Shown: positions 1 through 64,000 of the stretch, piece after piece
Numbering within the stretch: position 1 is the stretch's first letter
Layout of the letters: each line of letters begins with the position of its first letter
From: Coriobacterium glomerans PW2
Lineage (GTDB): Bacteria > Actinomycetota > Coriobacteriia > Coriobacteriales > Coriobacteriaceae
Direction of reading: 5' to 3'
Assembly (NCBI RefSeq): GCF_000195315.1
Contig: NC_015389.1
Span: 1,860,001-1,924,000, forward strand
DNA: 64,000 nucleotides
Notes under the pieces: generated by a model
What the model saw: only the letters and a program-made list of their open reading frames with translations
Database searches by the model: none
Told to the model about the DNA's origin: nothing
Made by a program: the position numbers and the translations under genes

Positions 1-15
1 GAGATAGGAGATAGT

Positions 16-327
16 ATGTGCTCAAACCAAGACGAGACCCCGACGCGCATAGGCGGCGCACACATGAAGCAGTCCATAGACGACATGGATGACATGACGT
101 CAGACGAATATGAGGAGGACGGTATGAAGAAAGATAAGAAGAAGGATAAGAAGAAGGACAAGAAAGAGAAAAAGAAGAAGGAAGAGAAGAAGAAGGACAA
201 GAAGAAAAAGGACAAGAAGAAGAAAAAGAAGGACAAACAGAAAAAGGACAAAAAGAAGAAAAAGGACGTCGAGGAAGACACCGAGTTCGAAGAGGAACTC
301 GAGTACGAGACCGAAGACGAGAGCTAA
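16..327 (+). CDS. Lysine-rich low-complexity small protein
   Basis: A 103-residue protein of unknown function. A good ribosome site (GGAG, 5 nt before the ATG) supports this start; a second Met lies 16 codons in. The composition is blocked: an acidic N-terminal part (about residues 20-35), a long lysine/aspartate tract of repeated KDKK-type units (about 37-85), then a strongly acidic tail rich in Glu and Asp. No domain, membrane segment or signal peptide is visible. It is followed by a hairpin terminator and then nth. The alternating charge blocks suggest a disordered polyampholyte that might bind nucleic acid or compact itself, but that is inference. Repetitive AAG/GAC codons could also make an open frame by chance, so I hold it at moderate confidence. 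Confidence 0.5.
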   Translation: MCSNQDETPTRIGGAHMKQSIDDMDDMTSDEYEEDGMKKDKKKDKKKDKKEKKKKEEKKKDKKKKDKKKKKKDKQKKDKKKKKDVEEDTEFEEELEYETEDES

Positions 328-354
328 TCTCGCCTTATCAGATATACAGGCGGC

Positions 355-390
355 ATCCCCGGAACGAAGTCTCGTCCCGGGGATTTCTCT
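355..390 (+). terminator. Hairpin terminator after the Lys-rich gene
   Basis: An 8-bp perfect stem (ATCCCCGG paired with CCGGGGAT, loop of 14 nt) is followed by TTCTCT. It lies between the small Lys-rich gene and nth, whose ribosome site starts just after it. Confidence 0.6.
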
Positions 391-410
391 TACATCCCAA
401 AGGAGAGCGC

Positions 411-1073
411 ATGCCACGAGAGAGCAACGCAATCAAGAGGACGCGAGCGATCGAAGTCTGCAAGCGCTTGGAAGCCCGCTACGGTTCGGTCGAATGCTTC
501 CTCGATCATGAGAATCCGTATCGTCTCGTAATCTCCGTCCTGCTCTCTGCGCAGACAACTGATGCTCAGGTGAACAGAGTCACTCCCGAGCTGTTCGCCC
601 GCTGGCCCACAGCAGAGGCACTCGCCTCGGCATCTCCCGAGGAGGTCGCCGACGTCATTCGCTCACTGGGGTTTTACAAGACCAAGGCAAAGCACGCCGT
701 CGAGGCTGCGCAGATGATCGTCTCCGACTTCGGAGGCGAGGTCCCCGCCGACATGAAGCAACTCATGCGCCTGCCCGGCGTGGGTCGCAAGACCGCGAAC
801 ATCGTCCTCAACGTGAGTTTCAACATCGTCGAAGGCATCGCCGTCGACACCCATGTGAACCGCATCGCCCACCGTCTCGGCCTCTCACCCCGAACGCATC
901 TGAACGATCCGCTTAAGACCGAGCAGGACCTGCTCGGTCTTCTGCCATCGCAATGGTGGGGATCAGTGAACCATCAATGGATCAAACTCGGTCGGGAGAT
1001 CTGCATAGCCAGGAACCCGCGATGCAACCTGTGTCCGCTCGCTGATATCTGTCCCAGCGCCGACCTCGCCTGA
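411..1073 (+). CDS. nth: Endonuclease III (DNA glycosylase/AP lyase)
   Basis: Base-excision repair enzyme that removes oxidised pyrimidines and nicks at abasic sites. It has the full family length (220 aa). The helix-hairpin-helix LPGVGRKTA (residues 121-129) carries the catalytic Lys127, and the catalytic Asp146 lies in AVDTHVNR. The C-terminal 4Fe-4S cluster ligands are Cys198, Cys205, Cys208 and Cys214, with the classic C-x6-C-x2-C-x5-C spacing. AAAGGAG lies a few bases before the ATG. It appears to be its own transcription unit, preceded by a terminator and facing the next gene tail to tail. Confidence 0.96.
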   Translation: MPRESNAIKRTRAIEVCKRLEARYGSVECFLDHENPYRLVISVLLSAQTTDAQVNRVTPELFARWPTAEALASASPEEVADVIRSLGFYKTKAKHAVEAAQMIVSDFGGEVPADMKQLMRLPGVGRKTANIVLNVSFNIVEGIAVDTHVNRIAHRLGLSPRTHLNDPLKTEQDLLGLLPSQWWGSVNHQWIKLGREICIARNPRCNLCPLADICPSADLA

Positions 1074-1113
1074 GGCGGCTTCGTCTCACGACGCGGGCGG
1101 GGGCGAAGGGCTG

Positions 1114-1626
1114 TCAGGTCGCCGCTCTGATGAAACCGGTGATCCGGTTGAACAAACCGGAGAGCAGCTCGACGACCTCTGAAGGCGTAGCGCCGTTCAG
1201 AATACAGGTGAGCGCGTACGATGCTGTGAATACCAAGCAAAGCGCCATGGGTATGCCGATGAGAAGCAACAGCGCTCTGCAGATGCGGGCGGCCCGTCGG
1301 CATCGTGCGCGATGCCGGTCATATGCCAGCTCCTCGCGATAAGACTCCTGAGCGACCGAGTACAGCTCCCCGTCACGCATCTCAGCCTGTTCAGGTGCCT
1401 GAGCCTCGCGATGCGCCCGCTCGTGCGGGGGCACTCGCACCCCCGCACGTCCGAAGAGCCGGGAGCGCAGCGATCGGTGGTCCCCGGACCGATCTGGTGC
1501 AGGACCGGCTATCTCATCGCACCAACCGGGGACGGCCCGCTCGCTGACGGTCTCGCAGGCGCACTCAGACTGAGCCCATCGGCGACGATCGGCTGTTCGC
1601 TGCGGAGTTTCGATAAACAGATTCAT
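1114..1626 (-). CDS. Small membrane protein of unknown function
   Basis: About 170 aa. The N-terminal two thirds is charged, Arg/Glu-rich and probably cytoplasmic. One strong hydrophobic segment follows (ALLLLIGIPMALCLVFTASY, about residues 121-140), then a short mildly hydrophobic tail. I recognise no family. The ATG at 1626 is preferred over an upstream GTG because a G-rich stretch precedes it. It converges on nth with about 40 nt between stops. The real reading frame is supported mainly by the clean membrane helix; the Arg-rich N-terminus could partly be a GC-driven open frame. Confidence 0.5.
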   Translation of the reverse strand: MNLFIETPQRTADRRRWAQSECACETVSERAVPGWCDEIAGPAPDRSGDHRSLRSRLFGRAGVRVPPHERAHREAQAPEQAEMRDGELYSVAQESYREELAYDRHRARCRRAARICRALLLLIGIPMALCLVFTASYALTCILNGATPSEVVELLSGLFNRITGFIRAAT

Positions 1627-1814
1627 GCGGAGCCCCCGTTTCAAGGGCACGCGCAGAGAAGAGGGGCCCCTACAGCATGGGTGATGAGCTGCGCGAGCGC
1701 AAGGACGATTCTTTGCGATTTCGGCGAGCGGTCATCGCTCCCAGAGGGTCCATGCGACACCGCGACGTGGATCCGCGTGGCCGCGCGTGCGTGTCGGAGA
1801 CGCCATCCGGTTGA

Positions 1815-3200
1815 TCAGCGTGACCGCGTCCGAGGCGAGATGACGATCAGCGCATCGTGCTCAAAGGGGTGTTGCGCTATGCGTGCGCAACACCCCTTTT
1901 TATCATCACTCGAAAACGGGAGCCGGGCGACCCTTCGATTCTCGAGAGCGATTGCCTGGACGTTGCAGCCCGCCAGCGATGAGCGAATCGCGATCGAGGT
2001 AGTTCGCGGCACATAGATTACGATGCGCTCGCCGATGCGCGCCGCCCTGATCTCCTCGCGCTCGTCATCGAGCAACTCGGGTGCCGGCTCGATGGCCTCG
2101 TCCTCATCGGAGCTGGTCGCGCCGAGGATCTCGAGCATCAGACCGAGCGCCCCGGCATCCCATGCCCCGCTGAACTGCAATGCCTCTTGCCAGCGAAACG
2201 GCGCGTCGAACCCCTCCCCGAGCGCCGAGCTGTCAGAGCGCGAGGTCTGCCAGTTCCAAATGCCGTGCGCACCGTAGCTCACTCCCGCGACGGCACCTGC
2301 GAGCACGCTCGACCACAGCGCGGCGCGCACGTCGCGAGCCGAGAAGCGCTGATCAAGCGCGATGGGCGACATTGCGGCCCGTGCATCGCCGTCCACGAAG
2401 CGCTTGGACACGTGTCGGCTCGGTCCTATCTGCTCATAGCAAGGTTCGGAGTTGATGAGCGGCTTTTTCGGATAGCGCGCGCGAAACGTCTCGGGTAGAC
2501 GATAGCTGCCGGACTGCTTGGCGATATTGTGACCGGATTGAAAGAGATAGAAATCCAAGCGATCGAGGTAGCGCTCCGGCAGCGAATCGCTGCCGCCGCA
2601 GATATGCATCGTGCGCAGCGATGCCGGCGCGCAGGCGCATATCTGCTTGAGCACGCTGTCGTAATAATCGATAGCCTGATCGGTCTTGAAATCGGTATCG
2701 CCCGAAACGATGTAGATCGGATCGAAGCGCCCGAGCTCGTGCACAACGCGCTCGATGTGCCTCAGAGCCTCTGAGATCGGCATGAGATCGATCTCGATCC
2801 CGATGCTCGCCGCCATATCGCTCGCCCAGGTTCCCGGAACGTAGTTGCACCAGATGAGAACGAGCGCCGGACGGATGCCGCGATCATGCGCCATCTCGCA
2901 CATGGTGCGAGCGCGCTCCCACCACGCCGGGTTCGGCGCAGACCAGTCGAATTTCACTCCATCTTCGCTGGCGTACGGGTACACCCCCAGATCCGGCCGG
3001 CAGCGATCCCATTGCGGCAGCGTGTTGATCTGCACCGTGTTGAATCCCTGCTCGGCGCGGCGCTCAAGATAGTAGTCCCAATCATCGAGCGCGATGCTCG
3101 TGAATGCGCTCCAGCAGGTGTCCGCGGTCCAGAACCACGGCTGGCCATCAAGAAGAAAGCCGTCACCCCGCTTGTTTACGCTCAGCGATCCCAAAGCCAT
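1815..3200 (-). CDS. Apiosidase-like (DUF4038, GH140-type) glycoside hydrolase
   Basis: 461 aa, no signal peptide, so probably cytoplasmic. It opens with the family's typical beta-strand (GQPWFWTADTCW) leading into a TIM barrel, with INSEPCYE holding a likely catalytic Glu on a late strand. Pfam DUF4038 is the apiosidase-like family; GH140 members remove apiose from plant rhamnogalacturonan II. AAAGGAG precedes the ATG. It follows a bgl-type PTS by 99 nt and is almost certainly co-transcribed with it, implying that it acts on an imported glycoside. The last about 35 codons run through a perfect 15-bp inverted repeat. The C-terminus still fits the family's closing strand (HPFEHDALIVI), so I keep the whole frame. 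Confidence 0.85.
   Translation of the reverse strand: MALGSLSVNKRGDGFLLDGQPWFWTADTCWSAFTSIALDDWDYYLERRAEQGFNTVQINTLPQWDRCRPDLGVYPYASEDGVKFDWSAPNPAWWERARTMCEMAHDRGIRPALVLIWCNYVPGTWASDMAASIGIEIDLMPISEALRHIERVVHELGRFDPIYIVSGDTDFKTDQAIDYYDSVLKQICACAPASLRTMHICGGSDSLPERYLDRLDFYLFQSGHNIAKQSGSYRLPETFRARYPKKPLINSEPCYEQIGPSRHVSKRFVDGDARAAMSPIALDQRFSARDVRAALWSSVLAGAVAGVSYGAHGIWNWQTSRSDSSALGEGFDAPFRWQEALQFSGAWDAGALGLMLEILGATSSDEDEAIEPAPELLDDEREEIRAARIGERIVIYVPRTTSIAIRSSLAGCNVQAIALENRRVARLPFSSDDKKGCCARIAQHPFEHDALIVISPRTRSR
1863..1901. repeat. Perfect 15-bp inverted repeat (terminator-like) inside CDS
   Basis: AAAGGGGTGTTGCGC and its exact complement are separated by 7 nt. On the plus strand the right arm runs into five T's, the form of an intrinsic terminator; on the minus (coding) strand the T run is only three. 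It sits within the last codons of the DUF4038 gene. Confidence 0.8.
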
Positions 3201-3299
3201 GATCTCTCCTTTTCTCGTGCGACACGCCCGTCGCGAATCGTCATCTGCATACCTGCCAGAGCCGTGCTGCAGCCCTGAGAGCCCGCGGACGCGAAGCGC

Positions 3300-4727
3300 C
3301 TACTCGCTGTCCGCGTCCATCTGCTCCATCTCCTGCTTTGAGAAACCGGTCATATAGACCACGACGGTTGCGACAGCAAACGATATAGCCATGCCGATGA
3401 CTGCGCAGACGACATTTCTCTGGCCGCCTTGAAGGTAATTCAGCACGACCAAAAGATTCGACGCCCCACCGGCCATATAGTATGTGACACCGAGAATTCC
3501 TGAGATCACGGCTCCTACCGCTCCGCCGATGAACATACCCAGCATCGTGCGACGAAAGCGCAGCAGTATGCCGAACAGCGCCGGCTCGGTCACGCCTCCC
3601 AGCATCGCGGAGACGACATAGCCCAGGGACAATCCCTTCTCCTCCTTGTTGCGCAACCGCAGAAACGAACCTAGGGCGCAGCCCCAGACCGCCGTCATCG
3701 CGCAGTTCGTGGATACGAAGACGAACGGATCGTATCCCACCTGTATGATCTGCACCTGTGCGAGCATGATGACCGGCATGTGCATGCCGGCAACGACGAA
3801 AAGCTGCCAGGAGGCACCGAGAACCGCCATGACGACGATGATGCCGACGCCGCCGATCTTTGACAGCGGGAACAAGGAGTTGGCCAAAAGATTGCCGAGC
3901 TCGTTGCCGATGGGCGCGACCAAGATGAGCGCGACGGGCACGACGATGATCATGGTGCAAAACGGTGCGAAAATTGTCGACAGGATATCGGGCACGTGAC
4001 GCTTCATCCACTTCTCGACGAAATAGAGAACGACTACCGACAACACAATGGGGACGACGGTCTGAGAGTAGTTGGCAGCGGTGATAGAGATACCGTAGAC
4101 GCTGATGTGCTCACTGTTCGCAGCCGCTTGGGTGATGCTCGGAGCGACCAGCAAGCCGCCGGTGAGCATGCCGAGCACCGGACTCGCGCCGATTTTTTTG
4201 GCGCACGCGTAACCCAGATAGATCGGCAGGAAGTAGAAGGTCGCCTCATAAAGCGTCGTGTAGAAAAACGTGTAGGTGGCATCGGTATCGGAGATGACAT
4301 GAAGCATCTGCGGTCCCAGGACCACAGCGAAAGTTCGAAACAGACCCCCTGCCATGACCAAAGGGATGAGCTGGACCATCGAGCCGGAAATGTAATCCAG
4401 TACGCGGTTTCCAAATACCTTCAAGGTCAACTTCTCACGCGGAACATCGCGGGACTGCTCCTTGTCGCCAGCTTGGGCGATCCCGGCTGCCGCACAGAAC
4501 TCTTCGCACACCTTCGGTACGTTCTGACCGATGATGACCTGAAGCTGCGAACCGGAGAACTGGGCTCCGAGTACGCCTTTGATCTTCTTGATGCTGTCGA
4601 TGACCGCCTTGCTGTCGTCTTTCAGTGTGAGACGCAATCGGGTCATGCAGTTCGAAGCCGATATGATGTTCGCCGCACCTCCAACCTCCGCAAGGACATC
4701 CGTTGCGATCTGCCTGTTGTCTGCCAT
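3300..4727 (-). CDS. PTS EIIBC, beta-glucoside/sucrose type
   Basis: 475-aa sugar permease that imports and phosphorylates its substrate. Residues 1-90 form the EIIB domain with phospho-acceptor Cys27 in the signature NCMTRLRL. From about residue 110 a polytopic EIIC domain follows, with the family motif GGVTEPALFG. The EIIA domain found in BglF is missing, so the phosphate must come from an EIIA encoded elsewhere. GGGAGG precedes the ATG. It is first in an operon with the DUF4038 glycosidase. The exact sugar cannot be read; a beta-glucoside or glucoside-bearing plant disaccharide is likely. Confidence 0.9.
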   Translation of the reverse strand: MADNRQIATDVLAEVGGAANIISASNCMTRLRLTLKDDSKAVIDSIKKIKGVLGAQFSGSQLQVIIGQNVPKVCEEFCAAAGIAQAGDKEQSRDVPREKLTLKVFGNRVLDYISGSMVQLIPLVMAGGLFRTFAVVLGPQMLHVISDTDATYTFFYTTLYEATFYFLPIYLGYACAKKIGASPVLGMLTGGLLVAPSITQAAANSEHISVYGISITAANYSQTVVPIVLSVVVLYFVEKWMKRHVPDILSTIFAPFCTMIIVVPVALILVAPIGNELGNLLANSLFPLSKIGGVGIIVVMAVLGASWQLFVVAGMHMPVIMLAQVQIIQVGYDPFVFVSTNCAMTAVWGCALGSFLRLRNKEEKGLSLGYVVSAMLGGVTEPALFGILLRFRRTMLGMFIGGAVGAVISGILGVTYYMAGGASNLLVVLNYLQGGQRNVVCAVIGMAISFAVATVVVYMTGFSKQEMEQMDADSE

Positions 4728-4815
4728 TGATCCTCCCTCGTGAGCTGCAGTTCATTCTCCCCCTGAGCGGCGCTCTTGGCCGACGGCCGCTCGCAGGTGC
4801 TTCAATGCTGTCCAG

Positions 4816-4830
4816 TAAACAAATTGTTTA
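4816..4830. promoter_or_regulatory. Candidate LacI-family operator
   Basis: TAAACAAATTGTTTA is a perfect palindrome around one central base, about 90 bp upstream of the PTS gene. It matches the half-site seen before other sugar operons in the window. Confidence 0.6.
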
Positions 4831-4958
4831 TTGAACGTTTAGATTGATAGGATACCGGATTTGAATAATTGACCGAGGTTTTACCGGTAGACGGTTTTAT
4901 AAATAAGCTAAACGGTATGTATCTACTGAAGTTACCTGATGATATGCTTTCTAGTTAT

Positions 4959-4970
4959 TAAACATGTTTA
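4959..4970. promoter_or_regulatory. Second LacI-type operator upstream of PTS operon
   Basis: TAAACATGTTTA, a perfect 12-bp palindrome (TAAACATGTTTAC with one more base), about 230 bp upstream of the PTS start. Two spaced operators suggest looping or two regulators. Confidence 0.55.
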
Positions 4971-5169
4971 CTTGTGAGAAGAATCGCGCTGGACTGCCGC
5001 TGGGGGGGGGATAGGACAGCTTGAACGATTTGTCACCAGTCGGTGTGTGGGAATAAGCGACTATGCACCAGATCAGATCAGCTGTCCGGGCTCGCAGAAC
5101 CCTGCTCTCGCTTCTTGTCGTTGCGTCAGGTGATGCACCGGTGATGACGCCGATATCGTGATCGGTCGT

Positions 5170-5535
5170 TCAGCTGGCGGTGGCAGGTGCGCCACGCCGC
5201 CGAGCCCGCCTTTGGCATTGCGCTGCCACCGCGAAATACATGAAGTATCTGTCAACATCTTCAACGTCAGTATCAGATGCGTCCTCGAAAAAGATCCGAA
5301 GAAACTCATTGCGAGCGAGAAGAAGCTCCCGCAGGCGATGAGACCTCTGCTCGACAAGACAGCACACGGTAGCATCGATAAGGTCAACCGCCCTGTCGAG
5401 CGCGCCGTCGGCGCGCTCGATGTCTGCTGCGCGTCGAGCGCTGATCGCGCGATCAACCTCGATGCCGATGTTTCCCATCTGCTCGAGAAAACTCAGACCC
5501 TCCCATCTTCTCTGGTCGATCCTGTAGCTACTCAT
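5170..5535 (-). CDS. Helical partner protein of DUF5674 unit
   Basis: About 121 aa, predicted mostly alpha-helical (a four-helix-bundle look). It resembles the uncharacterised small protein commonly encoded just after DUF5674 genes, with features such as LEQMGNIGIEVDRAI and a late aromatic stretch RYFMYFAVAA. The start ATG lies inside the last codons of the DUF5674 gene (ATGAGTAG, 8-nt overlap), implying translational coupling. The last 15 residues are Arg/Ala-rich and may be a drifted tail. The family resemblance is from memory; function is unknown. Confidence 0.7.
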   Translation of the reverse strand: MSSYRIDQRRWEGLSFLEQMGNIGIEVDRAISARRAADIERADGALDRAVDLIDATVCCLVEQRSHRLRELLLARNEFLRIFFEDASDTDVEDVDRYFMYFAVAAQCQRRARRRGAPATAS

Positions 5536-5869
5536 GTACGACCTCGGAGATGATGGAGAGTATCTCATTTCGCGTCTGCGGATCTTGGACAGATTGTGAG
5601 CGGTTCTGCTGCCACGGCCTGATATTGATCAGCGACTTGAACTCGACAAAGCTCTCGGATCTGAATTTATCGGGATACAGGTTGATGCCCCATAGATCAT
5701 CTTGAGCCGAACCATCCTCCAGTAGAAATTGCTCCTCATCTGCGTGGAGATCCGCATCGAGAACGACGATCCCTCGCCGCGTATCGACGACGGCTTTGAC
5801 GAAATCGCTGTAGGTTCGCTCGGCTACGGATCTCAGATCTTCAACAGAGATGGATGTGACCTTGTTCAT
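5528..5869 (-). CDS. DUF5674 family protein
   Basis: 113 aa matching DUF5674: KAVVDTRRGIVVLDADLHAD, a short EDGSAQDDLWGINLYP block, and INIRPWQQNRSQSVQDP. Biochemical function is not established. In many genomes it is paired with a small helical protein, as here, in a two-gene overlapping unit resembling a toxin-antitoxin or sensor pair; that reading is inference. The ATG is preceded by GAAGG. No other gene is linked closely on either side. Confidence 0.85.
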   Translation of the reverse strand: MNKVTSISVEDLRSVAERTYSDFVKAVVDTRRGIVVLDADLHADEEQFLLEDGSAQDDLWGINLYPDKFRSESFVEFKSLINIRPWQQNRSQSVQDPQTRNEILSIISEVVHE

Positions 5870-5945
5870 GGTACAAGCCTTCTAATCCAAGGAGGTACAC
5901 GTTGTTTTGAGAACATGGTAGCGCATAAGAGCATATAGGTGCCTA

Positions 5946-6137
5946 TTAAACATCAGCAAAATCAAATCCAGCAGTCACTGGTCCAGCATAGACCCCAGAG
6001 TGGTTTCGTAACGCTCGTTTTACTAAAACATATCCCACCTCGTTCTCATAGCGCGATGCAAACTCATTAAATCCGTCGACAAGCCTGCCACACCAACACA
6101 GCGAACAGATCCCGGAGACCAGAAGATCTGCATTCAT
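5946..6137 (-). CDS. Possible 63-aa hypothetical protein
   Basis: A short frame starting 10 nt after the esterase gene upstream of it. It contains a Cys-rich N-terminus (CSLCWC) and otherwise no recognised motif. The ribosome site is poor. It could be a coupled small protein, a degraded gene end, or chance. Confidence 0.2.
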   Translation of the reverse strand: MNADLLVSGICSLCWCGRLVDGFNEFASRYENEVGYVLVKRALRNHSGVYAGPVTAGFDFADV

Positions 6138-6147
6138 ATCGCATATC

Positions 6148-7845
6148 TCATTCCGACCTCACTGCAAGAGGAAGTTCGACATAGCTTTGATGCGCACCTG
6201 TAAATATGCGTTGGTGCGCGATGATTGCCTCTATTGTCTGCGCGCTCCACGGGCCGGACTTGTTGCTGTGTATCGCATACATGGGAAAATTGCTGGATGA
6301 AATCAGCAGCAGTATCGATGAACCCGGCTGCAGCTCCCAAGCGATATCACCAAGCGACAAATCAATTCGAGTTTGCGCACCCGGCTCGTATCTGCACTCG
6401 TTGTCGAATACCTGATGGGAAAGCGCGCTTATACCATCCTTAATGTTGATATAAAGATCGTCAGCCGTGTGCTCGCAAAGCCGTACGGCGAACGCCGTAT
6501 CCTCGCAGTCTGATGAAACCTCCAAATGAACCTTTATCTCGCCAGCGATCATCACCATATCAAAAAAAGCATGGGTTTCGAACCGAACGACATCTGAACG
6601 ATCTGGATAGGGATCCGTCATGGTAAACCCATGAGGCAGGTCGGTGAACCCGGGGGTGATCCAAGCCAGCAATTCATTACCCCCTGGCCATGTGTTCGGC
6701 CAACGAGGATCATAGTCAAATTCCACGCTTCCCATTTCCGAAGATTCTTCCGACAGCTCGCCTCTAGAGCCCAAGTAATACTTCTGATCCATTGCTTTTG
6801 CACTGTCGAAATCAACCCAGCGATTTCCGCGCATCAAATAAACAGCCGAATCGAAAATCTCCTCGGTACCACGAACAATATGGTTGAACCAATCAAGGTT
6901 GGCGCGTAGATTCATGAATCCAAATCGTTGCGCATCATCATACGTCAACTTGCCTGTTGGGGAGCCGATGTGATCGCCGGGTGTCACAATCAACCGACTT
7001 CGAGCCCGCACATCTGGGCGCAACTCACGAAATCCAATGAGACTGCCCTGCAGATGATGGTCCGCCCATCCATCGGTGATGAGTACTGGTACGGTAATCT
7101 TTGAGGGAACGTCCCGCAGAGTCTGCCAGATGCCATCCGTCCAGTATGGAGCAGCCATATCAGTCTCTCGCAGATAATCCTGATAGAAGGGCATCTGTTG
7201 GCGAACGATTTCGATGTCGCGCTTGTCGGCGGGATATAGACTGATCGCGCGGCGATATTGTTCCGCAGGCGAAAGATCGGACTTCACGCCGGAATTTGCA
7301 AAGGCCCACGAGGTATATATATCTTCACGAAAGACTCCGTTGCAATACACCTGATCGAATCGATTGACGCCGTAGACTTCAAGAACCATTGTCTTGACTT
7401 TCTCAGGAAGGACGTCGCCGACGATCCATTGCGTGAAAGCGGAATACGAGCGCCCAAACGTGCAGATGGATCGCACCCAATCTTGTGCTTGAAGCCAATT
7501 CAGCGAATCGATACCGTCATTTCTCTCATTCTGAAACGGATCCCATAGTCCCTCAGAATCACCGGTCCCTCGACAATCCTGAATGATCATGCAATAACCC
7601 TGCTCTACAAAGGGTGTGTAGATCGCTTCACAAATCGACTCATTGGCGGGATAGGGGTTTCGCGTGAAGAGTACGTCGTACGGAGAGCTCGAATCCGGTA
7701 AAAAAATGCGCGTGTTGAGTAGAATGCCATCGCGCATTCTCACCTGTGCTGTTCGCAACTTGACTGATTGTGACCGCGCTTTCGGATAAGTTGCTGTGAC
7801 TTTTTGATACCATGAAATGAGGCCGCTATCCTTGATGGTAAACAC
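6148..7845 (-). CDS. CocE/NonD-family serine hydrolase (S15-like)
   Basis: 565-aa alpha/beta hydrolase of the X-Pro dipeptidyl peptidase S15 / cocaine esterase family. The nucleophile is Ser133 in FGRSYSA, the acid is Asp262 in ITDGWADHH, and the base is His292 in TPGDHIGSP. The N-terminal barrel strand MRDGILLNTRIFLP and a C-terminal jelly-roll are both present. No signal peptide, so a cytoplasmic ester or amide hydrolase. The start is GTG with GAGGG before it. It is third in an operon after an MFS carrier and another esterase (12-nt gap). Substrate unknown; an acylated plant metabolite is plausible. Visibly lower GC than neighbouring operons. Confidence 0.88.
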   Translation of the reverse strand: MFTIKDSGLISWYQKVTATYPKARSQSVKLRTAQVRMRDGILLNTRIFLPDSSSPYDVLFTRNPYPANESICEAIYTPFVEQGYCMIIQDCRGTGDSEGLWDPFQNERNDGIDSLNWLQAQDWVRSICTFGRSYSAFTQWIVGDVLPEKVKTMVLEVYGVNRFDQVYCNGVFREDIYTSWAFANSGVKSDLSPAEQYRRAISLYPADKRDIEIVRQQMPFYQDYLRETDMAAPYWTDGIWQTLRDVPSKITVPVLITDGWADHHLQGSLIGFRELRPDVRARSRLIVTPGDHIGSPTGKLTYDDAQRFGFMNLRANLDWFNHIVRGTEEIFDSAVYLMRGNRWVDFDSAKAMDQKYYLGSRGELSEESSEMGSVEFDYDPRWPNTWPGGNELLAWITPGFTDLPHGFTMTDPYPDRSDVVRFETHAFFDMVMIAGEIKVHLEVSSDCEDTAFAVRLCEHTADDLYINIKDGISALSHQVFDNECRYEPGAQTRIDLSLGDIAWELQPGSSILLLISSSNFPMYAIHSNKSGPWSAQTIEAIIAHQRIFTGAHQSYVELPLAVRSE

Positions 7846-7857
7846 TACGGTCCCTCG

Positions 7858-8922
7858 CTATCGTCTTCGCTGACTGAACATCCAAGGGAGAAGATCCGAG
7901 TTTTTGAACGCAAGCTTCCAACTTGCATGTGGATTCGGTCTCACTAGACCAGGCTCGTATATTGTCATGCGGACATGCCTGTTGCCCTGACTCTTGACAG
8001 CGGCGACCGAGCTTCGAGTTCCACGAACATCAACAGTCGAATCATCTTCAGCGTGAAACGCCCAGATCGGAATTTCATTGAGCCTACTAGCTTCCCGTTG
8101 AGTCGGTTCCATATAGCGACCGCCTCCCGGATCACCAAGAAAGCTCTTTTCATCATTGTAGATGTAGCCACAGCAGGGAACGATTGCAGCGAACATATCC
8201 GGATGCCGCTCGGCAAAATGCCACGTTGCAGCACCACCGTTGGAAAGACCGGCAAGATAGATTCGGCTCGTATCGATATTCTCCTCTTCGATCACGGCAT
8301 CGATGAGACGTATCAAAGCATCTCGAATTTCTGGTCGAAACCATCCGCTTAGCTCAGGAGTCCATGAAACCTGTGGAACCAGGAGAACGGCATCTTCGTG
8401 GTTCATGATGTAGTCATGAATCGCCTGAGGAACATCGTTGCCGATCAGCGGCAACCAATCTGCGAGACCGCGCTCTCCCGAGCCGTGCAAAAAGACCACG
8501 AGCGGTCGTTTTGTTGCACTTGTACCGGTCGCATATTGATAGCATCCGATGCAGCCATTACCATATTGAAAGGCAAAGCTGGAGAAATCTCTAAAAAATG
8601 CCGGCTCGCGAAAACTGATTAAAAAGCTGGACTGCCGGCTTTTCCCGAGTTCGAGAAATGCTTCGATCTCAGGAAGTGCAAAACGATTCACGAAATCATC
8701 TTGATCGAAAGAAAATGTCGCCAGACGCGAATCTCTCGCGAAATCGACATGAACGTCACGTCCAGAACAATCGATCGAGGTTATCGGTACCCTCTCGCCT
8801 CTCACCTGAAAGTAAACTTGAGAATCGTTGAGGTGAAACTTCTTGTTCAATTTGATGTCTGCGCAAATGACCTGATCTCCGTCTGCGGTGATCTCACGCG
8901 TATAGATAATTCTACTCTGCAT
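7858..8922 (-). CDS. Alpha/beta hydrolase (feruloyl-esterase / dienelactone-like)
   Basis: About 354 aa. It has a beta-sandwich-like N-terminal region, then an alpha/beta hydrolase fold: oxyanion motif VVFLHGSGERG, nucleophile elbow LAGLSNGG, acid in HAEDDSTVDV, and a late His (NPHASW). This is the architecture of predicted peptidase/esterase proteins acting on plant esters or oligosaccharide esters. The chosen ATG has GGAG 9 nt upstream and overlaps the MFS gene by 11 nt; upstream in-frame ATGs lack this spacing. No signal peptide. Likely hydrolyses a compound brought in by the neighbouring carrier. Confidence 0.82.
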   Translation of the reverse strand: MQSRIIYTREITADGDQVICADIKLNKKFHLNDSQVYFQVRGERVPITSIDCSGRDVHVDFARDSRLATFSFDQDDFVNRFALPEIEAFLELGKSRQSSFLISFREPAFFRDFSSFAFQYGNGCIGCYQYATGTSATKRPLVVFLHGSGERGLADWLPLIGNDVPQAIHDYIMNHEDAVLLVPQVSWTPELSGWFRPEIRDALIRLIDAVIEEENIDTSRIYLAGLSNGGAATWHFAERHPDMFAAIVPCCGYIYNDEKSFLGDPGGGRYMEPTQREASRLNEIPIWAFHAEDDSTVDVRGTRSSVAAVKSQGNRHVRMTIYEPGLVRPNPHASWKLAFKNSDLLPWMFSQRRR

Positions 8923-10165
8923 GTAAAACATCTCCGATTCGCTTACCATGCTGTCTAGAAAACATGATTGAAGCCACCACGCTTAAGCCGGCAAGTATAT
9001 AGAGAATGACATTCAGCAGAAGTGGCACCGAAAACGAGTTGGTCAGATCATAGAAAATGCCATCGATGCTCACTGCGCTTGCGGCCGATACAGCAGAGAA
9101 AACGCCGAGGATTGACAAGATGTTGCTATAGTCCTTCTGACCGAACTGAGTTCGGATGAGGTATGGCATCGCAACGAGCAAGATTCCCTGACCCAATCCT
9201 AGAATAAAGCCACTTGCAACCAACGCGAATGCGCTGCGCATGACGAGCAGACCACTCCATCCGATTACTCCAAAGACCGTGAAGATACCGATCACTGCAC
9301 GGTTATTGCATTTATCCAACAGATATCCGATACAGATTTTTCCCACCGCTGCCCCCAGCATGACCCCAGAAACCACTGCTGCGCCAGTCGTGAGCGGCAA
9401 GCCGATGTTCACGATATGCCCTGAGATGTGCTGGACGAATCCTGCAACAAACTGCAGCGAAATCATTGCAAATGCAAGAAGGTAAAACATTGGCGTTCTG
9501 ACAGCCTCTCCCAACGTGATACCCGTCTTTGAGCATTCGTCAGTCGATCCAACTTCCGGTGTCTCATGTCCGTAAGCCTCCTGACCTTTTCCAGGCTTAT
9601 CCTTCAATAGGAACATCGTGAGAGGCACTATCGTGATTAAGAGAATACCTCCCTCGACCATCCAGCCTGTGCGCCAGCCAAAGCTAGTAATAACCGAGCT
9701 GATAGCCGGATTGAATATGGTTCCCCCGATGGCAGAGACGCTCAGGGCAATTCCCATAACGGTACCAAGTTTCTTTTCAAACCAATTTCCAAGAAGAACC
9801 GGGATCGAAAGGCCGATGGCAAACGGCTGGCAAATTCCAATCAGCATGGATACAAAATAGAGTTGTGCTAACGATTTAGCAAATGCAAGGCTAACCAGCC
9901 CGGCACCCATGATAACGAAGCAACTTACCACAATGCGCTTGACGCTAATCTTAGTCATGACCTTTCCTGCAAACAGAAGGGTTACGGCACCGGTTATGCT
10001 TTGAAATGTGGACATGAGCGCAATTTGGGTCCTGCCAACTTTGAACGCCACGCTCATCGGTTCGTAAAATAAACCGACTGTGTTGATCACGAGGCCAAAC
10101 CCGACCAGGGAAATCAAACAGCAGATTCCAAAGATCCACCATGCATAACCTGATTTTTCCTTCAT
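8912..10165 (-). CDS. MFS transporter (OFA/monocarboxylate-like)
   Basis: About 417 aa with 12 hydrophobic segments. It resembles the oxalate/formate-antiporter and monocarboxylate branch of the major facilitator superfamily (early YEPMSVAFKVGRTQIALM, FEKKLGTVMGIALSVSAIGG). It is the first gene of the operon with two hydrolases and is divergent from an AraC regulator, so it probably imports an organic acid or ester, or exports the product. The start is the ATG with GGGAGG 9 nt ahead rather than an upstream TTG. Confidence 0.87.
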   Translation of the reverse strand: MKEKSGYAWWIFGICCLISLVGFGLVINTVGLFYEPMSVAFKVGRTQIALMSTFQSITGAVTLLFAGKVMTKISVKRIVVSCFVIMGAGLVSLAFAKSLAQLYFVSMLIGICQPFAIGLSIPVLLGNWFEKKLGTVMGIALSVSAIGGTIFNPAISSVITSFGWRTGWMVEGGILLITIVPLTMFLLKDKPGKGQEAYGHETPEVGSTDECSKTGITLGEAVRTPMFYLLAFAMISLQFVAGFVQHISGHIVNIGLPLTTGAAVVSGVMLGAAVGKICIGYLLDKCNNRAVIGIFTVFGVIGWSGLLVMRSAFALVASGFILGLGQGILLVAMPYLIRTQFGQKDYSNILSILGVFSAVSAASAVSIDGIFYDLTNSFSVPLLLNVILYILAGLSVVASIMFSRQHGKRIGDVLHAE

Positions 10166-10278
10166 AGCCAATTACCTCCCTAGATTCGCCGATGAGCGAA
10201 GTCTACAGGAGGCTTATTTTGGGGAATTGTATAATCGAATGGTAATTTTAACTATATAACGCATTTGGGAGCTGCCCT

Positions 10279-11412
10279 ATGCAAGATGCGCTTCGCAATC
10301 TTATCTCGGAGTTCCACCGATCGAGCAAACTTCCTATTTTCCTCATCGATTCAACGACTCGAATCGAGGAGTCTTTCCGCTCGCCCGCCACGCCTGAGCC
10401 GCCGAAATCGCACCTCTCCCAGCTGACTGAGGTGCCGCCGCGTAAAGCTCGCATCTACACATGGAATGGCAACGAGTACTACAGCGTCATCGGAACTGAA
10501 AATGCCGACTTCCCCTACATTGTGTTATGGGTGACCCCGAGAACGCTTGAGGAGACCGGCCATTATGAAGACAGATTCCCCACGATCGGCATGGAACGAC
10601 TGGCCTCCTACACAAGGATCCTGTTCTTCGCTCTGTTTCGAAGTATGCCGGTGATCGATGTCCCGACCTCGATCACCGATACCGTGTTCTCGTCTCAGGC
10701 GCATCCGCGTACCTACTACGATCAGCTCGATCTCCCCGAAATTCGACACAACAGCTTCGCCAAGGAGACGCTGTTGCTCGATGCCGTCGAGCGGGGGGAC
10801 CTCAAGAGCTTCAACAGACGGCTCTCCGGGTTGCTTCTGAGCGGAACTTACGGCCAGATGGCCACGCGCAACGAGCTGAGAAACAAGAAGAATCTCGCGT
10901 TGTCGGCGACGACGCTGATAACGCGGGCCGCCATAAGAGGAGGGCTCAAGCAGGATGCCGCGTTCAAGCTGAGCGATCGATGCTGCCAGCAAATCGAGCA
11001 CATGGACTCGATAGAAAACGTCAGCACGCTGATTCAAGAGATCGGATCGCTCTTCATCGTTCGCATCCAGGCAGCAGACAAGCATCCGGGATTCGCAACG
11101 ATCTATCGGATCAAAGACTATGTGGCAAGCCACTTGAACGGGCGGATCCTATTGGACGACATGGCGGCGGCGCTCGGCTATTCAAAGAACTACCTGTGCG
11201 CCAGGTTCCGACGCGAGACGGGCATGACGATCATCTACTATGCGAACAAAGAAAAGATACGTGAGGCTAAAAGCCTGTTGACGTTTACGAATCTGCCTAT
11301 AGCAAAAATCGCGGAGTCGCTCGGACTCACCGATCAGAGCTACCTCACACGCCTGTTCATCCGGTTTGAGAAGACCACGCCGCGTGACTATCGCAAAAGC
11401 TACCATGTCTGA
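10279..11412 (+). CDS. AraC-family transcriptional regulator
   Basis: 377 aa. The long N-terminal region (about 270 aa) has no clear cupin motif and is probably the ligand-sensing part. The C-terminal about 100 aa is a canonical AraC double helix-turn-helix: DDMAAALGYSKNYLCARFRR, then IAKIAESLGLTDQSYLTRLF ending with TTPRDYRK. GGGAG lies 7 nt before the ATG. Transcribed away from the MFS/esterase operon across a 113-bp AT-rich gap, so it probably activates that operon. Confidence 0.93.
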   Translation: MQDALRNLISEFHRSSKLPIFLIDSTTRIEESFRSPATPEPPKSHLSQLTEVPPRKARIYTWNGNEYYSVIGTENADFPYIVLWVTPRTLEETGHYEDRFPTIGMERLASYTRILFFALFRSMPVIDVPTSITDTVFSSQAHPRTYYDQLDLPEIRHNSFAKETLLLDAVERGDLKSFNRRLSGLLLSGTYGQMATRNELRNKKNLALSATTLITRAAIRGGLKQDAAFKLSDRCCQQIEHMDSIENVSTLIQEIGSLFIVRIQAADKHPGFATIYRIKDYVASHLNGRILLDDMAAALGYSKNYLCARFRRETGMTIIYYANKEKIREAKSLLTFTNLPIAKIAESLGLTDQSYLTRLFIRFEKTTPRDYRKSYHV

Positions 11413-11460
11413 GCGAGAGTTTCACGCTCATGCGATCGGCCATCGATCACGCATATGATG

Positions 11461-13862
<2,402 letters not shown>

Positions 13863-14021
13863 CGCGACCGCTCCCATGATTGCTGCACCTGCGCCCTGCG
13901 CGCACCTCTGCTATCAGCTTCCCCGGACGGGCATCTGTCAAAACCATATCGAATCATTCCCATAATTCGCATCAGCGCCGCACGGATTGCCCGAGGCGAC
14001 AGGACGAGCCCCTCTCGGGCT

Positions 14022-15563
14022 TCACAGAGCGTTCTCCCCTCTGGCCTGCATGCGGACAAGCATGTAGGGACGGCTCGGAAGCTCCAGCCGGAATGCCCCG
14101 GACATATCCTCGTGCGCGCGCTCCACTGTCATGTTCCAGGTATCGATCACATCGATTGCGTAGCGCGACCCCTCCGGGAGGACAAAATCGCGGTATGCGG
14201 GGCGAGAGAGACCGAAGTATATGAGGATGCAATCCGTTCCGGATCCCTGTTTGTCGGCCATGCACGTCACATCCCATGTGAACGTGCCGGCCAGCGTGAA
14301 GACCTCCCCGGCTACGTGGTCCATATCCTGCGGCAATGATTCCATGAACTCGCGACAGAACGCGATGCGCGCAGGAGATTCGCCATGAAGTCTGCCTCCA
14401 TGCGCCCACCAGATCTGCGGGCCGCGATCCACGAACGTCTCCCCGTGCGTGAGGTAGCCGCCTCTGAGCACGCCCTCCCAGAACCGGCGGACCATCTCCT
14501 CGCCGCTGATGTTGCCCCAACCCCAGCTGATATTTCCCTCGTAGGCGCATTCATCGACAACGACCGGCTTGCCATAGGCGCGGCGCAGCTCGCTCACGCA
14601 CTCCGCGGTGCGACGCACATCGATACGCTGCCAGCTGACATGTGTGATCCAAGGATGCGTGTGGTCGAACACCGTCCGGCAGTTGTGGATCGAGCGCAGG
14701 TGACCCCAGGGATCGTTCGCCATGATAACTCGTGCGTATCTGTCCCAGTCCTCCACGGTCTTGTGCGGCATGAGATCGAACTCGTTGGCGAGGCTCCACC
14801 AGATGTTCTTGAACGCCGCGTAGCGTCGAGCGACATAGCTCAGGTAGAAGATATCCTCTTCTGTCGACATGCTGGAAAAGCCCCATTCGGGTTTGTCGTA
14901 AGGATGCAGCAGGATGATATCCGCTTGGATTCCCATCTCATCGAGCTGCGACAACCGCCGATCGAGGTTTTCCCAGAACGGCTCGTTGAATCGCGCGCGA
15001 TCGAAGCCATCTGTCGGATCGCCCGGAAAGGGGAAGAGCTCCGGATCCTCATGATTGTAATCATAGAACTTTGGAAAGATGCACATGCGCAGCTTGTTAA
15101 AAGGTGCATGGGCAAGCGTTCGCAGCGTCTGCTCCTGGACCGCCGCAGGCTGATTGATCCACGCATAGCATGTGGTACCGAACGGCAGAAAGCGCGTGCC
15201 GTCTTCGAAGGAGAAGGTGAAATCGAGCGACGAGTCAAAGAGGGCGGATGTGTGCATGACGTCTTTCGATCGCAGCACCCGACCGTGATTGGAGGCCTGA
15301 GCGGGCTCCACGAACAGCTCACCGCGCGCGCCGTCCAGCAGCGCATCGGAGCTTGTCGTCTCGAAGCTCCATGATCCCTCAAGAGTCGGCATGAATCGGA
15401 TGCCATAGCGTCCATCCCCGCGGTAGAAACCTTGAACGACGACGCTGTCTGCTCCCCTCTCACTCGTGAATCTCGCAGACAGCTCGACGTCGCGATAGGG
15501 GTTGCCCTTGTCTGTTCCCTCCAAGACCACTTCGAAGATGCGGTACTGCTCGATGGTTTGCAT
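14022..15563 (-). CDS. DUF5060-DUF4038 glycoside hydrolase
   Basis: About 513 aa. An N-terminal DUF5060 beta-sandwich (residues about 1-85) is followed by a DUF4038-like TIM barrel and a C-terminal beta domain (DUF5605-like). Probable catalytic residues are the Glu in WSLANEFD (acid/base) and the Glu in VVDECAYEGN (nucleophile). No signal peptide. Strong AAAGGAGGAG before the ATG. It lies between the symporter and the ROK kinase, so it likely trims the imported glycoside inside the cell, before or after phosphorylation. Pfam links this fold to apiosidases, but specificity here is untested. Confidence 0.85.
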   Translation of the reverse strand: MQTIEQYRIFEVVLEGTDKGNPYRDVELSARFTSERGADSVVVQGFYRGDGRYGIRFMPTLEGSWSFETTSSDALLDGARGELFVEPAQASNHGRVLRSKDVMHTSALFDSSLDFTFSFEDGTRFLPFGTTCYAWINQPAAVQEQTLRTLAHAPFNKLRMCIFPKFYDYNHEDPELFPFPGDPTDGFDRARFNEPFWENLDRRLSQLDEMGIQADIILLHPYDKPEWGFSSMSTEEDIFYLSYVARRYAAFKNIWWSLANEFDLMPHKTVEDWDRYARVIMANDPWGHLRSIHNCRTVFDHTHPWITHVSWQRIDVRRTAECVSELRRAYGKPVVVDECAYEGNISWGWGNISGEEMVRRFWEGVLRGGYLTHGETFVDRGPQIWWAHGGRLHGESPARIAFCREFMESLPQDMDHVAGEVFTLAGTFTWDVTCMADKQGSGTDCILIYFGLSRPAYRDFVLPEGSRYAIDVIDTWNMTVERAHEDMSGAFRLELPSRPYMLVRMQARGENAL

Positions 15564-15643
15564 GAGCTCCTCCTTTGAAGCTTGAAAATGGAAAGACGAC
15601 CATGACAACGAATGAAAAGACACCGTAGCCGCGACGAGATCGG

Positions 15644-16939
15644 CTAGCGCACGCTCTTGATGAGCATGATGAGCGCCACGCCACTGAGAATGAGCGCTAT
15701 GGCACAGGGAAATGTCAGAAAATACGAAGAGGTCGCAAGAACGATCGAAGATGTCACCGCGGGAGCAAAGGCCTGTCCCGCGGTATTTGCGACGTTCAAG
15801 ATTCCCAGATCCCGGCCGGCCTCCTCCTTCGATGGAAGCACATCGACATTGAGAGCCTGATCGACCGAATTGTAGATACCGGAACCGAATCCGGACAGCG
15901 CGGCGTAACCGTACATGCTCGCAACGGAGTGAAACACCCAGGGCAGCGCGATGGCGGCACCGATCATGATCGAGGCGACAACGACTATGGGCTTGCGGCG
16001 GCAGAGTCTGTCGGAGATGACACCGGATGTGAGCGAAGTCGCAAGAGAGACGACCATGATGATGATCGACATGGTGGCGAGCACATGCGAAGCGGCGACA
16101 TCATCCAAACCGATGTAGCGCTCGAGCACATAGAGTTGATAGCCGCTGATGATGAAGGTTCCGAATACGAACAGAAAGCGCCCTGAGAGCGCGAGGTAGA
16201 AGTCGCGGCAGTTATGCCGAGGAGGGGCGAAGCTCAGAAGTAGCTCCTTCAGGTTGAAAGAGGGCGTATCATCACCTCGCTCGATAGCCGTCGATCGCTC
16301 TGCAGGCCAGATGATGAGAACGAGAGCACCGGTGAGAACCCAACAGATCGCTCCGCATAGAAAACCAGGGATCATATTCGTGATGAACTGAGTGCCTATG
16401 ATGGTGCCGATTGACTGCCCGCAAATCATTCCGGCTCCGTAGAAGGCGGATATCGTCCCTCGCCTGTTGAGGGGAATGCGATCAGAAAGCACGGGGAAGG
16501 CTGGTGCCAGCATCATGTTGAGACCGATCTGGAGCAGTCCCCAAAAGGCTGCTATGCCCAGAACGCTCGTCTGTATCGATGTCAACCAGAAGGCGACTCC
16601 CGCTATGATCCCGCCGCAGGCGATCCACGGCGTGCGCTTCCCGAAGCGAGAATGCGTGGAATCCGACAGGGCACCGAACACCACGTTCGCGATGAGCGCG
16701 AACACGCTGCCGATCGCGTTCATGGTTCCGAGCGCAGCTTCAGCGTTACCGGGAAAGATCGCGTTGAAGCGCTGGGGGAACAGCACCGCGGACCCGATGG
16801 TGCCCGACATCATCCACATGATGCCGAAGATGATGAAACCGATCGCGAAGCGCCAGAAGGAAGATGCAGGCAAGGGCTTGCCGGTGTCCGGTGCCAATGC
16901 TTCGTCCGGTGCGATCTCTCTCGCTGCTGACATCTCCAT
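15644..16939 (-). CDS. MFS glycoside symporter, paralogue 1
   Basis: 431 aa, 12 membrane segments. It resembles sugar:cation symporters (SLC45/GPH-like): SRFGKRTPWIACGG on the first cytoplasmic loop and DRIPLNRRGTISAFYG. Very similar along its length to the MFS gene at 20626-21921, so the two arose by duplication. First gene of the glycosidase/ROK/GH1 operon and divergent from a TetR regulator. It imports without phosphorylation, which explains the kinase in the same operon. Confidence 0.9.
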   Translation of the reverse strand: MEMSAAREIAPDEALAPDTGKPLPASSFWRFAIGFIIFGIMWMMSGTIGSAVLFPQRFNAIFPGNAEAALGTMNAIGSVFALIANVVFGALSDSTHSRFGKRTPWIACGGIIAGVAFWLTSIQTSVLGIAAFWGLLQIGLNMMLAPAFPVLSDRIPLNRRGTISAFYGAGMICGQSIGTIIGTQFITNMIPGFLCGAICWVLTGALVLIIWPAERSTAIERGDDTPSFNLKELLLSFAPPRHNCRDFYLALSGRFLFVFGTFIISGYQLYVLERYIGLDDVAASHVLATMSIIIMVVSLATSLTSGVISDRLCRRKPIVVVASIMIGAAIALPWVFHSVASMYGYAALSGFGSGIYNSVDQALNVDVLPSKEEAGRDLGILNVANTAGQAFAPAVTSSIVLATSSYFLTFPCAIALILSGVALIMLIKSVR

Positions 16940-17008
16940 ACGGACCGCCCATGAAAGTTTCTACGGACTCGGTGCGCATGCGACATGGCATCGCGCCACA
17001 TGTGCTAA

Positions 17009-17030
17009 TCACTTACTGATCAGTAAGTGA
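17009..17030. promoter_or_regulatory. Perfect 22-bp palindrome, TetR operator
   Basis: TCACTTACTGATCAGTAAGTGA is a perfect palindrome 70 bp from the MFS operon start and about 280 bp before the divergent tetR. The core TTACTGATCAGTAA is typical of TetR-family sites. The arrangement predicts repression of the operon and self-regulation. Confidence 0.85.
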
Positions 17031-17090
17031 ATTTAAAGAAAAGATTGCCATAGTATTTACGCTATTACAATTCTAATCTGAGTAAACGCA

Positions 17091-17106
17091 ATAAAACGCC
17101 GTTTAT
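17091..17106. promoter_or_regulatory. Imperfect palindrome, possible second operator
   Basis: ATAAAACGCCGTTTAT is a near-perfect palindrome (7 of 8 pairs) resembling the TAAAC/GTTTA half-sites before the other sugar operons. It could bring LacI-type control to this operon too. Confidence 0.35.
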
Positions 17107-17309
17107 CCCGCTGATCTGACCGTTCAGCTTCCGGAAAACGCCATACCCGCCTTCTGCGGCCGACCGTATCAAGGCGTCCCAGGCTCTGGCGCGCTTTTGA
17201 CACCGTGCTCTTCCGCGCGCATAATCGGGGCCACGGCGGTTCCAGTCCCGACCGCATCGGGGCGTCTACGCAGGTGCAGCCAGATACGATCAGAAAGCAT
17301 AGTGACCAT

Positions 17310-17954
17310 ATGACCGCTCAGAGAAAAAGCGCTATCCGCCCCGCGGGGCATCGAAGCGAGGCGGCGCAACGCAGGCTCAACGAGATTATCTCAGCTGCTG
17401 TCGACATCATCAATGCGCGAGGATTCAACGGCATGTCGCTTCAGGGGGTCGCCGACAGGGTCGGTATCACGCAGGCGGGAGTCCTGCACTATGTCGGCGA
17501 CAAACAGGGTCTTCTTGTCGAGGTGATCAGGCACTATTACAACTGCAGCAGCTCGATGCAAGATTATCTCTCATTGTTCGTTCCCAATGGCTCGCTTGCC
17601 GGACAGCTTCCGAAGATTCCAGAGTTCTGCAGGCTGATCGTGGCGGAGAACGCGCATCAACCGGAACTCGTCTTGCTGTTCCAGATCTTGAACACCGAGG
17701 CGATCTCCAGGGACAGCCCTACGCATGAGTACTTCGCACAGCGATCGAAAGAGGTCTCCGATCCCTCACATGGCCGCGACTGGAGCGTGCCCGAAGGTGT
17801 CGATGCGAAGCTCGCGCTCTCTGTTGCGATGGCGGCCATGTACGGTCTGGAGGGCCGCTGGCTCGCTCGGCCCGATGAGATCGATTATGAGGCAGAATGG
17901 GCGCGCTTCGAGGACTTCCTGTTTCCGTTGCCGCAATGGGAGGGGTATCGATGA
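17310..17954 (+). CDS. TetR-family transcriptional regulator
   Basis: About 214 aa. N-terminal helix-turn-helix: LNEIISAAVDIINARGFNGM, then VADRVGITQAGVLHYVGDK, the TetR signature. The C-terminal part is a helical ligand-binding domain of no named subfamily. The ATG at 17310 gives the normal N-terminus; the longer frame upstream is not needed. Divergent from the symporter/glycosidase operon with a perfect palindrome between them, so it is the likely repressor, released by a glycoside or its aglycone. Confidence 0.93.
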   Translation: MTAQRKSAIRPAGHRSEAAQRRLNEIISAAVDIINARGFNGMSLQGVADRVGITQAGVLHYVGDKQGLLVEVIRHYYNCSSSMQDYLSLFVPNGSLAGQLPKIPEFCRLIVAENAHQPELVLLFQILNTEAISRDSPTHEYFAQRSKEVSDPSHGRDWSVPEGVDAKLALSVAMAAMYGLEGRWLARPDEIDYEAEWARFEDFLFPLPQWEGYR

Positions 17955-18267
17955 TGCGGTGGCAGCCGAGCAGGTGCCCATCGATCTCTGTGCCCGCTCG
18001 GATGCGACCCGCGCCAACCGGTGTGATCTTTCTGCTCGGCGCACATGTTTTCTCCGGAGAAGGCAGCGGACTTGAAGGAGCTGATATCATCATGGCCTGG
18101 CGCGCGCATCGCGTACAGCGATCTTGAACCACCTTGCTGGAATCGAGGTCGCGGGTCAGGAATTTCCATGGTTCATCGAGCTGGGAGCTTGGGGCTTGAA
18201 CAAAACAGATCTTCAATCAGACGAGAGGCCGAACGAAACCGATGACGCTCAGCGGATCTCGGGGGGC
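17955..18267 (+). other. Gap with no supported gene
   Basis: About 310 bp between tetR and murT. Open frames cross it on both strands but lack ribosome sites and recognisable content; the upstream extension of murT (from a TTG) also looks spurious. No hairpin with a T run was seen. Confidence 0.5.
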
Positions 18268-19638
18268 ATGCCATGGTATGCACCTCTCACGCCCGCTGTC
18301 GGAAAGCTGATTCGCTCGATGATCAGGCTGACCCGGCACGGCGGCAGCGCCCTTCCCGGAAAGATCATCGAGGCCATCGATCCGGGCTTTCTTCGCCGAA
18401 CGCTGAACCGGCTTCCCTATGGAGTGGTTCTGGTATCGGGAACCAACGGCAAGACCACCACCACGCGCATGGTCTCGACGATGCTGCAGGAGATGGGGTT
18501 GGATGTTTTCACGAATCCGACCGGATCGAACTTCACCCGAGGGATCGTTTCATCGCTGCTTGCCGAGATAGGTCTGGATGGAAGACTGCATGCCGATATA
18601 GCCGTGCTGGAGTTGGACGAGGCGTATGCCGTGCATTTCGTCCGTCATGTGAGTCCCAGATACAGTTTGCTGCTCAACGTCATGCGTGACCAGCTGGATC
18701 GATTCGGCGAAATAGATACGACGGCGCGCCTTTTGGGTCAGGTCGCCGAAGCGACTACCGGCACGATCGTGCTCAACCGCGAGGACGGACGCATCCGTCG
18801 CCTCGCCGCTCACGCCGACACTGGCGTGGCAGTCAGGTATTTCGGTCTCGCAGATGAACTGCGTTCGTATTTCCCATCAGATGATGAAATGTATGCATGG
18901 GCGACCACGGAGACAGCCCGGGCCCAGAACTCGAAGGCTTCTGCCGACCAGTCGGCGACCGAGTCGAATTCTCCATCCTCATCCGATCTGCCCGCAGCAG
19001 ACGTCGTGCTCGCAGACGTAGAGGATCATCGCGCATCTTTTATCATCTGCGGAACGCGGATCACGACCCAGGTGGCCCTCGAGGGCATCTACAACGTATA
19101 CAATGCGGCTGCCGCTCTGGCAATGGCCGAGACCGTCATCGAGAAGACGATCGGTCATCCCGACGCGCAAGACCTGGCGGTTGCCCTATCCCATGTGACC
19201 CCTGCGTTCGGCAGGGGCGAGATCATACAGATTGAAACAGGCCCTGTTGAGCTCGTGCTGGTAAAGAACCCGATGGGGTTCAGACTTTCTCTGCAATCGT
19301 TTGCCGCCGCCGCTCATAAGACCATGATCGCCATTTGCGATCAGTATGCCGATGGACGGGATATGAGCTGGCTATGGGACGTTGATTTCAGGTCCCTGAG
19401 AGAGACGGGGGTGGCCATGGTGTCCGGTGACAGGGCTTGGGACATGGCGCTTCGGCTGGGCTACGATGGAGTCTGCGTGGCGCAAACGGATCCAGATCTG
19501 GAATCGGCGGTCGAGCGATTCGTCATGGCGGATGCGGGCATACCCAAGAGGATCTTCTGCACCTATACCTCGATGCTGCGCGTGCGCGCGAAGCTTTCGC
19601 ACATGACAGATGTTGCAGATGCAGGGGTGGGTCGCTGA
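18268..19638 (+). CDS. murT: MurT, lipid II isoglutaminyl synthase ligase subunit
   Basis: About 456 aa. With GatD it amidates the D-Glu of lipid II in peptidoglycan synthesis. Mur-ligase P-loop SGTNGKTTTT (residues 57-66), central-domain motifs (NVMRDQLDRFGE, NVYNAAAALA) and the MurT C-terminal domain (LVKNPMGF) are present. The start aligns with the family start (ALPGKI at residue 28). Odd: the Cys4 zinc ribbon normally inserted in the central domain (two CxxC pairs) is missing. Instead there is a Ser/Ala/Asp-rich stretch at about residues 195-255 with no CxxC. Followed at once by gatD, with which it overlaps by one base (TGATG). Confidence 0.92.
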   Translation: MPWYAPLTPAVGKLIRSMIRLTRHGGSALPGKIIEAIDPGFLRRTLNRLPYGVVLVSGTNGKTTTTRMVSTMLQEMGLDVFTNPTGSNFTRGIVSSLLAEIGLDGRLHADIAVLELDEAYAVHFVRHVSPRYSLLLNVMRDQLDRFGEIDTTARLLGQVAEATTGTIVLNREDGRIRRLAAHADTGVAVRYFGLADELRSYFPSDDEMYAWATTETARAQNSKASADQSATESNSPSSSDLPAADVVLADVEDHRASFIICGTRITTQVALEGIYNVYNAAAALAMAETVIEKTIGHPDAQDLAVALSHVTPAFGRGEIIQIETGPVELVLVKNPMGFRLSLQSFAAAAHKTMIAICDQYADGRDMSWLWDVDFRSLRETGVAMVSGDRAWDMALRLGYDGVCVAQTDPDLESAVERFVMADAGIPKRIFCTYTSMLRVRAKLSHMTDVADAGVGR

Positions 19639-20504
19639 TGACGGAGATGAACGCAACACTGCCGAGCGACCAGACGCGCGGGCGGGCGAACGCAGTGAAC
19701 GAGGCCGCATGCGAGCGCATGCGCCCCACTGAGGACGAACATGTGACATCAACGGCGGACAGAGCAGTCGATGTGCTCTTTCTCTATTCGAAAGATATGA
19801 ACATCTACGGCGATTTCGGCAACCTTCTGACGATTCGACGTCGTCTGGCATTGTACGGCTATGATGCCCGGTTGCATTTCTACAACCCGGGTGACGATTG
19901 GCCCGACCACGTTGATCTCATCCTCGGGGGCGGCGGCCAAGACCTGGGCCAGAAGATGATTTGCGAGGATCTGTCAGCGCGCGCCGACTCGTTGCGCTCT
20001 CTCGTCCGAGCGGGCACCCCCGCCCTCGTCGTCTGCGGCCTCTATCAGCTCTTCGGTCATTTCTTCGAATCGATTGACGGCACGCGCATGGAGGGCATCG
20101 GCATCTTCGATGCGTATACGATCGGCCAAGCCGATCGATTGATAGGAAACGTGGTGGAGCAATCAAGCCAGTTCGGAGAGATAATCGGATACGAGAACCA
20201 CTCGGGCCAGACATTTCTCGAAGAGGGAGCTACTCCCCTGGGAGAGGTCGACCGCGAGAGCATGGGAAACAACGGCGTGGATCGAACCGAGGGGGCGCGC
20301 GCGTTCAATGCGATCGGCACCTATCTCCATGGCTCGCTGCTGCCCAAGAACCCTCTGGTGGCGGACTTTCTCATTCGCACCGCAATCGAGCGACGCTATG
20401 GACGCTTCGCTCCCAAGCAGATCGAAGAGCAGCGTCGCGAGCTGCAGCTGCTCGATGATCTCGCCCAGAGGGCGCGCTCGGTTGCAGCTCATCGGCCGAG
20501 ATAG
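19638..20504 (+). CDS. gatD: GatD, glutamine amidotransferase subunit
   Basis: 289 aa, class I (CobB/CobQ-type) glutaminase that feeds ammonia to MurT. YSKDMNIYGDFGN is typical of the family start; the nucleophile is Cys133 in VVCGLYQLFG; the catalytic His lies in GTYLHGSLLPKNP. The first about 40 residues are an extra polar extension compared with usual GatD proteins; the ATG overlaps the murT stop. Two-gene cell-wall operon. Confidence 0.94.
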   Translation: MTEMNATLPSDQTRGRANAVNEAACERMRPTEDEHVTSTADRAVDVLFLYSKDMNIYGDFGNLLTIRRRLALYGYDARLHFYNPGDDWPDHVDLILGGGGQDLGQKMICEDLSARADSLRSLVRAGTPALVVCGLYQLFGHFFESIDGTRMEGIGIFDAYTIGQADRLIGNVVEQSSQFGEIIGYENHSGQTFLEEGATPLGEVDRESMGNNGVDRTEGARAFNAIGTYLHGSLLPKNPLVADFLIRTAIERRYGRFAPKQIEEQRRELQLLDDLAQRARSVAAHRPR

Positions 20505-20625
20505 CATCCCGCGAGCGCAGGCGCATGCGGGCGGACCGCCTTCTCGAAGATGTCACCATATGACCGCCGCGCAGCAGCGCCGATGCTGCAGCGACCTGCG
20601 ACGCGAGCTCAGCGGGCCGTCAAGC

Positions 20626-21921
20626 TCACGCGACGCCTCTGATGAGCATGATGAAGACGACGCCGAGCATGATGAAGCAGATGGCGAAGGGGAACGTCAG
20701 AGCGTAGGATGATGTGATGAGCACGATCGAGGATGTCACAACGGGCGCAAAGACCTGACCGGCGGTGTTCGCGATGTTCAAGATCCCGAGATCCTTGCCG
20801 GCCTGTTCCCTTGAGGGCAGGACATCGACGTTCAAGGCCTGATCCACAGAGCTGTACACACCGTATCCGATCCCTGAGAGAGCTGCGTATATGTACATGC
20901 TTGCAACTGAGTGCACAAGCCAGGGCACCGCGAACCCGATCGCGATGAGCACGGATGCGACCGCGACAAGGGGCTTTCGCCGACCGATCTTATCGGAGAT
21001 GACACCCGAAGTGAGCGATGTGACCAGTGAAACGACCATGATGATGAGCGACAGGATCGATAGAACCTGCGATGCTCTGATCTCACCCAGTCCGATGAAG
21101 CGCTCGAGAATGTAGAGCTGATAGCCGCCGATGACAAAATAACCGAAGACGAACAGGAAGCGCCCGACCAGCGCCAGGTAGAAGTCGCGGCAGCCTCGAC
21201 AGGAGGGAATGAAGCTCTTGAGCAATGCGGACGGGCTGAGTCGATCAGATCGCTGGGTCTGCGCCAGCGCAGCCGAACGTTCGCGCGGCCAGATGATGAC
21301 AACGAGCAATCCGGTGAGAAACCAGCTGATCACGCCAAACACGACACCCGCCGGTATATCGGTGATGAACGCGGAGCCGATGATCGTGCCGAGCGACTGA
21401 CCGCAGATCACTCCCGCTCCGTAGAACGCGGAAATGGTCCCGCGCCTCATGAGCGGAATCCTATCCGACAGAATCGGCATAGCCGGAGCGATCATCATAT
21501 TGAGACCGACCTGGAGGATCGACCAGAAGACGGCGATCCCTACGAGGCTCGTCTGCACCGACGTCAGCCAGAAAGCGATGCCGGCGATGAAGCCCCCGCA
21601 AGCGATCCAAGGCGTCCGCTTGCCGAATCGGGAACGCGTCGCATCAGAAAGAGCTCCGAATACGACATTGGCGATCAACGCGAAAATGCTCCCGAAGGAG
21701 TTCATGGTGCCGAGAACCGCTTCGGCCTGCCCGGGAAACAGCTCGACGAAACGCTGCGGCAGCAGCACGGCGGCACCGATCATGTCGGACATCATCCACA
21801 TGCCGCCGAATAGAATGAATCCCAATGCGAATCGAACCAGCGACGATGCCGGAAGCGGCTTTCCTGTATCAGGTGCCAGAGCCGAAGAAGCTACGGCTCC
21901 GTCATGTATCGGATCTGCCAT
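20626..21921 (-). CDS. MFS glycoside symporter, paralogue 2
   Basis: 431 aa, 12 membrane segments, near-identical architecture to the symporter at 15644-16939 (shared ALAPDTGKPLPASS start, SRFGKRTPWIACGG, and a common VDQALNVDVLPS block). GGAGG precedes the ATG. It is last in the isomerase/transketolase/kinase operon, with a 172-bp gap that contains a 7-bp GAACCG hairpin (about 21970-21988). Likely imports the free sugar, or the glycoside that yields it. Confidence 0.9.
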   Translation of the reverse strand: MADPIHDGAVASSALAPDTGKPLPASSLVRFALGFILFGGMWMMSDMIGAAVLLPQRFVELFPGQAEAVLGTMNSFGSIFALIANVVFGALSDATRSRFGKRTPWIACGGFIAGIAFWLTSVQTSLVGIAVFWSILQVGLNMMIAPAMPILSDRIPLMRRGTISAFYGAGVICGQSLGTIIGSAFITDIPAGVVFGVISWFLTGLLVVIIWPRERSAALAQTQRSDRLSPSALLKSFIPSCRGCRDFYLALVGRFLFVFGYFVIGGYQLYILERFIGLGEIRASQVLSILSLIIMVVSLVTSLTSGVISDKIGRRKPLVAVASVLIAIGFAVPWLVHSVASMYIYAALSGIGYGVYSSVDQALNVDVLPSREQAGKDLGILNIANTAGQVFAPVVTSSIVLITSSYALTFPFAICFIMLGVVFIMLIRGVA

Positions 21922-22093
21922 CGGGGCCTCCCATGCGATTCACGTCAGCCCCTCCGAGCTCAAGGTGAGCGAACCGCATTTCGGTTCGACCGCGGACTGA
22001 CCGGTTGATGCTGCGATGGGCTAGTATACCCAGCGCGCAGCCGGTCTGTGCACATGTGCTCGATGCGAGCGCATCATGGATGCGCAACCGCGT

Positions 22094-23587
22094 TCAGTCG
22101 CGGGCATAACCGATCGTGGTCGCGAGAGCTCGACGCCATCCTGCTATACGGCTCTGGCGCTCATCTGGCCGCATCTTCGGCTCGAATCGGGCTCGAGGCG
22201 CGGAATCGACTGCGACATCGCGACCGTAGATGTCCAGAGAGACTCCAGCGCACCACGCGGCACCCATGCCGCTCATCTCGTCGTTCTTTGCGACCCGCAG
22301 CGGTGTGGCGAGCACGTCGGATTGAAACTGCATGAGATATCCGTTGGCAGTGGGGCCGCCATCGACGCGCAGCTCCGACAGGACGATTCCAGCGTCCTCG
22401 CGCATGGCGTCCACCACATCTGCGATCTGGTAGGCGATGCTCTCATTTGCCGCGCAGACCAGCTCCGCCCGATGCGTGCTGCGCTCCATGCCCAAGATCG
22501 CGGCCTGCGCCCGATCGCACCAATGAGGCGCACCGAGTCCGCTGAATGCGGGAACGAGATAGACGCGACTCGCCCGGGATGCAGACCGGCAGAGCGCCTC
22601 GACCTCGCTCGGAGCGTCGATGAGCCCGAGATCATCCCTGAGCCAGGTGTTAACAGCTCCCGCGTAGTTGATATTGCCCTCGATCACATAGGTCTCCGTC
22701 GCGCCCATCCGCCATCCGATCGACGTCGACAGTCCGTGCGCGCTCGCAATCGGCCGCGCACCGACATTGAGCATGACCGACGCACCGGTACCGTAGGTCG
22801 CCTTTGCCATGCCGCGCTTCAGGCAACCCTGTCCGAACAGAGCGGCATGGCTGTCACCCAGCGCTGCGTGGATCGGAATCGGCGTAGGGAGAAAGCCCTC
22901 CAGATCGGTGTATCCGAAGCACGCGTCGGAATCGGTCACAGCGGGCAGGCACGATTCATCGATGCCGAACAGCGAGCACAGCTCCTGGGACCAGCCGAGT
23001 GCGGCGATGTCGAAAAGCTGCGTGCGGCTCGCGTTGGAATGGTCGCACAAAAACGCGGTTCCGTGAGTGAGCACCCAGATGATCCAGCTGTCTACCGTTC
23101 CCATCCGCAGGCTTCCGGAGCGAGCGGCCTCTGAGGCCGAGCTCACGTTCTCCAAGATCCATGCCATCTTCGACGCCGGATAATACGGCGACAGAGGCAG
23201 CCCGCTGCGTGCGCGCACCATCTCCGATGCGCCTTCCTTCGCCTTGATGCGCGCGCAGATCTCGCTCGCGCGCGCGCATTGCCACACCACGGCATCGCAC
23301 AGCGGCTCTCCGGTACGGGCGTCCCATGCGACTGTGGTCTCGCGTTGGTTTGAGATGCCGATGCCTGCTACCTCCCCGAGCGGAATCCCCTCGGCGAGCA
23401 CGACATCCCGACTGGATCTGATCACGTTGCGCGCGATCTCGCGAGGATCATGGCTGATCCATCCGCTATCGCTCACGATCTGGCGGTGCGGCCGATCGAC
23501 GCGCCGTATCAGAGTGCCCCGCTCATCGAGCAACAGAGCCTTGGTTCCCTGCGTGGACTGATCGATGCCGATGATATAGCGCGCCAT
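22094..23587 (-). CDS. FGGY-family sugar kinase, apulose-kinase candidate
   Basis: About 497 aa. The N-terminal ATP-site strand IIGIDQSTQGTKALLLD and the FGGY C-terminal signature region (GLGAPHWCDRAQAAILGM) are intact; CDHSNASRTQLFDI is shared with glycerol kinases. It starts 5 nt after the transketolase C-subunit stop. A true glycerol kinase would not be expected beside a sugar isomerase and a split transketolase, so phosphorylation of a ketose is more likely. In the known apiose route an FGGY kinase makes apulose 4-phosphate. Specificity is inferred from context. Confidence 0.85.
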   Translation of the reverse strand: MARYIIGIDQSTQGTKALLLDERGTLIRRVDRPHRQIVSDSGWISHDPREIARNVIRSSRDVVLAEGIPLGEVAGIGISNQRETTVAWDARTGEPLCDAVVWQCARASEICARIKAKEGASEMVRARSGLPLSPYYPASKMAWILENVSSASEAARSGSLRMGTVDSWIIWVLTHGTAFLCDHSNASRTQLFDIAALGWSQELCSLFGIDESCLPAVTDSDACFGYTDLEGFLPTPIPIHAALGDSHAALFGQGCLKRGMAKATYGTGASVMLNVGARPIASAHGLSTSIGWRMGATETYVIEGNINYAGAVNTWLRDDLGLIDAPSEVEALCRSASRASRVYLVPAFSGLGAPHWCDRAQAAILGMERSTHRAELVCAANESIAYQIADVVDAMREDAGIVLSELRVDGGPTANGYLMQFQSDVLATPLRVAKNDEMSGMGAAWCAGVSLDIYGRDVAVDSAPRARFEPKMRPDERQSRIAGWRRALATTIGYARD

Positions 23588-23592
23588 GGCGC

Positions 23593-24585
23593 TCAGCACC
23601 CGCGCAATACCGCCGCGCAGGATTGCGCGATGCCCAGGGCGTCCAGCCCGTAGCAGGCGAACACCTCGGACGAGGTTCCGGTCACGGCTGGAGCGTCCGG
23701 CAGCGACAGACACCTGATGGGTCGGGGGCACGTCTCACCGACGACTTGCGCCACCAAGGATCCGAGGCCGCCGGAGGGGGCGTGCTCCTCCACGCTGACG
23801 ACGGCGCTCGCTGAGCCAGCCGCTTCGATGAGCGCATCGCGATCGAGTGGCTTCAGGCAATACATATCGAGCACGCTCGCCTCGATGCCCTGCTCATGAA
23901 GCAGCGCCGCCGCGTCGAGCGCGGGGCGCACCATCTCTCCACAGGCTACAATAGCCACATCATCACCTCGGCGAAGCCACACGGCCCGATCGAGCTCGAA
24001 GGGCAGATCAGCTGCTTCGGCGCTCGCGTAGACGTCCGCGACGGCGTTTCTGCCCACGCGGATGTAGGCGGGCAGCTCATCGGCCAGCAGCGCCTCGATG
24101 AGCCGGCGCGTCTCGTGACGATCGCTCGGCAGGTACACGCGCATGTTGGGGATGGCGGACAGCGCCGCGATATCCTGCACGGAGTGGTGGCTCATTCCGA
24201 GCGCGCCGTAAGACACGCCTCCGGAGATGCCGATGAGCTTGACATTGGTGTTCGAATAGGCGCAGTCGATCTTGATTTGCTCGTAGCTGCGCGTCGACAA
24301 GAAGCTCGCAGGGCTCGCCACGTAGGGTTTCTTGCCGCAGCTCGCCATGCCCGCAGCGATGCCGACCGCATCCTGCTCGGCGATGCCGACCTCGACGAGG
24401 TGCTCGGGATGCGCATCTGCGAACGCGCCGAGCGAGGCGGATCCGCGCGAGTCGCAGCAGACGACTACGATATCGCGGTCGTCTGCTGCGGTCTGCAGGA
24501 GCACCTCGCAGATCGCCTGGCGGTTCGCAATTTTGTTGTTGGCGGCGGCATCGGCTGTGCGCGCCAGAGGCATCTTCTCAGACAT
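23593..24585 (-). CDS. Transketolase, C-terminal subunit (AptB-like)
   Basis: 330 aa, the pyrimidine-binding and C-terminal domains of a split transketolase. Glu70 in EVGIAEQDAVGIAAGMA is the residue that activates the cofactor. YGALGMSHHSVQDIAAL and the final SVEEHAPSGGLGS follow. GGGAGG precedes the ATG, which overlaps the N-subunit stop by 8 nt, so the two are coupled. With a sugar isomerase and FGGY kinase in the same operon it matches the apulose-4-phosphate transketolase AptA/AptB arrangement. Confidence 0.92.
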   Translation of the reverse strand: MSEKMPLARTADAAANNKIANRQAICEVLLQTAADDRDIVVVCCDSRGSASLGAFADAHPEHLVEVGIAEQDAVGIAAGMASCGKKPYVASPASFLSTRSYEQIKIDCAYSNTNVKLIGISGGVSYGALGMSHHSVQDIAALSAIPNMRVYLPSDRHETRRLIEALLADELPAYIRVGRNAVADVYASAEAADLPFELDRAVWLRRGDDVAIVACGEMVRPALDAAALLHEQGIEASVLDMYCLKPLDRDALIEAAGSASAVVSVEEHAPSGGLGSLVAQVVGETCPRPIRCLSLPDAPAVTGTSSEVFACYGLDALGIAQSCAAVLRGC

Positions 24586-25426
24586 GGGCGACCTCCCTGC
24601 TCATGTGCGTGTTGAAATCGGCGCAGATCTGACGGTACTCCTCTGGCGTGGGAACACGATGGTGCCATGCGGCCTTGTTCTCCATGACGGGACTGCCGCA
24701 GCCCTTGGTCGTGTTCGCGATTATGACGGTTGGGACGCCTTTCGTGGACGCTGCTTCGGCGAACGCCGCATCCAGCGAGAAAAGATCGTTGCCGTCGGTC
24801 GTGACGACATGCCAGCCGAAGGCTCCCCAGCGCTGCTGCTGACTGTCCTGCGCCATGACATCTTCGGTCGACCCGGAGATCTGCAGGCGATTTCGATCGA
24901 CGATGGCGCATAGGCTATCGAGGCCGAAGTGGCTGGCGGCCATGGCCGCCTCCCAGATCGATCCCTCGGCGAGCTCGCCGTCGCCCATGACCACGTAGGT
25001 GCGATAGGACCTTTTGTCCATCCGAGCCGCGAGAGCCATGCCGACGCCGACCGGCAGCCCGTGCCCGAGCGAGCCCGAGTTCATCTCGATGCCGGCCAGC
25101 TTGTTGTTCGGATGACCGATATAGGGACTCTTGAACTGCGAGAAGCGCGCCTTCACATCGGAGAGGTCAAGAAAGCCGAAGTGGCACAGAACCGCATAGT
25201 AGGCCTCGACAGAGTGACCCTTCGACAGAACGAAGCGATCGCGCTCCGGATCGGCTGCGGTGCCGGGCGATATGTTGAGCCATTTGCCGTATAGCGCGAT
25301 CAACGTGTCGATGACGCTCATGTCGCCGCCGATGTGACCGCCTCCTCCGGCCATGATGATGTCAACGGTATCCTTTCGCAGCTGCCACCGCAGCTGCTCG
25401 AGATGCTTCAAGCTCGCGTCCACCAC
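24578..25426 (-). CDS. Transketolase, N-terminal subunit (AptA-like)
   Basis: 282 aa, the thiamine-diphosphate-binding half of a split transketolase. GDG (148-150) ... N179 form the cofactor/Mg motif; conserved His31, His71, His105 and His122 are substrate or cofactor contacts. It starts at a GTG with AAGGAAG ahead. It forms one enzyme with the next gene. Transketolase would move a two-carbon unit from the operon's phosphorylated ketose; for apulose 4-phosphate plus glyceraldehyde 3-phosphate this gives xylulose 5-phosphate and dihydroxyacetone phosphate. Confidence 0.92.
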   Translation of the reverse strand: MVDASLKHLEQLRWQLRKDTVDIIMAGGGGHIGGDMSVIDTLIALYGKWLNISPGTAADPERDRFVLSKGHSVEAYYAVLCHFGFLDLSDVKARFSQFKSPYIGHPNNKLAGIEMNSGSLGHGLPVGVGMALAARMDKRSYRTYVVMGDGELAEGSIWEAAMAASHFGLDSLCAIVDRNRLQISGSTEDVMAQDSQQQRWGAFGWHVVTTDGNDLFSLDAAFAEAASTKGVPTVIIANTTKGCGSPVMENKAAWHHRVPTPEEYRQICADFNTHMSREVAHV

Positions 25427-25487
25427 GATATGCTTCCTTTCCCTCTCGGTGCCACCGCTCTGTGCGGGGCTTCGCCGCCGGTTGCGA

Positions 25488-26900
25488 TCATTCTCCGCGC
25501 AGATACGCCCGGACCTGTTCTTCGATCGGATCGAAGAGGTCGGGCTTCACGCCGATGTACTTGCACGCCTCGTAGAGCACCGGCACCACATCGGCATGGA
25601 TGCCGACGCAATGGTGGATGTAGGGCCCCTCGACGATCTTGGCCTCGAGACGCTTGAGGTTCTCGACCTCGATCCACAGATAGGTCCCCATCCCAGCCGG
25701 ACCGTCGATGCCGCGTGCGTTGCCGAGCAGCAACGAGTACTCCCCGTTGTCACCGTCGAAGCGCGCCAGCGTGAGCTTGCCGTGCCGCGCCTCGGCGGTG
25801 AGCGCTCCGGGGTGGTCGAACGCGAGCGGATAGGTGAGCCGGGGCATCTCGCAGGCGACCGAGCACGGCCACGGCCCGCAGTGCTGCAGCAGCTCGCCAT
25901 TCTCGTTGTCCGGATGCCGCACCGTCCAGTCGGCGAAGAAGCCGCGGTGCCGGCGCAGGTCGGCGGCCTCGACGAGCAGGGCGGTGATGGCGCCGTGGAT
26001 GTCGGTCTCGCAGACGATGGGGATGCCCGCCTCGTTGAGAATCGCATTGGCGGCGCATGGCATGATGCCCAGCTCCTGCTGCAGAGCGTTCCAGCACTGA
26101 ATCGCGCCGGCATCGCAGCCGTAGCGCTCCACGAGACGGCGCATCGCAATGGCCAGGGCTGCCACGACCGGGACCTTGTCTTCAGGTATCTCGATGACCA
26201 TGGTTTCCCTGATGTGGGCGAGCATGGCCGACAGGGCCCCCTCATCGCGCTGGGCGGCACGAACCTCCGCGACCACCTCGGTCATGGGGATAGGCGCGAG
26301 CTGGATATTGAAGCGCTCGAGCAGCTCGCCCTCATTGCACATCGTGGTCCAGAAGTCGAACGGTCGCGTGGACATCTGCAGGATGCGCATACCTCTGAAG
26401 GTGCGCACCACATCACAGACTGCAAGAAAGTCGTTCACGCCGCGCTCGAACGCCGGATCGCCGAGCCGACAGTTCGTCATATACGTGAAGGGCACCTGAA
26501 ACCGGCGGAGCACCTTGCCGGTTGCGAACAGACCGCATTGCGTGTCGCGCAGACGCGTGCCGTCAGGCTCGGGACGCTCATCGCGCGGACCCCAGAGGAG
26601 CACCGGTTTGCCCAGCTCGCGCGCGAGTCTGGCGCACAGAAACTCCGTGCCGAAGTTGCAGTGAGCCAACAGGATCCCGTCGACCTTGGCGACCCGGAAC
26701 TTCTCGAGGATGGGTTCTATGTGGCTGTCGTCGAACAGCAGGCCCTCTTCGTTGATGTCATCGATGTCGACGACGTCGACATCCAGCTCATGCAGGCGGT
26801 CGAGCGTGAGCCCACGATACCTGAGAGCATCCGGTGCGCTGAAGATGCTGCGCCGCGTCGGCACGAATCCGAGTCTGATGGTATCCATAGTTCGATTCAT
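25488..26900 (-). CDS. L-fucose/L-arabinose-isomerase-family protein
   Basis: About 470 aa of the fucose-isomerase-like fold (COG2407). Likely metal ligands sit in CETDIHGA (Glu, Asp) and GPYIHHCVG (His); the N-terminal half has Rossmann-like repeats (DGILLAHCNFGTEF, GKPVLLWGP). GGGAG lies 9 nt before the chosen ATG; the longer upstream frame is Arg-rich and rejected. First gene of the operon with transketolase and FGGY kinase, so it should convert an aldose to the ketose the kinase uses. Candidate substrate D-apiose; I do not recall whether characterised apiose isomerases belong to this fold, so this assignment is weaker than the transketolase. Confidence 0.85.
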   Translation of the reverse strand: MNRTMDTIRLGFVPTRRSIFSAPDALRYRGLTLDRLHELDVDVVDIDDINEEGLLFDDSHIEPILEKFRVAKVDGILLAHCNFGTEFLCARLARELGKPVLLWGPRDERPEPDGTRLRDTQCGLFATGKVLRRFQVPFTYMTNCRLGDPAFERGVNDFLAVCDVVRTFRGMRILQMSTRPFDFWTTMCNEGELLERFNIQLAPIPMTEVVAEVRAAQRDEGALSAMLAHIRETMVIEIPEDKVPVVAALAIAMRRLVERYGCDAGAIQCWNALQQELGIMPCAANAILNEAGIPIVCETDIHGAITALLVEAADLRRHRGFFADWTVRHPDNENGELLQHCGPWPCSVACEMPRLTYPLAFDHPGALTAEARHGKLTLARFDGDNGEYSLLLGNARGIDGPAGMGTYLWIEVENLKRLEAKIVEGPYIHHCVGIHADVVPVLYEACKYIGVKPDLFDPIEEQVRAYLRGE

Positions 26901-26950
26901 ACGGCCAAACTCCCATCGTCGCGGTGCGCGGCGAGCGCGCAAGAACATAC

Positions 26951-27046
26951 TGTTTACTAATTGTTTTATATCACTGTTTATTACTATAGGCGATAATATA
27001 GATGAATGGTCGATTAATCAAGATGAACGGAAATAAACATGTTTAT
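26951..27046. promoter_or_regulatory. Cluster of TAAACA/TGTTTA operator sites
   Basis: The 210-bp gap before the isomerase operon holds a perfect 14-bp palindrome ATAAACATGTTTAT (27033-27046) and two further TGTTTA half-sites (26951, 26975) in an AT-rich stretch. This implies a separate promoter for the isomerase operon under LacI-type control. Confidence 0.6.
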
Positions 27047-27110
27047 CAATCTGTTTGAGTTCCTTTTTCGGTTCTCGAGGAACCACGAGACACGAGACGG
27101 GCGGCCATGG

Positions 27111-27413
27111 TCAGATGCCCATGGCGACCTTGGCTTGAGCGAGCGCCTTCTTGCCATCCATCATGCCGTAGGCGATCATCTCTATGACGTCGACGGGCAC
27201 GCCCGGGCAGCTCGCGCGCACATCATCGATGGCATAGCCCACCTGTGGTCCGAGCAAGATGACATCGGCGTCGCGCCCGGCATCGGCTGCATCCGCGATA
27301 GCTCTTGCCACCACCTCGCACTCAAGCCCTTCCTCTTCAGCGGCGCGTTTGATGTTTTTCATGATGATGCTCGTGCTCATTCCTCCGGCGCACATCAAGA
27401 CGATCTTCTTCAT
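27111..27413 (-). CDS. PTS EIIB, lactose/cellobiose type
   Basis: 100 aa with the phosphorylated Cys8 in VLMCAGGMSTS, the CelA/ChbB signature. AGGAG precedes the ATG. It follows the matching EIIC gene by 67 nt. No EIIA of this class is present in the window, so phosphate must come from another locus. Confidence 0.93.
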   Translation of the reverse strand: MKKIVLMCAGGMSTSIIMKNIKRAAEEEGLECEVVARAIADAADAGRDADVILLGPQVGYAIDDVRASCPGVPVDVIEMIAYGMMDGKKALAQAKVAMGI

Positions 27414-27480
27414 TGTTCTCTCCTCACGTTGTATTCATGATCAAACGGGCTATCGATACACCTGCGATAACCGATATACA

Positions 27481-28803
27481 TCATACAGGCTGCCCTGCGA
27501 GTTCCTCTGCGAGCGCTCCCTTGTCTTCGGAGCTCTTCGCTGCTGCAATCGCGGCGGCCTCTTCTTCAAGTGCCGCCTTGTCTGCAATCTTCACGAATGG
27601 AAAGAAAAGCACAGCGATCGCAAGGATCGTCACCGCGATGATTGCCACAAGCCCGGCTCCGCCGCTGAAAAACGAGCTTATCGGCAACGGCACGACAAAC
27701 GGCATGGAGATGGTCGGATTGAGTGCGGCTCCGAGACCCAGATAGAAACCGATGGTCGCAACAAGGCAGGCAAGCGGCTTCAATAGGATATAGGGAATGA
27801 ACATATAGGGATTCATCGCGATCGGTGTACCGAACATGATGGGTTCGCTTATATTGAAAACAGCGGGAACCAGCGCGATGCGTGAAAGCGCCTTGTACCG
27901 TTCCGATTTTGCGCATAGCAACGCGAGTTCCATACCCAGCGCGTCACAGGAGCCGATAGCGAACATGATGGTGAACTGCAGATAGGGCAAGGGTCGCCCC
28001 GCAACGAACGCCTCGGTGTTCGCCAAGCCGATTGCACCTATGACAGGCATGTAGACCGACATCAGGACACTTGGATGGACGCCGAAGAAGAATAAAACAT
28101 TGCAGAAAAGAAAGAACAGGATCACAGCAAGCGGAGAAGAGCCGAGCGTCATGGCAGGTGCCGCGACACCTGAGTTTATCATGGTGAAGACATCGCCGAA
28201 CCGGGTCATGGTCATCCCGTACTTGATCAGCGCGGCACTCGTAAAGATGACGATCGCGCAAAACATCGGCGAAAGTGAATCCGATACGAACTGAGGTACG
28301 CTGTCCGGCAGCTTGAGCGCCATATGCTTCATGAGAAATGAAAGCGATGCGGGAACGATCAGCGCGAAGATGAGAGCAACGAACAGACCGTTGCTGCCGA
28401 GATAGGAGGTCTGGATATAGGTGGTCCCGTCATCTGCGTGTCCAAGCGGAATCAACAGCAAGACGACACCAAGTGCTGCCACCGTCGAGGAAATCCCACG
28501 CTCGCCCAGCACCTTGCCGTAGTTGTACGAGACGGAGGCGCACATATACAGAGCCCCGAGATTCATCGTGACCACAAGTACGTCATTGATGCAGACGAGC
28601 AGGCCCGTCGCGTCCAGAAAGCCATGCAGGGGTGGAATGGGAAGCCCCGCAAGTACCGACAGCAATGCGACTCCGAGAGTCACCGGCATCGTCGCCATCA
28701 TACCGGCCATCAGCCCCTTGACGATCTTGAGTTCACTCATTTTGCGAGCGACCGGGCCGACGTGCTTTTCAAGTATTCCCTGCACCGAATTGAGAGCGCT
28801 CAT
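27481..28803 (-). CDS. PTS EIIC, lactose/cellobiose type
   Basis: 440 aa, about 10 membrane segments. Hallmarks of cellobiose-type EIIC are FFGVHPSVLMSVYMPVIGAI and FNISEPIMFGTPIAMNPY. The C-terminal tail is Ala/Glu-rich and cytoplasmic. With the EIIB gene it forms a permease; it follows a DUF5060-DUF4038 glycosidase by 99 nt in the same direction, pairing uptake with glycoside cleavage. Substrate probably a beta-linked plant disaccharide or glycoside. Confidence 0.92.
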   Translation of the reverse strand: MSALNSVQGILEKHVGPVARKMSELKIVKGLMAGMMATMPVTLGVALLSVLAGLPIPPLHGFLDATGLLVCINDVLVVTMNLGALYMCASVSYNYGKVLGERGISSTVAALGVVLLLIPLGHADDGTTYIQTSYLGSNGLFVALIFALIVPASLSFLMKHMALKLPDSVPQFVSDSLSPMFCAIVIFTSAALIKYGMTMTRFGDVFTMINSGVAAPAMTLGSSPLAVILFFLFCNVLFFFGVHPSVLMSVYMPVIGAIGLANTEAFVAGRPLPYLQFTIMFAIGSCDALGMELALLCAKSERYKALSRIALVPAVFNISEPIMFGTPIAMNPYMFIPYILLKPLACLVATIGFYLGLGAALNPTISMPFVVPLPISSFFSGGAGLVAIIAVTILAIAVLFFPFVKIADKAALEEEAAAIAAAKSSEDKGALAEELAGQPV

Positions 28804-28902
28804 AAGCTTACACCAATCCCCTCATGCATAGTATCAATTGTCTTGCTGCAATCAGCGAACAACCAACATCTTGAGATATGGTCGCTCCGCTGCAATACCG
28901 CT

Positions 28903-30522
28903 TTACCCCTGCTGGCCCTCGCGTTCGAGTACGGCAAGCCAATCGCCGAGATCGGGTTTCACAGGAAGTTCGACTGAGCCTGAGGTTGCTGGGGCACACT
29001 CCCCATCTCGGTAAACTCCGGTACGCGGATCGAACCAACGCATTCTGTAGATCGACCCCTCCGCCACGCCATCGATCACCAGTCCCTTTCTTGCCGTATC
29101 GCCGTAGTAGGCGATGATACGAGCGAGATCCGAGCTGACCGTCGCTAACGGACGCTTCTTGGCGAACAGGTTTCCCTCCGGCGCCCCCATATGGTATGGA
29201 ACAAGCTCCCAGAAGCGATTCTCCTCGTAGAACCTGCGCATGTAGCCCATCTGGGCGGCACCGGGAGCATCGACTGCCTCGGCCCAGGTGACACCGAAGC
29301 GATTGAAGATGGCCATCATGGGATCAGGTTCTGCGGGTTTCTCCCAGACGTTGTCCCAGATCCCCTGCGCACCGTAGGTGTAGCCGCACCCACCCATCTG
29401 TATGGTCATATACGCGACGCGACGCAACATGTCGTCTGTGCACTTTCTGCAACCCATCTCCTCGAGCGTGGAGCACAGCTCATAGAGCGCCTCGCCCTCG
29501 ACGAAGGGCTTGCGGGGATGGTCTGCAAAAAAGTCAGCGTAGTCAGTGGCACGGATCAGATAATCACCATGCCCCGCTTGATTGAGCGTGAAATCAAACC
29601 AGTCCTCGTCTTGATAGTAGTCGGCGAAGGGCCGCTCATTGGTATAGTGAGCCGTCTGCAGCGTAGCGTATCCGCAGCGCCGCTCGATCTCAAGAGCCAC
29701 TTCGCGCCATCCGTCTATGCGCGCGGCTCTGAGATCGGCGTCCGCGTCGTAGCCGGCGATCTCGCCGGCGAGCGTCCAGACGATGGGCAGAGCCCCGTAG
29801 CGGGCGACCAGATAGCGAGCGAGATGCTTTTGATGCTCGACCCCTCCGTCGCCTTGCACGGAAAAAAACCATGCCTGCCCCAGCGCGTTGATCAGGCCCG
29901 CATCGGCGAGATATAACATGCGTCGATCCAGCTCCTGTTGGTAGAACTCGACATTGGGCACATCGGGTCCGTCCTTTCGCCAGAACAGATGGGCGCCCGG
30001 TCCGAGATCACTGCGCAGGTTGGTCTGATATACCGTGAAACCCTGGTTTACCCGCCGATCCACCATCCCTTTGAACTGGCTATCCATCTCAGGATGATTC
30101 GACTCGTCCCAGCGCTCGCCGAAAGCGAACTCCCAATGGGTGTCGCCCAACCAGAAGAACGGAGTTCCGTCGTCGTAGGCCAAGTGGCGACCTCCCTCGG
30201 CCACCTTCAAAAAACCGTGGCGATAGATAGCGAGATCACCGCGATAGGGCACCGCCTCAACTGTGCCGGTGACACCGTTCAAACCGCATCGCGGCGGTGC
30301 CACCAGCGCGTAGCCCCATGTCCCGGGCGCGGTTGGCGCGAACGAGACGCGATAGATGCACCCTCCGTCCCAATACGCCTCGCGTATGATCTGCTCGCCT
30401 GCAGGTCCCGTGAACGCCGCGGTGATCACCACGTCCAAAAACGGATTGGCGTACTCCTCCTTGGACTCAAACGTCAAAATCGCCGCACGCCACGTCTCGG
30501 TTTTTACTGCTGATATTTCCAT
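28903..30522 (-). CDS. DUF5060-DUF4038 glycoside hydrolase, second copy
   Basis: About 539 aa: DUF5060 sandwich (residues 1-90; EEYANPFLDVVITAAFTGP), then a DUF4038 barrel (FFWLGDTHWEFAF at about 120) with probable catalytic acids in IVWTLAGEIAGY and VEGEALYE, then a C-terminal beta domain ending in the typical WFDPRTGVYRDG. No signal peptide. The ribosome site is weak (GCGAG), but the ATG is the first Met giving the family N-terminus; a TTG 22 codons upstream is less likely. Follows an esterase by 46 nt and precedes the cel-type PTS. Probable intracellular apiosidase or related exo-glycosidase. Confidence 0.87.
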   Translation of the reverse strand: MEISAVKTETWRAAILTFESKEEYANPFLDVVITAAFTGPAGEQIIREAYWDGGCIYRVSFAPTAPGTWGYALVAPPRCGLNGVTGTVEAVPYRGDLAIYRHGFLKVAEGGRHLAYDDGTPFFWLGDTHWEFAFGERWDESNHPEMDSQFKGMVDRRVNQGFTVYQTNLRSDLGPGAHLFWRKDGPDVPNVEFYQQELDRRMLYLADAGLINALGQAWFFSVQGDGGVEHQKHLARYLVARYGALPIVWTLAGEIAGYDADADLRAARIDGWREVALEIERRCGYATLQTAHYTNERPFADYYQDEDWFDFTLNQAGHGDYLIRATDYADFFADHPRKPFVEGEALYELCSTLEEMGCRKCTDDMLRRVAYMTIQMGGCGYTYGAQGIWDNVWEKPAEPDPMMAIFNRFGVTWAEAVDAPGAAQMGYMRRFYEENRFWELVPYHMGAPEGNLFAKKRPLATVSSDLARIIAYYGDTARKGLVIDGVAEGSIYRMRWFDPRTGVYRDGECAPATSGSVELPVKPDLGDWLAVLEREGQQG

Positions 30523-30568
30523 GTGAACTCGCTTTCTCGCAGGCCCCGTCAAACGATGAGAGCGACCC

Positions 30569-32044
30569 TCATACAAGTCCGCCCGCAACCGCTGCCCTCA
30601 CCGCTGCCTCGACGAGGGCATCCGCATCCTCTTTGCAGACGAATCCGCGACTCACCTGCTCGCGGGTGCTTTGCTCGCACAGTTCGCGATAATGATCCAA
30701 TGTTCCATATAGCTCGATGAGCATGTTCTGCGAAAAGGGCTCGCGATGGCCGAACAGCCCATCCACGGTCGAGTTCTTATCGACCGTTCCCTGACCGATC
30801 TCGACTCGACTCGTGTTGCAAAAGCGTGCGCACGGGTAATCCAACAAGCACGTCCGGAGCCCGCCGATGCTGTTCCCGAACGCATCGCGAATATTCTCGC
30901 CATAGGCGTCGACGGGGATCCGCGGGCACCTGGTGGGGCCCGCTCCGGTCCGCACCCAGCGAAACAGATTGCGAAAGGCGGCGGCGATGAGGATCTCTGA
31001 GGGATAGTCGTTCGGGTGGGCGTGTTTGCCGGTGTAGGCCGGCAGATGGTCGATGCGCTTGAGATCCTCGTCGTCACGGTAATAATCGACATAGGTGTAA
31101 CGTGTGTCATGGCTCGCACCGGCCACCTCGTAGCAGCGATATCTGAAATCAGACCGATCGGAATCATCGATGTAGGTACGCCAGCCCTGCATGCGACCGT
31201 TCTCGCTCTCGGTTTGCACCGCGATGAGAGGCTGGCGGCAGCGCTCGACGCGGCGCAATTCAGGTGCATAGGAGCGACCCGATTCGTATTGGTTCACCGG
31301 AACCACGAGCGAATGAACGGCACCCCCCGCGAGGTACGCGTCAAACACTTGGCCCTCCGGGCCCGAATCCGCCATCTCGGCGAACGAGTTGATATAGCGA
31401 AGCAGATAAGAGCCGGACTGTGACCAGCCGCTCAGACAGATCAGGTCCCGGCGAAAATCGCGAATGGGGTTTTGAGGAGCATCCGAGCGCAGCACACGCG
31501 CCAGATCGATGAGCATGTCCCAGAAAAGGCCCGTCTCATACCTCGGATCCAGATCGGGCTGGGCGACGCCCGAGCGGATCAGCTCGTCCGGATCGAAGGT
31601 GAACGGAACATCGGGCGTGGGGTTCGCCCATGAGAGCCTGCCATAGCGCTTCCCGTCGAACTCGATGAGCTTGGCGATCGTGTTGGGCTTGCTGGTGATG
31701 CCGACATAGATGTCACCCGAGCGTAGGAATTCGCGATGACCCAGTATCCACATGCGCTCGATTTCCATGAACGAGGTGGGATTGATGATCTCTACCACGA
31801 CGTTGCCGCTGGCTGCTCCCGGATCGGTCGGCGTGCGCACGATGCATCTGTTGATGTAGGGAGCATCCGACGTCCTGATCTCCACAAGCGGTCCGTTCGA
31901 GATGCTGCGATAGACGTTCGCTGTGCCCTGAATATAATACTCGCGCTCGACATAGCCTCTTTTTGACAGCTCGCAGTAGCGCTCGGCACTTGAGAACGGA
32001 TAGGATGCGGGTGTGATCGGAATCTCCTCGATATGCGAGATCAT
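30569..32044 (-). CDS. Alpha/beta hydrolase domain protein (tannase/esterase-like)
   Basis: About 491 aa of the large alpha/beta-hydrolase-domain family often annotated near plant-polymer loci. The nucleophile is in LSGWSQSGSYLLRY; a probable catalytic His lies in EVAGASHDTRY. No signal peptide. TTGGAGG precedes the ATG. First gene of the glycosidase/cel-PTS operon, about 90 bp from a LacI-type half-palindrome. It may remove acyl (for example malonyl or hydroxycinnamoyl) decorations from imported glycosides; substrate inferred only. Confidence 0.78.
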   Translation of the reverse strand: MISHIEEIPITPASYPFSSAERYCELSKRGYVEREYYIQGTANVYRSISNGPLVEIRTSDAPYINRCIVRTPTDPGAASGNVVVEIINPTSFMEIERMWILGHREFLRSGDIYVGITSKPNTIAKLIEFDGKRYGRLSWANPTPDVPFTFDPDELIRSGVAQPDLDPRYETGLFWDMLIDLARVLRSDAPQNPIRDFRRDLICLSGWSQSGSYLLRYINSFAEMADSGPEGQVFDAYLAGGAVHSLVVPVNQYESGRSYAPELRRVERCRQPLIAVQTESENGRMQGWRTYIDDSDRSDFRYRCYEVAGASHDTRYTYVDYYRDDEDLKRIDHLPAYTGKHAHPNDYPSEILIAAAFRNLFRWVRTGAGPTRCPRIPVDAYGENIRDAFGNSIGGLRTCLLDYPCARFCNTSRVEIGQGTVDKNSTVDGLFGHREPFSQNMLIELYGTLDHYRELCEQSTREQVSRGFVCKEDADALVEAAVRAAVAGGLV

Positions 32045-32132
32045 AGCGCCTCCAAGAGTGGCTCGGTGTCTTCCCACGGCGTACTCTACGAGGCGATCAG
32101 CTAAATCTCAACCGGTAATTGAGTAAAATATC

Positions 32133-32143
32133 TAAACTGTTTA
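32133..32143. promoter_or_regulatory. LacI-type operator between divergent operons
   Basis: TAAACTGTTTA, palindromic around one base, in the AT-rich gap between the esterase/glycosidase/PTS operon and the divergent lacI-type gene. Extends to TAAACTGTTTAC. Confidence 0.5.
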
Positions 32144-32248
32144 CTAAATACTTTGGTCAGTGGTATCCTAACTACTGATAACGTGCCGAACATGATTGTC
32201 TAACACGTCAGCTGCCGCTCTCCCGTTACTCAACCTCAGGTGATCGCC

Positions 32249-33244
32249 ATGACCGTCACAGCGAAGATGATAGCTGAGCAGCTGGGGCTATCTCCCGCTG
32301 CCGTATCGCTCGCTCTCAATAACCGACCCGGAGTGTCAGCTAAAACCAGAGCCGTCGTGATCGAAACAGCGCGCAGCCTCGGATTCGACTTCTCGAAACT
32401 CAAGTTCGAGCGGATCCGGTCGAGCAGCATCGAGCTGATCTGCTACAGCAAGCACCAGATCTTCGGAACGTCGTTCTTCTCCGAAATGGTCTCGGGTATC
32501 GAAGAAGAGCTGCGCATCAGGGACTATCGATTCACGATAAGACAGGTTTCGACGTACGAGAGCGTACGCGCGCAGATCGCTTCGATCGCGGATGCGGCCA
32601 GCGGCGGCGTCATCTTGCTCGCGACCGAGATGAACGAAATCGACCTCATGCCGTTCGCAGCGCTCGATATCCCCCTCGTGCTTCTGGATACATGCATATC
32701 CGCGGGGCTCGATCGCGTCCAGATCAACAACCGCGAAGGCAGCCGTATAGCCGTAGAGTACCTGTCCAGCCGGTACGGCTCTTTCCCCGGCTATCTCAGA
32801 AGCAGCGCGCGCATCAGCAACTTCGAGGAGAGGCTGGATGGTTATCTGCTCGCGCTCAGACTCGCCGGCGGGTCAGCTGAGAGCTGCATCGTGCACGAAC
32901 TCGGTGCGACCGTCGAGACCGCCCGCAACGATATGTTAGCGATCATCGACTCGGGCACGGAGCTCTCATCGTGCTACCTATCGGATTTCGATGATATCGC
33001 CATCGGTGCCATCCAGGCGTTCGCGGCGCGCGGATATCGCATACCGCAAGATATCGGGTTCATCGGATTCGATAACTCGCAAGGAGCGACCAACGCTCAT
33101 CCTTCCCTGAGTACCATCAATGTACCCGCCGGCTACATGGGCGCGATCGCGGCGCGCCGACTCGTCGAGATATTGAATGAGAGCGAGCATCATCCCATCA
33201 GGATAGAAATCGGCGTCTCGCTCATCAGACGCGAATCAGCCTAA
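32249..33244 (+). CDS. LacI-family regulator 1
   Basis: About 331 aa. N-terminal helix-turn-helix TAKMIAEQLGLSPAAVSLAL with hinge region, then a periplasmic-binding-protein-like sensor domain (IGFIGFDNSQGATNAHPSLS). AGGTGA is spaced well for the ATG at 32249. Divergent from the esterase/glycosidase/cel-PTS operon; probably represses it in the absence of sugar. It converges on a second LacI gene, with overlapping stop codons (4 nt). Confidence 0.94.
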   Translation: MTVTAKMIAEQLGLSPAAVSLALNNRPGVSAKTRAVVIETARSLGFDFSKLKFERIRSSSIELICYSKHQIFGTSFFSEMVSGIEEELRIRDYRFTIRQVSTYESVRAQIASIADAASGGVILLATEMNEIDLMPFAALDIPLVLLDTCISAGLDRVQINNREGSRIAVEYLSSRYGSFPGYLRSSARISNFEERLDGYLLALRLAGGSAESCIVHELGATVETARNDMLAIIDSGTELSSCYLSDFDDIAIGAIQAFAARGYRIPQDIGFIGFDNSQGATNAHPSLSTINVPAGYMGAIAARRLVEILNESEHHPIRIEIGVSLIRRESA

Positions 33245-34266
33245 CGCGGGTCACGCAAACACTCAGAGACGCTTTCCCGCTCAACAAGATATGTGCTGAC
33301 CTGTGTTTTGCAAGTATAGGACTTTGGATTTCGAATGTTGCCGACCAACCGTCGCACCGCGATCTCGCCGACCTCTTGCTTGAGAACGTGCATCGTGGTG
33401 AGCGGAGGATCTGAGAAGGCACCGAATGACAGGTCGTCGAAACCTATGATCGAGATGTCGCCGGGGACCCTGAGGCCGTGCTCGCGCAACGCACGCAGCG
33501 CGCCCACGGCGAGCACGTCGTTATCGGCGAACAGCGCGCTCGGAAGTCGCTCGGGCGAGATCGCCGCGAGCCAGTCGGCCATGTCTTCATAGGCGCTCTC
33601 GAGCGTGGTTCCCAACATGATGCGCCATGAGGGATCGAAGGCGATGCCGGCATCGCTGAGCGCTTGGAGATACCCTCGCTCGCGAGCTCTGAAGTTCTGG
33701 ATGCGAAAGCGTCCGGCAAGATATCCGATGCTGCGATGACCGCGGTCGATAAGGTGGCGAACGGCCCGCAGCGCTGAATCAGCGTTCGCGATCGCCACGG
33801 TATCAAAGTAGTGTCGATCGCTCCAGCCATCTAGAACGATCAGGTGGGCGGCGCTGTCACGGAACAGGTCGAAATCCTCATCGGAGAGTTCGGTTCCGAG
33901 CAGAATCACCGCCGCCTGGGAGTCGGCGATCAGGGCATCGACATCGTGGCGAACCGTCTCGGAATCGGAGAAATCGAGGGTGACAAACGATGTTCCCATA
34001 TTGTGACGACGCGCCTGACGCTCAACACCCTCGATGACAGCCGGATGAAATGTGCTCTCGTCAACGATCTCCCCCGTCTTGCGCGCCAGCACGAATTGGA
34101 TGGTTTCAAGCTGTGAGTTCTGCTGATAGCCCATCGTTCTCGCGGCGTCGATGATCACGCGCGCTGTCTGCTCGCTCACGTTGCGCTTGTGATTGAGGGC
34201 GTTTGACACGGTTGCAGGCGAGAACCCGGTCACTCGGCTGATCTCGCGTACGCTCGCTTTCGGCAT
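33241..34266 (-). CDS. LacI-family regulator 2
   Basis: About 341 aa. Helix-turn-helix VREISRVTGFSPATVSNALN, then the sensor domain ending in ISIIGFDDLSFGAFSDPPLTT. AAGGAGTA precedes the ATG; the longer upstream frame is rejected. A spaced inverted repeat of GTAAACAT lies 72 bp upstream, suggesting autoregulation through the same half-site. A likely regulator of one of the sugar operons in this window. Confidence 0.94.
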   Translation of the reverse strand: MPKASVREISRVTGFSPATVSNALNHKRNVSEQTARVIIDAARTMGYQQNSQLETIQFVLARKTGEIVDESTFHPAVIEGVERQARRHNMGTSFVTLDFSDSETVRHDVDALIADSQAAVILLGTELSDEDFDLFRDSAAHLIVLDGWSDRHYFDTVAIANADSALRAVRHLIDRGHRSIGYLAGRFRIQNFRARERGYLQALSDAGIAFDPSWRIMLGTTLESAYEDMADWLAAISPERLPSALFADNDVLAVGALRALREHGLRVPGDISIIGFDDLSFGAFSDPPLTTMHVLKQEVGEIAVRRLVGNIRNPKSYTCKTQVSTYLVERESVSECLRDPR

Positions 34267-34337
34267 GAGGTACTCCTTCTGGCGGTCATGCCCCCGCGAT
34301 GCCATCGAGCCCTTGTGCCGCGAGACGACATCGAGAA

Positions 34338-34361
34338 GTAAACATGATCATAGATGTTTAC
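34338..34361. promoter_or_regulatory. Spaced inverted repeat before LacI regulator 2
   Basis: GTAAACAT and its complement ATGTTTAC are separated by 8 bp. Same half-site as the palindromes at 4959 and 27033 but split apart. Confidence 0.55.
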
Positions 34362-34413
34362 CGACTATGCTAAACCAGTAAGGCACATGAACGTTTTCCA
34401 TTCTGGGAATGGA

Positions 34414-34452
34414 CGAAAAAAACCGCCGGGCACGAATTCGTGCTCGGCGGTT
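34414..34452 (-). terminator. Intrinsic terminator of rubrerythrin gene
   Basis: On the minus strand a 16-bp stem (one G-T pair, AACCGCCG...CGGCGGTT) is followed by a run of seven T's. It begins 41 nt after the rubrerythrin stop. Confidence 0.9.
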
Positions 34453-34492
34453 CATGCAGCTCAAATCAGCTGTGCGCGATGCTCGGCAACGC

Positions 34493-35032
34493 CTAGTAAT
34501 TCTTGCTCTGCTCCTCGAAATACGCCTGCGGATGGCCGCACACCGGGCACACCTGCGGCGCAGCCGGGCCAACATGCAGGTGACCGCACTTCAGGCATTT
34601 CCACACCTTGACGCCCTCGCGGGTGAAGACCTCGCCTTTCTCCACGCGCTCGATCAGGGTCCGGTAGCGGGCCTCGTGAACCTTCTCCACCCCCAGAACG
34701 CCTTTGAACTTAGCAGCGATCTCGGGGAAGCCCTCTTCTTCTGCCGTCTTGGCAAAGCCGGCGTACATCGTCGTCCATTCGTAGTTCTCACCTGCAGCGG
34801 CATCTTTCAGGTTATCGATCGTCTCGGGGACCGATCCGTCGTGCAGAAACTTGAACCACTGCTTCGCGTGCATGGACTCATTCAGAGCCGTCTCGAGGAA
34901 GATGTCGGAAATCTGAACGTATCCATCCTTCTTCGCCTGTGCCGAGTAGTACCGATACTTCGTATGGGCCATCGATTCGCCCGCAAAGGCCGCCTCAAGA
35001 TTTTTCTTTGTCTGGGAGTTCTCGAAATCCAT
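34493..35032 (-). CDS. rbr: Rubrerythrin
   Basis: 179 aa peroxide-scavenging di-iron protein of anaerobes. The N-terminal four-helix domain carries the Glu/His ligands ([34 protein letters not shown]). The C-terminal rubredoxin knuckles CLKCGH and CPVCGHPQ bind one iron. GAAGGG precedes the ATG. Single-gene unit with its own terminator; a long inverted repeat lies about 70 bp upstream. Confidence 0.96.
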
Positions 35033-35102
35033 AATGAACCCTTCCCTTCAACGATGTGCTGGTTGCTCGCCAACGTCTGGTGCGACGATGCCGCGCCTCT
35101 TA

Positions 35103-35139
35103 TTGTAGATCGATTCCTAATAAGCGATCGATGCTACAA
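35103..35139. promoter_or_regulatory. Long inverted repeat upstream of rubrerythrin
   Basis: TTGTAGATCGAT pairs with ATCGATGCTACAA (one bulged base) across 12 bp. Situated about 70 bp before the rbr ATG, where an operator or promoter would lie. The binding protein is unknown. Confidence 0.5.
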
Positions 35140-35184
35140 AAGCATATACCCACTCTTCACGCACACAACACACACGTGCGGGCG

Positions 35185-36084
35185 CTACGCGATCCGCCAC
35201 AGGTCATTGGATTCGCGGCAGAACCCCTCGGATGTCAGATCCTTGAGCAGCGAGCGAACGATGTCCTCCTCGACTGCTGCGCGACCCGCACGTTGTTCCC
35301 TTTGACTCAGAAGATCCGTGAGAGCAGCCGATGAAAATCCCTCAGGTGCCATCTGGTGGGCATCGAGAAGCAGGCTCACGAGTCCTGAGCGCTTCTGCCT
35401 GCGCGATCCCTCGAATCGAGACTGCTTGATATAGGCGCTTGATCGGCGCGACGGATTGGGAACCGTCTTTTTAAGGTGCGCGCCGTAGTCGAGCAGCGCA
35501 TAGTACCATGCGCGGGGCGTATCGCGCTCATCTTGGGGCTCGGCGAACCTGCCGTGACGATCTTCTGGTAACATCTCGGGGCAGCAGGACTCGATGAGCG
35601 GAATGAGCTCCTTGTCCGGTACCGCGGGCACGTCTGGGAAGAAGTGATGCAGAAACACGGTGCGCACATTCGTTTCCAGATAGACTCCTGGCAGATCGAA
35701 AGCGAACGCGCGGATACCCTGAGCGGTCGCGGGACCGATGCCCGGCAGTCTCAGAAGCTCCGCAGTCTGCTCGGGAAAGACTGATCTGTGATCCCTAACG
35801 ATGATGTTAGCGGTCGCATGCAACGACAGAGCGCGACGATTGTAGCCCATACCCTGCCACGCGCGGAGAACATCTGCTGTTCCGGCAGCTGCCAGGACCT
35901 CGATTCGCGGAAAGCGCTCCAGCCACGCCGGCATGCGCGCCTCGACACGCGGCACCTGAGTTTGCTGGAGCATGACCTCGGACAGCCAGATCACATATGG
36001 ATCACGCGTCTGACGCCAAAAGAGATCGCGGTAGAGGCGCGACCCTTCACAACGTACGAGCGCACGAAAGGAATCAAGGGGCAT
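35185..36084 (-). CDS. MutY-like adenine DNA glycosylase lacking the iron-sulfur motif
   Basis: 299 aa HhH-GPD glycosylase. WLSEVMLQQTQV carries the MutY catalytic Glu, and the helix-hairpin-helix is LPGIGPATAQGI. The usual Asp of the GPD motif is replaced: the strand reads VYLETNVRTVF. The 4Fe-4S Cys cluster and the MutY C-terminal 8-oxoG domain are absent; instead a C-terminal NPSRRSSAYIKQSRFEGSRR block and a winged-helix-like tail are present. This matches a known iron-sulfur-less branch usually annotated as A/G-specific glycosylase. AGAGGAAAG precedes the ATG. Downstream of the Rrf2 gene by 39 nt, probably co-transcribed. Confidence 0.85.
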   Translation of the reverse strand: MPLDSFRALVRCEGSRLYRDLFWRQTRDPYVIWLSEVMLQQTQVPRVEARMPAWLERFPRIEVLAAAGTADVLRAWQGMGYNRRALSLHATANIIVRDHRSVFPEQTAELLRLPGIGPATAQGIRAFAFDLPGVYLETNVRTVFLHHFFPDVPAVPDKELIPLIESCCPEMLPEDRHGRFAEPQDERDTPRAWYYALLDYGAHLKKTVPNPSRRSSAYIKQSRFEGSRRQKRSGLVSLLLDAHQMAPEGFSSAALTDLLSQREQRAGRAAVEEDIVRSLLKDLTSEGFCRESNDLWRIA

Positions 36085-36123
36085 TCGAAATGCTTTCCTC
36101 TGGATTTAAAAGCGGCAACGGAG

Positions 36124-36612
36124 CTATTTCCCAGTTATATACTCATTCTCACGTGAGACGTAATTGGGAAACTCGCTGCGCTTGGTGAACTTGGAGTTCA
36201 CACAGGGGTTGCGCTTGCAGTTGACGGCCTCCTCGAGGGTAACCGAACTCAAATAGTCCCGAAGCAGCGCCTTCGCACCGATCCAGATCGGGTGATAGCA
36301 GCACGATTCGCGCCGGGGACAGGGCTTGCCGTCCTTCAAGCACTTGTTCACCACCAAGGGTCCCTGCATGGCCTCGATGATATCGTTGACGGTAATGGAA
36401 GCGGGATCGATTTTGAGCCTCATCCCGCCGCGAACGCCGCGAAGGCTTTCGATGAATCCGACCTTGGTCAATTCGTGCTGAATCGAGCGCGCGAACGAAT
36501 AGGGTACATCCATCTCCTCTGCCGCTGTCCGGACCGAAAGCAACGACCCCTTGCTCCCGACAAGCATGGCAAGAATCCGGAACGCGTAATCGGTTTTCCT
36601 TGAGATATCCAT
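36124..36612 (-). CDS. Rrf2-family iron-sulfur regulator
   Basis: 162 aa. N-terminal winged helix MDISRKTDYAFRILAML; a Cys cluster at 91, 98, 104/105 (C-x6-C-x5-C-C) would hold an Fe-S centre, with two more Cys at 132 and 137. Such proteins sense iron-sulfur status, nitric oxide or oxidants. AAAGGGAG precedes the ATG. A clear sigma-70-type promoter lies about 85 bp upstream. Cotranscription with the glycosylase gene links it loosely to DNA repair or stress. Confidence 0.92.
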   Translation of the reverse strand: MDISRKTDYAFRILAMLVGSKGSLLSVRTAAEEMDVPYSFARSIQHELTKVGFIESLRGVRGGMRLKIDPASITVNDIIEAMQGPLVVNKCLKDGKPCPRRESCCYHPIWIGAKALLRDYLSSVTLEEAVNCKRNPCVNSKFTKRSEFPNYVSRENEYITGK

Positions 36613-36693
36613 CTCGCTCCCTTTTGTATCGACAAAGTACCTGCTCGATCTTGCTGTTCCCTGACGGAAAACACGGACCGAAAATCTCCGAGA

Positions 36694-36722
36694 ATTGTAC
36701 TGCCCGAATTACATCGCTTCAA
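36694..36722 (-). promoter_or_regulatory. Sigma-70-type promoter of rrf2 gene
   Basis: On the minus strand TTGAAG, 17 bp, TACAAT: good -35 and -10 boxes, about 80 bp before the Rrf2 start. Confidence 0.65.
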
Positions 36723-36792
36723 CTCTCATATACAATTATCGGCTAGCTCTGAGGTACCCGTTATCACGATTTATTTTCGTCACATCTGCATC

Positions 36793-36820
36793 AAAATAAA
36801 AAACCCTGCCGGGGCAGGGT
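36793..36820 (-). terminator. Intrinsic terminator after tRNA-Asp
   Basis: ACCCTG/CAGGGT stem (extended by CC/GG) followed on the minus strand by TTTTTTATTTT, just after the tRNA. Confidence 0.85.
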
Positions 36821-36833
36821 CTCTTGCATGCTA

Positions 36834-36911
<78 letters not shown>

Positions 36912-37167
36912 ACAGCAACTGCTGCGTAGGTAAGTATACACACAGCCCCCTGGGCGCGCAAGCAGTATTTTCGTGCAATTCGAGTGTTTGCGATGCAGTC
37001 AGACGACACGAGCCCTTGACTTCGATGCCGGCGGGAAGTAAGCTTCGCCGGACATGCGGCGCATGCGATGAGACCCGTGAACGCGCGCCACATGGTCGCG
37101 GCAAGCTGCCTTGCCGCGCGCGACGGGATCTTTTCCATATCCGAAATCACACAAGGAGGTGGCAGCG

Positions 37168-37260
37168 ATGGATGACAGTCGATCACGAAGTATCGGCAAC
37201 AGAGGGAAGAAGTCGATAGTGACGAGTGCATCTGCGACGCTGCCGCAAGCGTCCCGTTAG
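37168..37260 (+). CDS. 30-aa leader-like peptide with strong ribosome site
   Basis: A short frame with an excellent AAGGAGGTGG site before its ATG. The peptide is Ser/Arg/Lys-rich (starts MDDSRSRSIG) with no membrane segment. It ends 39 nt before the acetyltransferase ATG, with an SD-masking hairpin in between. It could be a regulatory leader peptide; no homologue is known to me. Confidence 0.45.
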   Translation: MDDSRSRSIGNRGKKSIVTSASATLPQASR

Positions 37261-37268
37261 ATATCGCT

Positions 37269-37295
37269 TCTCCTCTCACAGATAACAAGAGGAGA
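37269..37295 (+). promoter_or_regulatory. Hairpin that would mask the GNAT ribosome site
   Basis: TCTCCTCT and AGAGGAGA form 8 bp around an 11-nt loop. The right arm contains the GGAG used by the acetyltransferase gene, so the folded form would block its translation. Confidence 0.5.
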
Positions 37296-37299
37296 GATC

Positions 37300-37881
37300 A
37301 TGAACAACGCAACGCTTTCAGTAATCGAGTGGAACAGCTCTCACTATCTTCGCTGCCTGACACTGCGCAATGAGCAGCTGCGCCGCGACGAAGGACTCGA
37401 GGATCTGCTGATCGCCCCTGAAGAGGAGGCGCGCTGCATCCACCTTGCCGCCATAATCGACAAAGAAATCGTCGCCACGATGCATCTGGAGCCCATCGAT
37501 GAGTCGGAGATACGGATCTGCCAGATGGTCGTCGCGCGCTTCGCACGGGGACGCGGAATCGGAGCCGATCTGATCGCATTCGGCGAGCAGATCGCCGCAG
37601 AGATGGGATTTCGCGTGATCACTCTGAATGGCAAGATCGAGGCTTGGGGCTTTTACGAGCGTCTCGGCTTCACTGCCTGCGGAGATCAGCGGGCTTGGAT
37701 GTCAACGACGGTGAAGCCCTATCGCAAGCGGATCGGCTGCAGCTGCCGCTCGGCTCATAGAGGGACTCGCGTTCTCGAGAGCCGTCTAGAGCGTGACGAT
37801 CTTCGCCGAGACAACCTTTGCGTCGCCCACAAGCATGCGCGCCATCGTCGGGCCGCTCGTCCCGCGGGGGTATGTGGGTGA
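37300..37881 (+). CDS. GNAT-family acetyltransferase
   Basis: Transfers an acetyl group from acetyl-CoA to an unknown amine. The acetyl-CoA loop is VVARFARGRGIGADLI (about residues 77-92) and the final beta-strand motif is WGFYERLGFTACGD. The fold is complete by about residue 145. The remaining about 48 residues are Arg-rich and run 96 bp into the opposite-strand YfcE gene, so the natural stop may have been lost by a small mutation. Ribosome site GAGGAGAG lies in a hairpin arm. Confidence 0.85.
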   Translation: MNNATLSVIEWNSSHYLRCLTLRNEQLRRDEGLEDLLIAPEEEARCIHLAAIIDKEIVATMHLEPIDESEIRICQMVVARFARGRGIGADLIAFGEQIAAEMGFRVITLNGKIEAWGFYERLGFTACGDQRAWMSTTVKPYRKRIGCSCRSAHRGTRVLESRLERDDLRRDNLCVAHKHARHRRAARPAGVCG

Positions 37882-38235
37882 TCCGGGATTGATCAAAAGG
37901 CACCCACCAGAGCGCGCGATACTCGGACGATGCGTGTGTCCGCAGATCGCGACATCGGCGGACTCAAGCGGAAGATCCTCTCGATAGTGTGCCACAACGA
38001 ACCGCAGGCCCTCGAAGGTGAAGCGGGTCACCTTCTTGACCTGCGGTCCGTAATCCCGGCAGTAATCGTTGTTACCCATCACGGCCCGGATCTCAAAGCG
38101 AGCCGAGAGGAGTTCCCAATCCCGCTCGGAGGTGATATCGCCCGCATGGACCACCAGATCCGCTCCCGCGAGCGCCGAGAGCAGATCTGAGCTGAGATGG
38201 CCGTGCGTGTCAGAGATGATGTCGATGCGCTTCAT
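37786..38235 (-). CDS. YfcE/MJ0936-type phosphodiesterase
   Basis: 149 aa calcineurin-like metallophosphoesterase. All metal motifs are present: ISDTHGH, VHAGDI, MGNNDYC, CGHTHRP, and the closing NPGSPTYPRG. Cytoplasmic; physiological substrate unknown (phosphodiesters in vitro for the family). Begins 23 nt after the LytTR regulator gene, so possibly co-transcribed. Its 3' end is overlapped by the convergent GNAT frame. Confidence 0.92.
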   Translation of the reverse strand: MKRIDIISDTHGHLSSDLLSALAGADLVVHAGDITSERDWELLSARFEIRAVMGNNDYCRDYGPQVKKVTRFTFEGLRFVVAHYREDLPLESADVAICGHTHRPSIARSGGCLLINPGSPTYPRGTSGPTMARMLVGDAKVVSAKIVTL

Positions 38236-38258
38236 GTATACCGTTTCATTGCATGTTT

Positions 38259-38975
38259 CTACAGACTCAGGGCCTTTTTGAGCGGCACCACCCGCCGTCG
38301 AGAAACCGGGATGTGATCTTGGACCCCCGCGATGCCCAGTTGGATCGCACCGGAGGCGATCGTCTCGACGTCTTCGACGCTACCCAGGTTCACGATATAA
38401 CGCCGATGCACTCGGAAGAATCCGAAATCGCACAGCTTTGCCTCGAACTGAGCGAGCGATGTGGTTGACAAGAAGCGATCATCATCGGTGAAGATACACG
38501 AGTAGTCGTCCTTCGCCATGATATAGCGAATCTCGTCAACGGGGATCAGCACCTTGCGCCCGCCCTTCTCCACCGGAATCCGACCGATGGAGACCTTGTT
38601 GTCAGTCACTGGCTTCATACGGGCTGCAACCCGGGCGATGGCCTGATCAAGTCGCGCCTCCTCAACAGGCTTGAGAAGGTAGTCCACGGCGTCTACCTCA
38701 AACGCCTCGACGGCATGGTCGCTGTAAGCTGTCACGAACACGATCGATGGCGGGTTCTTGAGCTTGTGCAGGGCCTCTGCGAGCTGGAGCCCGGAGGCTC
38801 CCGGCATCGAGATATCCAAGAACACGACATCGACGCGATTCTCCATGAGCGTCTCTATTGCCGAACGAACGCTGGAAGCCTCGATGATCGATCCGACCTT
38901 GCCCGTTTGCTCCAGTAGAAAGCGCAGTTCAGAGCGAGCAGGAGCTTCATCATCGACGATCATGGCACGTAGCAT
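38259..38975 (-). CDS. LytTR-family response regulator
   Basis: 238 aa. Receiver domain with acidic pocket (IVDDEAPAR) and phospho-acceptor Asp54 (FLDISMPG), then a LytTR DNA-binding domain (about 130-238; FFRVHRRYIVNLGSV). It follows its histidine kinase by 75 nt. Such systems often control cell-wall turnover, export or metabolite uptake. Confidence 0.94.
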   Translation of the reverse strand: MLRAMIVDDEAPARSELRFLLEQTGKVGSIIEASSVRSAIETLMENRVDVVFLDISMPGASGLQLAEALHKLKNPPSIVFVTAYSDHAVEAFEVDAVDYLLKPVEEARLDQAIARVAARMKPVTDNKVSIGRIPVEKGGRKVLIPVDEIRYIMAKDDYSCIFTDDDRFLSTTSLAQFEAKLCDFGFFRVHRRYIVNLGSVEDVETIASGAIQLGIAGVQDHIPVSRRRVVPLKKALSL

Positions 38976-39050
38976 ATCGGATGGTTCCTTCCGTCGTCCC
39001 CGATTGAGAAGATGGGCCAGCTCGGCACTGAGATGACCCTGCGATCTATT

Positions 39051-40394
39051 CTACCTTTGAACGAAGATACTCTCCAGCAAATCAAGATGCAACGTCACGG
39101 TCGTGCCCTGCCCGAGTTTCGACGCGACGTTTGCATAGGAGCGGGGTCCGTAGAAGCGCTTGATGCGCTCCGAGATGTTGCGCATGGCTACTCCGGCCCC
39201 GCGCCCCTGCGGTGAGCTGGTATCGGGTGCGGCAGAGAACACATCGAACAGACGCGTGGCCGTCTCATCATCCATTCCGGCCCCGTCATCGGAGACCTCG
39301 ATGGAGATGGCGTCGTCGGCGCATGAGCGAATCGAGACGGTTATGTGAAGCGGAGCATCGCCGGTGAGGGCGTGTCGAACGGCGTTTTCAACAAGGGGCT
39401 GCACCACGAATGCGGGCACCGGAGCGTCTTGGACCCCCTCCTCGACATCGAATGTCGCCACGATGCGATCGTCACCGAAGCGCGCTCGCTCGAACGTGAG
39501 ATAGCGTCTGGTCTGAGCGATCTCGCGCTCGACGGGAATCAGCGAACCGGAATTGTCGAGCGTGGATCGATAAAACGACGAGAACTCTCGCAGCAGCTCG
39601 CGCGCCCGCAAGGGATCGGTGCGCGTGAAAGACGCGATCGTATTGAGCGTGTTGAACAGAAAATGCGGATTGATCTGCGCCTGCAGCGCGCGAACCTCGG
39701 CGCGCGCTGTCAGCTCCTCTTGAATCTCGAGCTCATGGATCGCGAGCTGGGTCGAGAGCAGCTCGGCGAACCCGGAGACGAGCGCGTACTGCGTGCGGTT
39801 CACCAGACGGGGCGTTCTGAAATAGAACTTGAGCGTACCGACGGCATGACCTCTGACCATGAGAGGAGCGATGATGCCGGCCGGTATCCGACTGTGCCTG
39901 CCCCCCTCTCCGAGAACATCGAGCACTCGGGTAAACGATTGGACGATGCCGTGGTCGAGCACGTAGTGCGTCGTCGCCGTGTGAATCGGCGATCCCGGCG
40001 GAAAATCGCTCGCGAGATCACCTACGCAGGCGAGCACGCAGCGCTGATCGGTTACAGCTATCGTGCTCGCGCGGGTCTCCGAGAGCAGGTGGCGGCACAC
40101 GGTCTCGGCGCTCTCTGAGTTGAGACCGCCCTTGATGTCCTCGAGCATATCCGAGGCGATGGCCAGCGTCTCCTGAGCGTATTGCGAGCGCAGCGGATCG
40201 GGATTCAGACCGAGCAGCACCACGCCCACGAGCACCACGCACAGCAAGACGCAGCAGATGACAGCGATCGCCCCCACCGAGCCGATCGCCAGCGTAAAAA
40301 CGAAATATCCGGTAAGCAGCAGCGCGCAGACCATGGCGAGCGCACGCGTGATGGACAGCGAGTCGGGCCGACCCACCGGGATGAGCGCGGCCAT
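39051..40394 (-). CDS. LytS-like sensor histidine kinase
   Basis: About 447 aa. Two or three N-terminal membrane helices (about residues 15-65), then a GAF-like domain (about 100-210), the His-kinase core LQAQINPHFLFNTLNTIASF with the phosphorylated His, and an ATPase domain (VQPLVENAVRHAL, DDGAGMDDE). GAGGAG precedes the ATG, which overlaps the glycosyltransferase stop by one base. Partner of the LytTR regulator. Confidence 0.93.
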   Translation of the reverse strand: MAALIPVGRPDSLSITRALAMVCALLLTGYFVFTLAIGSVGAIAVICCVLLCVVLVGVVLLGLNPDPLRSQYAQETLAIASDMLEDIKGGLNSESAETVCRHLLSETRASTIAVTDQRCVLACVGDLASDFPPGSPIHTATTHYVLDHGIVQSFTRVLDVLGEGGRHSRIPAGIIAPLMVRGHAVGTLKFYFRTPRLVNRTQYALVSGFAELLSTQLAIHELEIQEELTARAEVRALQAQINPHFLFNTLNTIASFTRTDPLRARELLREFSSFYRSTLDNSGSLIPVEREIAQTRRYLTFERARFGDDRIVATFDVEEGVQDAPVPAFVVQPLVENAVRHALTGDAPLHITVSIRSCADDAISIEVSDDGAGMDDETATRLFDVFSAAPDTSSPQGRGAGVAMRNISERIKRFYGPRSYANVASKLGQGTTVTLHLDLLESIFVQR

Positions 40395-41581
40395 CACGCG
40401 CTCCTCAGAGCGCCGGCGAGCTCCTCGTTGAGCCAAAGCCTGTTCATGATCAACGGCCAGAAGCTCTGGAACCGCAGGTAGCTCTCAGCATTTTCTCGAG
40501 CATAACGCGTCGCTTCCGCGCTTCCGCGCCGCCATATGCGCCAATATGCCAGATGCTCTCTTGTGAGCAGGGCGCGGCGAAACGCGGTCTTGCGGACGCG
40601 CTGGTCCAGCTCCACGGAGATCCAAGGGCCCGGATAGGGCATGAGCGATGCCGCCGTCACCGATAAGAGCTCCTTTTTCCTGCTCGCGCAGGCAAGCTTC
40701 TCGCGCTCGTAGTACCAGCGATACACGTCCTGCATGAAACGGGGCGCCGTCGAGGTCGGGCGGGGAGGCAGATGTCTGACCGTCCACTCGTTGTCGAACC
40801 ACACATCGAGCCCTTGCATGCGCATATTGAACAGATAGTCCAAGTCCTCTCCGCGCGTGATGAACGGATCGAACGCGACACGGGTGAATGCGCGCGCGTG
40901 GATCGCGAAGCATCCCCCGCACACATGGTTCGACCGCGAGATGCGCGTGCCGGCGAGCGCTTTGCGCATCCATCGGTTGAACTCGAGACGCTTCGTCCAC
41001 CAGCGATGAGCGGGGCCCCTCCTTCCGCAGTCCGCCAGCGGCGAGCCTGCGCGATCAAGAAAGTAGCCGGTCTTCGCTAAAATAGGCAGACGCTGACGGG
41101 TTTCCTGACCGAGGGCGAACAGAGCGCGGTCCATGAAATCAGGACCGAGAACCACTTCATCGTCGTCGAGAAAGACGACGACGTCATAGCCGAGCACCGC
41201 GGCTGCCGCCAAGCCCATGTTGCGAATCGCACCGTAGCCGCGCAGAGAGATGCACTCCCCCGTCCCCCCGGGTACCAGGTTCGAAACCATCTCGATGATG
41301 CGACTCGCCTCAAGGTTCGTGACAACGCTCACCTCGAGGGCGGGATGGCGGAGCGCTACCGTACGGATGCGCTCGGCGACCTCAGCTGTCGCAGACGCCG
41401 CGCAGACCTCGAGCAGGATCACGTGAAAGCTGCCGCGCACCTGATCAAGCGACGCGAGGCACGCCTCGAGCTGGCTGGCATCTTCGCCGAGTTGAATCGT
41501 GTGATCGTAGTCGCACGATGCGATCGAGGCGCTGGCAGCATCGGCCCAATACGACGGGATCACTATTGCCGCTTTCATCAT
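40394..41581 (-). CDS. Family 2-like glycosyltransferase
   Basis: About 395 aa. GT-A fold: MKAAIVIPSYW start, AIRNMGLAAA, and the metal-binding VVFLDDDEVVLG. CFAIHARAF and ITRGEDLDYLF follow in the acceptor half. No membrane segment is clear, so probably a peripheral enzyme adding sugars to a cell-surface polymer. GGGAG before ATGATG gives two possible starts one codon apart. Co-transcribed with the sensor kinase through a TGATG overlap, which suggests that the two-component system reacts to envelope state. Confidence 0.85.
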   Translation of the reverse strand: MMKAAIVIPSYWADAASASIASCDYDHTIQLGEDASQLEACLASLDQVRGSFHVILLEVCAASATAEVAERIRTVALRHPALEVSVVTNLEASRIIEMVSNLVPGGTGECISLRGYGAIRNMGLAAAAVLGYDVVVFLDDDEVVLGPDFMDRALFALGQETRQRLPILAKTGYFLDRAGSPLADCGRRGPAHRWWTKRLEFNRWMRKALAGTRISRSNHVCGGCFAIHARAFTRVAFDPFITRGEDLDYLFNMRMQGLDVWFDNEWTVRHLPPRPTSTAPRFMQDVYRWYYEREKLACASRKKELLSVTAASLMPYPGPWISVELDQRVRKTAFRRALLTREHLAYWRIWRRGSAEATRYARENAESYLRFQSFWPLIMNRLWLNEELAGALRSA

Positions 41582-41690
41582 CCTCACGCTCCCAGCAAAC
41601 AGGTGTCGGCGCATCTCGCGGCTCTAGGCGTCGCCAGAACGACCACGTCTCGCTACGCCTGAAATCCAGAGGATGCTACCTCTTTGTACC

Positions 41691-42263
41691 CTATTTGCAG
41701 TGAAAAGGAGACATATCCTTGAAATAAGGCGTGCGGGACAGTGAGCGGGACAACGGATACCCCAGAACATACATGATAACCGCTTCCCCCGCACCGGTGC
41801 TCGCAAGCCCGAAGACATACATGAACAACCACGATCCATCCAGCGCGATCGATGTGAACGGTATGGTGTAGAAGCCAGTCGCCTGTAGAAGGATGGGCAG
41901 GTAGGCGGGGACGATGCAGGCGTTGGCGATCACCGGACCGAGCAGCGCGACCGCCGGGTGCCGGCGCAGCTTCCAGGTGACGAGCGCGCCGACAAGCGTC
42001 GCCGCCGACCCGAACACCACATCGAGCATCCCCAGCGCACCGGTCCCGGACAGAGCGATGTTCGCGACATTGGCGATGACGCAACCCAGTGTGAGGCCGA
42101 CGACAGCGTCCGGCGTGAACAACGCGAGCACGCATAGAACCTCGGAGACGCGAAACTGCACCGGCCCCCAAGCCAGGTTACCCAAAAAGATCATGACCAC
42201 GAGCGTCGAGGCCGCGTAAGCCGCAGCGATGACGCCCGCGCGGGCGATGGATTTCGATGACAT
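41691..42263 (-). CDS. queT: QueT-family queuosine precursor transporter
   Basis: About 190 aa, 5-6 membrane segments. Matches QueT: RAGVIAAAYAASTLVV, WGPVQFRVSEVLCVLALF and ALSGTGALGMLDVVFGS. It would supply queuine or preQ1 for tRNA modification. AAGGTGG precedes the ATG. I looked for a preQ1 riboswitch upstream and saw none. The frame continues open upstream for a further 83 codons (described separately). Confidence 0.9.
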   Translation of the reverse strand: MSSKSIARAGVIAAAYAASTLVVMIFLGNLAWGPVQFRVSEVLCVLALFTPDAVVGLTLGCVIANVANIALSGTGALGMLDVVFGSAATLVGALVTWKLRRHPAVALLGPVIANACIVPAYLPILLQATGFYTIPFTSIALDGSWLFMYVFGLASTGAGEAVIMYVLGYPLSRSLSRTPYFKDMSPFHCK

Positions 42264-42512
42264 GTGAACCACCTTCTGTGAATCGGAGGGCTTTGCTGAA
42301 ACTGCGAGGCGTCCGCGAATCGAAGGCTCGATAGAGCGCGTCGCGCGTCGGCGACGGACCCGATATGGACGGCCCAACAGCATGGCGAAGCTCACAGCAA
42401 GCGGGATCCCGATGGAAAGCACTCCTAAAGAAGGATCCCCGTGAGCGATGCCACCATCGATACTAGCAGAATTTTCAAGATCCGCACGCAGAGGACCGGA
42501 GTTATCGAGCAA
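42264..42512 (-). pseudogene. Membrane-anchor-like segment in frame with queT
   Basis: An uninterrupted 83-codon stretch directly before queT. It contains GDPSLGVLSIGIPLAVSFAM followed by Arg-rich RPYRVRRRR, which looks like the end of a cell-surface protein (hydrophobic anchor plus positive tail) although no clear LPxTG is seen. No ribosome site fits. It may be the leftover 3' end of a lost gene. The rest of the gap up to 42700 holds only a weak promoter candidate (TATAAT). Confidence 0.3.
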
Positions 42513-42651
42513 GCCGCGATGATCACGGGGGCTTCCCCGGCAGAACCCGCCCGATCTTATTCGAGCGGACGCCTGCGGTAGACGGATTCAGGCGCACTCC
42601 GAGCCCTCGGTGGTCAAAACGAGATTTCGCACCGGTTCTGCCGCGACCTCA

Positions 42652-42657
42652 TATAAT
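42652..42657 (+). promoter_or_regulatory. TATAAT -10 box before the phospholipase-like gene
   Basis: A consensus TATAAT lies 43 bp before the next gene's ATG. No good -35 box is visible at 16-18 bp, so only the -10 element is claimed. Confidence 0.4.
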
Positions 42658-42700
42658 AGACAGCGATAATGGACACAACCGAACACAGAGAGGATCCGCT

Positions 42701-43678
42701 ATGCCAGCTTTGATCACCCATCGTCTTTTCGGTGAGGAAAGCATCGATCTGCTGCCGGAGGGAACAGTCGTCTCCGAAGATGAGCGGCGCGCCTTTCTCA
42801 TCGCGAACCAGGGACCCGATCCGTTCTTCTTCCGCTTCCGAAGTCTTCATATGCGCGAGTGCGCTCATCTCGGTACGACGATGCACGCGAGCCAGGTGAC
42901 TCGTCAGCTCGAGGTGATCCGCGAGGGCGTCGACCATCTGAGGGACGACGAGAACAGGACGGGCCGGGCCTTCGCGCTCGGCATGCTCTCCCATTACATA
43001 CTCGATCGCACAGCGCATCCTTTCGTCTATGCCGAGCAGCACGCCATACAGGATGCCGATGACAGTCTGGCGGCTCTTGAGCATCAGGTGCACGCTATCA
43101 TAGAGAGTGATCTCGACGTGCTCATGTTGCAGCTCAAGCGAACAGGTGCGCCGACAGATGGTCTCTCGCCGTCTGGAGCGCTTGAGACATGCGAGGCCGC
43201 AGATCGGGTCGGGGGGGCTCTTTTGAGCTACGCGGCCCATAGGGTCTACGGCATCGAGATCGGTGGCAACGAATACGCCGGTGCCGTTCGGGACATGGCT
43301 TTGGTGTACCGCATCATCGAACCCGCGGGGTCCGGTGGCGAACGCCTCGTCGGTGCCGTTGAGTCTCTCCATGGCGGCTACTCGCTGCTCGCCTCCCTCG
43401 CACATCGCATGAGCGAGAAGCCCGCAGCGGGAACCGGCAATATGGATCATCTCAGCTGGAGAAACCCGTTCACCGAAGCGGATTCATGTGAGAGCTTTCC
43501 CGACGTGTTCGATCGCGCTCTCGAGGACTGCGCGGACGCGATGAGCGCATTCATCGACGGCGCGGACATGAAGACCATCACCGGCCATCTGAACTACTCT
43601 GGAGAGCCGCTCGGTGAGCCGCAGCGCAGCAGCGAGGGGAGCGAGCGAAGCGATGCCGGACAGACGAGGGCGCAGTGA
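42701..43678 (+). CDS. Zinc-dependent phospholipase C-family protein
   Basis: 325 aa. Early MPALITHRLFGEES, then FALGMLSHYILDRTAHPFVY with the His/Asp ligands typical of the zinc phospholipase C / S1-P1-like helical family found widely in Bacillota and Actinomycetota. No signal peptide; substrate unproven, and many relatives may not be phospholipases. GAGAGGA precedes the ATG. The C-terminal 20 residues are polar and overlap the start of the next gene. Confidence 0.82.
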   Translation: MPALITHRLFGEESIDLLPEGTVVSEDERRAFLIANQGPDPFFFRFRSLHMRECAHLGTTMHASQVTRQLEVIREGVDHLRDDENRTGRAFALGMLSHYILDRTAHPFVYAEQHAIQDADDSLAALEHQVHAIIESDLDVLMLQLKRTGAPTDGLSPSGALETCEAADRVGGALLSYAAHRVYGIEIGGNEYAGAVRDMALVYRIIEPAGSGGERLVGAVESLHGGYSLLASLAHRMSEKPAAGTGNMDHLSWRNPFTEADSCESFPDVFDRALEDCADAMSAFIDGADMKTITGHLNYSGEPLGEPQRSSEGSERSDAGQTRAQ

Positions 43679-44639
43679 TGAGGCGGCGCGCAGAGCTGTC
43701 CGGCTGACGAGGTTTCATCGGTCCGAGCCGAGTGCGGCCGCGCGGTCAGACAACCGGGAGGCGCGCAGCCCGAACAGGGCGGGACATACGCCGCGCCCGC
43801 GGGCGGCATGCGATGGAGGCCGGCGACTCCTCGAGCATCCGGGTGAGACGCGAGGTGTCAGAAAACCCGTCGCCGGGACCCGCGATCACCGCGCGGACCG
43901 GCACACCGTGCGCGCACGGCAGCCGCATGCGCATGACGGTCCCCGTCCGCTGTTTCATGCCCGGTCCCTGGCGGCTTTGACGGTGTTCATCCTGTTGGCT
44001 CTCAGTCTCGGTCTGGGCATGCTGCTCTATCCGAGCGCGGAGCGGCGTTGCGGGCGGACCGACACTGGCGAGCAGAGCAAAGAAGACGACCGGCGCTCTC
44101 TCGAAGATGATCTCATGATCTCGACGCCGCGCTCGCAATGGCGTCAGGGCGAGATGCCCCACCTCTACCAGGGCGATATCATGTGGTGCGACAAACCCTA
44201 CGCCGGCGGAACCATCGGCAAAAACGGCTGCGGTCCCACCTGCGTCGCCATGATCTGCATCTATCTGACCGGCAGGACCGACCTCGGCCCCCTCGAGATG
44301 TGCGCTGTTGCCGACGCGGGGGGCTACGCTCCGACCGGTGCAACGGAATGGGCGTTCATGACGAAGGGGGCGCGCGCGATCGGTCTGTCGGGCACCGAGA
44401 TGCGCCCGACGCGTGCCGGTGTCACCGCAGCCCTGAACTCGGGGCATCCGCTCATCTTGAGCATGGGCGTCGGCGACTTCACCACGGTGGGTCACTTCAT
44501 CGTGGTCGAGAGCATCGACGAGCGCGGGATGCTCACGATCCACGATCCCAACAGCAGCATCAGAAGCACGCAGCGCTGGGGTATCGTCGAGGTGCTCCGA
44601 CAGGCGGACATGGCTTGGTCGTTCTCCAAGCTCGACTGA
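43653..44639 (+). CDS. Membrane-anchored C39-like peptidase
   Basis: About 328 aa. Unusual Arg-rich N-terminus (about 100 aa), one membrane helix (LAALTVFILLALSLGLGMLL), then an extracellular papain-like C39 domain: catalytic Cys in KNGCGPTCVAM, His in VGHFIVVES and Asp/Asn in IHDPNSS. It probably cleaves a peptide or cell-wall cross-link outside the cell. The start is uncertain; an internal Met nearer the helix may be the real one. Overlaps the end of the upstream gene by 26 bp. Confidence 0.75.
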   Translation: MPDRRGRSDEAARRAVRLTRFHRSEPSAAARSDNREARSPNRAGHTPRPRAACDGGRRLLEHPGETRGVRKPVAGTRDHRADRHTVRARQPHAHDGPRPLFHARSLAALTVFILLALSLGLGMLLYPSAERRCGRTDTGEQSKEDDRRSLEDDLMISTPRSQWRQGEMPHLYQGDIMWCDKPYAGGTIGKNGCGPTCVAMICIYLTGRTDLGPLEMCAVADAGGYAPTGATEWAFMTKGARAIGLSGTEMRPTRAGVTAALNSGHPLILSMGVGDFTTVGHFIVVESIDERGMLTIHDPNSSIRSTQRWGIVEVLRQADMAWSFSKLD

Positions 44640-44722
44640 GGCTGCTGGTGCATCCTCGGCGGCGATCCCGCTGTCATCTGTCACGGTAGCGCTCTGAGGC
44701 CTCTCGTCGGCTCGCCGTCCCT

Positions 44723-45682
44723 TCAGCCGTGCACGCGGGTGCCCGACAGACCCGCGATCGTCTCGGGTGCCTTGTCGAGCGCGCCGATGATGCAGGTGCG
44801 CCCCTTGCGCGAGCGAGCGAACTTGATCGCCGATCGGACCTTGGGTTCCATGGAACCTTTGCCGAACTGGCCCTCGTCGGCCATTATCTCGGCCTCATCA
44901 GCCGAGACATCCTTCAGATCGATCTGGTTGGGTTGCCCGAAGTTCACAGCCACGTGCTCGACTGCCGTGAGCAGGAACAAAACGTCCGCGTCGCAGTCCT
45001 CGGCGAGCAGCTCGCCGCCCATGTCCTTGTCGATGACCGCTGCCACGCCCTTGTAGGCGCCCTTGTCGGCGTAATCGCGCACGACCGGGATCCCGCCGCC
45101 ACCGCAGGCGATGACGATGAACGAATTGTCGAGCAGATGCAGAATCGAATCGGCCTCGACGATCTTCTTGGGCTCGGGACTCGCGACGACGCGACGCCAG
45201 CCGCGACCTGAGTCTTCGATGAAGACCATTTCCGGATGATCGGCGCGCTGCGCATCGGCGACCTCTTTCGTGAGAAACGGTCCGATCGGCTTGGAGGGAT
45301 GCTGAAAGCTCGGATCGTCCGGATCCACCTCGATCTGGGTGATGACGGTCGCCACGTGCCAGCGCTTGTAGGCCTTGTGCAGCGCCACCCCGATCGCCTG
45401 CTGGAGCTGGTAGCCGATGTAGCCCTGACTCATGGCACCGCACTCCGGCAGATCCATCGGCGGGACCTTCGGATCGGTCGCGGTGGCGAACGCATTCTGA
45501 ATCATGCCGACCTGCGGGCCGTTCCCATGGGTGATGATGATCTCATTGCCCTGCAAGATGAGTTCGAGAAGCGTCGGCGCTGCAGCGCGCACGCGCGCCA
45601 TCTGCTCCTCCGGCGTCTCACCGAGCGCGTTTCCCCCGAGTGCGACGACGATGCGCTCGCGCCTCCCATATGATCGTGACAT
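44723..45682 (-). CDS. allK: Carbamate kinase
   Basis: About 319 aa amino-acid-kinase fold: VVALGGNALGE, ITHGNGPQVGMI, IACGGGGIPVV and VIDKDMGGELLAEDC. It makes ATP from carbamoyl phosphate and ADP, releasing ammonia and CO2. Last of the minus-strand allantoin operon, directly after the oxamate carbamoyltransferase genes and ureidoglycolate dehydrogenase, so it plays the role of E. coli AllK (YbcF) rather than arginine-deiminase ArcC. The sequence alone does not separate the two. Confidence 0.92.
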   Translation of the reverse strand: MSRSYGRRERIVVALGGNALGETPEEQMARVRAAAPTLLELILQGNEIIITHGNGPQVGMIQNAFATATDPKVPPMDLPECGAMSQGYIGYQLQQAIGVALHKAYKRWHVATVITQIEVDPDDPSFQHPSKPIGPFLTKEVADAQRADHPEMVFIEDSGRGWRRVVASPEPKKIVEADSILHLLDNSFIVIACGGGGIPVVRDYADKGAYKGVAAVIDKDMGGELLAEDCDADVLFLLTAVEHVAVNFGQPNQIDLKDVSADEAEIMADEGQFGKGSMEPKVRSAIKFARSRKGRTCIIGALDKAPETIAGLSGTRVHG

Positions 45683-45770
45683 AGCAATCCCTTTCTCAGA
45701 CAGGGCAGACCGTTCGGCCTTGCTCTTCGGCGGCCGAGGACGCCCGCGGGTGCCCCGGCTCATGAATAGC

Positions 45771-46823
45771 TCACTCAGCGAAACGGTTCTTGTGGTCCCA
45801 GCTGTTGATATAGAGCTTGTCGGATTTCAGATACTCGTAGATGTCATCGACGACTTCGATGCCACCGGCGGCGTCGGCTTTGGCCTTGCGCAGAAGCGCC
45901 CGCTCGCCCGGGTAGTAGACCTTGTCCGATCCGGGGCCCGGCTTGACGGCGCCCAGCTCATCCAGAACTTCGGACATATGCGTCTTGAACTCCTGCAGCC
46001 CGCAGAAGCGCGACGGGTCGATGCAGATGTGGATGTGACCGAGGTTGCGGCCCTCGGACAGATCGTGGTACATCGAGGAGACGTGCTTGCCGGCAGGCAC
46101 GCCCAGCAGCACGCCCGACAGAATGTCCACGACCATCATGAGGCCGTAGCCCTTGGGGCCCGCGATCGCGACCAGAGCGTTGACCTTATGCGGATCGGTC
46201 ACCGGGCAGCCATCCTTGTCGACGGCCCATGTGTCGGGTATCGAGCGTCCCGCGCTTCTGGCATCGAGGATCTTGCCCCACGCCTGCACGGTGGTCGCCA
46301 TGTCGAAGTTGACGAAACGCTCATCTGCGGTCGGCGCGCCGAAGGCGATGGGGTTCGTACCGTAGAACGGCTCGGCGCCGCCAAAGGGTATGACCATGGG
46401 ATCGGACTGGCACATCGTGAGCAGGCACAGATCGTTTTTCGCGGCCATCTCGGTATAGTAGCCAAGCGCACCGGTGTGAGACACGCGCCGGACGCCGACG
46501 ATGCCGATGCCGTTCTCCTTGGCCAGATCCATGGCGTACTCGAGTCCCTTGATGGCGAAAGGGTATCCGCAGCCGTTGTCGCCGTCGAGCATGCCCGAGC
46601 ACGGCCCGGTCTGCTCCCAGGTCCAGTTGGGATCGACGGTGATGCCGCCTTTGGAGATGCGCTCGCTATAGTACTCGACACGCACCTCGCCGTGGCTGTG
46701 CAGACCGCGCTCGGAAGCCCACGTGAGCACCTCCGCGGTCTTGTCGGCATCATCTGCGTGCAGGCCGGCCGCCATGAACTTGTTCTTCATCAGTTCCTTC
46801 AGTTCTTCTCGTGCGAGCAGCAT
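45771..46823 (-). CDS. allD: Ureidoglycolate dehydrogenase
   Basis: 350 aa of the malate/L-lactate dehydrogenase-like (type 2) family: GLHSHGEVRVEYY, VSHTGALGYYTE and FGAPTADERFVNFDMATT. AllD oxidises ureidoglycolate to oxalurate with NAD. AAGGAG precedes the ATG. The allantoin genes around it decide the assignment over other members of the family. Eleven bases separate it from allH. Confidence 0.93.
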   Translation of the reverse strand: MLLAREELKELMKNKFMAAGLHADDADKTAEVLTWASERGLHSHGEVRVEYYSERISKGGITVDPNWTWEQTGPCSGMLDGDNGCGYPFAIKGLEYAMDLAKENGIGIVGVRRVSHTGALGYYTEMAAKNDLCLLTMCQSDPMVIPFGGAEPFYGTNPIAFGAPTADERFVNFDMATTVQAWGKILDARSAGRSIPDTWAVDKDGCPVTDPHKVNALVAIAGPKGYGLMMVVDILSGVLLGVPAGKHVSSMYHDLSEGRNLGHIHICIDPSRFCGLQEFKTHMSEVLDELGAVKPGPGSDKVYYPGERALLRKAKADAAGGIEVVDDIYEYLKSDKLYINSWDHKNRFAE

Positions 46824-46833
46824 GATCGTCTCC

Positions 46834-47832
46834 TTATGCTAGGTGGTATATCCCTGAACGCGTACACATCCTATTCATGCGGGTCCCTCTTACGACGCGA
46901 AATGCGCCCGGACTCGCTATAGAACCATCTGAGGTGCTCGCACGGCACCCGCTGTGAGTGCGCTGCGGTTTTGTCGAAAGCAGCCGATCGACATCCAGAC
47001 CCCAGCCGAGCGCGAAACCGAGCAGGCTATCGCTGCCCGAGGTATGGCCAACCGCGCGAATCGACTTGATTAATCCGCCGAAGCGCTCCGTCTGAGCGGC
47101 AGCCACGGCTCGCCCGAGATCGATGTAGTTCTCATTGGCCGCCCCCGCGATCAGCGCGCGCAGATAGGCGCGGCTCACCGGGGTCGTCCGATCGAGTCCG
47201 GATCGACTGATCGCATCGATCAGCCGCGTCTCGCGCCGTTGGAGCCAGCGCGCGACACCCAAGCCCATCAGCACGTCATCGCCGCTCGGCGTAAGGCCCG
47301 CACCGCGCCCGAGCAGAAACTCCACTCCACGGGCGATTCCAGCGGAACTTGAATCCGGATCAGCCAGACGATGCAGATGCTCTCGCAGTCGCGCGTCACG
47401 CGCGATCCCGATCGTCGTGGCTAGATCGAGTTCATCCAAACACCGAATCAGCGCCGTGCGGGCTTCATCATCGATGGCGGCGCTTCTGATGCTCGCAAGC
47501 GACAGATCAACCGGCTCGAACCCGCTGAGATCGATCTCGGTCACGCCGAGCCGATCGTAGACGCGCACCACGCGGTCGCGCAGCGTCACGAGATCACCCG
47601 GACGAGCTCTCGCGCGCAAGACGTTTCGCTCGCGTGCGGACACGGCAGCACCCGTGCAGGACAGCGCCCTGTCCGTGCTCCCCATGTAGAGGAGCTCCTC
47701 GCCGACCGAGATGTTGAATCCGGAGGAGTACGCGCTGAGCACGCTGCCGCTGCCGCGGGCGGGCAGTCGATCGAGCAGCTGGGAGCACACCCGCGCGCGA
47801 TCTCCCACGATTCTGGTTGTCAGATCGGCCAC
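46834..47832 (-). CDS. allH: DUF2877 protein, AllH-type subunit
   Basis: 332 aa. DUF2877 features: SGFNISVGEELLYMGS, then GRGAGLTPSGDDVLMGL and GHTSGSDSLLGFALG. In E. coli AllF, AllG and AllH together form oxamate carbamoyltransferase. The start is a GTG with GGGAG at the right spacing, 13 nt after the AllF-AllG fusion stop. The C-terminal 60 residues are polar and longer than usual. Confidence 0.9.
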   Translation of the reverse strand: MADLTTRIVGDRARVCSQLLDRLPARGSGSVLSAYSSGFNISVGEELLYMGSTDRALSCTGAAVSARERNVLRARARPGDLVTLRDRVVRVYDRLGVTEIDLSGFEPVDLSLASIRSAAIDDEARTALIRCLDELDLATTIGIARDARLREHLHRLADPDSSSAGIARGVEFLLGRGAGLTPSGDDVLMGLGVARWLQRRETRLIDAISRSGLDRTTPVSRAYLRALIAGAANENYIDLGRAVAAAQTERFGGLIKSIRAVGHTSGSDSLLGFALGWGLDVDRLLSTKPQRTHSGCRASTSDGSIASPGAFRVVRGTRMNRMCTRSGIYHLA

Positions 47833-47845
47833 CGGATGCTCCCGC

Positions 47846-50800
47846 CTACTCGATACCGAGGGAGGCGCAGTACGCCTCGAGGGCGCGCTCGAAGCAGCCC
47901 AGCGGCGCGCGCACGGTTCCGGCGCCGATCTGGCCGACGCCCGCCTGCTTGTGCGCGATGCCCGTGTTGATGAGCGGTGTGATACCGGTGGCGACCACCT
48001 CTCTGATGTCGATTCCCAGACACGTCCCCTTGAAATCCCAAGTCGGAATCGTCCAAGCGGGATTATGCGTGACGCACAGGCGCTCCATCTCGTCGGAGAT
48101 CGCAAGCGCATCCTCGAATCCGCCGGCGCCGACGAAACGCGTCACACCCGGAGCGGCGACCATGGCCATCCCGCCGACGCCGATGGTCTCAGCGATCGCG
48201 GAATCGCCGAAATCGGGGTTCGCGTCCTCAGGTGAGAATCCGGTGAAGTACAGGCCATCAGGCGTGTTGACCGGTGCGAGAAACCACTGGTCTCCCATAC
48301 CCGATATGCGAATCGCGAAATCGCGCCCGTTCCTGCACATCGTCGTCACGATGCAGCCCTTTTGAACCTTGCGCTCGTAGTCGACGATCGACTTGCCCAT
48401 AGCCATCATGACGTTCAAAAAGAACTGATCGGTATCGGCGAGGAAGTGCATGACCTGCTCTTTTTTCCTTTTTTCGACGTCGATCTCGGTGATAAGAGGA
48501 CCGACCTCCTTGAGCAGGCACAGAGATGCCGCTATGTTGCGCTGATGGAACTCGTCGCCCATCGTGATAGCGCGCGCGACGAGCACATTCAGGTTGATGC
48601 CCTCTTCGCTGTGGCGGATCGCCTGGGAGAGCACCGGACCGAGTACGTCTCGCATCCAACGCAGGCGGTCGATGACCTCCTCGGAGTACGCACCGAATCG
48701 AAGAACCTTGCCGATGCCCTCGTTCAGAGTGCAGTAGCCCACGGTGCCGTCGACCCTGTTCTCGACGACGAGCACCGGCATGTTCTGGGTCGTGATGCCC
48801 CCCATCGGCCCGACCGCGTGCACGTCATGACACGGCATGAACGTGACCTCGCCGCTTCTCAGCAGCTTCACCGCCTCATCCTCGCTGTCTGCCCATTCCT
48901 CGAACAGCACGGCTCCGATGCAGGAGCCCTGCATGGGGTTTGTCATGCTCTCGAAATCTATCGGGGGACCTGCATGCAAGATCACCTTGCCGTTGATCTC
49001 GGGAATAACGGACTTTGCGGGTACGACGTCGACGAGGAACGGCTGCGATTGCTTGAATCTCTCGATGATGCGATCGTTCTCATCGTCGATCTCCTCGTGC
49101 TTGCGAAGCTCGCTGAGAAGATGGATCATGCGCTTGTTGCCGCCGGCCATGGGCTTCCAGGTGTATTGGACCGACGAGCCGCCGAACGCGCGAACCGAAT
49201 CGTTGAAGCTCTCGATGCCGACGTTTATGATGCGCGGCTTGGAATCCAGTAGCTCCATGAGGGCGTCGGTGGGCTCGGGCAACGCGGAGTCGTCTTTGAT
49301 CTTGTATTCCACCGTGCCCTTCTCTGGCTCCGGACATGAGATCCCCTTGAGAGCGAGCGCCAAACGGGTCGCCTGCGCGTTCGTCGCCTCCATGAGGGCC
49401 CCCGCTTCGCTCAGCACCTTGAGGCAGCGATCGTAATCCTGCGGATCGCTGCGGGTGCCCACGACCGTACCGACGAAGAACAGCTCGCGCCCTTCGCGCT
49501 TTGCCGCATCAAGGCACTCCGTGATGACCGGGGCGAGGGATCCGGCCATATCCGGATGCGCGCCGTAGCCCAACACGCAGTCGAACAGGATGACACCGGT
49601 TTGCTTTCTGCCAGCGTAGTCGCGCATCATCTCGATGCGCACATCCGGATCGATCATGGGATGCGGACGTCCCTGCGTGTAGACGTCGTCGCCGAGATCG
49701 ATCACGTCATATCCCTCGTGCTGGAGCACGAAGCCCCGCTTCTTGATCAGACCCCCTAGATCGAGCGCCTCTGAGACCATCATCGCCGCCTCCGCTGCGA
49801 GCGTGCCTCCGGAGTAGAGACCCACGACCGTGCGATCTCGACCGAGCGTCCGGGTGACATCATGGGCGAGCGGCTCCACGTAGCATGGTTTGACATCGTG
49901 GTCCGTTGCGAGATCCACGGCGATCCGCGCCGTCTCCTCGAGGGTGTGCGCCAGATGCACCCTGCCCTCGTGCGCCGTCGGTCGCTCACCGAGAAATATG
50001 GCGACGACTGGTTTCGTCACCTTTTGCAGCATATCGAGCACCTCATCGCGAACGCTCGGTGCCGGCGGCTTCGAGATGATGCACAAGACGTCGGTCGCGG
50101 CATGCGCGTCGAGAGCGGCGATGGCGTCCTTGACGGTGATGGCGTCGACATCCTCGCTGAGATCGCGCCCGCCTGTGCCGATCGCATGGACGCAGCCCTG
50201 GCCGAGCCTGTCGATGATGCAGGAGACCTCTTGTATGCCGGTACCGGACGCACCGATGATGCCGATGTTGCCCGGTCGGATGACATTCGTGAATGCGATG
50301 GGAATGCTCGAGATGATGCCCGTACCGCAATCCGGACCCATGAGCAGCAGGCCCTTCTCGTGGGCTTTCTTTTTCAGACGCACCTCATCCTCGATCGCGA
50401 TGTTATCGGTGAACGAGAAGACGTTGAGCCCCAGATCGAGAGCGCGCTCCAACTCGGGCGCGGCGTACTCGCCCGGTATGGAGAAGACTGCGAGATTCGC
50501 ATCGGGAAGCTCCTCGATCGCCTCTTCCCATGATTCCACGGTCTTGTTCGCCTGACCCTTGCTCTTCACTGACAGATCAGCCAGAAATGAATCGGCCTCC
50601 TTCAAGACATCATCAACGACGGACTCGTCATCGGTGTCCACGACGACGACCATGTCGCCGGGCTCTGCGGCATCCGCCTCATCTGTCAGCAGGCCCGATT
50701 GCTTGAATATGCCCTTGTTCGCATCGGTACCCATCATGATCTGGCTTTTGGTCACTCCATCAAGAGCGTTGACCTTGTTCGAGAGCAACATCAGATTGAT

Positions 50801-50848
50801 CGAGTCCTGATAGGAGTTCTTCTTTACCACGGTGTAGAGCATCGTCAT
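47846..50848 (-). CDS. AllF-AllG fusion: FdrA + DUF1116, oxamate carbamoyltransferase
   Basis: A single 1000-residue chain. About 1-530 is FdrA/AllF, a succinyl-CoA-synthetase-like fold with GNIGIIGASGTGIQE at about 200 and VVAIFLGERPTAHEG; about 560-1000 is the DUF1116 (AllG/YlbE) domain with INVGIESFNDSVRAFGGS, PMGGITTQNMPV and IGVGGMAMVAAPGV. In E. coli these are separate genes. With AllH it would turn oxalurate plus phosphate into oxamate plus carbamoyl phosphate. The frame is clean, with no sign of assembly fusion. Two ATGs two codons apart are possible starts (50848 or 50842). First gene of its operon, divergent from allC. Confidence 0.93.
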   Translation of the reverse strand: MTMLYTVVKKNSYQDSINLMLLSNKVNALDGVTKSQIMMGTDANKGIFKQSGLLTDEADAAEPGDMVVVVDTDDESVVDDVLKEADSFLADLSVKSKGQANKTVESWEEAIEELPDANLAVFSIPGEYAAPELERALDLGLNVFSFTDNIAIEDEVRLKKKAHEKGLLLMGPDCGTGIISSIPIAFTNVIRPGNIGIIGASGTGIQEVSCIIDRLGQGCVHAIGTGGRDLSEDVDAITVKDAIAALDAHAATDVLCIISKPPAPSVRDEVLDMLQKVTKPVVAIFLGERPTAHEGRVHLAHTLEETARIAVDLATDHDVKPCYVEPLAHDVTRTLGRDRTVVGLYSGGTLAAEAAMMVSEALDLGGLIKKRGFVLQHEGYDVIDLGDDVYTQGRPHPMIDPDVRIEMMRDYAGRKQTGVILFDCVLGYGAHPDMAGSLAPVITECLDAAKREGRELFFVGTVVGTRSDPQDYDRCLKVLSEAGALMEATNAQATRLALALKGISCPEPEKGTVEYKIKDDSALPEPTDALMELLDSKPRIINVGIESFNDSVRAFGGSSVQYTWKPMAGGNKRMIHLLSELRKHEEIDDENDRIIERFKQSQPFLVDVVPAKSVIPEINGKVILHAGPPIDFESMTNPMQGSCIGAVLFEEWADSEDEAVKLLRSGEVTFMPCHDVHAVGPMGGITTQNMPVLVVENRVDGTVGYCTLNEGIGKVLRFGAYSEEVIDRLRWMRDVLGPVLSQAIRHSEEGINLNVLVARAITMGDEFHQRNIAASLCLLKEVGPLITEIDVEKRKKEQVMHFLADTDQFFLNVMMAMGKSIVDYERKVQKGCIVTTMCRNGRDFAIRISGMGDQWFLAPVNTPDGLYFTGFSPEDANPDFGDSAIAETIGVGGMAMVAAPGVTRFVGAGGFEDALAISDEMERLCVTHNPAWTIPTWDFKGTCLGIDIREVVATGITPLINTGIAHKQAGVGQIGAGTVRAPLGCFERALEAYCASLGIE

Positions 50849-50911
50849 CTCCGCCTTCTTGAACGAGCCTCATGTCGTCCGACCGTGTGACCGGACGATC
50901 TTTTCCTGTCA

Positions 50912-50930
50912 CCAGTTAACCATTGACTGG
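50912..50930. promoter_or_regulatory. Candidate PucR-type box in the all divergent promoter
   Basis: On the minus strand CAATGGTTAA is close to the CNTTGGTTAA core described for Bacillus PucR. It lies inside a CCAGT...ACTGG inverted repeat and overlaps the -35 of the allC promoter. A PucR regulator is encoded in the locus. Confidence 0.45.
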
Positions 50931-50952
50931 CTGTTCATACATTCCCTATTCT
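50923..50952 (+). promoter_or_regulatory. Promoter of the allC operon
   Basis: TTGACT, 18 bp, TATTCT, with GATAAT just after; about 190 bp before the allC ATG. A 7-bp hairpin (TCGTCCG/CGGACGA, 50875-50898) lies in the opposite leader. Confidence 0.55.
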
Positions 50953-51141
50953 GGATAATAATAACAAGGTGTATCTAGCCAATGTGGATATTGTCGCTGT
51001 GTGTAGGCCTGCGTAGTCTTATGGGTAACGTCAGTCGCAAGCGAACGGCTTCTCACCTCCAGGTGACGATGCGCCGGTCCGGGCCCCGCAACCGAAGTGA
51101 GGTCGCAGTCGCAGACAACATCCCTAAAGGAGATGGCACAC

Positions 51142-52368
51142 ATGAGCGTGACGGAAAACGAAATCGTGGAAAATGTCGAATGGCTTGCTAAAAACGGTGC
51201 CGACCCTGCAGGAGGGATGACCAGACTGTTGTTCACCAAGGAGTGGCTCGCCGCGCAGCTCGCTTTGAAGCAGCGTTTCGAAGAGGCCGGAATGGTCGCT
51301 TCCTTTGACGAGGTCGGCAACCTGTATGGCACCTATTCGGGCACCGACGGCAGCGAGGACATCATCATGACCGGTTCGCATGTGGACACGGTCATCCAAG
51401 GCGGCAAGTACGATGGCGCGCTCGGTGTCATCGGCGGCTTTCTGGCCGTCAAGCACCTGGTTGAGGAATACGGTCGGCCGAAGAAGAATCTCACCGTCAT
51501 ATCCATGGCTGAGGAGGAGGGAAGCCGCTTCCCATTCGTGTTCTGGGGCAGCAAGAATCTCGTCGGTAGCGTGCCCGCCTCCGAGATCGCGGACGTGGTC
51601 GACCCGGAGGGCATCTCGTTTGCCGATGCGATGCGAGACTGCGGCTTCTCTTTACGGACCTCACCGACGTCTGCCGCCGATCATATGAAGGCGTTCGTCG
51701 AACTGCATATCGAGCAGGGCAACACCCTTGAGATGGAAGACATCCCCGTGGGAGTGGTCAACGCCATCGTGGGCCAGCGGCGCTACAACATCACGCTCAA
51801 AGGCGAGGCCAACCATGCCGGAACGACGCGCATGTGCTATCGTCACGATGTCATCCAGGTCTTCGCCGAGATCGTGAACCGATCCCTTGGCAAGGCTGTC
51901 GACGAAGGGGATCCGCTCGTGCTCACCTTCGGTCACATCGAAGTCGTACCCAACACCGTCAACGTCGTCCCCGGAGACGCGATGTTCACGATGGATTGCC
52001 GTCACACCGATCGAGCCGCGCTCGTGCGCTTCACCGAGCAGATCGAGGCCGACATGGCCGAGATCGCCGCCGAGCACGGCGTCGAGATCGAAATCGACCG
52101 TTGGATGGATGCGGACCCCGTCCCCATGGATCCGGCTATCGTCAAATGCGTCGAGAGCGCCTGCAAGGAGGTAGGGGTGCGCTATCGCGTCATGCACTCC
52201 GGAGCCGGTCATGACTCTCAGATCATCGCTCCGCACATCCCGACCGGCATGGTCTTCGTGAGAAGCGTGAAAGGCATCAGCCATAGCCCCGAGGAGTACA
52301 CCGAGCCGGCCGACCTCAAAGAGGGAATCCGCACCCTGGGCGCCGCATTGCACGCGCTCGCCTATTAG
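51142..52368 (+). CDS. allC: Allantoate amidohydrolase
   Basis: About 408 aa M20-type metallohydrolase. Metal ligands: His80 in SHVDTV, Asp91 in KYDGALG, Glu125/126 in AEEEGSRF, His189 in ELHIEQG, and a late HSPEEYTEP. Converts allantoate to ureidoglycine, ammonia and CO2. GGAG lies 9 nt before the chosen ATG; an ATG directly after the GGAG is less likely. First of the plus-strand all operon. Related N-carbamoyl amidases have the same motifs; context decides. Confidence 0.94.
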   Translation: MSVTENEIVENVEWLAKNGADPAGGMTRLLFTKEWLAAQLALKQRFEEAGMVASFDEVGNLYGTYSGTDGSEDIIMTGSHVDTVIQGGKYDGALGVIGGFLAVKHLVEEYGRPKKNLTVISMAEEEGSRFPFVFWGSKNLVGSVPASEIADVVDPEGISFADAMRDCGFSLRTSPTSAADHMKAFVELHIEQGNTLEMEDIPVGVVNAIVGQRRYNITLKGEANHAGTTRMCYRHDVIQVFAEIVNRSLGKAVDEGDPLVLTFGHIEVVPNTVNVVPGDAMFTMDCRHTDRAALVRFTEQIEADMAEIAAEHGVEIEIDRWMDADPVPMDPAIVKCVESACKEVGVRYRVMHSGAGHDSQIIAPHIPTGMVFVRSVKGISHSPEEYTEPADLKEGIRTLGAALHALAY

Positions 52369-52401
52369 CATCCATCCGCAATGCAGCTAAGGAGCGAAAT
52401 C

Positions 52402-53895
52402 GTGGGCACCGATGGGAAGGATTGCCGGATCTCCGAGGAGGAGCTGGCAAGGTATCGTGATCGCGGCTACAACGACGATCTGCTGCCGAAGTCCGCCGAA
52501 AAGCGCAATATGAGCTCTATCAACTACTTCACGCTGTGGATGGGCTCGGTTCACAACATCCCGAATTACGCAGCGGTCGGCGGTTTCTTGTTTTTGGGGC
52601 TGTCCCCTGTGAACGTTATGATCGCACTCGTCATATCCGCCCTGCTCGTATCTCTGTTCATGGCGTCGAACGGTGAAGCGGGATCGCGCTACGGCATCCC
52701 GTTCGCCATGCACCTGAGATCCACCTACGGAAATCTCGGAGCGAAAGCGCCCGGCATCATTCGAGGTGTCATCGTGGCCATCGCCTGGTTCGGCCTTCAG
52801 AACTACACGGGATCGCTCGCGCTCACGATTATCATCAGCAAGGTGTGGCCGGGCTTCCTTTCTCTCGGCGGAGGGGCGACCATACTGGGCATCAGCGTTC
52901 CCGGTCTCATCTCGTTCACGATCTTCTGGCTGCTGAACGTCGCGATCGGCCTCGGCGGGGGCGGCATCCTGAATAAGTTCACCGGCATACTCTCGCCTGT
53001 CATCTACATCGTCATCTTCGGCATGACCGCGTGGGCCATCTGGGCGGCCGGCGGGCTCGCCCCCATCTTCGCCTACAGCCAAGGAGAAGCCGGCTCTGTC
53101 AATCCGGCGTTCATCTACCTCATGATATTCAGCTCGGTGCTCGCGGTCTGGGCCGCACCCGGGGCGAGCGTTTCGGATTTCACGCAGAATGCCGAATCGA
53201 CCAGATCTCAGCAGATCGGTCAGTCGGCGGGTCTCATCGTGGGTTATATGATCTTCGCGTTCTGCAGCGTCGTCATATTGCTCGGATCATCTATCGCCTT
53301 CAATGTGCAGGAGTGGGACATCACGAAGCTGATAAACCGGTGGGACAGCCTGCCGGCTGTCATCTTCGCCACGCTGCTGTTCCTGTTCACGACGATCTCC
53401 ACCAACGCAACCGGCAACATCATCCCGGCTGCCTACCAGCTCTCGGCGCTGTTCCCGAAGCGCGTCACCTATAAGAAGGGTGTCATCATCGCGAGCATCG
53501 TGAGCTTTGCGATCATGCCGTGGAACCTCATGGCGAACTCTGCGAGCATCTACGAGTTCCTGAACTTCGTGGGCGCGTTTCTGGGTCCGGTCGCAGGCGT
53601 CATGATCGCGCACTATTACTTCGTCACGAGGCGAACCATCGACTTGAATGCGCTGTATATGGACGTCTCGCGCAAAGATTCGACCAACCCCTATGCCGGC
53701 ATCAGGTGGGAGGCGATCTTCGCCACCCTCGCCGGTCTCGTGATATCCTATGCGGGCAAAATCATCCCGGCGCTCAAGTCGCTGACCGATATCTCCTGGA
53801 TCGTGGGATTCGCCTCGGCGCTCATCATCTATACCATCATCATGAAGGTCGCCGCCCGACGAGCGGGCCAGTCACGGTTTTCGGAGACCCGATGA
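52402..53895 (+). CDS. NCS1-family allantoin permease
   Basis: About 497 aa, 12 membrane segments. NCS1 hallmarks: FTLWMGSVHNIPNYAAVGGF, ASNGEAGSRYGIPF, and AWFGLQNYTGSLAL. AAGGAG is 7 nt before a GTG at 52402, so that start is preferred to an ATG 7 codons upstream. Lies between allC and allB, so allantoin is the probable substrate. Confidence 0.92.
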   Translation: MGTDGKDCRISEEELARYRDRGYNDDLLPKSAEKRNMSSINYFTLWMGSVHNIPNYAAVGGFLFLGLSPVNVMIALVISALLVSLFMASNGEAGSRYGIPFAMHLRSTYGNLGAKAPGIIRGVIVAIAWFGLQNYTGSLALTIIISKVWPGFLSLGGGATILGISVPGLISFTIFWLLNVAIGLGGGGILNKFTGILSPVIYIVIFGMTAWAIWAAGGLAPIFAYSQGEAGSVNPAFIYLMIFSSVLAVWAAPGASVSDFTQNAESTRSQQIGQSAGLIVGYMIFAFCSVVILLGSSIAFNVQEWDITKLINRWDSLPAVIFATLLFLFTTISTNATGNIIPAAYQLSALFPKRVTYKKGVIIASIVSFAIMPWNLMANSASIYEFLNFVGAFLGPVAGVMIAHYYFVTRRTIDLNALYMDVSRKDSTNPYAGIRWEAIFATLAGLVISYAGKIIPALKSLTDISWIVGFASALIIYTIIMKVAARRAGQSRFSETR

Positions 53896-53992
53896 GGGCG
53901 GACCGGTGCGCTGGCGCACCGGTCTCGACGCGAAGCGGATCTTTGAAAGGGATCGGAATACAGCAGACCGGCAACACAGAGGAGGAACGGAC

Positions 53993-55357
53993 ATGAGCAA
54001 TGATCTCGTTATCAAAGGCGGCCTTGTCATACTTGAAGGCGGGGAGATGACCTGCGACATCGCCATCAAAGACGGCAGGATCTCAGGCATCGGCGACGAC
54101 CTTGAGGGAACCAAGACCATCGACGCGACCGGGCTCGTCGTGAGCCCCGGCATGATCGACGGTCATGCGCACATCACCGATCCGGGCGGCGGCATCCGCG
54201 ACGGCTGGGAGGGCTACTCCACCGGCACCGCAGCCTGCGCCAAGGGAGGCATCACCTCGATCGTCGAGATGCCGCTGAATCAGATCCCGGCGACGACCGA
54301 CGGCGAGCGTCTGAAGATCAAGGAGGCGGCCGGCAGCGGCAAGCTGCGCGTCGATGTCGCCTCGCTCGGCGGGCTCACCCCGTACAACCTCGACGGCGGC
54401 ATCCAAGAGCTCGATCAGGGCGGCGTGGTCGGCTACAAGGCGTTTCTGGCCACCTGCGGCGACCCGAACATCGAGGGCGACTTCCAAAACGTCGACGACT
54501 ACTCCTTGTACGAGGGCATGCGCCAGATCGCCGAGACCGGCAAGGTTCTGGACCTCCACTGCGAAAACGCCGCCATCACCGATCGGCTCGGCGAGATCGC
54601 CAAGGAGCAGGGCAAAAAGACGCTGGCGGACTACGTCGCGACCCGACCGGTCTTCACCGAGCTCGAGGCTGTGCGCCGTGCGATCTTCTTCGCCAAGCTC
54701 ACGGGCTGCCGCGTGAACATCTGCCACTGCACCTGCAAGGAGGCCGTGGACGAGGTCGCTCGCGCGCGGGCGGAGGGCTTCGACATCACCTGCGAGACCT
54801 GCCCGCACTATCTCTACTTCACAACCGACGACCTCGACGCCATCGGCAACATCACGAAATGCTCTCCTCCCATCCGAGATGCGGCGCAGCGAGACGCGCT
54901 GTGGGAGCGCGTGGAGAACGGACTCATCAGCTTCGTCGTCTCCGACCACTCGCCGTGCACGCCCGATCTCAAGGCCGGCGACAACGCGTTCACGGCATGG
55001 GGCGGCATCGCAGGAATCCAGAACTGCGTCGATGTCATGTTCGATGAGATGGTCCAGAAGCGTCATCTGCCGATGACGCTGTTCGCCAAGGTCATGTCCA
55101 CCAATGTCGCGGATCGCTTCGGCCTCACGGAAAAGGGCCGCATCGAGGTCGGCCGCGACGCGGATCTCGTGCTCATCGAGCCGAACGCGCCCTACACGCT
55201 CAAGGCGGAGGATCTCGAGTACAAAAACAAGGTCAGCCCCTATGTCGGCAAGACGATCGGTGCCCAGGTCGCCGCGACGATCCTGCGCGGCGAAACGACC
55301 TACAGCAGGAAGCGGGGGCTCGCCGGCGACTGCCCAGGGACGTTCCTCAAGAAGTGA
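53993..55357 (+). CDS. allB: Allantoinase
   Basis: 454 aa cyclic amidohydrolase. Metal centre: His58 and His60 in DGHAHITDP, carboxylated Lys149 in VGYKAF, His189, His245 and Asp318 in VSDHSPC. Opens the allantoin ring to give allantoate. AGAGGAGGAAC precedes the ATG. Family length normal. Dihydropyrimidinases share the fold, but the locus makes allantoinase clear. Confidence 0.95.
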   Translation: MSNDLVIKGGLVILEGGEMTCDIAIKDGRISGIGDDLEGTKTIDATGLVVSPGMIDGHAHITDPGGGIRDGWEGYSTGTAACAKGGITSIVEMPLNQIPATTDGERLKIKEAAGSGKLRVDVASLGGLTPYNLDGGIQELDQGGVVGYKAFLATCGDPNIEGDFQNVDDYSLYEGMRQIAETGKVLDLHCENAAITDRLGEIAKEQGKKTLADYVATRPVFTELEAVRRAIFFAKLTGCRVNICHCTCKEAVDEVARARAEGFDITCETCPHYLYFTTDDLDAIGNITKCSPPIRDAAQRDALWERVENGLISFVVSDHSPCTPDLKAGDNAFTAWGGIAGIQNCVDVMFDEMVQKRHLPMTLFAKVMSTNVADRFGLTEKGRIEVGRDADLVLIEPNAPYTLKAEDLEYKNKVSPYVGKTIGAQVAATILRGETTYSRKRGLAGDCPGTFLKK

Positions 55358-55452
55358 CGCCTGACAGGCGCTATCGAAAGGTACTGTAAACGAACCGCGC
55401 CGGGCCGTCGGAACCTCATCCGGTGGCCCGGCGCACGAGTGCGGGGGCTCAT

Positions 55453-56778
55453 ATGGCAGTTGAACGAGAAGCGGGCAGGCGTCCGTACTGGAACCAAGTC
55501 GTCTTCGTTCTCACGGCGGGCTGGATCGTCATATGGGGATACCGTATGATCCTGACGCCGATCTACCCGATCATCAGCGCGTACTTCGGAGGCATCTCCA
55601 ATGCGCAGATCGGGGCGATCACGAGCTCGTTCTTCCTCGGCTACGTGCTCATGCAGATTCCCTCCGGGCTGCTGGTGGATCGCTTCGGGCACAGACGCGT
55701 GCTGATCCCGGGCTTCTCCGTGTTCGCCGCCGGCGCCACGGTCGTGGCGCTGTCCGCATCGCTGCCGATGCTCTACTGCGGCAGCGCGCTTGCCGGGCTG
55801 GGGTGCGGAACCTTTTACGGTACGGCCTATTCGCTCACGGCCACCTATGTCCCGCAGGAGCGCAAGAGCTTCGCGACGGCGATCGTGAACAGCGGGACGG
55901 CTGTGGGCAGCGGAGTGTCGCTCGTGTCGTCGAGTTTCCTCATCGGTCGAGGTATCCTGCCCTGGTATGTGTTCCCCGCCATCATAGCCGTGCTGTGCCT
56001 GATCATGATCGCCGTGTTCGCCCGCTTCATCCGGCCCGCGCTCGAGATGAGAGGCGCTGCCGCGGCGCTTCGGGCAGCCGTCGCCGCAGATCAGGTCGAG
56101 AATGCGGCCGATGCTCGCTTTCGCGGATCGATCCTGCGCGATCTGTTTCGTCCGCATCTGATCGCCGCCTACGTCCTGTATTTCTCGACTCTGTACTCCT
56201 ACAATCTCATCGAGACGTGGCTGCCGAACTTCCTTGAGACCGAGCGCGGGTTCAGCGGAGGGATCGTCGGGATCGCCTCCTCCCTCGTGTTCTTCTCGGC
56301 GATACCCGGAGCGCTCATATGGAGCAGACTGGCCGATCGAATTCCCGAACGGAAGATCGGTCTCATCATCGGTCTCGAACTTGCTGCAGCCGGGATGCTT
56401 CTTCTCATCATAAAGCTGACGGCGGCACCGATGCTGGTCGCCGGCATCATAGCCTATGGGTTTCTGGGTAAACTTGCCGTGGAGCCGATCATCATCTCCT
56501 GGCTCACGCGGTTCGTCTCGAAGAAGAGCGTCGCGACCAGCTTCGGCGTCTTCAACTTCTTCGGCATGTCCGCGTCCGTGGTCGCTCCGTTCGTCACCGG
56601 AGCGCTGTCGGATGCCTTCAGCTCGAAGGTGTACGGATTCTATGTCGCGATCGCTATCGTGCTTCTGGGAACGCTCCAGTTCTTCCTCGTCAACAGGGCC
56701 CTGAGCGCCAGAGCCGTTCGCCGTGCGAACGTGATCGGATCCGAGCCGGCATCTATCAGAGAAGAGGTACACACGTGA
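55453..56778 (+). CDS. MFS transporter in all locus, paralogue A
   Basis: About 441 aa, 12 membrane segments; first-loop motif GLLVDRFGHRRVLIPGF. Overlaps the next MFS gene by 4 nt and is clearly its paralogue (both share VIWxYRMxLTP, IPSGxLVDRFG and GVFNFFGM). GGGGG precedes the ATG. In the allantoin operon but distinct from the NCS1 permease, so it may carry ureidoglycolate, oxamate or another intermediate. Confidence 0.88.
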   Translation: MAVEREAGRRPYWNQVVFVLTAGWIVIWGYRMILTPIYPIISAYFGGISNAQIGAITSSFFLGYVLMQIPSGLLVDRFGHRRVLIPGFSVFAAGATVVALSASLPMLYCGSALAGLGCGTFYGTAYSLTATYVPQERKSFATAIVNSGTAVGSGVSLVSSSFLIGRGILPWYVFPAIIAVLCLIMIAVFARFIRPALEMRGAAAALRAAVAADQVENAADARFRGSILRDLFRPHLIAAYVLYFSTLYSYNLIETWLPNFLETERGFSGGIVGIASSLVFFSAIPGALIWSRLADRIPERKIGLIIGLELAAAGMLLLIIKLTAAPMLVAGIIAYGFLGKLAVEPIIISWLTRFVSKKSVATSFGVFNFFGMSASVVAPFVTGALSDAFSSKVYGFYVAIAIVLLGTLQFFLVNRALSARAVRRANVIGSEPASIREEVHT

Positions 56779-58043
56779 GCGCACGATTCGCAAGGGACTA
56801 CTGGAAGACCATCGTCTTCACATTTTGTCTGGGATGGGTCGTCATCTGGGTCTACCGCTCGATGCTGACACCCGTCTATGCCGAGATCCAGCAGACGATC
56901 GGCCCGCAGTCCAACTCATCCATGGGGCTGATTTCGAGCTGCTATTTCTTCGGCTACACGGCGCTGCAGATCCCCTCGGGCTACCTCGTTGACCGCTTCG
57001 GTCAGAAGCGCGTGCTCATTCCCGGCTTTCTGGTCTTCGCCGCAGGTGCGGCTCTTATCGCGATGGCACGAAGTCTGGGTGCGATCTTCGTGGGCAGCGC
57101 GCTGGCCGGCATCGGCTGCGGATGCTATTATGGCGCGGCGTTCTCGCTCACCACGCAGCACGTTCCCGCAGATAAGAAGGGCGTCGGCGCAGCGATCGTC
57201 AACAGCGGATCAGCGGTCGGCATGATCTTGGGGCTCATCGGATCGAGCTTTCTGGTCAAGCAGCTCGGGCTGCCGTGGCAGACCATGGTCGTGATCTCGG
57301 CCGTGCTGATCTCTCTCATGGTCGCCTGGTACGCGATCGCGCTGCGCGACAACATCGCAGAGAAGCGCGAGCTGCACGAGCGGGCGCGCCGAGAGACCGA
57401 AGCGCGCTCGGAGGCGGCCAGCGTCGGTCAGGCGACGGCGACTCAGGGAGGTGGCCTGTTCAAGATCCGCTTCATCGCCTGCTACGTCCTGTACTTCTGC
57501 ACCTGCTACGCCTACTACATGATCGTCACCTGGCTGCCGTCGTTTCTCGAGAATGAGCGGGGCATCACCGGCGGAATGATCGGCATCATCGTCTCGATGA
57601 TCTCGGTGACCGCGATTCCTGGCGCGCTGTACTTCTCGCATCTCTCCGATAGGAGACGCGACAGGAAGGCATCGATCATCATCTTGCTCGAATGCTTCGC
57701 CTTCGTGCTCGTCGCCGTCTCCATGCTCGCGCCGAACGCCGTCATCTTGTCCATCATCCTTTTGCTCTACGGCCTGCTCGGCAAGATGGCCGTGGATCCG
57801 GTCCTCATCTCCTACATGTCCGATCAGGCGGACAGCGACCGCGTCGCGACGACGCTGGGCGTGTTCAACTTCTTCGGTATGGCCTCCTCGGTCGTGGCAC
57901 CTGCGCTGACGGGCCTCATCATCGACATCAGCCGATCAGGAGAGATCAGCTTCTACCTCGGAGCGACTCTGCTGCTCGCGGGAACGATCTTCTTCGTGCT
58001 CACGAACGGTCGCCGAGCAGATGAAGGGAGAAGGGCGGCCTAG
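56775..58043 (+). CDS. MFS transporter in all locus, paralogue B
   Basis: 422 aa, 12 membrane segments; GYLVDRFGQKRVLIPGF, then VFNFFGMASSVVAPALTG. The GTG start overlaps the previous stop (GTGA), with GAAGAGG upstream, so the two carriers are translated together. A tandem pair of this kind could be two transporters for different intermediates or an antiport/export pair; oxamate export is a reasonable guess because that end-product must leave the cell. Confidence 0.88.
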   Translation: MSARFARDYWKTIVFTFCLGWVVIWVYRSMLTPVYAEIQQTIGPQSNSSMGLISSCYFFGYTALQIPSGYLVDRFGQKRVLIPGFLVFAAGAALIAMARSLGAIFVGSALAGIGCGCYYGAAFSLTTQHVPADKKGVGAAIVNSGSAVGMILGLIGSSFLVKQLGLPWQTMVVISAVLISLMVAWYAIALRDNIAEKRELHERARRETEARSEAASVGQATATQGGGLFKIRFIACYVLYFCTCYAYYMIVTWLPSFLENERGITGGMIGIIVSMISVTAIPGALYFSHLSDRRRDRKASIIILLECFAFVLVAVSMLAPNAVILSIILLLYGLLGKMAVDPVLISYMSDQADSDRVATTLGVFNFFGMASSVVAPALTGLIIDISRSGEISFYLGATLLLAGTIFFVLTNGRRADEGRRAA

Positions 58044-58129
58044 GAGGCGCACGCATCGAGCGCCGAGCTTTCAAATGGTCGCGATTTGGATCAGTATAGA
58101 AACCAGTTCAACAATAAGGAGCATGCAAC

Positions 58130-58921
58130 ATGGGCTACATCAACAACGTGACCGGCTATCGCGGCGACATCCTCGAGAACCGCTCGATCATCAGAAAGAA
58201 CAACTTCGCGCTCATAGAGCCCGATGGCTTGGTGAAAAACGTCATTCCCGGATTCGAGGACTGCGACATCACGATCCTGGGGTCGCCCAAGCTCGGCGCG
58301 ACCTTCGTGGACTACGTGATCACCATCAACGAGCATGGAAAGAATCAGCAGGGCTGGGGGGCTGCCGGCATCGAGTCGATCCTCTACCTGTTCGACGGCG
58401 AGCTCGAGGTCGAAAACGAGGACGAGACCGCGACCATCACGGCGGGCGGCTACATCTACACGCGACCCGGCGGTGTCCTTCGGTTCATGAACTCCTCGGG
58501 CAACGTCGCTCACGGCTTCATGTACAAGCGTCGCTACCAGGCGATCCAGGGAGCTGAGCCGCACTCCGTCGTCGGCAACGTCAATGATATCGATTGGACC
58601 GCCTATGAGGGGATGGAAGACGTGCTCGTGAAGGATCTGCTGCCCTCTGCGACCGACATGGGCTTCGACATGAACATCCACATCCTGTCCTTCAAGCCCG
58701 GTGCCTACCATGGCTACGTCGAGACGCACTACCAGGAGCATGGAGCGTTCATCTACTCAGGCGAGGGCATGTACAATCTGGACAACGAGTGGATGCCGGT
58801 GAAGAAGGGCGACTACATCTTCATGGCGTCCTATTGCCTGCAGGCGGGCTACGGCGTGGGCAGAAGCGACGACTTCGCCTATATCTACTCGAAGGACTGC
58901 AATCGCGACGTCGAGCTGTAG
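58130..58921 (+). CDS. allE: (S)-ureidoglycine aminohydrolase
   Basis: 263 aa bicupin. Characteristic residues: EPDGLVKNVIPGFEDC, ILYLFDGELEVE in the first cupin and KPGAYHGYVETHYQEHGAFI in the second, which carries the Mn ligands (His, Glu, His). Releases ammonia from ureidoglycine to form ureidoglycolate. AAGGAG precedes the ATG. Confidence 0.95.
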   Translation: MGYINNVTGYRGDILENRSIIRKNNFALIEPDGLVKNVIPGFEDCDITILGSPKLGATFVDYVITINEHGKNQQGWGAAGIESILYLFDGELEVENEDETATITAGGYIYTRPGGVLRFMNSSGNVAHGFMYKRRYQAIQGAEPHSVVGNVNDIDWTAYEGMEDVLVKDLLPSATDMGFDMNIHILSFKPGAYHGYVETHYQEHGAFIYSGEGMYNLDNEWMPVKKGDYIFMASYCLQAGYGVGRSDDFAYIYSKDCNRDVEL

Positions 58922-59009
58922 ACGGGCGCGAAGCGAGAACGCGCCATCAGGGCTGCGACAGCGCTGAAACCAGTCGCAGCCCGCATCTTGTATCGGGGTA
59001 TCCAAGCTC

Positions 59010-60608
59010 ATGAATGTATCCGAGGTTCTCAGACTCCCCTCCTTCGCGGGAGCTCTTCTCATAGCCGGTACCGAGGGAGCCTCATGCGAAGTCAGCAGCG
59101 CAATGATACTCGAGGCCGTGGATATCGAAGCCTGGGGCCGCGAAGGGCAGCTCATCCTCACGAGCTTCTACGCGTTCAAGGGGCTTTCGGACCGCGAGCT
59201 TGACGAGTTCTTCGCCAAGGCCAGCGCGATCGGCATCGCCGGCATCGTCTTCAAACCCGATCGCCTGCTTGACAGCCCCGGCGAACAGATCATCAGCCGC
59301 TGCGATGAGCTGAAGCTGCCGCTCGTTCAGATTCCCAAGGACACCAAGTACGAGGCCTTGATGCTCGATGTGCTCGGTCGCTTTCTAGAATCGAACCTGA
59401 TCCTGCTGAATCGCTTTTTCGATGTGCACCGACAGACCATGGCACTGGCGCTGAAGTCGCCGACCGTGTTGCAGGTCATAACCGAGCTTCGACGCACGAT
59501 CCATTCGGATATAACGTATCTCGATGCAGCTAAAAACAGTCGAACGACAACATGTCAAGAACTCTCCGAATTCAATTCCCCGCGACTGACCGAGATTGCG
59601 CCGGACCGCTACCGCACGCACCGCTATTACGACGCGGAGCTTCGCTACGCGACGATCCGGCGGCGCGCCACCGCTGTCAGAATCCCGTCTTCGGATGATC
59701 AGATATATTATCTGATCATCCACAGCAAGAGTGAAAGACTGGCACCGCTTGATATCATGGCGGTGGAAAATGTCGTGAGTCTGCTGCAGATGGAAGTGCT
59801 CAAGCAAAACGCGGTGGATCGCAAGCTGTTCTTCCGCAACAACAATCTCGTGCAGGATCTGCTGCTCGATCGCTACGCGAATCGCAGCTATATCGACAAC
59901 GCGCTCGAGATATTGGGGGTCGCCCAGTATCCGTTCTACCAGATGCTGCTCATTCGCATCGATCTCGCCAATCCGTCTGAGGCCGATCGTCGCGAGGATA
60001 TCCTGCTCGCCATACGTCGGCGACTCAAGATGATCTACCCTGATATCGCATACTTCCAAGCGAACGATCGGATCGCGCTTCTCCACAACTTCAAAGGTGA
60101 GCACTCCTGTTTCGACGTGTATGCGATCACCTCGGCGCTCAAAGAGGTCGCCGAGGTGCCCTCGATGCCGAGCTACACGTTCTTCGCCGCGCTGAGTCGC
60201 ACCGGCAACCGTTACGAACTGGGTTCGCTCAACAGAGAGACTATCGATATCCTGCGCTTCTTTGACAGCAATCGCTATCAAAACGCCTGCCTTCGCTACG
60301 AGGACCTAGGGGTGTTCAAGATTCTGATGCAGGCAGGTGATCTGAGCGAGCTCGATCATTTCATCGATCCCAGGGTCGCCGCGCTCCATGCGGCCCGTCC
60401 AGAGCTTTTTCGCACCGCCGTCACGCTGTGTGAGAACAGCTTGAATTACCAGAAGACCGGCCGCGATCTGTTCGTGCACCCCAAAACCATCCGCTACCGC
60501 GTGGATCGTCTGGAGAAGATCTCCGAGCTCGATCTGCGCAACCCCGACGATCGTCTGCAGATCGTCTTGGGCAGCAGGATCTATCATCTCATCGATGCGA
60601 CGGAGTGA
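59010..60608 (+). CDS. PucR-family regulator
   Basis: 532 aa. N-terminal PucR domain (about 8-125; LRLPSFAGALLIAG, GREGQLILTSFYAF), a central region, and the C-terminal HTH_30 (TVTLCENSLN... HPKTIRYRVDRLEKI). Activators of purine-catabolism genes have this layout. Placed after allE in the same direction, so likely controls the two divergent all operons. GGGG precedes the ATG. Confidence 0.94.
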   Translation: MNVSEVLRLPSFAGALLIAGTEGASCEVSSAMILEAVDIEAWGREGQLILTSFYAFKGLSDRELDEFFAKASAIGIAGIVFKPDRLLDSPGEQIISRCDELKLPLVQIPKDTKYEALMLDVLGRFLESNLILLNRFFDVHRQTMALALKSPTVLQVITELRRTIHSDITYLDAAKNSRTTTCQELSEFNSPRLTEIAPDRYRTHRYYDAELRYATIRRRATAVRIPSSDDQIYYLIIHSKSERLAPLDIMAVENVVSLLQMEVLKQNAVDRKLFFRNNNLVQDLLLDRYANRSYIDNALEILGVAQYPFYQMLLIRIDLANPSEADRREDILLAIRRRLKMIYPDIAYFQANDRIALLHNFKGEHSCFDVYAITSALKEVAEVPSMPSYTFFAALSRTGNRYELGSLNRETIDILRFFDSNRYQNACLRYEDLGVFKILMQAGDLSELDHFIDPRVAALHAARPELFRTAVTLCENSLNYQKTGRDLFVHPKTIRYRVDRLEKISELDLRNPDDRLQIVLGSRIYHLIDATE

Positions 60609-60617
60609 GGTCATATC

Positions 60618-61631
60618 TTGTCATGTTTCAGGGATGCGATCGAAGTTGCCGTGCGCATGCGCGCAAGCGGTGAGATCGTGCGCACCGAGATCGGCATGAG
60701 CGTGCACCGGCCCTCCTCCGATCCCGCTCGCGCGAGGCGAGCCGATGTCGACGGGAGCGGATCCCCGGATATGGACACCAGCGGCTCGGGAGTCGCGATC
60801 ATCTATCTGCACGGGGGTGGCCTGCTCTTCGGAAGCCGCGATGACCTGCCACAGGCCTATATCGACCAGATCTTGGCACGCGGACACGCTCTGATCTGCC
60901 TCGACTATCCGCTCGCCCCGCAAACAGCCGCGCCCGATATCATCAGCTCGACCGCGTGCGCGGTCGACGAGCTCGTACGCGAACGTCTCGCCGCGCTCGG
61001 ATGCACCGAGCATGTCTTGTTCGGTCGCTCGGCCGGCGCCTATCTCGCTCTCATGCTCGCGGCACGCGCGCAGCGCCACCGGCCGGGCGCTGCATCGGAG
61101 CGCGATCCCGAATGCTGGCCGGGTCCGCTCGCGGTATGGGATTTCTACGGCTACACCGATCTGCTCGCAGCGTTTACCTGCAAGCCGAACCCGTACTACG
61201 CAGCGATGCCCGCCGTGGACGACGAGTCCGCAGCGCGCATCGCTGCGCACCGCGCAGATGAACCCCTCACCTGCGCTCCGATGGAAAAGCGATTCTCCCT
61301 GTACGTCTACGCGCGTCAGAGCGGTCGCTGGCCGGAGATGGTCGGAGCCGATAGGAGATACGCCGATCGTCTTGGGCTCGCCGAGACCGACATCGCTCGT
61401 TTGCCTCCGCTGTTCATCGCCGCGAGCACAACCGACCGAGACGTTCCCTTCGAGGTCTCCAAGCACCTGAGCCGCGCGGCACCTCACACCGAGCTGCACA
61501 CGGTCTACTACCTCGAGCATGACTTCGACCGAGACCCAGAGCAGTCGGCGGGGCCGCGTGCATACCGCGCCGCCCTTGATTTTCTCGATACGTGCCGATC
61601 TGCGGCCCGGCGGAAACCGCGCGACGGGTAA
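60618..61631 (+). CDS. Alpha/beta hydrolase (HSL/esterase-like)
   Basis: 337 aa. Oxyanion motif YLHGGGLLFGSR, nucleophile elbow FGRSAGAYLAL, acid in STTDRDVPF, base in YLEHDFDRDP: the hormone-sensitive-lipase-like arrangement. No signal peptide. The start is a TTG with GAGTGAGG ahead, 9 nt after the pucR stop. It sits in the allantoin operon; role unknown, with hydrolysis of a ureide or amide intermediate conceivable. Confidence 0.82.
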   Translation: MSCFRDAIEVAVRMRASGEIVRTEIGMSVHRPSSDPARARRADVDGSGSPDMDTSGSGVAIIYLHGGGLLFGSRDDLPQAYIDQILARGHALICLDYPLAPQTAAPDIISSTACAVDELVRERLAALGCTEHVLFGRSAGAYLALMLAARAQRHRPGAASERDPECWPGPLAVWDFYGYTDLLAAFTCKPNPYYAAMPAVDDESAARIAAHRADEPLTCAPMEKRFSLYVYARQSGRWPEMVGADRRYADRLGLAETDIARLPPLFIAASTTDRDVPFEVSKHLSRAAPHTELHTVYYLEHDFDRDPEQSAGPRAYRAALDFLDTCRSAARRKPRDG

Positions 61632-61745
61632 GATATCGGTTGGTACCTGCATGCGGTGCGCATCGGCCAACGCAGGCGACATCGTCGCAGACGAGTGAGC
61701 CCGCAACGATCAAATCGTCCACCTTTCAACAGATCGGAGTCCATT

Positions 61746-62702
61746 ATGAGAATCGCACTTCTGGAACCCCTCGGCATCTCACGCGCCGACATCGACGAGC
61801 TGGCCGGTGCGCTCAAACGGGATGGTCACGACTTCGTGTACTTCGATTCGGTGAGCACCGATACCTCTGAGCTGGTCGAGCGCTCGAACGATGCCGAGAT
61901 CGTCATGATCGCCAACCACCCCTACCCCGATGCGGTCATCGAGCAGATCGACACGCTCAAGATGATCGCCGTGGCGTTCACCGGCATCGACCACGTCGGG
62001 CTCGCCGCATGCAGGAAGCGCGGCATCACCGTGTGCAACTGCGCGGGCTACTCGAACGTCTCGGTCGCCGAGCTCACTATCGGGCTCACCATCAGCGTGC
62101 TGCGCAAGATCGTGAACGGCGATGCCGCGGTACGCGCCTGCGGGGACGCCGCAGGCCTCACAGGCCGAGAGATCTCGGGCAGAACCGTCGGCATCGTGGG
62201 CACCGGACGCATCGGCACCCAGGTCGCACGCTTGTATCGCGCGTTCGGGGCGCGCGTCCTGGGTTTTGCACCGCACCGCAGTCAAGAGGCGATCGACGCG
62301 GGCATCGAGTTCACCTCTGAGGAGGAGTTGCTTGAAAGCAGCGATATCGTGACGCTGCATCTGCCGCTCAACGACTCGACGCGCAAGAGCTTCGGCACCG
62401 AGCAGCTGGGGCGCATGAAAAGAAGCGCGATCCTCATCAACTGCGCGCGCGGTGCGATCGTGGACAACCAGGCGCTCGCTGACGCCCTGAACGACGGACG
62501 AATCGCCGGAGCGGGCATCGACGTCTTCGACATGGAGCCACCGCTGCCGAACGACTACCCGCTCCTGTCGGCCGACAACATCGTTCTCACTCCGCACGTC
62601 GCCTTCCTCACGGAGGAGGCGATGGAGCGGCGTGCCAGAATCGAGTTCGACAACGTGACCGCCTACCTCGCAGGCAAGCCGCAAAACGTTATGAAGCTGT
62701 AA
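61746..62702 (+). CDS. D-2-hydroxyacid dehydrogenase
   Basis: 318 aa NAD(P)-dependent dehydrogenase. Rossmann motif GTGRIGTQVA (152-160), catalytic Arg235 (NCARGAIVD), Glu264 (FDMEPP) and His284 (LTPHVAFLT). Would reduce an alpha-keto acid such as glyoxylate or hydroxypyruvate, reoxidising the NADH made by AllD. GGAG precedes the ATG. Last gene of the plus-strand run. Confidence 0.93.
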   Translation: MRIALLEPLGISRADIDELAGALKRDGHDFVYFDSVSTDTSELVERSNDAEIVMIANHPYPDAVIEQIDTLKMIAVAFTGIDHVGLAACRKRGITVCNCAGYSNVSVAELTIGLTISVLRKIVNGDAAVRACGDAAGLTGREISGRTVGIVGTGRIGTQVARLYRAFGARVLGFAPHRSQEAIDAGIEFTSEEELLESSDIVTLHLPLNDSTRKSFGTEQLGRMKRSAILINCARGAIVDNQALADALNDGRIAGAGIDVFDMEPPLPNDYPLLSADNIVLTPHVAFLTEEAMERRARIEFDNVTAYLAGKPQNVMKL

Positions 62703-62785
62703 GGGAGCACGGAGAGGGACACGGGCACGTCGCGGCGATTGCAATCGCCGTGCGAGGGGGAATGCTGTCGTCACAGAGTTGCATC

Positions 62786-63452
62786 TGGTACAGAAAAGCC
62801 TGAATAAAACTTAGGGACAGCCAGACTCAACGGTACCGATCAATTAAGGCTGGATAGAAGGAAAACGATTATGTTCCGCGCTATGAGAAGAATCAAGCAG
62901 GCTATGCCCGAACAGGAATGCATCGAGATGTTGAAGCGGGAACCCCGAGGAGTTATGGCGATACAAGGGGAGGATGGCTACCCATATGCCTTTCCGCTCA
63001 ACTATATCTACCTAGATGGCAAACTCTACTTCCATTGTGCGAAAACGGGACACAAGCTGGATGCTCTCGCAGCAGATAACCGGGTATCGTTCTGTGTCAT
63101 GGATCAGGGTTACCGCAAAGAAGGGGATTGGGCGCTGACTATTAAAAGCATCGTCATCTTCGGCCGGATACACATGATTGATGACCCGGATGAAACTGTT
63201 CGGCTTGTCCGCCAGCTTGGACAGAAATACTTTCCACCCACAGAATCCGTAGAGGAAGACATCCGCCGCTCGGGAAATAGGGTACAGGTGCTAGAACTTT
63301 GCATCGACCACATGACAGGGAAAACAGTGCACGAAAAATGATTTGTCAAGGACGAATAGAGAGCTGACAGGAGGGCTGAGCCGCGACGGGGTCTGCAGAG
63401 CGGGCAAGGTGGGTCATTTCTGGTGCAAAAGCGCGGTTTTGGTACAGAAAAG
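62786..63452. repeat. 13-bp direct repeats flanking the flavin-reductase gene
   Basis: TGGTACAGAAAAG occurs exactly at 62786-62798 and at 63440-63452, on either side of the next gene. Could be the duplicated ends of an inserted piece, or chance. Confidence 0.4.
62871..63341 (+). CDS. Pyridoxamine-5'-phosphate-oxidase-fold flavoprotein (Nim-like)
   Basis: 156 aa split-barrel FMN protein: VMAIQGEDGYPYAFPLNYIY, YFHCAKTGHKLDAL and FCVMDQGYRK. Relatives include 5-nitroimidazole reductases (Nim) and unclassified flavin-binding proteins. AGAAGG precedes the ATG. Base composition is visibly lower in GC than the allantoin genes, and it lies between 13-bp direct repeats, so recent gain is possible. 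Not obviously part of either neighbour's operon. Confidence 0.82.
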   Translation: MFRAMRRIKQAMPEQECIEMLKREPRGVMAIQGEDGYPYAFPLNYIYLDGKLYFHCAKTGHKLDALAADNRVSFCVMDQGYRKEGDWALTIKSIVIFGRIHMIDDPDETVRLVRQLGQKYFPPTESVEEDIRRSGNRVQVLELCIDHMTGKTVHEK

Positions 63453-63504
63453 TTTTACTAACCCCCTGGTTTGAGGTAAAAAAACGCGCTTTTGTGAACT
63501 CGAT

Positions 63505-63536
63505 GAGTCCGTCAACATCAGAGTCCGTCAACATCA
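63505..63536. repeat. Exact tandem 16-bp duplication
   Basis: GAGTCCGTCAACATCA occurs twice head to tail without mismatch. Confidence 0.9.
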
Positions 63537-63618
63537 GTAAGAGATGACCGCGAGAGATCATATTCGAGTGGCCGCTCCGCCCGTGATGACACCATCGAAG
63601 TGATCATGATATTCGGGC

Positions 63619-63667
63619 GTGATCGCGACGCCTTGTCGGCTCAAGGCGGGCGAGGCGTCGCGATCAC
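63619..63667. repeat. 14-bp perfect inverted repeat before adh end
   Basis: GTGATCGCGACGCC pairs exactly with GGCGTCGCGATCAC across a 21-nt loop. No T run follows on either strand, so it is not a standard intrinsic terminator, although its position just after the dehydrogenase gene fits a transcript end. Confidence 0.7.
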
Positions 63668-63697
63668 GTGATCAATAGAGCTGCCCAGCAGCATATC

Positions 63698-64000
63698 CTA
63701 CATCAGCTTGCGGAACAGATCCTTAAGCTCCTCGACGCTCGCCTCGCGCGGATTGCCCGGGGCGCAGGCGTCGGCATGTGCGGACTCGGCCAAGAAGTCC
63801 AGATCTGATTCGGAGAGAGCCTCGAGTTCTGCAGGGATTCCGACATCCTGGCCCAGCTTCTTCACTGCGGCGATCGCCTGCGCACGGCACTCGTCGAGCG
63901 GCATGCCATCGACATCTGCCACGCCCATGGCACGCGCGATCTCGCGATAGCGCTCGCCGGTGCAGCTCGCATTGAACTCCATGACGATAGGAAGCGCCAT
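63698..64000 (-). CDS. Iron-containing alcohol dehydrogenase (3' part)
   Basis: The last 100 residues of a gene that continues past the window edge. ALPIVMEFNASCTGERYREI and HADACAPGNPREAS are typical of the C-terminal helical domain of type III alcohol dehydrogenases, including lactaldehyde reductase-like proteins. The Met at the edge is internal, not a start. Specificity cannot be read from this part. Confidence 0.88.
   Translation of the reverse strand: MALPIVMEFNASCTGERYREIARAMGVADVDGMPLDECRAQAIAAVKKLGQDVGIPAELEALSESDLDFLAESAHADACAPGNPREASVEELKDLFRKLM

Follow-up and report, generated by a model that had tools for sequence, protein, structure and literature searches.

A natural AllF-AllG fusion in the allantoin gene cluster of Coriobacterium glomerans, very probably a one-chain subunit of oxamate carbamoyltransferase

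The window that we analysed is the whole 64,000-nucleotide stretch of the Coriobacterium glomerans PW2 genome from 1,860,001 to 1,924,000 of NC_015389.1, and coordinates below refer to it unless another locus is named. On its minus strand, positions 47846 to 50848 form a single open frame of 1000 residues with zero internal stops, against at most 291 open codons when the bases of the gene's 3000 nt are shuffled; it is the sole copy in a one-contig, 2.1-Mb genome that is 99% complete. An earlier note on this DNA had described the frame as a fusion of AllF (FdrA) and AllG (DUF1116), and profile searches bear this out, with the two parts present at full length and joined end to end. The NCBIfam FdrA model NF004760 covers residues 3-581 (profile positions 1-554 of 555; 669.5 bits against a cut-off of 433), the Pfam AllG family PF06545 (DUF1116) matches residues 668-883 (E = 2e-92; 309 bits against a cut-off of 27), and residues 7-420 of the 421 in the solved DUF1116 structure 3clq match residues 584-997. 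Escherichia coli K-12 FdrA aligns to residues 3-582 at 38% identity and YlbE to residues 587-999 at 60% identity, placing the AllF/AllG boundary, relative to E. coli, at residue 582/583. The note had proposed re-sequencing at about residues 530-560, which fall not at this boundary but within a module that we call M (residues 534-582; 49103 to 49249, minus strand); split relatives carry M either at the end of FdrA or at the start of the DUF1116 protein. Before M lies the AllF core, which resembles the alpha subunit of succinyl-CoA synthetase (SCS; about residues 3-500; 49349 to 50842, minus strand; CoA_binding PF02629 at 192-287 and Ligase_CoA PF00549 at 344-499), and after it the AllG part (residues 583-1000; 47849 to 49102, minus strand). 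Translation probably starts at the second ATG (50842), giving 998 residues, rather than at the first (50848), because the purine-rich GGCGGAG has no spacing to the first ATG and a 6-nt spacing to the second, and because the majority of homologues start at the second.

The genes around the fusion are those of allantoin use. AllH (DUF2877) is encoded separately, as had been stated, 13 nt downstream of the fusion stop (GTG start at 47832; 46834 to 47832, minus strand; PF11392, E = 2e-21, 77 bits against a cut-off of 25), and is followed on the same strand by AllD, ureidoglycolate dehydrogenase (45771 to 46823; TIGR03175, 532 bits, cut-off 496), and a carbamate kinase in the AllK role (44723 to 45763; NF009007, 328 bits, cut-off 266). 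Divergently, on the plus strand, lie AllC, allantoate deiminase (51097 to 52368; NF006768, 593 bits, cut-off 532), an NCS1 allantoin permease (52381 to 53895; NF008476, 740 bits, cut-off 620), AllB, allantoinase (53984 to 55357; NF005960, 701.5 bits, cut-off 688), and AllE, (S)-ureidoglycine aminohydrolase (58130 to 58921; E = 9e-131 with an HMM made from AllE hits; Cupin_2), with two MFS transporter genes between AllB and AllE, also on the strand opposite to the fusion. A PucR-family gene (59010 to 60608, plus strand; PF07905 and PF13556) encodes the likely cluster regulator. Judged by these matches, the window holds the complete predicted gene set for turning allantoin into oxamate, carbamoyl phosphate and ATP. 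An alpha/beta hydrolase gene (60618 to 61631) adjoins the PucR regulator, as it does in the Enterococcus faecalis cluster (L334:6502-7314), and may have a role on a pathway product.

In E. coli, allFGH (fdrA, ylbE, ylbF; PMC11326118) represent the same three families at full length, in the order F-G-H and clustered with genes for a carbamate kinase and AllD, but AllF and AllG are split by a stop with an in-frame ATG four codons on, whereas the window has one chain. E. faecalis WP_002355249.1 (1003 aa; NZ_CP143580.1) is a fusion like that of the window, full length at 65.7% identity and followed, as here, by DUF2877, carbamate kinase and allD genes; its DUF2877 gene overlaps the fusion by 8 nt, in place of the 13-nt gap of the window, and it is annotated from the FdrA half only, under a name, 'acyl-CoA synthetase FdrA', that hides the carbamoyltransferase role. 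A further E. coli set, yahE/yahF/yahG/yahI, shares adjacent families with the window but is split, with the 48-residue module on YahG and not on YahF. Among Bacillota with split allantoin operons (L294-L298, L330, L332, L333 and others), two tandem Ldh_2-family (AllD-like) genes often precede fdrA.

The junction between the two parts is short. In 56/56 fused representatives, the profile match of F is separated from that of G by 3-7 residues, and in the majority of split relatives the F gene stops near this junction and G begins a few codons later with a ribosome site and an ATG. Within the fusion, residues 575-621 contain no in-frame ATG, GTG or TTG from which a free AllG could start, and a candidate internal start, an ATG seven bases past GAGGAG, proved to be out of frame. 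Structure prediction gave an AlphaFold2 one-chain model of AllFG, built from 58 fused sequences, with a mean pLDDT of 85.6, a pTM of 0.76 and an ordered junction, in which the predicted C-terminal helix of AllF (572-581) passes through a four-residue turn into the first helix of AllG (586-600; block-mean pLDDT 85-91). Module M is modelled as beta-alpha-beta-alpha (pLDDT about 80-94). The AllG part of the model matches 3clq over 417 residues (Z 54.5, rmsd 1.9) and the AllF part resembles succinyl-CoA synthetase alpha (Z about 18-19); the AllF subdomains are placed unlike those of crystal 3dmy (rmsd 19 Å over 427 residues), and the domain arrangement in the one-chain model is only moderately certain. 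The folds of the two parts were solved as separate proteins (3clq from E. faecalis V583, 3dmy being E. coli FdrA). A Foldseek/VIA structure search returned these two parts and acyl-CoA synthetases, with no solved complex or fused protein, and no solved relative of AllH was found by sequence.

A profile built on fusion residues 534-582 located module M C-terminally on F where allantoin-type pairs are split (FM/G; 78 entries), N-terminally on the DUF1116 protein of paralogues (F/MG; 33 entries) and internally in fused chains (FMG; 108 entries). A few paralogue loci encode it as a separate small frame. E. coli K-12 (L032, L336) has both split layouts, with M on FdrA (512-555, 45.3 bits) and on YahG (11-53, 30.9 bits), while YahF lacks it. 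The order F-M-G is constant across layouts and only the cut site differs; to judge from these sequences, the AllF/AllG gene border has shifted during evolution.

A contig search with the fusion as query returned 80 loci, mostly one frame by ORF check. Since such a search favours fused forms, we added species sampling, and the hunt for other FdrA-DUF1116 fusions that the note had suggested yielded 108 fused entries in all, reduced to 56 representatives. Allantoin-type pairs in the species samples were fused in 40 cases and split in 50, a tally made by hand that excludes centre genomes and repeats and in which all fused and most split pairs were ORF-checked. Coriobacteriia contributed 14 fused genomes and no split pair of this type (the window's own excluded), the order of Enterococcus 24 fused and 32 split, the class of Enterococcus 10 further split pairs, the order of Proteus one fused and eight split, and the phylum of Enterococcus at large one fused; the Chloroflexota sample had no allantoin-type pair except in the centre genome. 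One genome, G1185, has fused and split forms together. In the samples from Bacillota and Chloroflexota, paralogue pairs of the yahF/yahG type (40-50% identity) outnumber allantoin-type pairs; those checked are all split. The fused form is no single-genome oddity: it is common among gut Coriobacteria, enterococci, lactobacilli and others. It comes close to being the commonest form without quite being so, and the note's presentation of it as something special is weakened, since it is the sole allantoin-type form found in Coriobacteriia and makes up near half of all allantoin-type pairs sampled. The enzyme is already known and the fused gene is already in RefSeq as 'fdrA'; the open-licence literature searched yielded no paper describing an AllF-AllG fusion, the switch of module M, or the AllH-carbamate kinase fusions considered below. 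Apparent triple F-H-G or giant fusions (open frames of 1035-1757 aa) were rejected, since ORFs called from stop to stop show separate genes at these places. The fused genes of Lentilactobacillus hilgardii (L092) and Companilactobacillus nodensis (L098) are interrupted by a frame change, through decay or assembly error. In Olsenella sp. SIG37, a second AllG (L041:14557-15984; 476-aa frame, 63% identity) stands by itself, with no adjoining AllF, about 3.5 kb past the fused gene.

We built trees from concatenated F and G of 122 representatives with FastTree and IQ-TREE. Allantoin-type pairs, including E. coli fdrA/ylbE and the window, form one 100-starred clade of 89 rows, and 51/56 fused representatives, again with the window, group together in a single starred clade whose members come from Coriobacteriia, Lactobacillales, Bacillaceae, Clostridia, Fusobacteriota and Chloroflexota. 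The others, four Lachnospiraceae-type representatives and one Paenibacillus, form two further groups. With FastTree and IQ-TREE alike, the fused/split label requires three changes, and a single origin of all fused forms is rejected by an AU test (p-AU 0.0034) in which the group was defined by label and which was done after the first tree was viewed. The polarity of change follows the costs assumed: with equal costs the allantoin clade starts from a split ancestor (FM/G), and with costs favouring fission it starts from a fused one. A locus drawn from the order of Proteus (L304, genome G1675) carries a Lachnospiraceae-type fused gene, by transfer or on a mis-binned contig.

It might be argued that the single frame is an artefact, two genes having been run together by a frameshift error or an overlooked stop. 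Indeed, the E. coli genes share a frame and merely TAA-GGG-GTT-CCC separates the last AllF codon from the AllG ATG, so that one base change could merge a gene pair of this type. However, about 100 other genomes have the collinear fusion too, at 56-75% identity, the E. faecalis fusion is one CDS in RefSeq, the genome studied here is one contig, and its junction is coding and conserved: across residues 540-625, the comparison with Collinsella phocaeensis shows 73% amino-acid identity, no gap at the junction, and substitutions at codon positions 1/2/3 of 19/13/28, and the codon-position GC pattern continues across the AllF-AllG junction. Of a missed stop or frameshift at the linker, which the note had named as refuting the fusion, there is no sign; such an error is excluded as far as sequence allows, and we regard an artefact as extremely improbable. 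The naturally fused AllFG chain is very probably a subunit of oxamate carbamoyltransferase (OXTCase; EC 2.1.3.5), an activity assigned by analogy with E. coli allFGH. Full oxamate production in E. coli requires allF, allG and allH, all three, and purified AllF-AllG-AllH is active, with assembly of the holoenzyme with AllH left open (PMC11326118). The papers that we could search contain no activity measurement for any fused protein. Streptococcus allantoicus was reportedly the source organism of OXTCase in the 1960s.

The OTCace and OTCace_N domains of classical transcarbamylases (ATCase/OTCase/YgeW) are missing from the fusion, whose Pfam hits are AllG, Ligase_CoA and CoA_binding alone, and the last two are shared with ADP-forming acyl-CoA synthetases/succinyl-CoA synthetase. 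With the SCS-alpha fold of AllF, they agree with the 'acyl-CoA synthetase' annotation, under which FdrA would be a CoA ligase, as proposed for E. coli (PMC3364942), and the fusion would activate oxamate with CoA. We consider this very unlikely, since AllF is needed for E. coli OXTCase activity (PMC11326118), the scanned neighbour genes include no ATP-grasp partner, and H293 and H301, found in fused forms, have no His counterpart in E. coli FdrA (VARDENVWFASSL versus HEGRVHLAHTL). The match of these residues to the position of the SCS catalytic His is only presumed, and an SCS-type phosphohistidine does not look conserved, E. coli FdrA having no His there. The fold of AllF suggests a part in handling phosphate or carbamoyl phosphate, and AllG is a likely site of catalysis, given invariant runs such as GDEFHQRN, NEGIG and NTGIA. 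Somewhat less remote, but still unlikely, is that the fused protein is a paralogue for another ureido substrate, as those of the yahEFG or triuret/biuret-linked clusters may be. AllFG-like pairs at 40-50% identity are common in other gene contexts, including comammox and AOA clusters (PMC12625717), and many enterococcal fused loci have no allC or allD nearby. The window fusion, however, groups with E. coli fdrA/ylbE on the 100-starred branch, apart from the paralogues, and lies within a complete allantoin cluster. AllH is near the fusion in 63/66 fused loci, with AllD in 22/66 and AllC in 8/66 (8-kb flanks, many of which end at contig ends); given how sparse AllD and AllC are, part of the fused enzymes may use an imported or other ureido substrate.

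As an oxamate carbamoyltransferase, AllFG with AllH would split oxalurate by phosphorolysis into oxamate and carbamoyl phosphate. The downstream carbamate kinase would convert the latter, together with ADP, to ATP, CO2 and ammonia, and these are the final steps of anaerobic allantoin use. The fusion probably holds AllF and AllG in the positions that they occupy in the split enzyme, and by its construction it yields the two in equal amounts. The earlier suggestion of direct AllF:AllG contact gains support from repeated fusion (p-AU 0.0034), the 3-7 residue junction and the side-switching module. The accompanying claim, that fusion fixes a 1:1 stoichiometry, stands only for how much of each part this lineage makes; it does not extend to AllH, the ratio of which is not fixed by fusion. 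Similar band intensities of E. coli AllF and AllG on gels (PMC11326118) agree with an equal supply by fusion. We infer, rather than observe, contact through module M and any advantage of the fusion.

Whichever layout is older, M is expected to lie where AllF and AllG meet, and it marks their likely interface. For M to jump directly, one gene would have to lose it and the other to gain it, whereas a fused intermediate requires two simple steps. We tentatively suggest, as a history that is possible though somewhat doubtful, that the border slid over the 48-residue module through fused intermediates (F/MG to FMG to FM/G), such that the window enzyme keeps or repeats the intermediate, E. coli allF/allG derive from a fused ancestor, and M is the AllF:AllG docking piece. 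OXTCase, encoded by three genes, was identified recently and differs from the known transcarbamylases. As one chain whose junction is ordered and linkerless, AllFG lends itself to purification and structural studies, with one subunit ratio fewer to account for.

Fusion in this pathway extends to another pair. Six genomes that keep F and G apart encode AllH and carbamate kinase as a single frame (588-602 residues where complete; L317:7079-8842, L318:7079-8848 and L329:2108-3913 on the minus strand, with L214, L215 and L216 clipped by locus ends), and PF11392 and PF00696 both score above cut-off in the three complete cases. Neighbouring pathway partners thus fuse in differing pairs, and the AllH-carbamate kinase fusions hint at a direct hand-over of labile carbamoyl phosphate.
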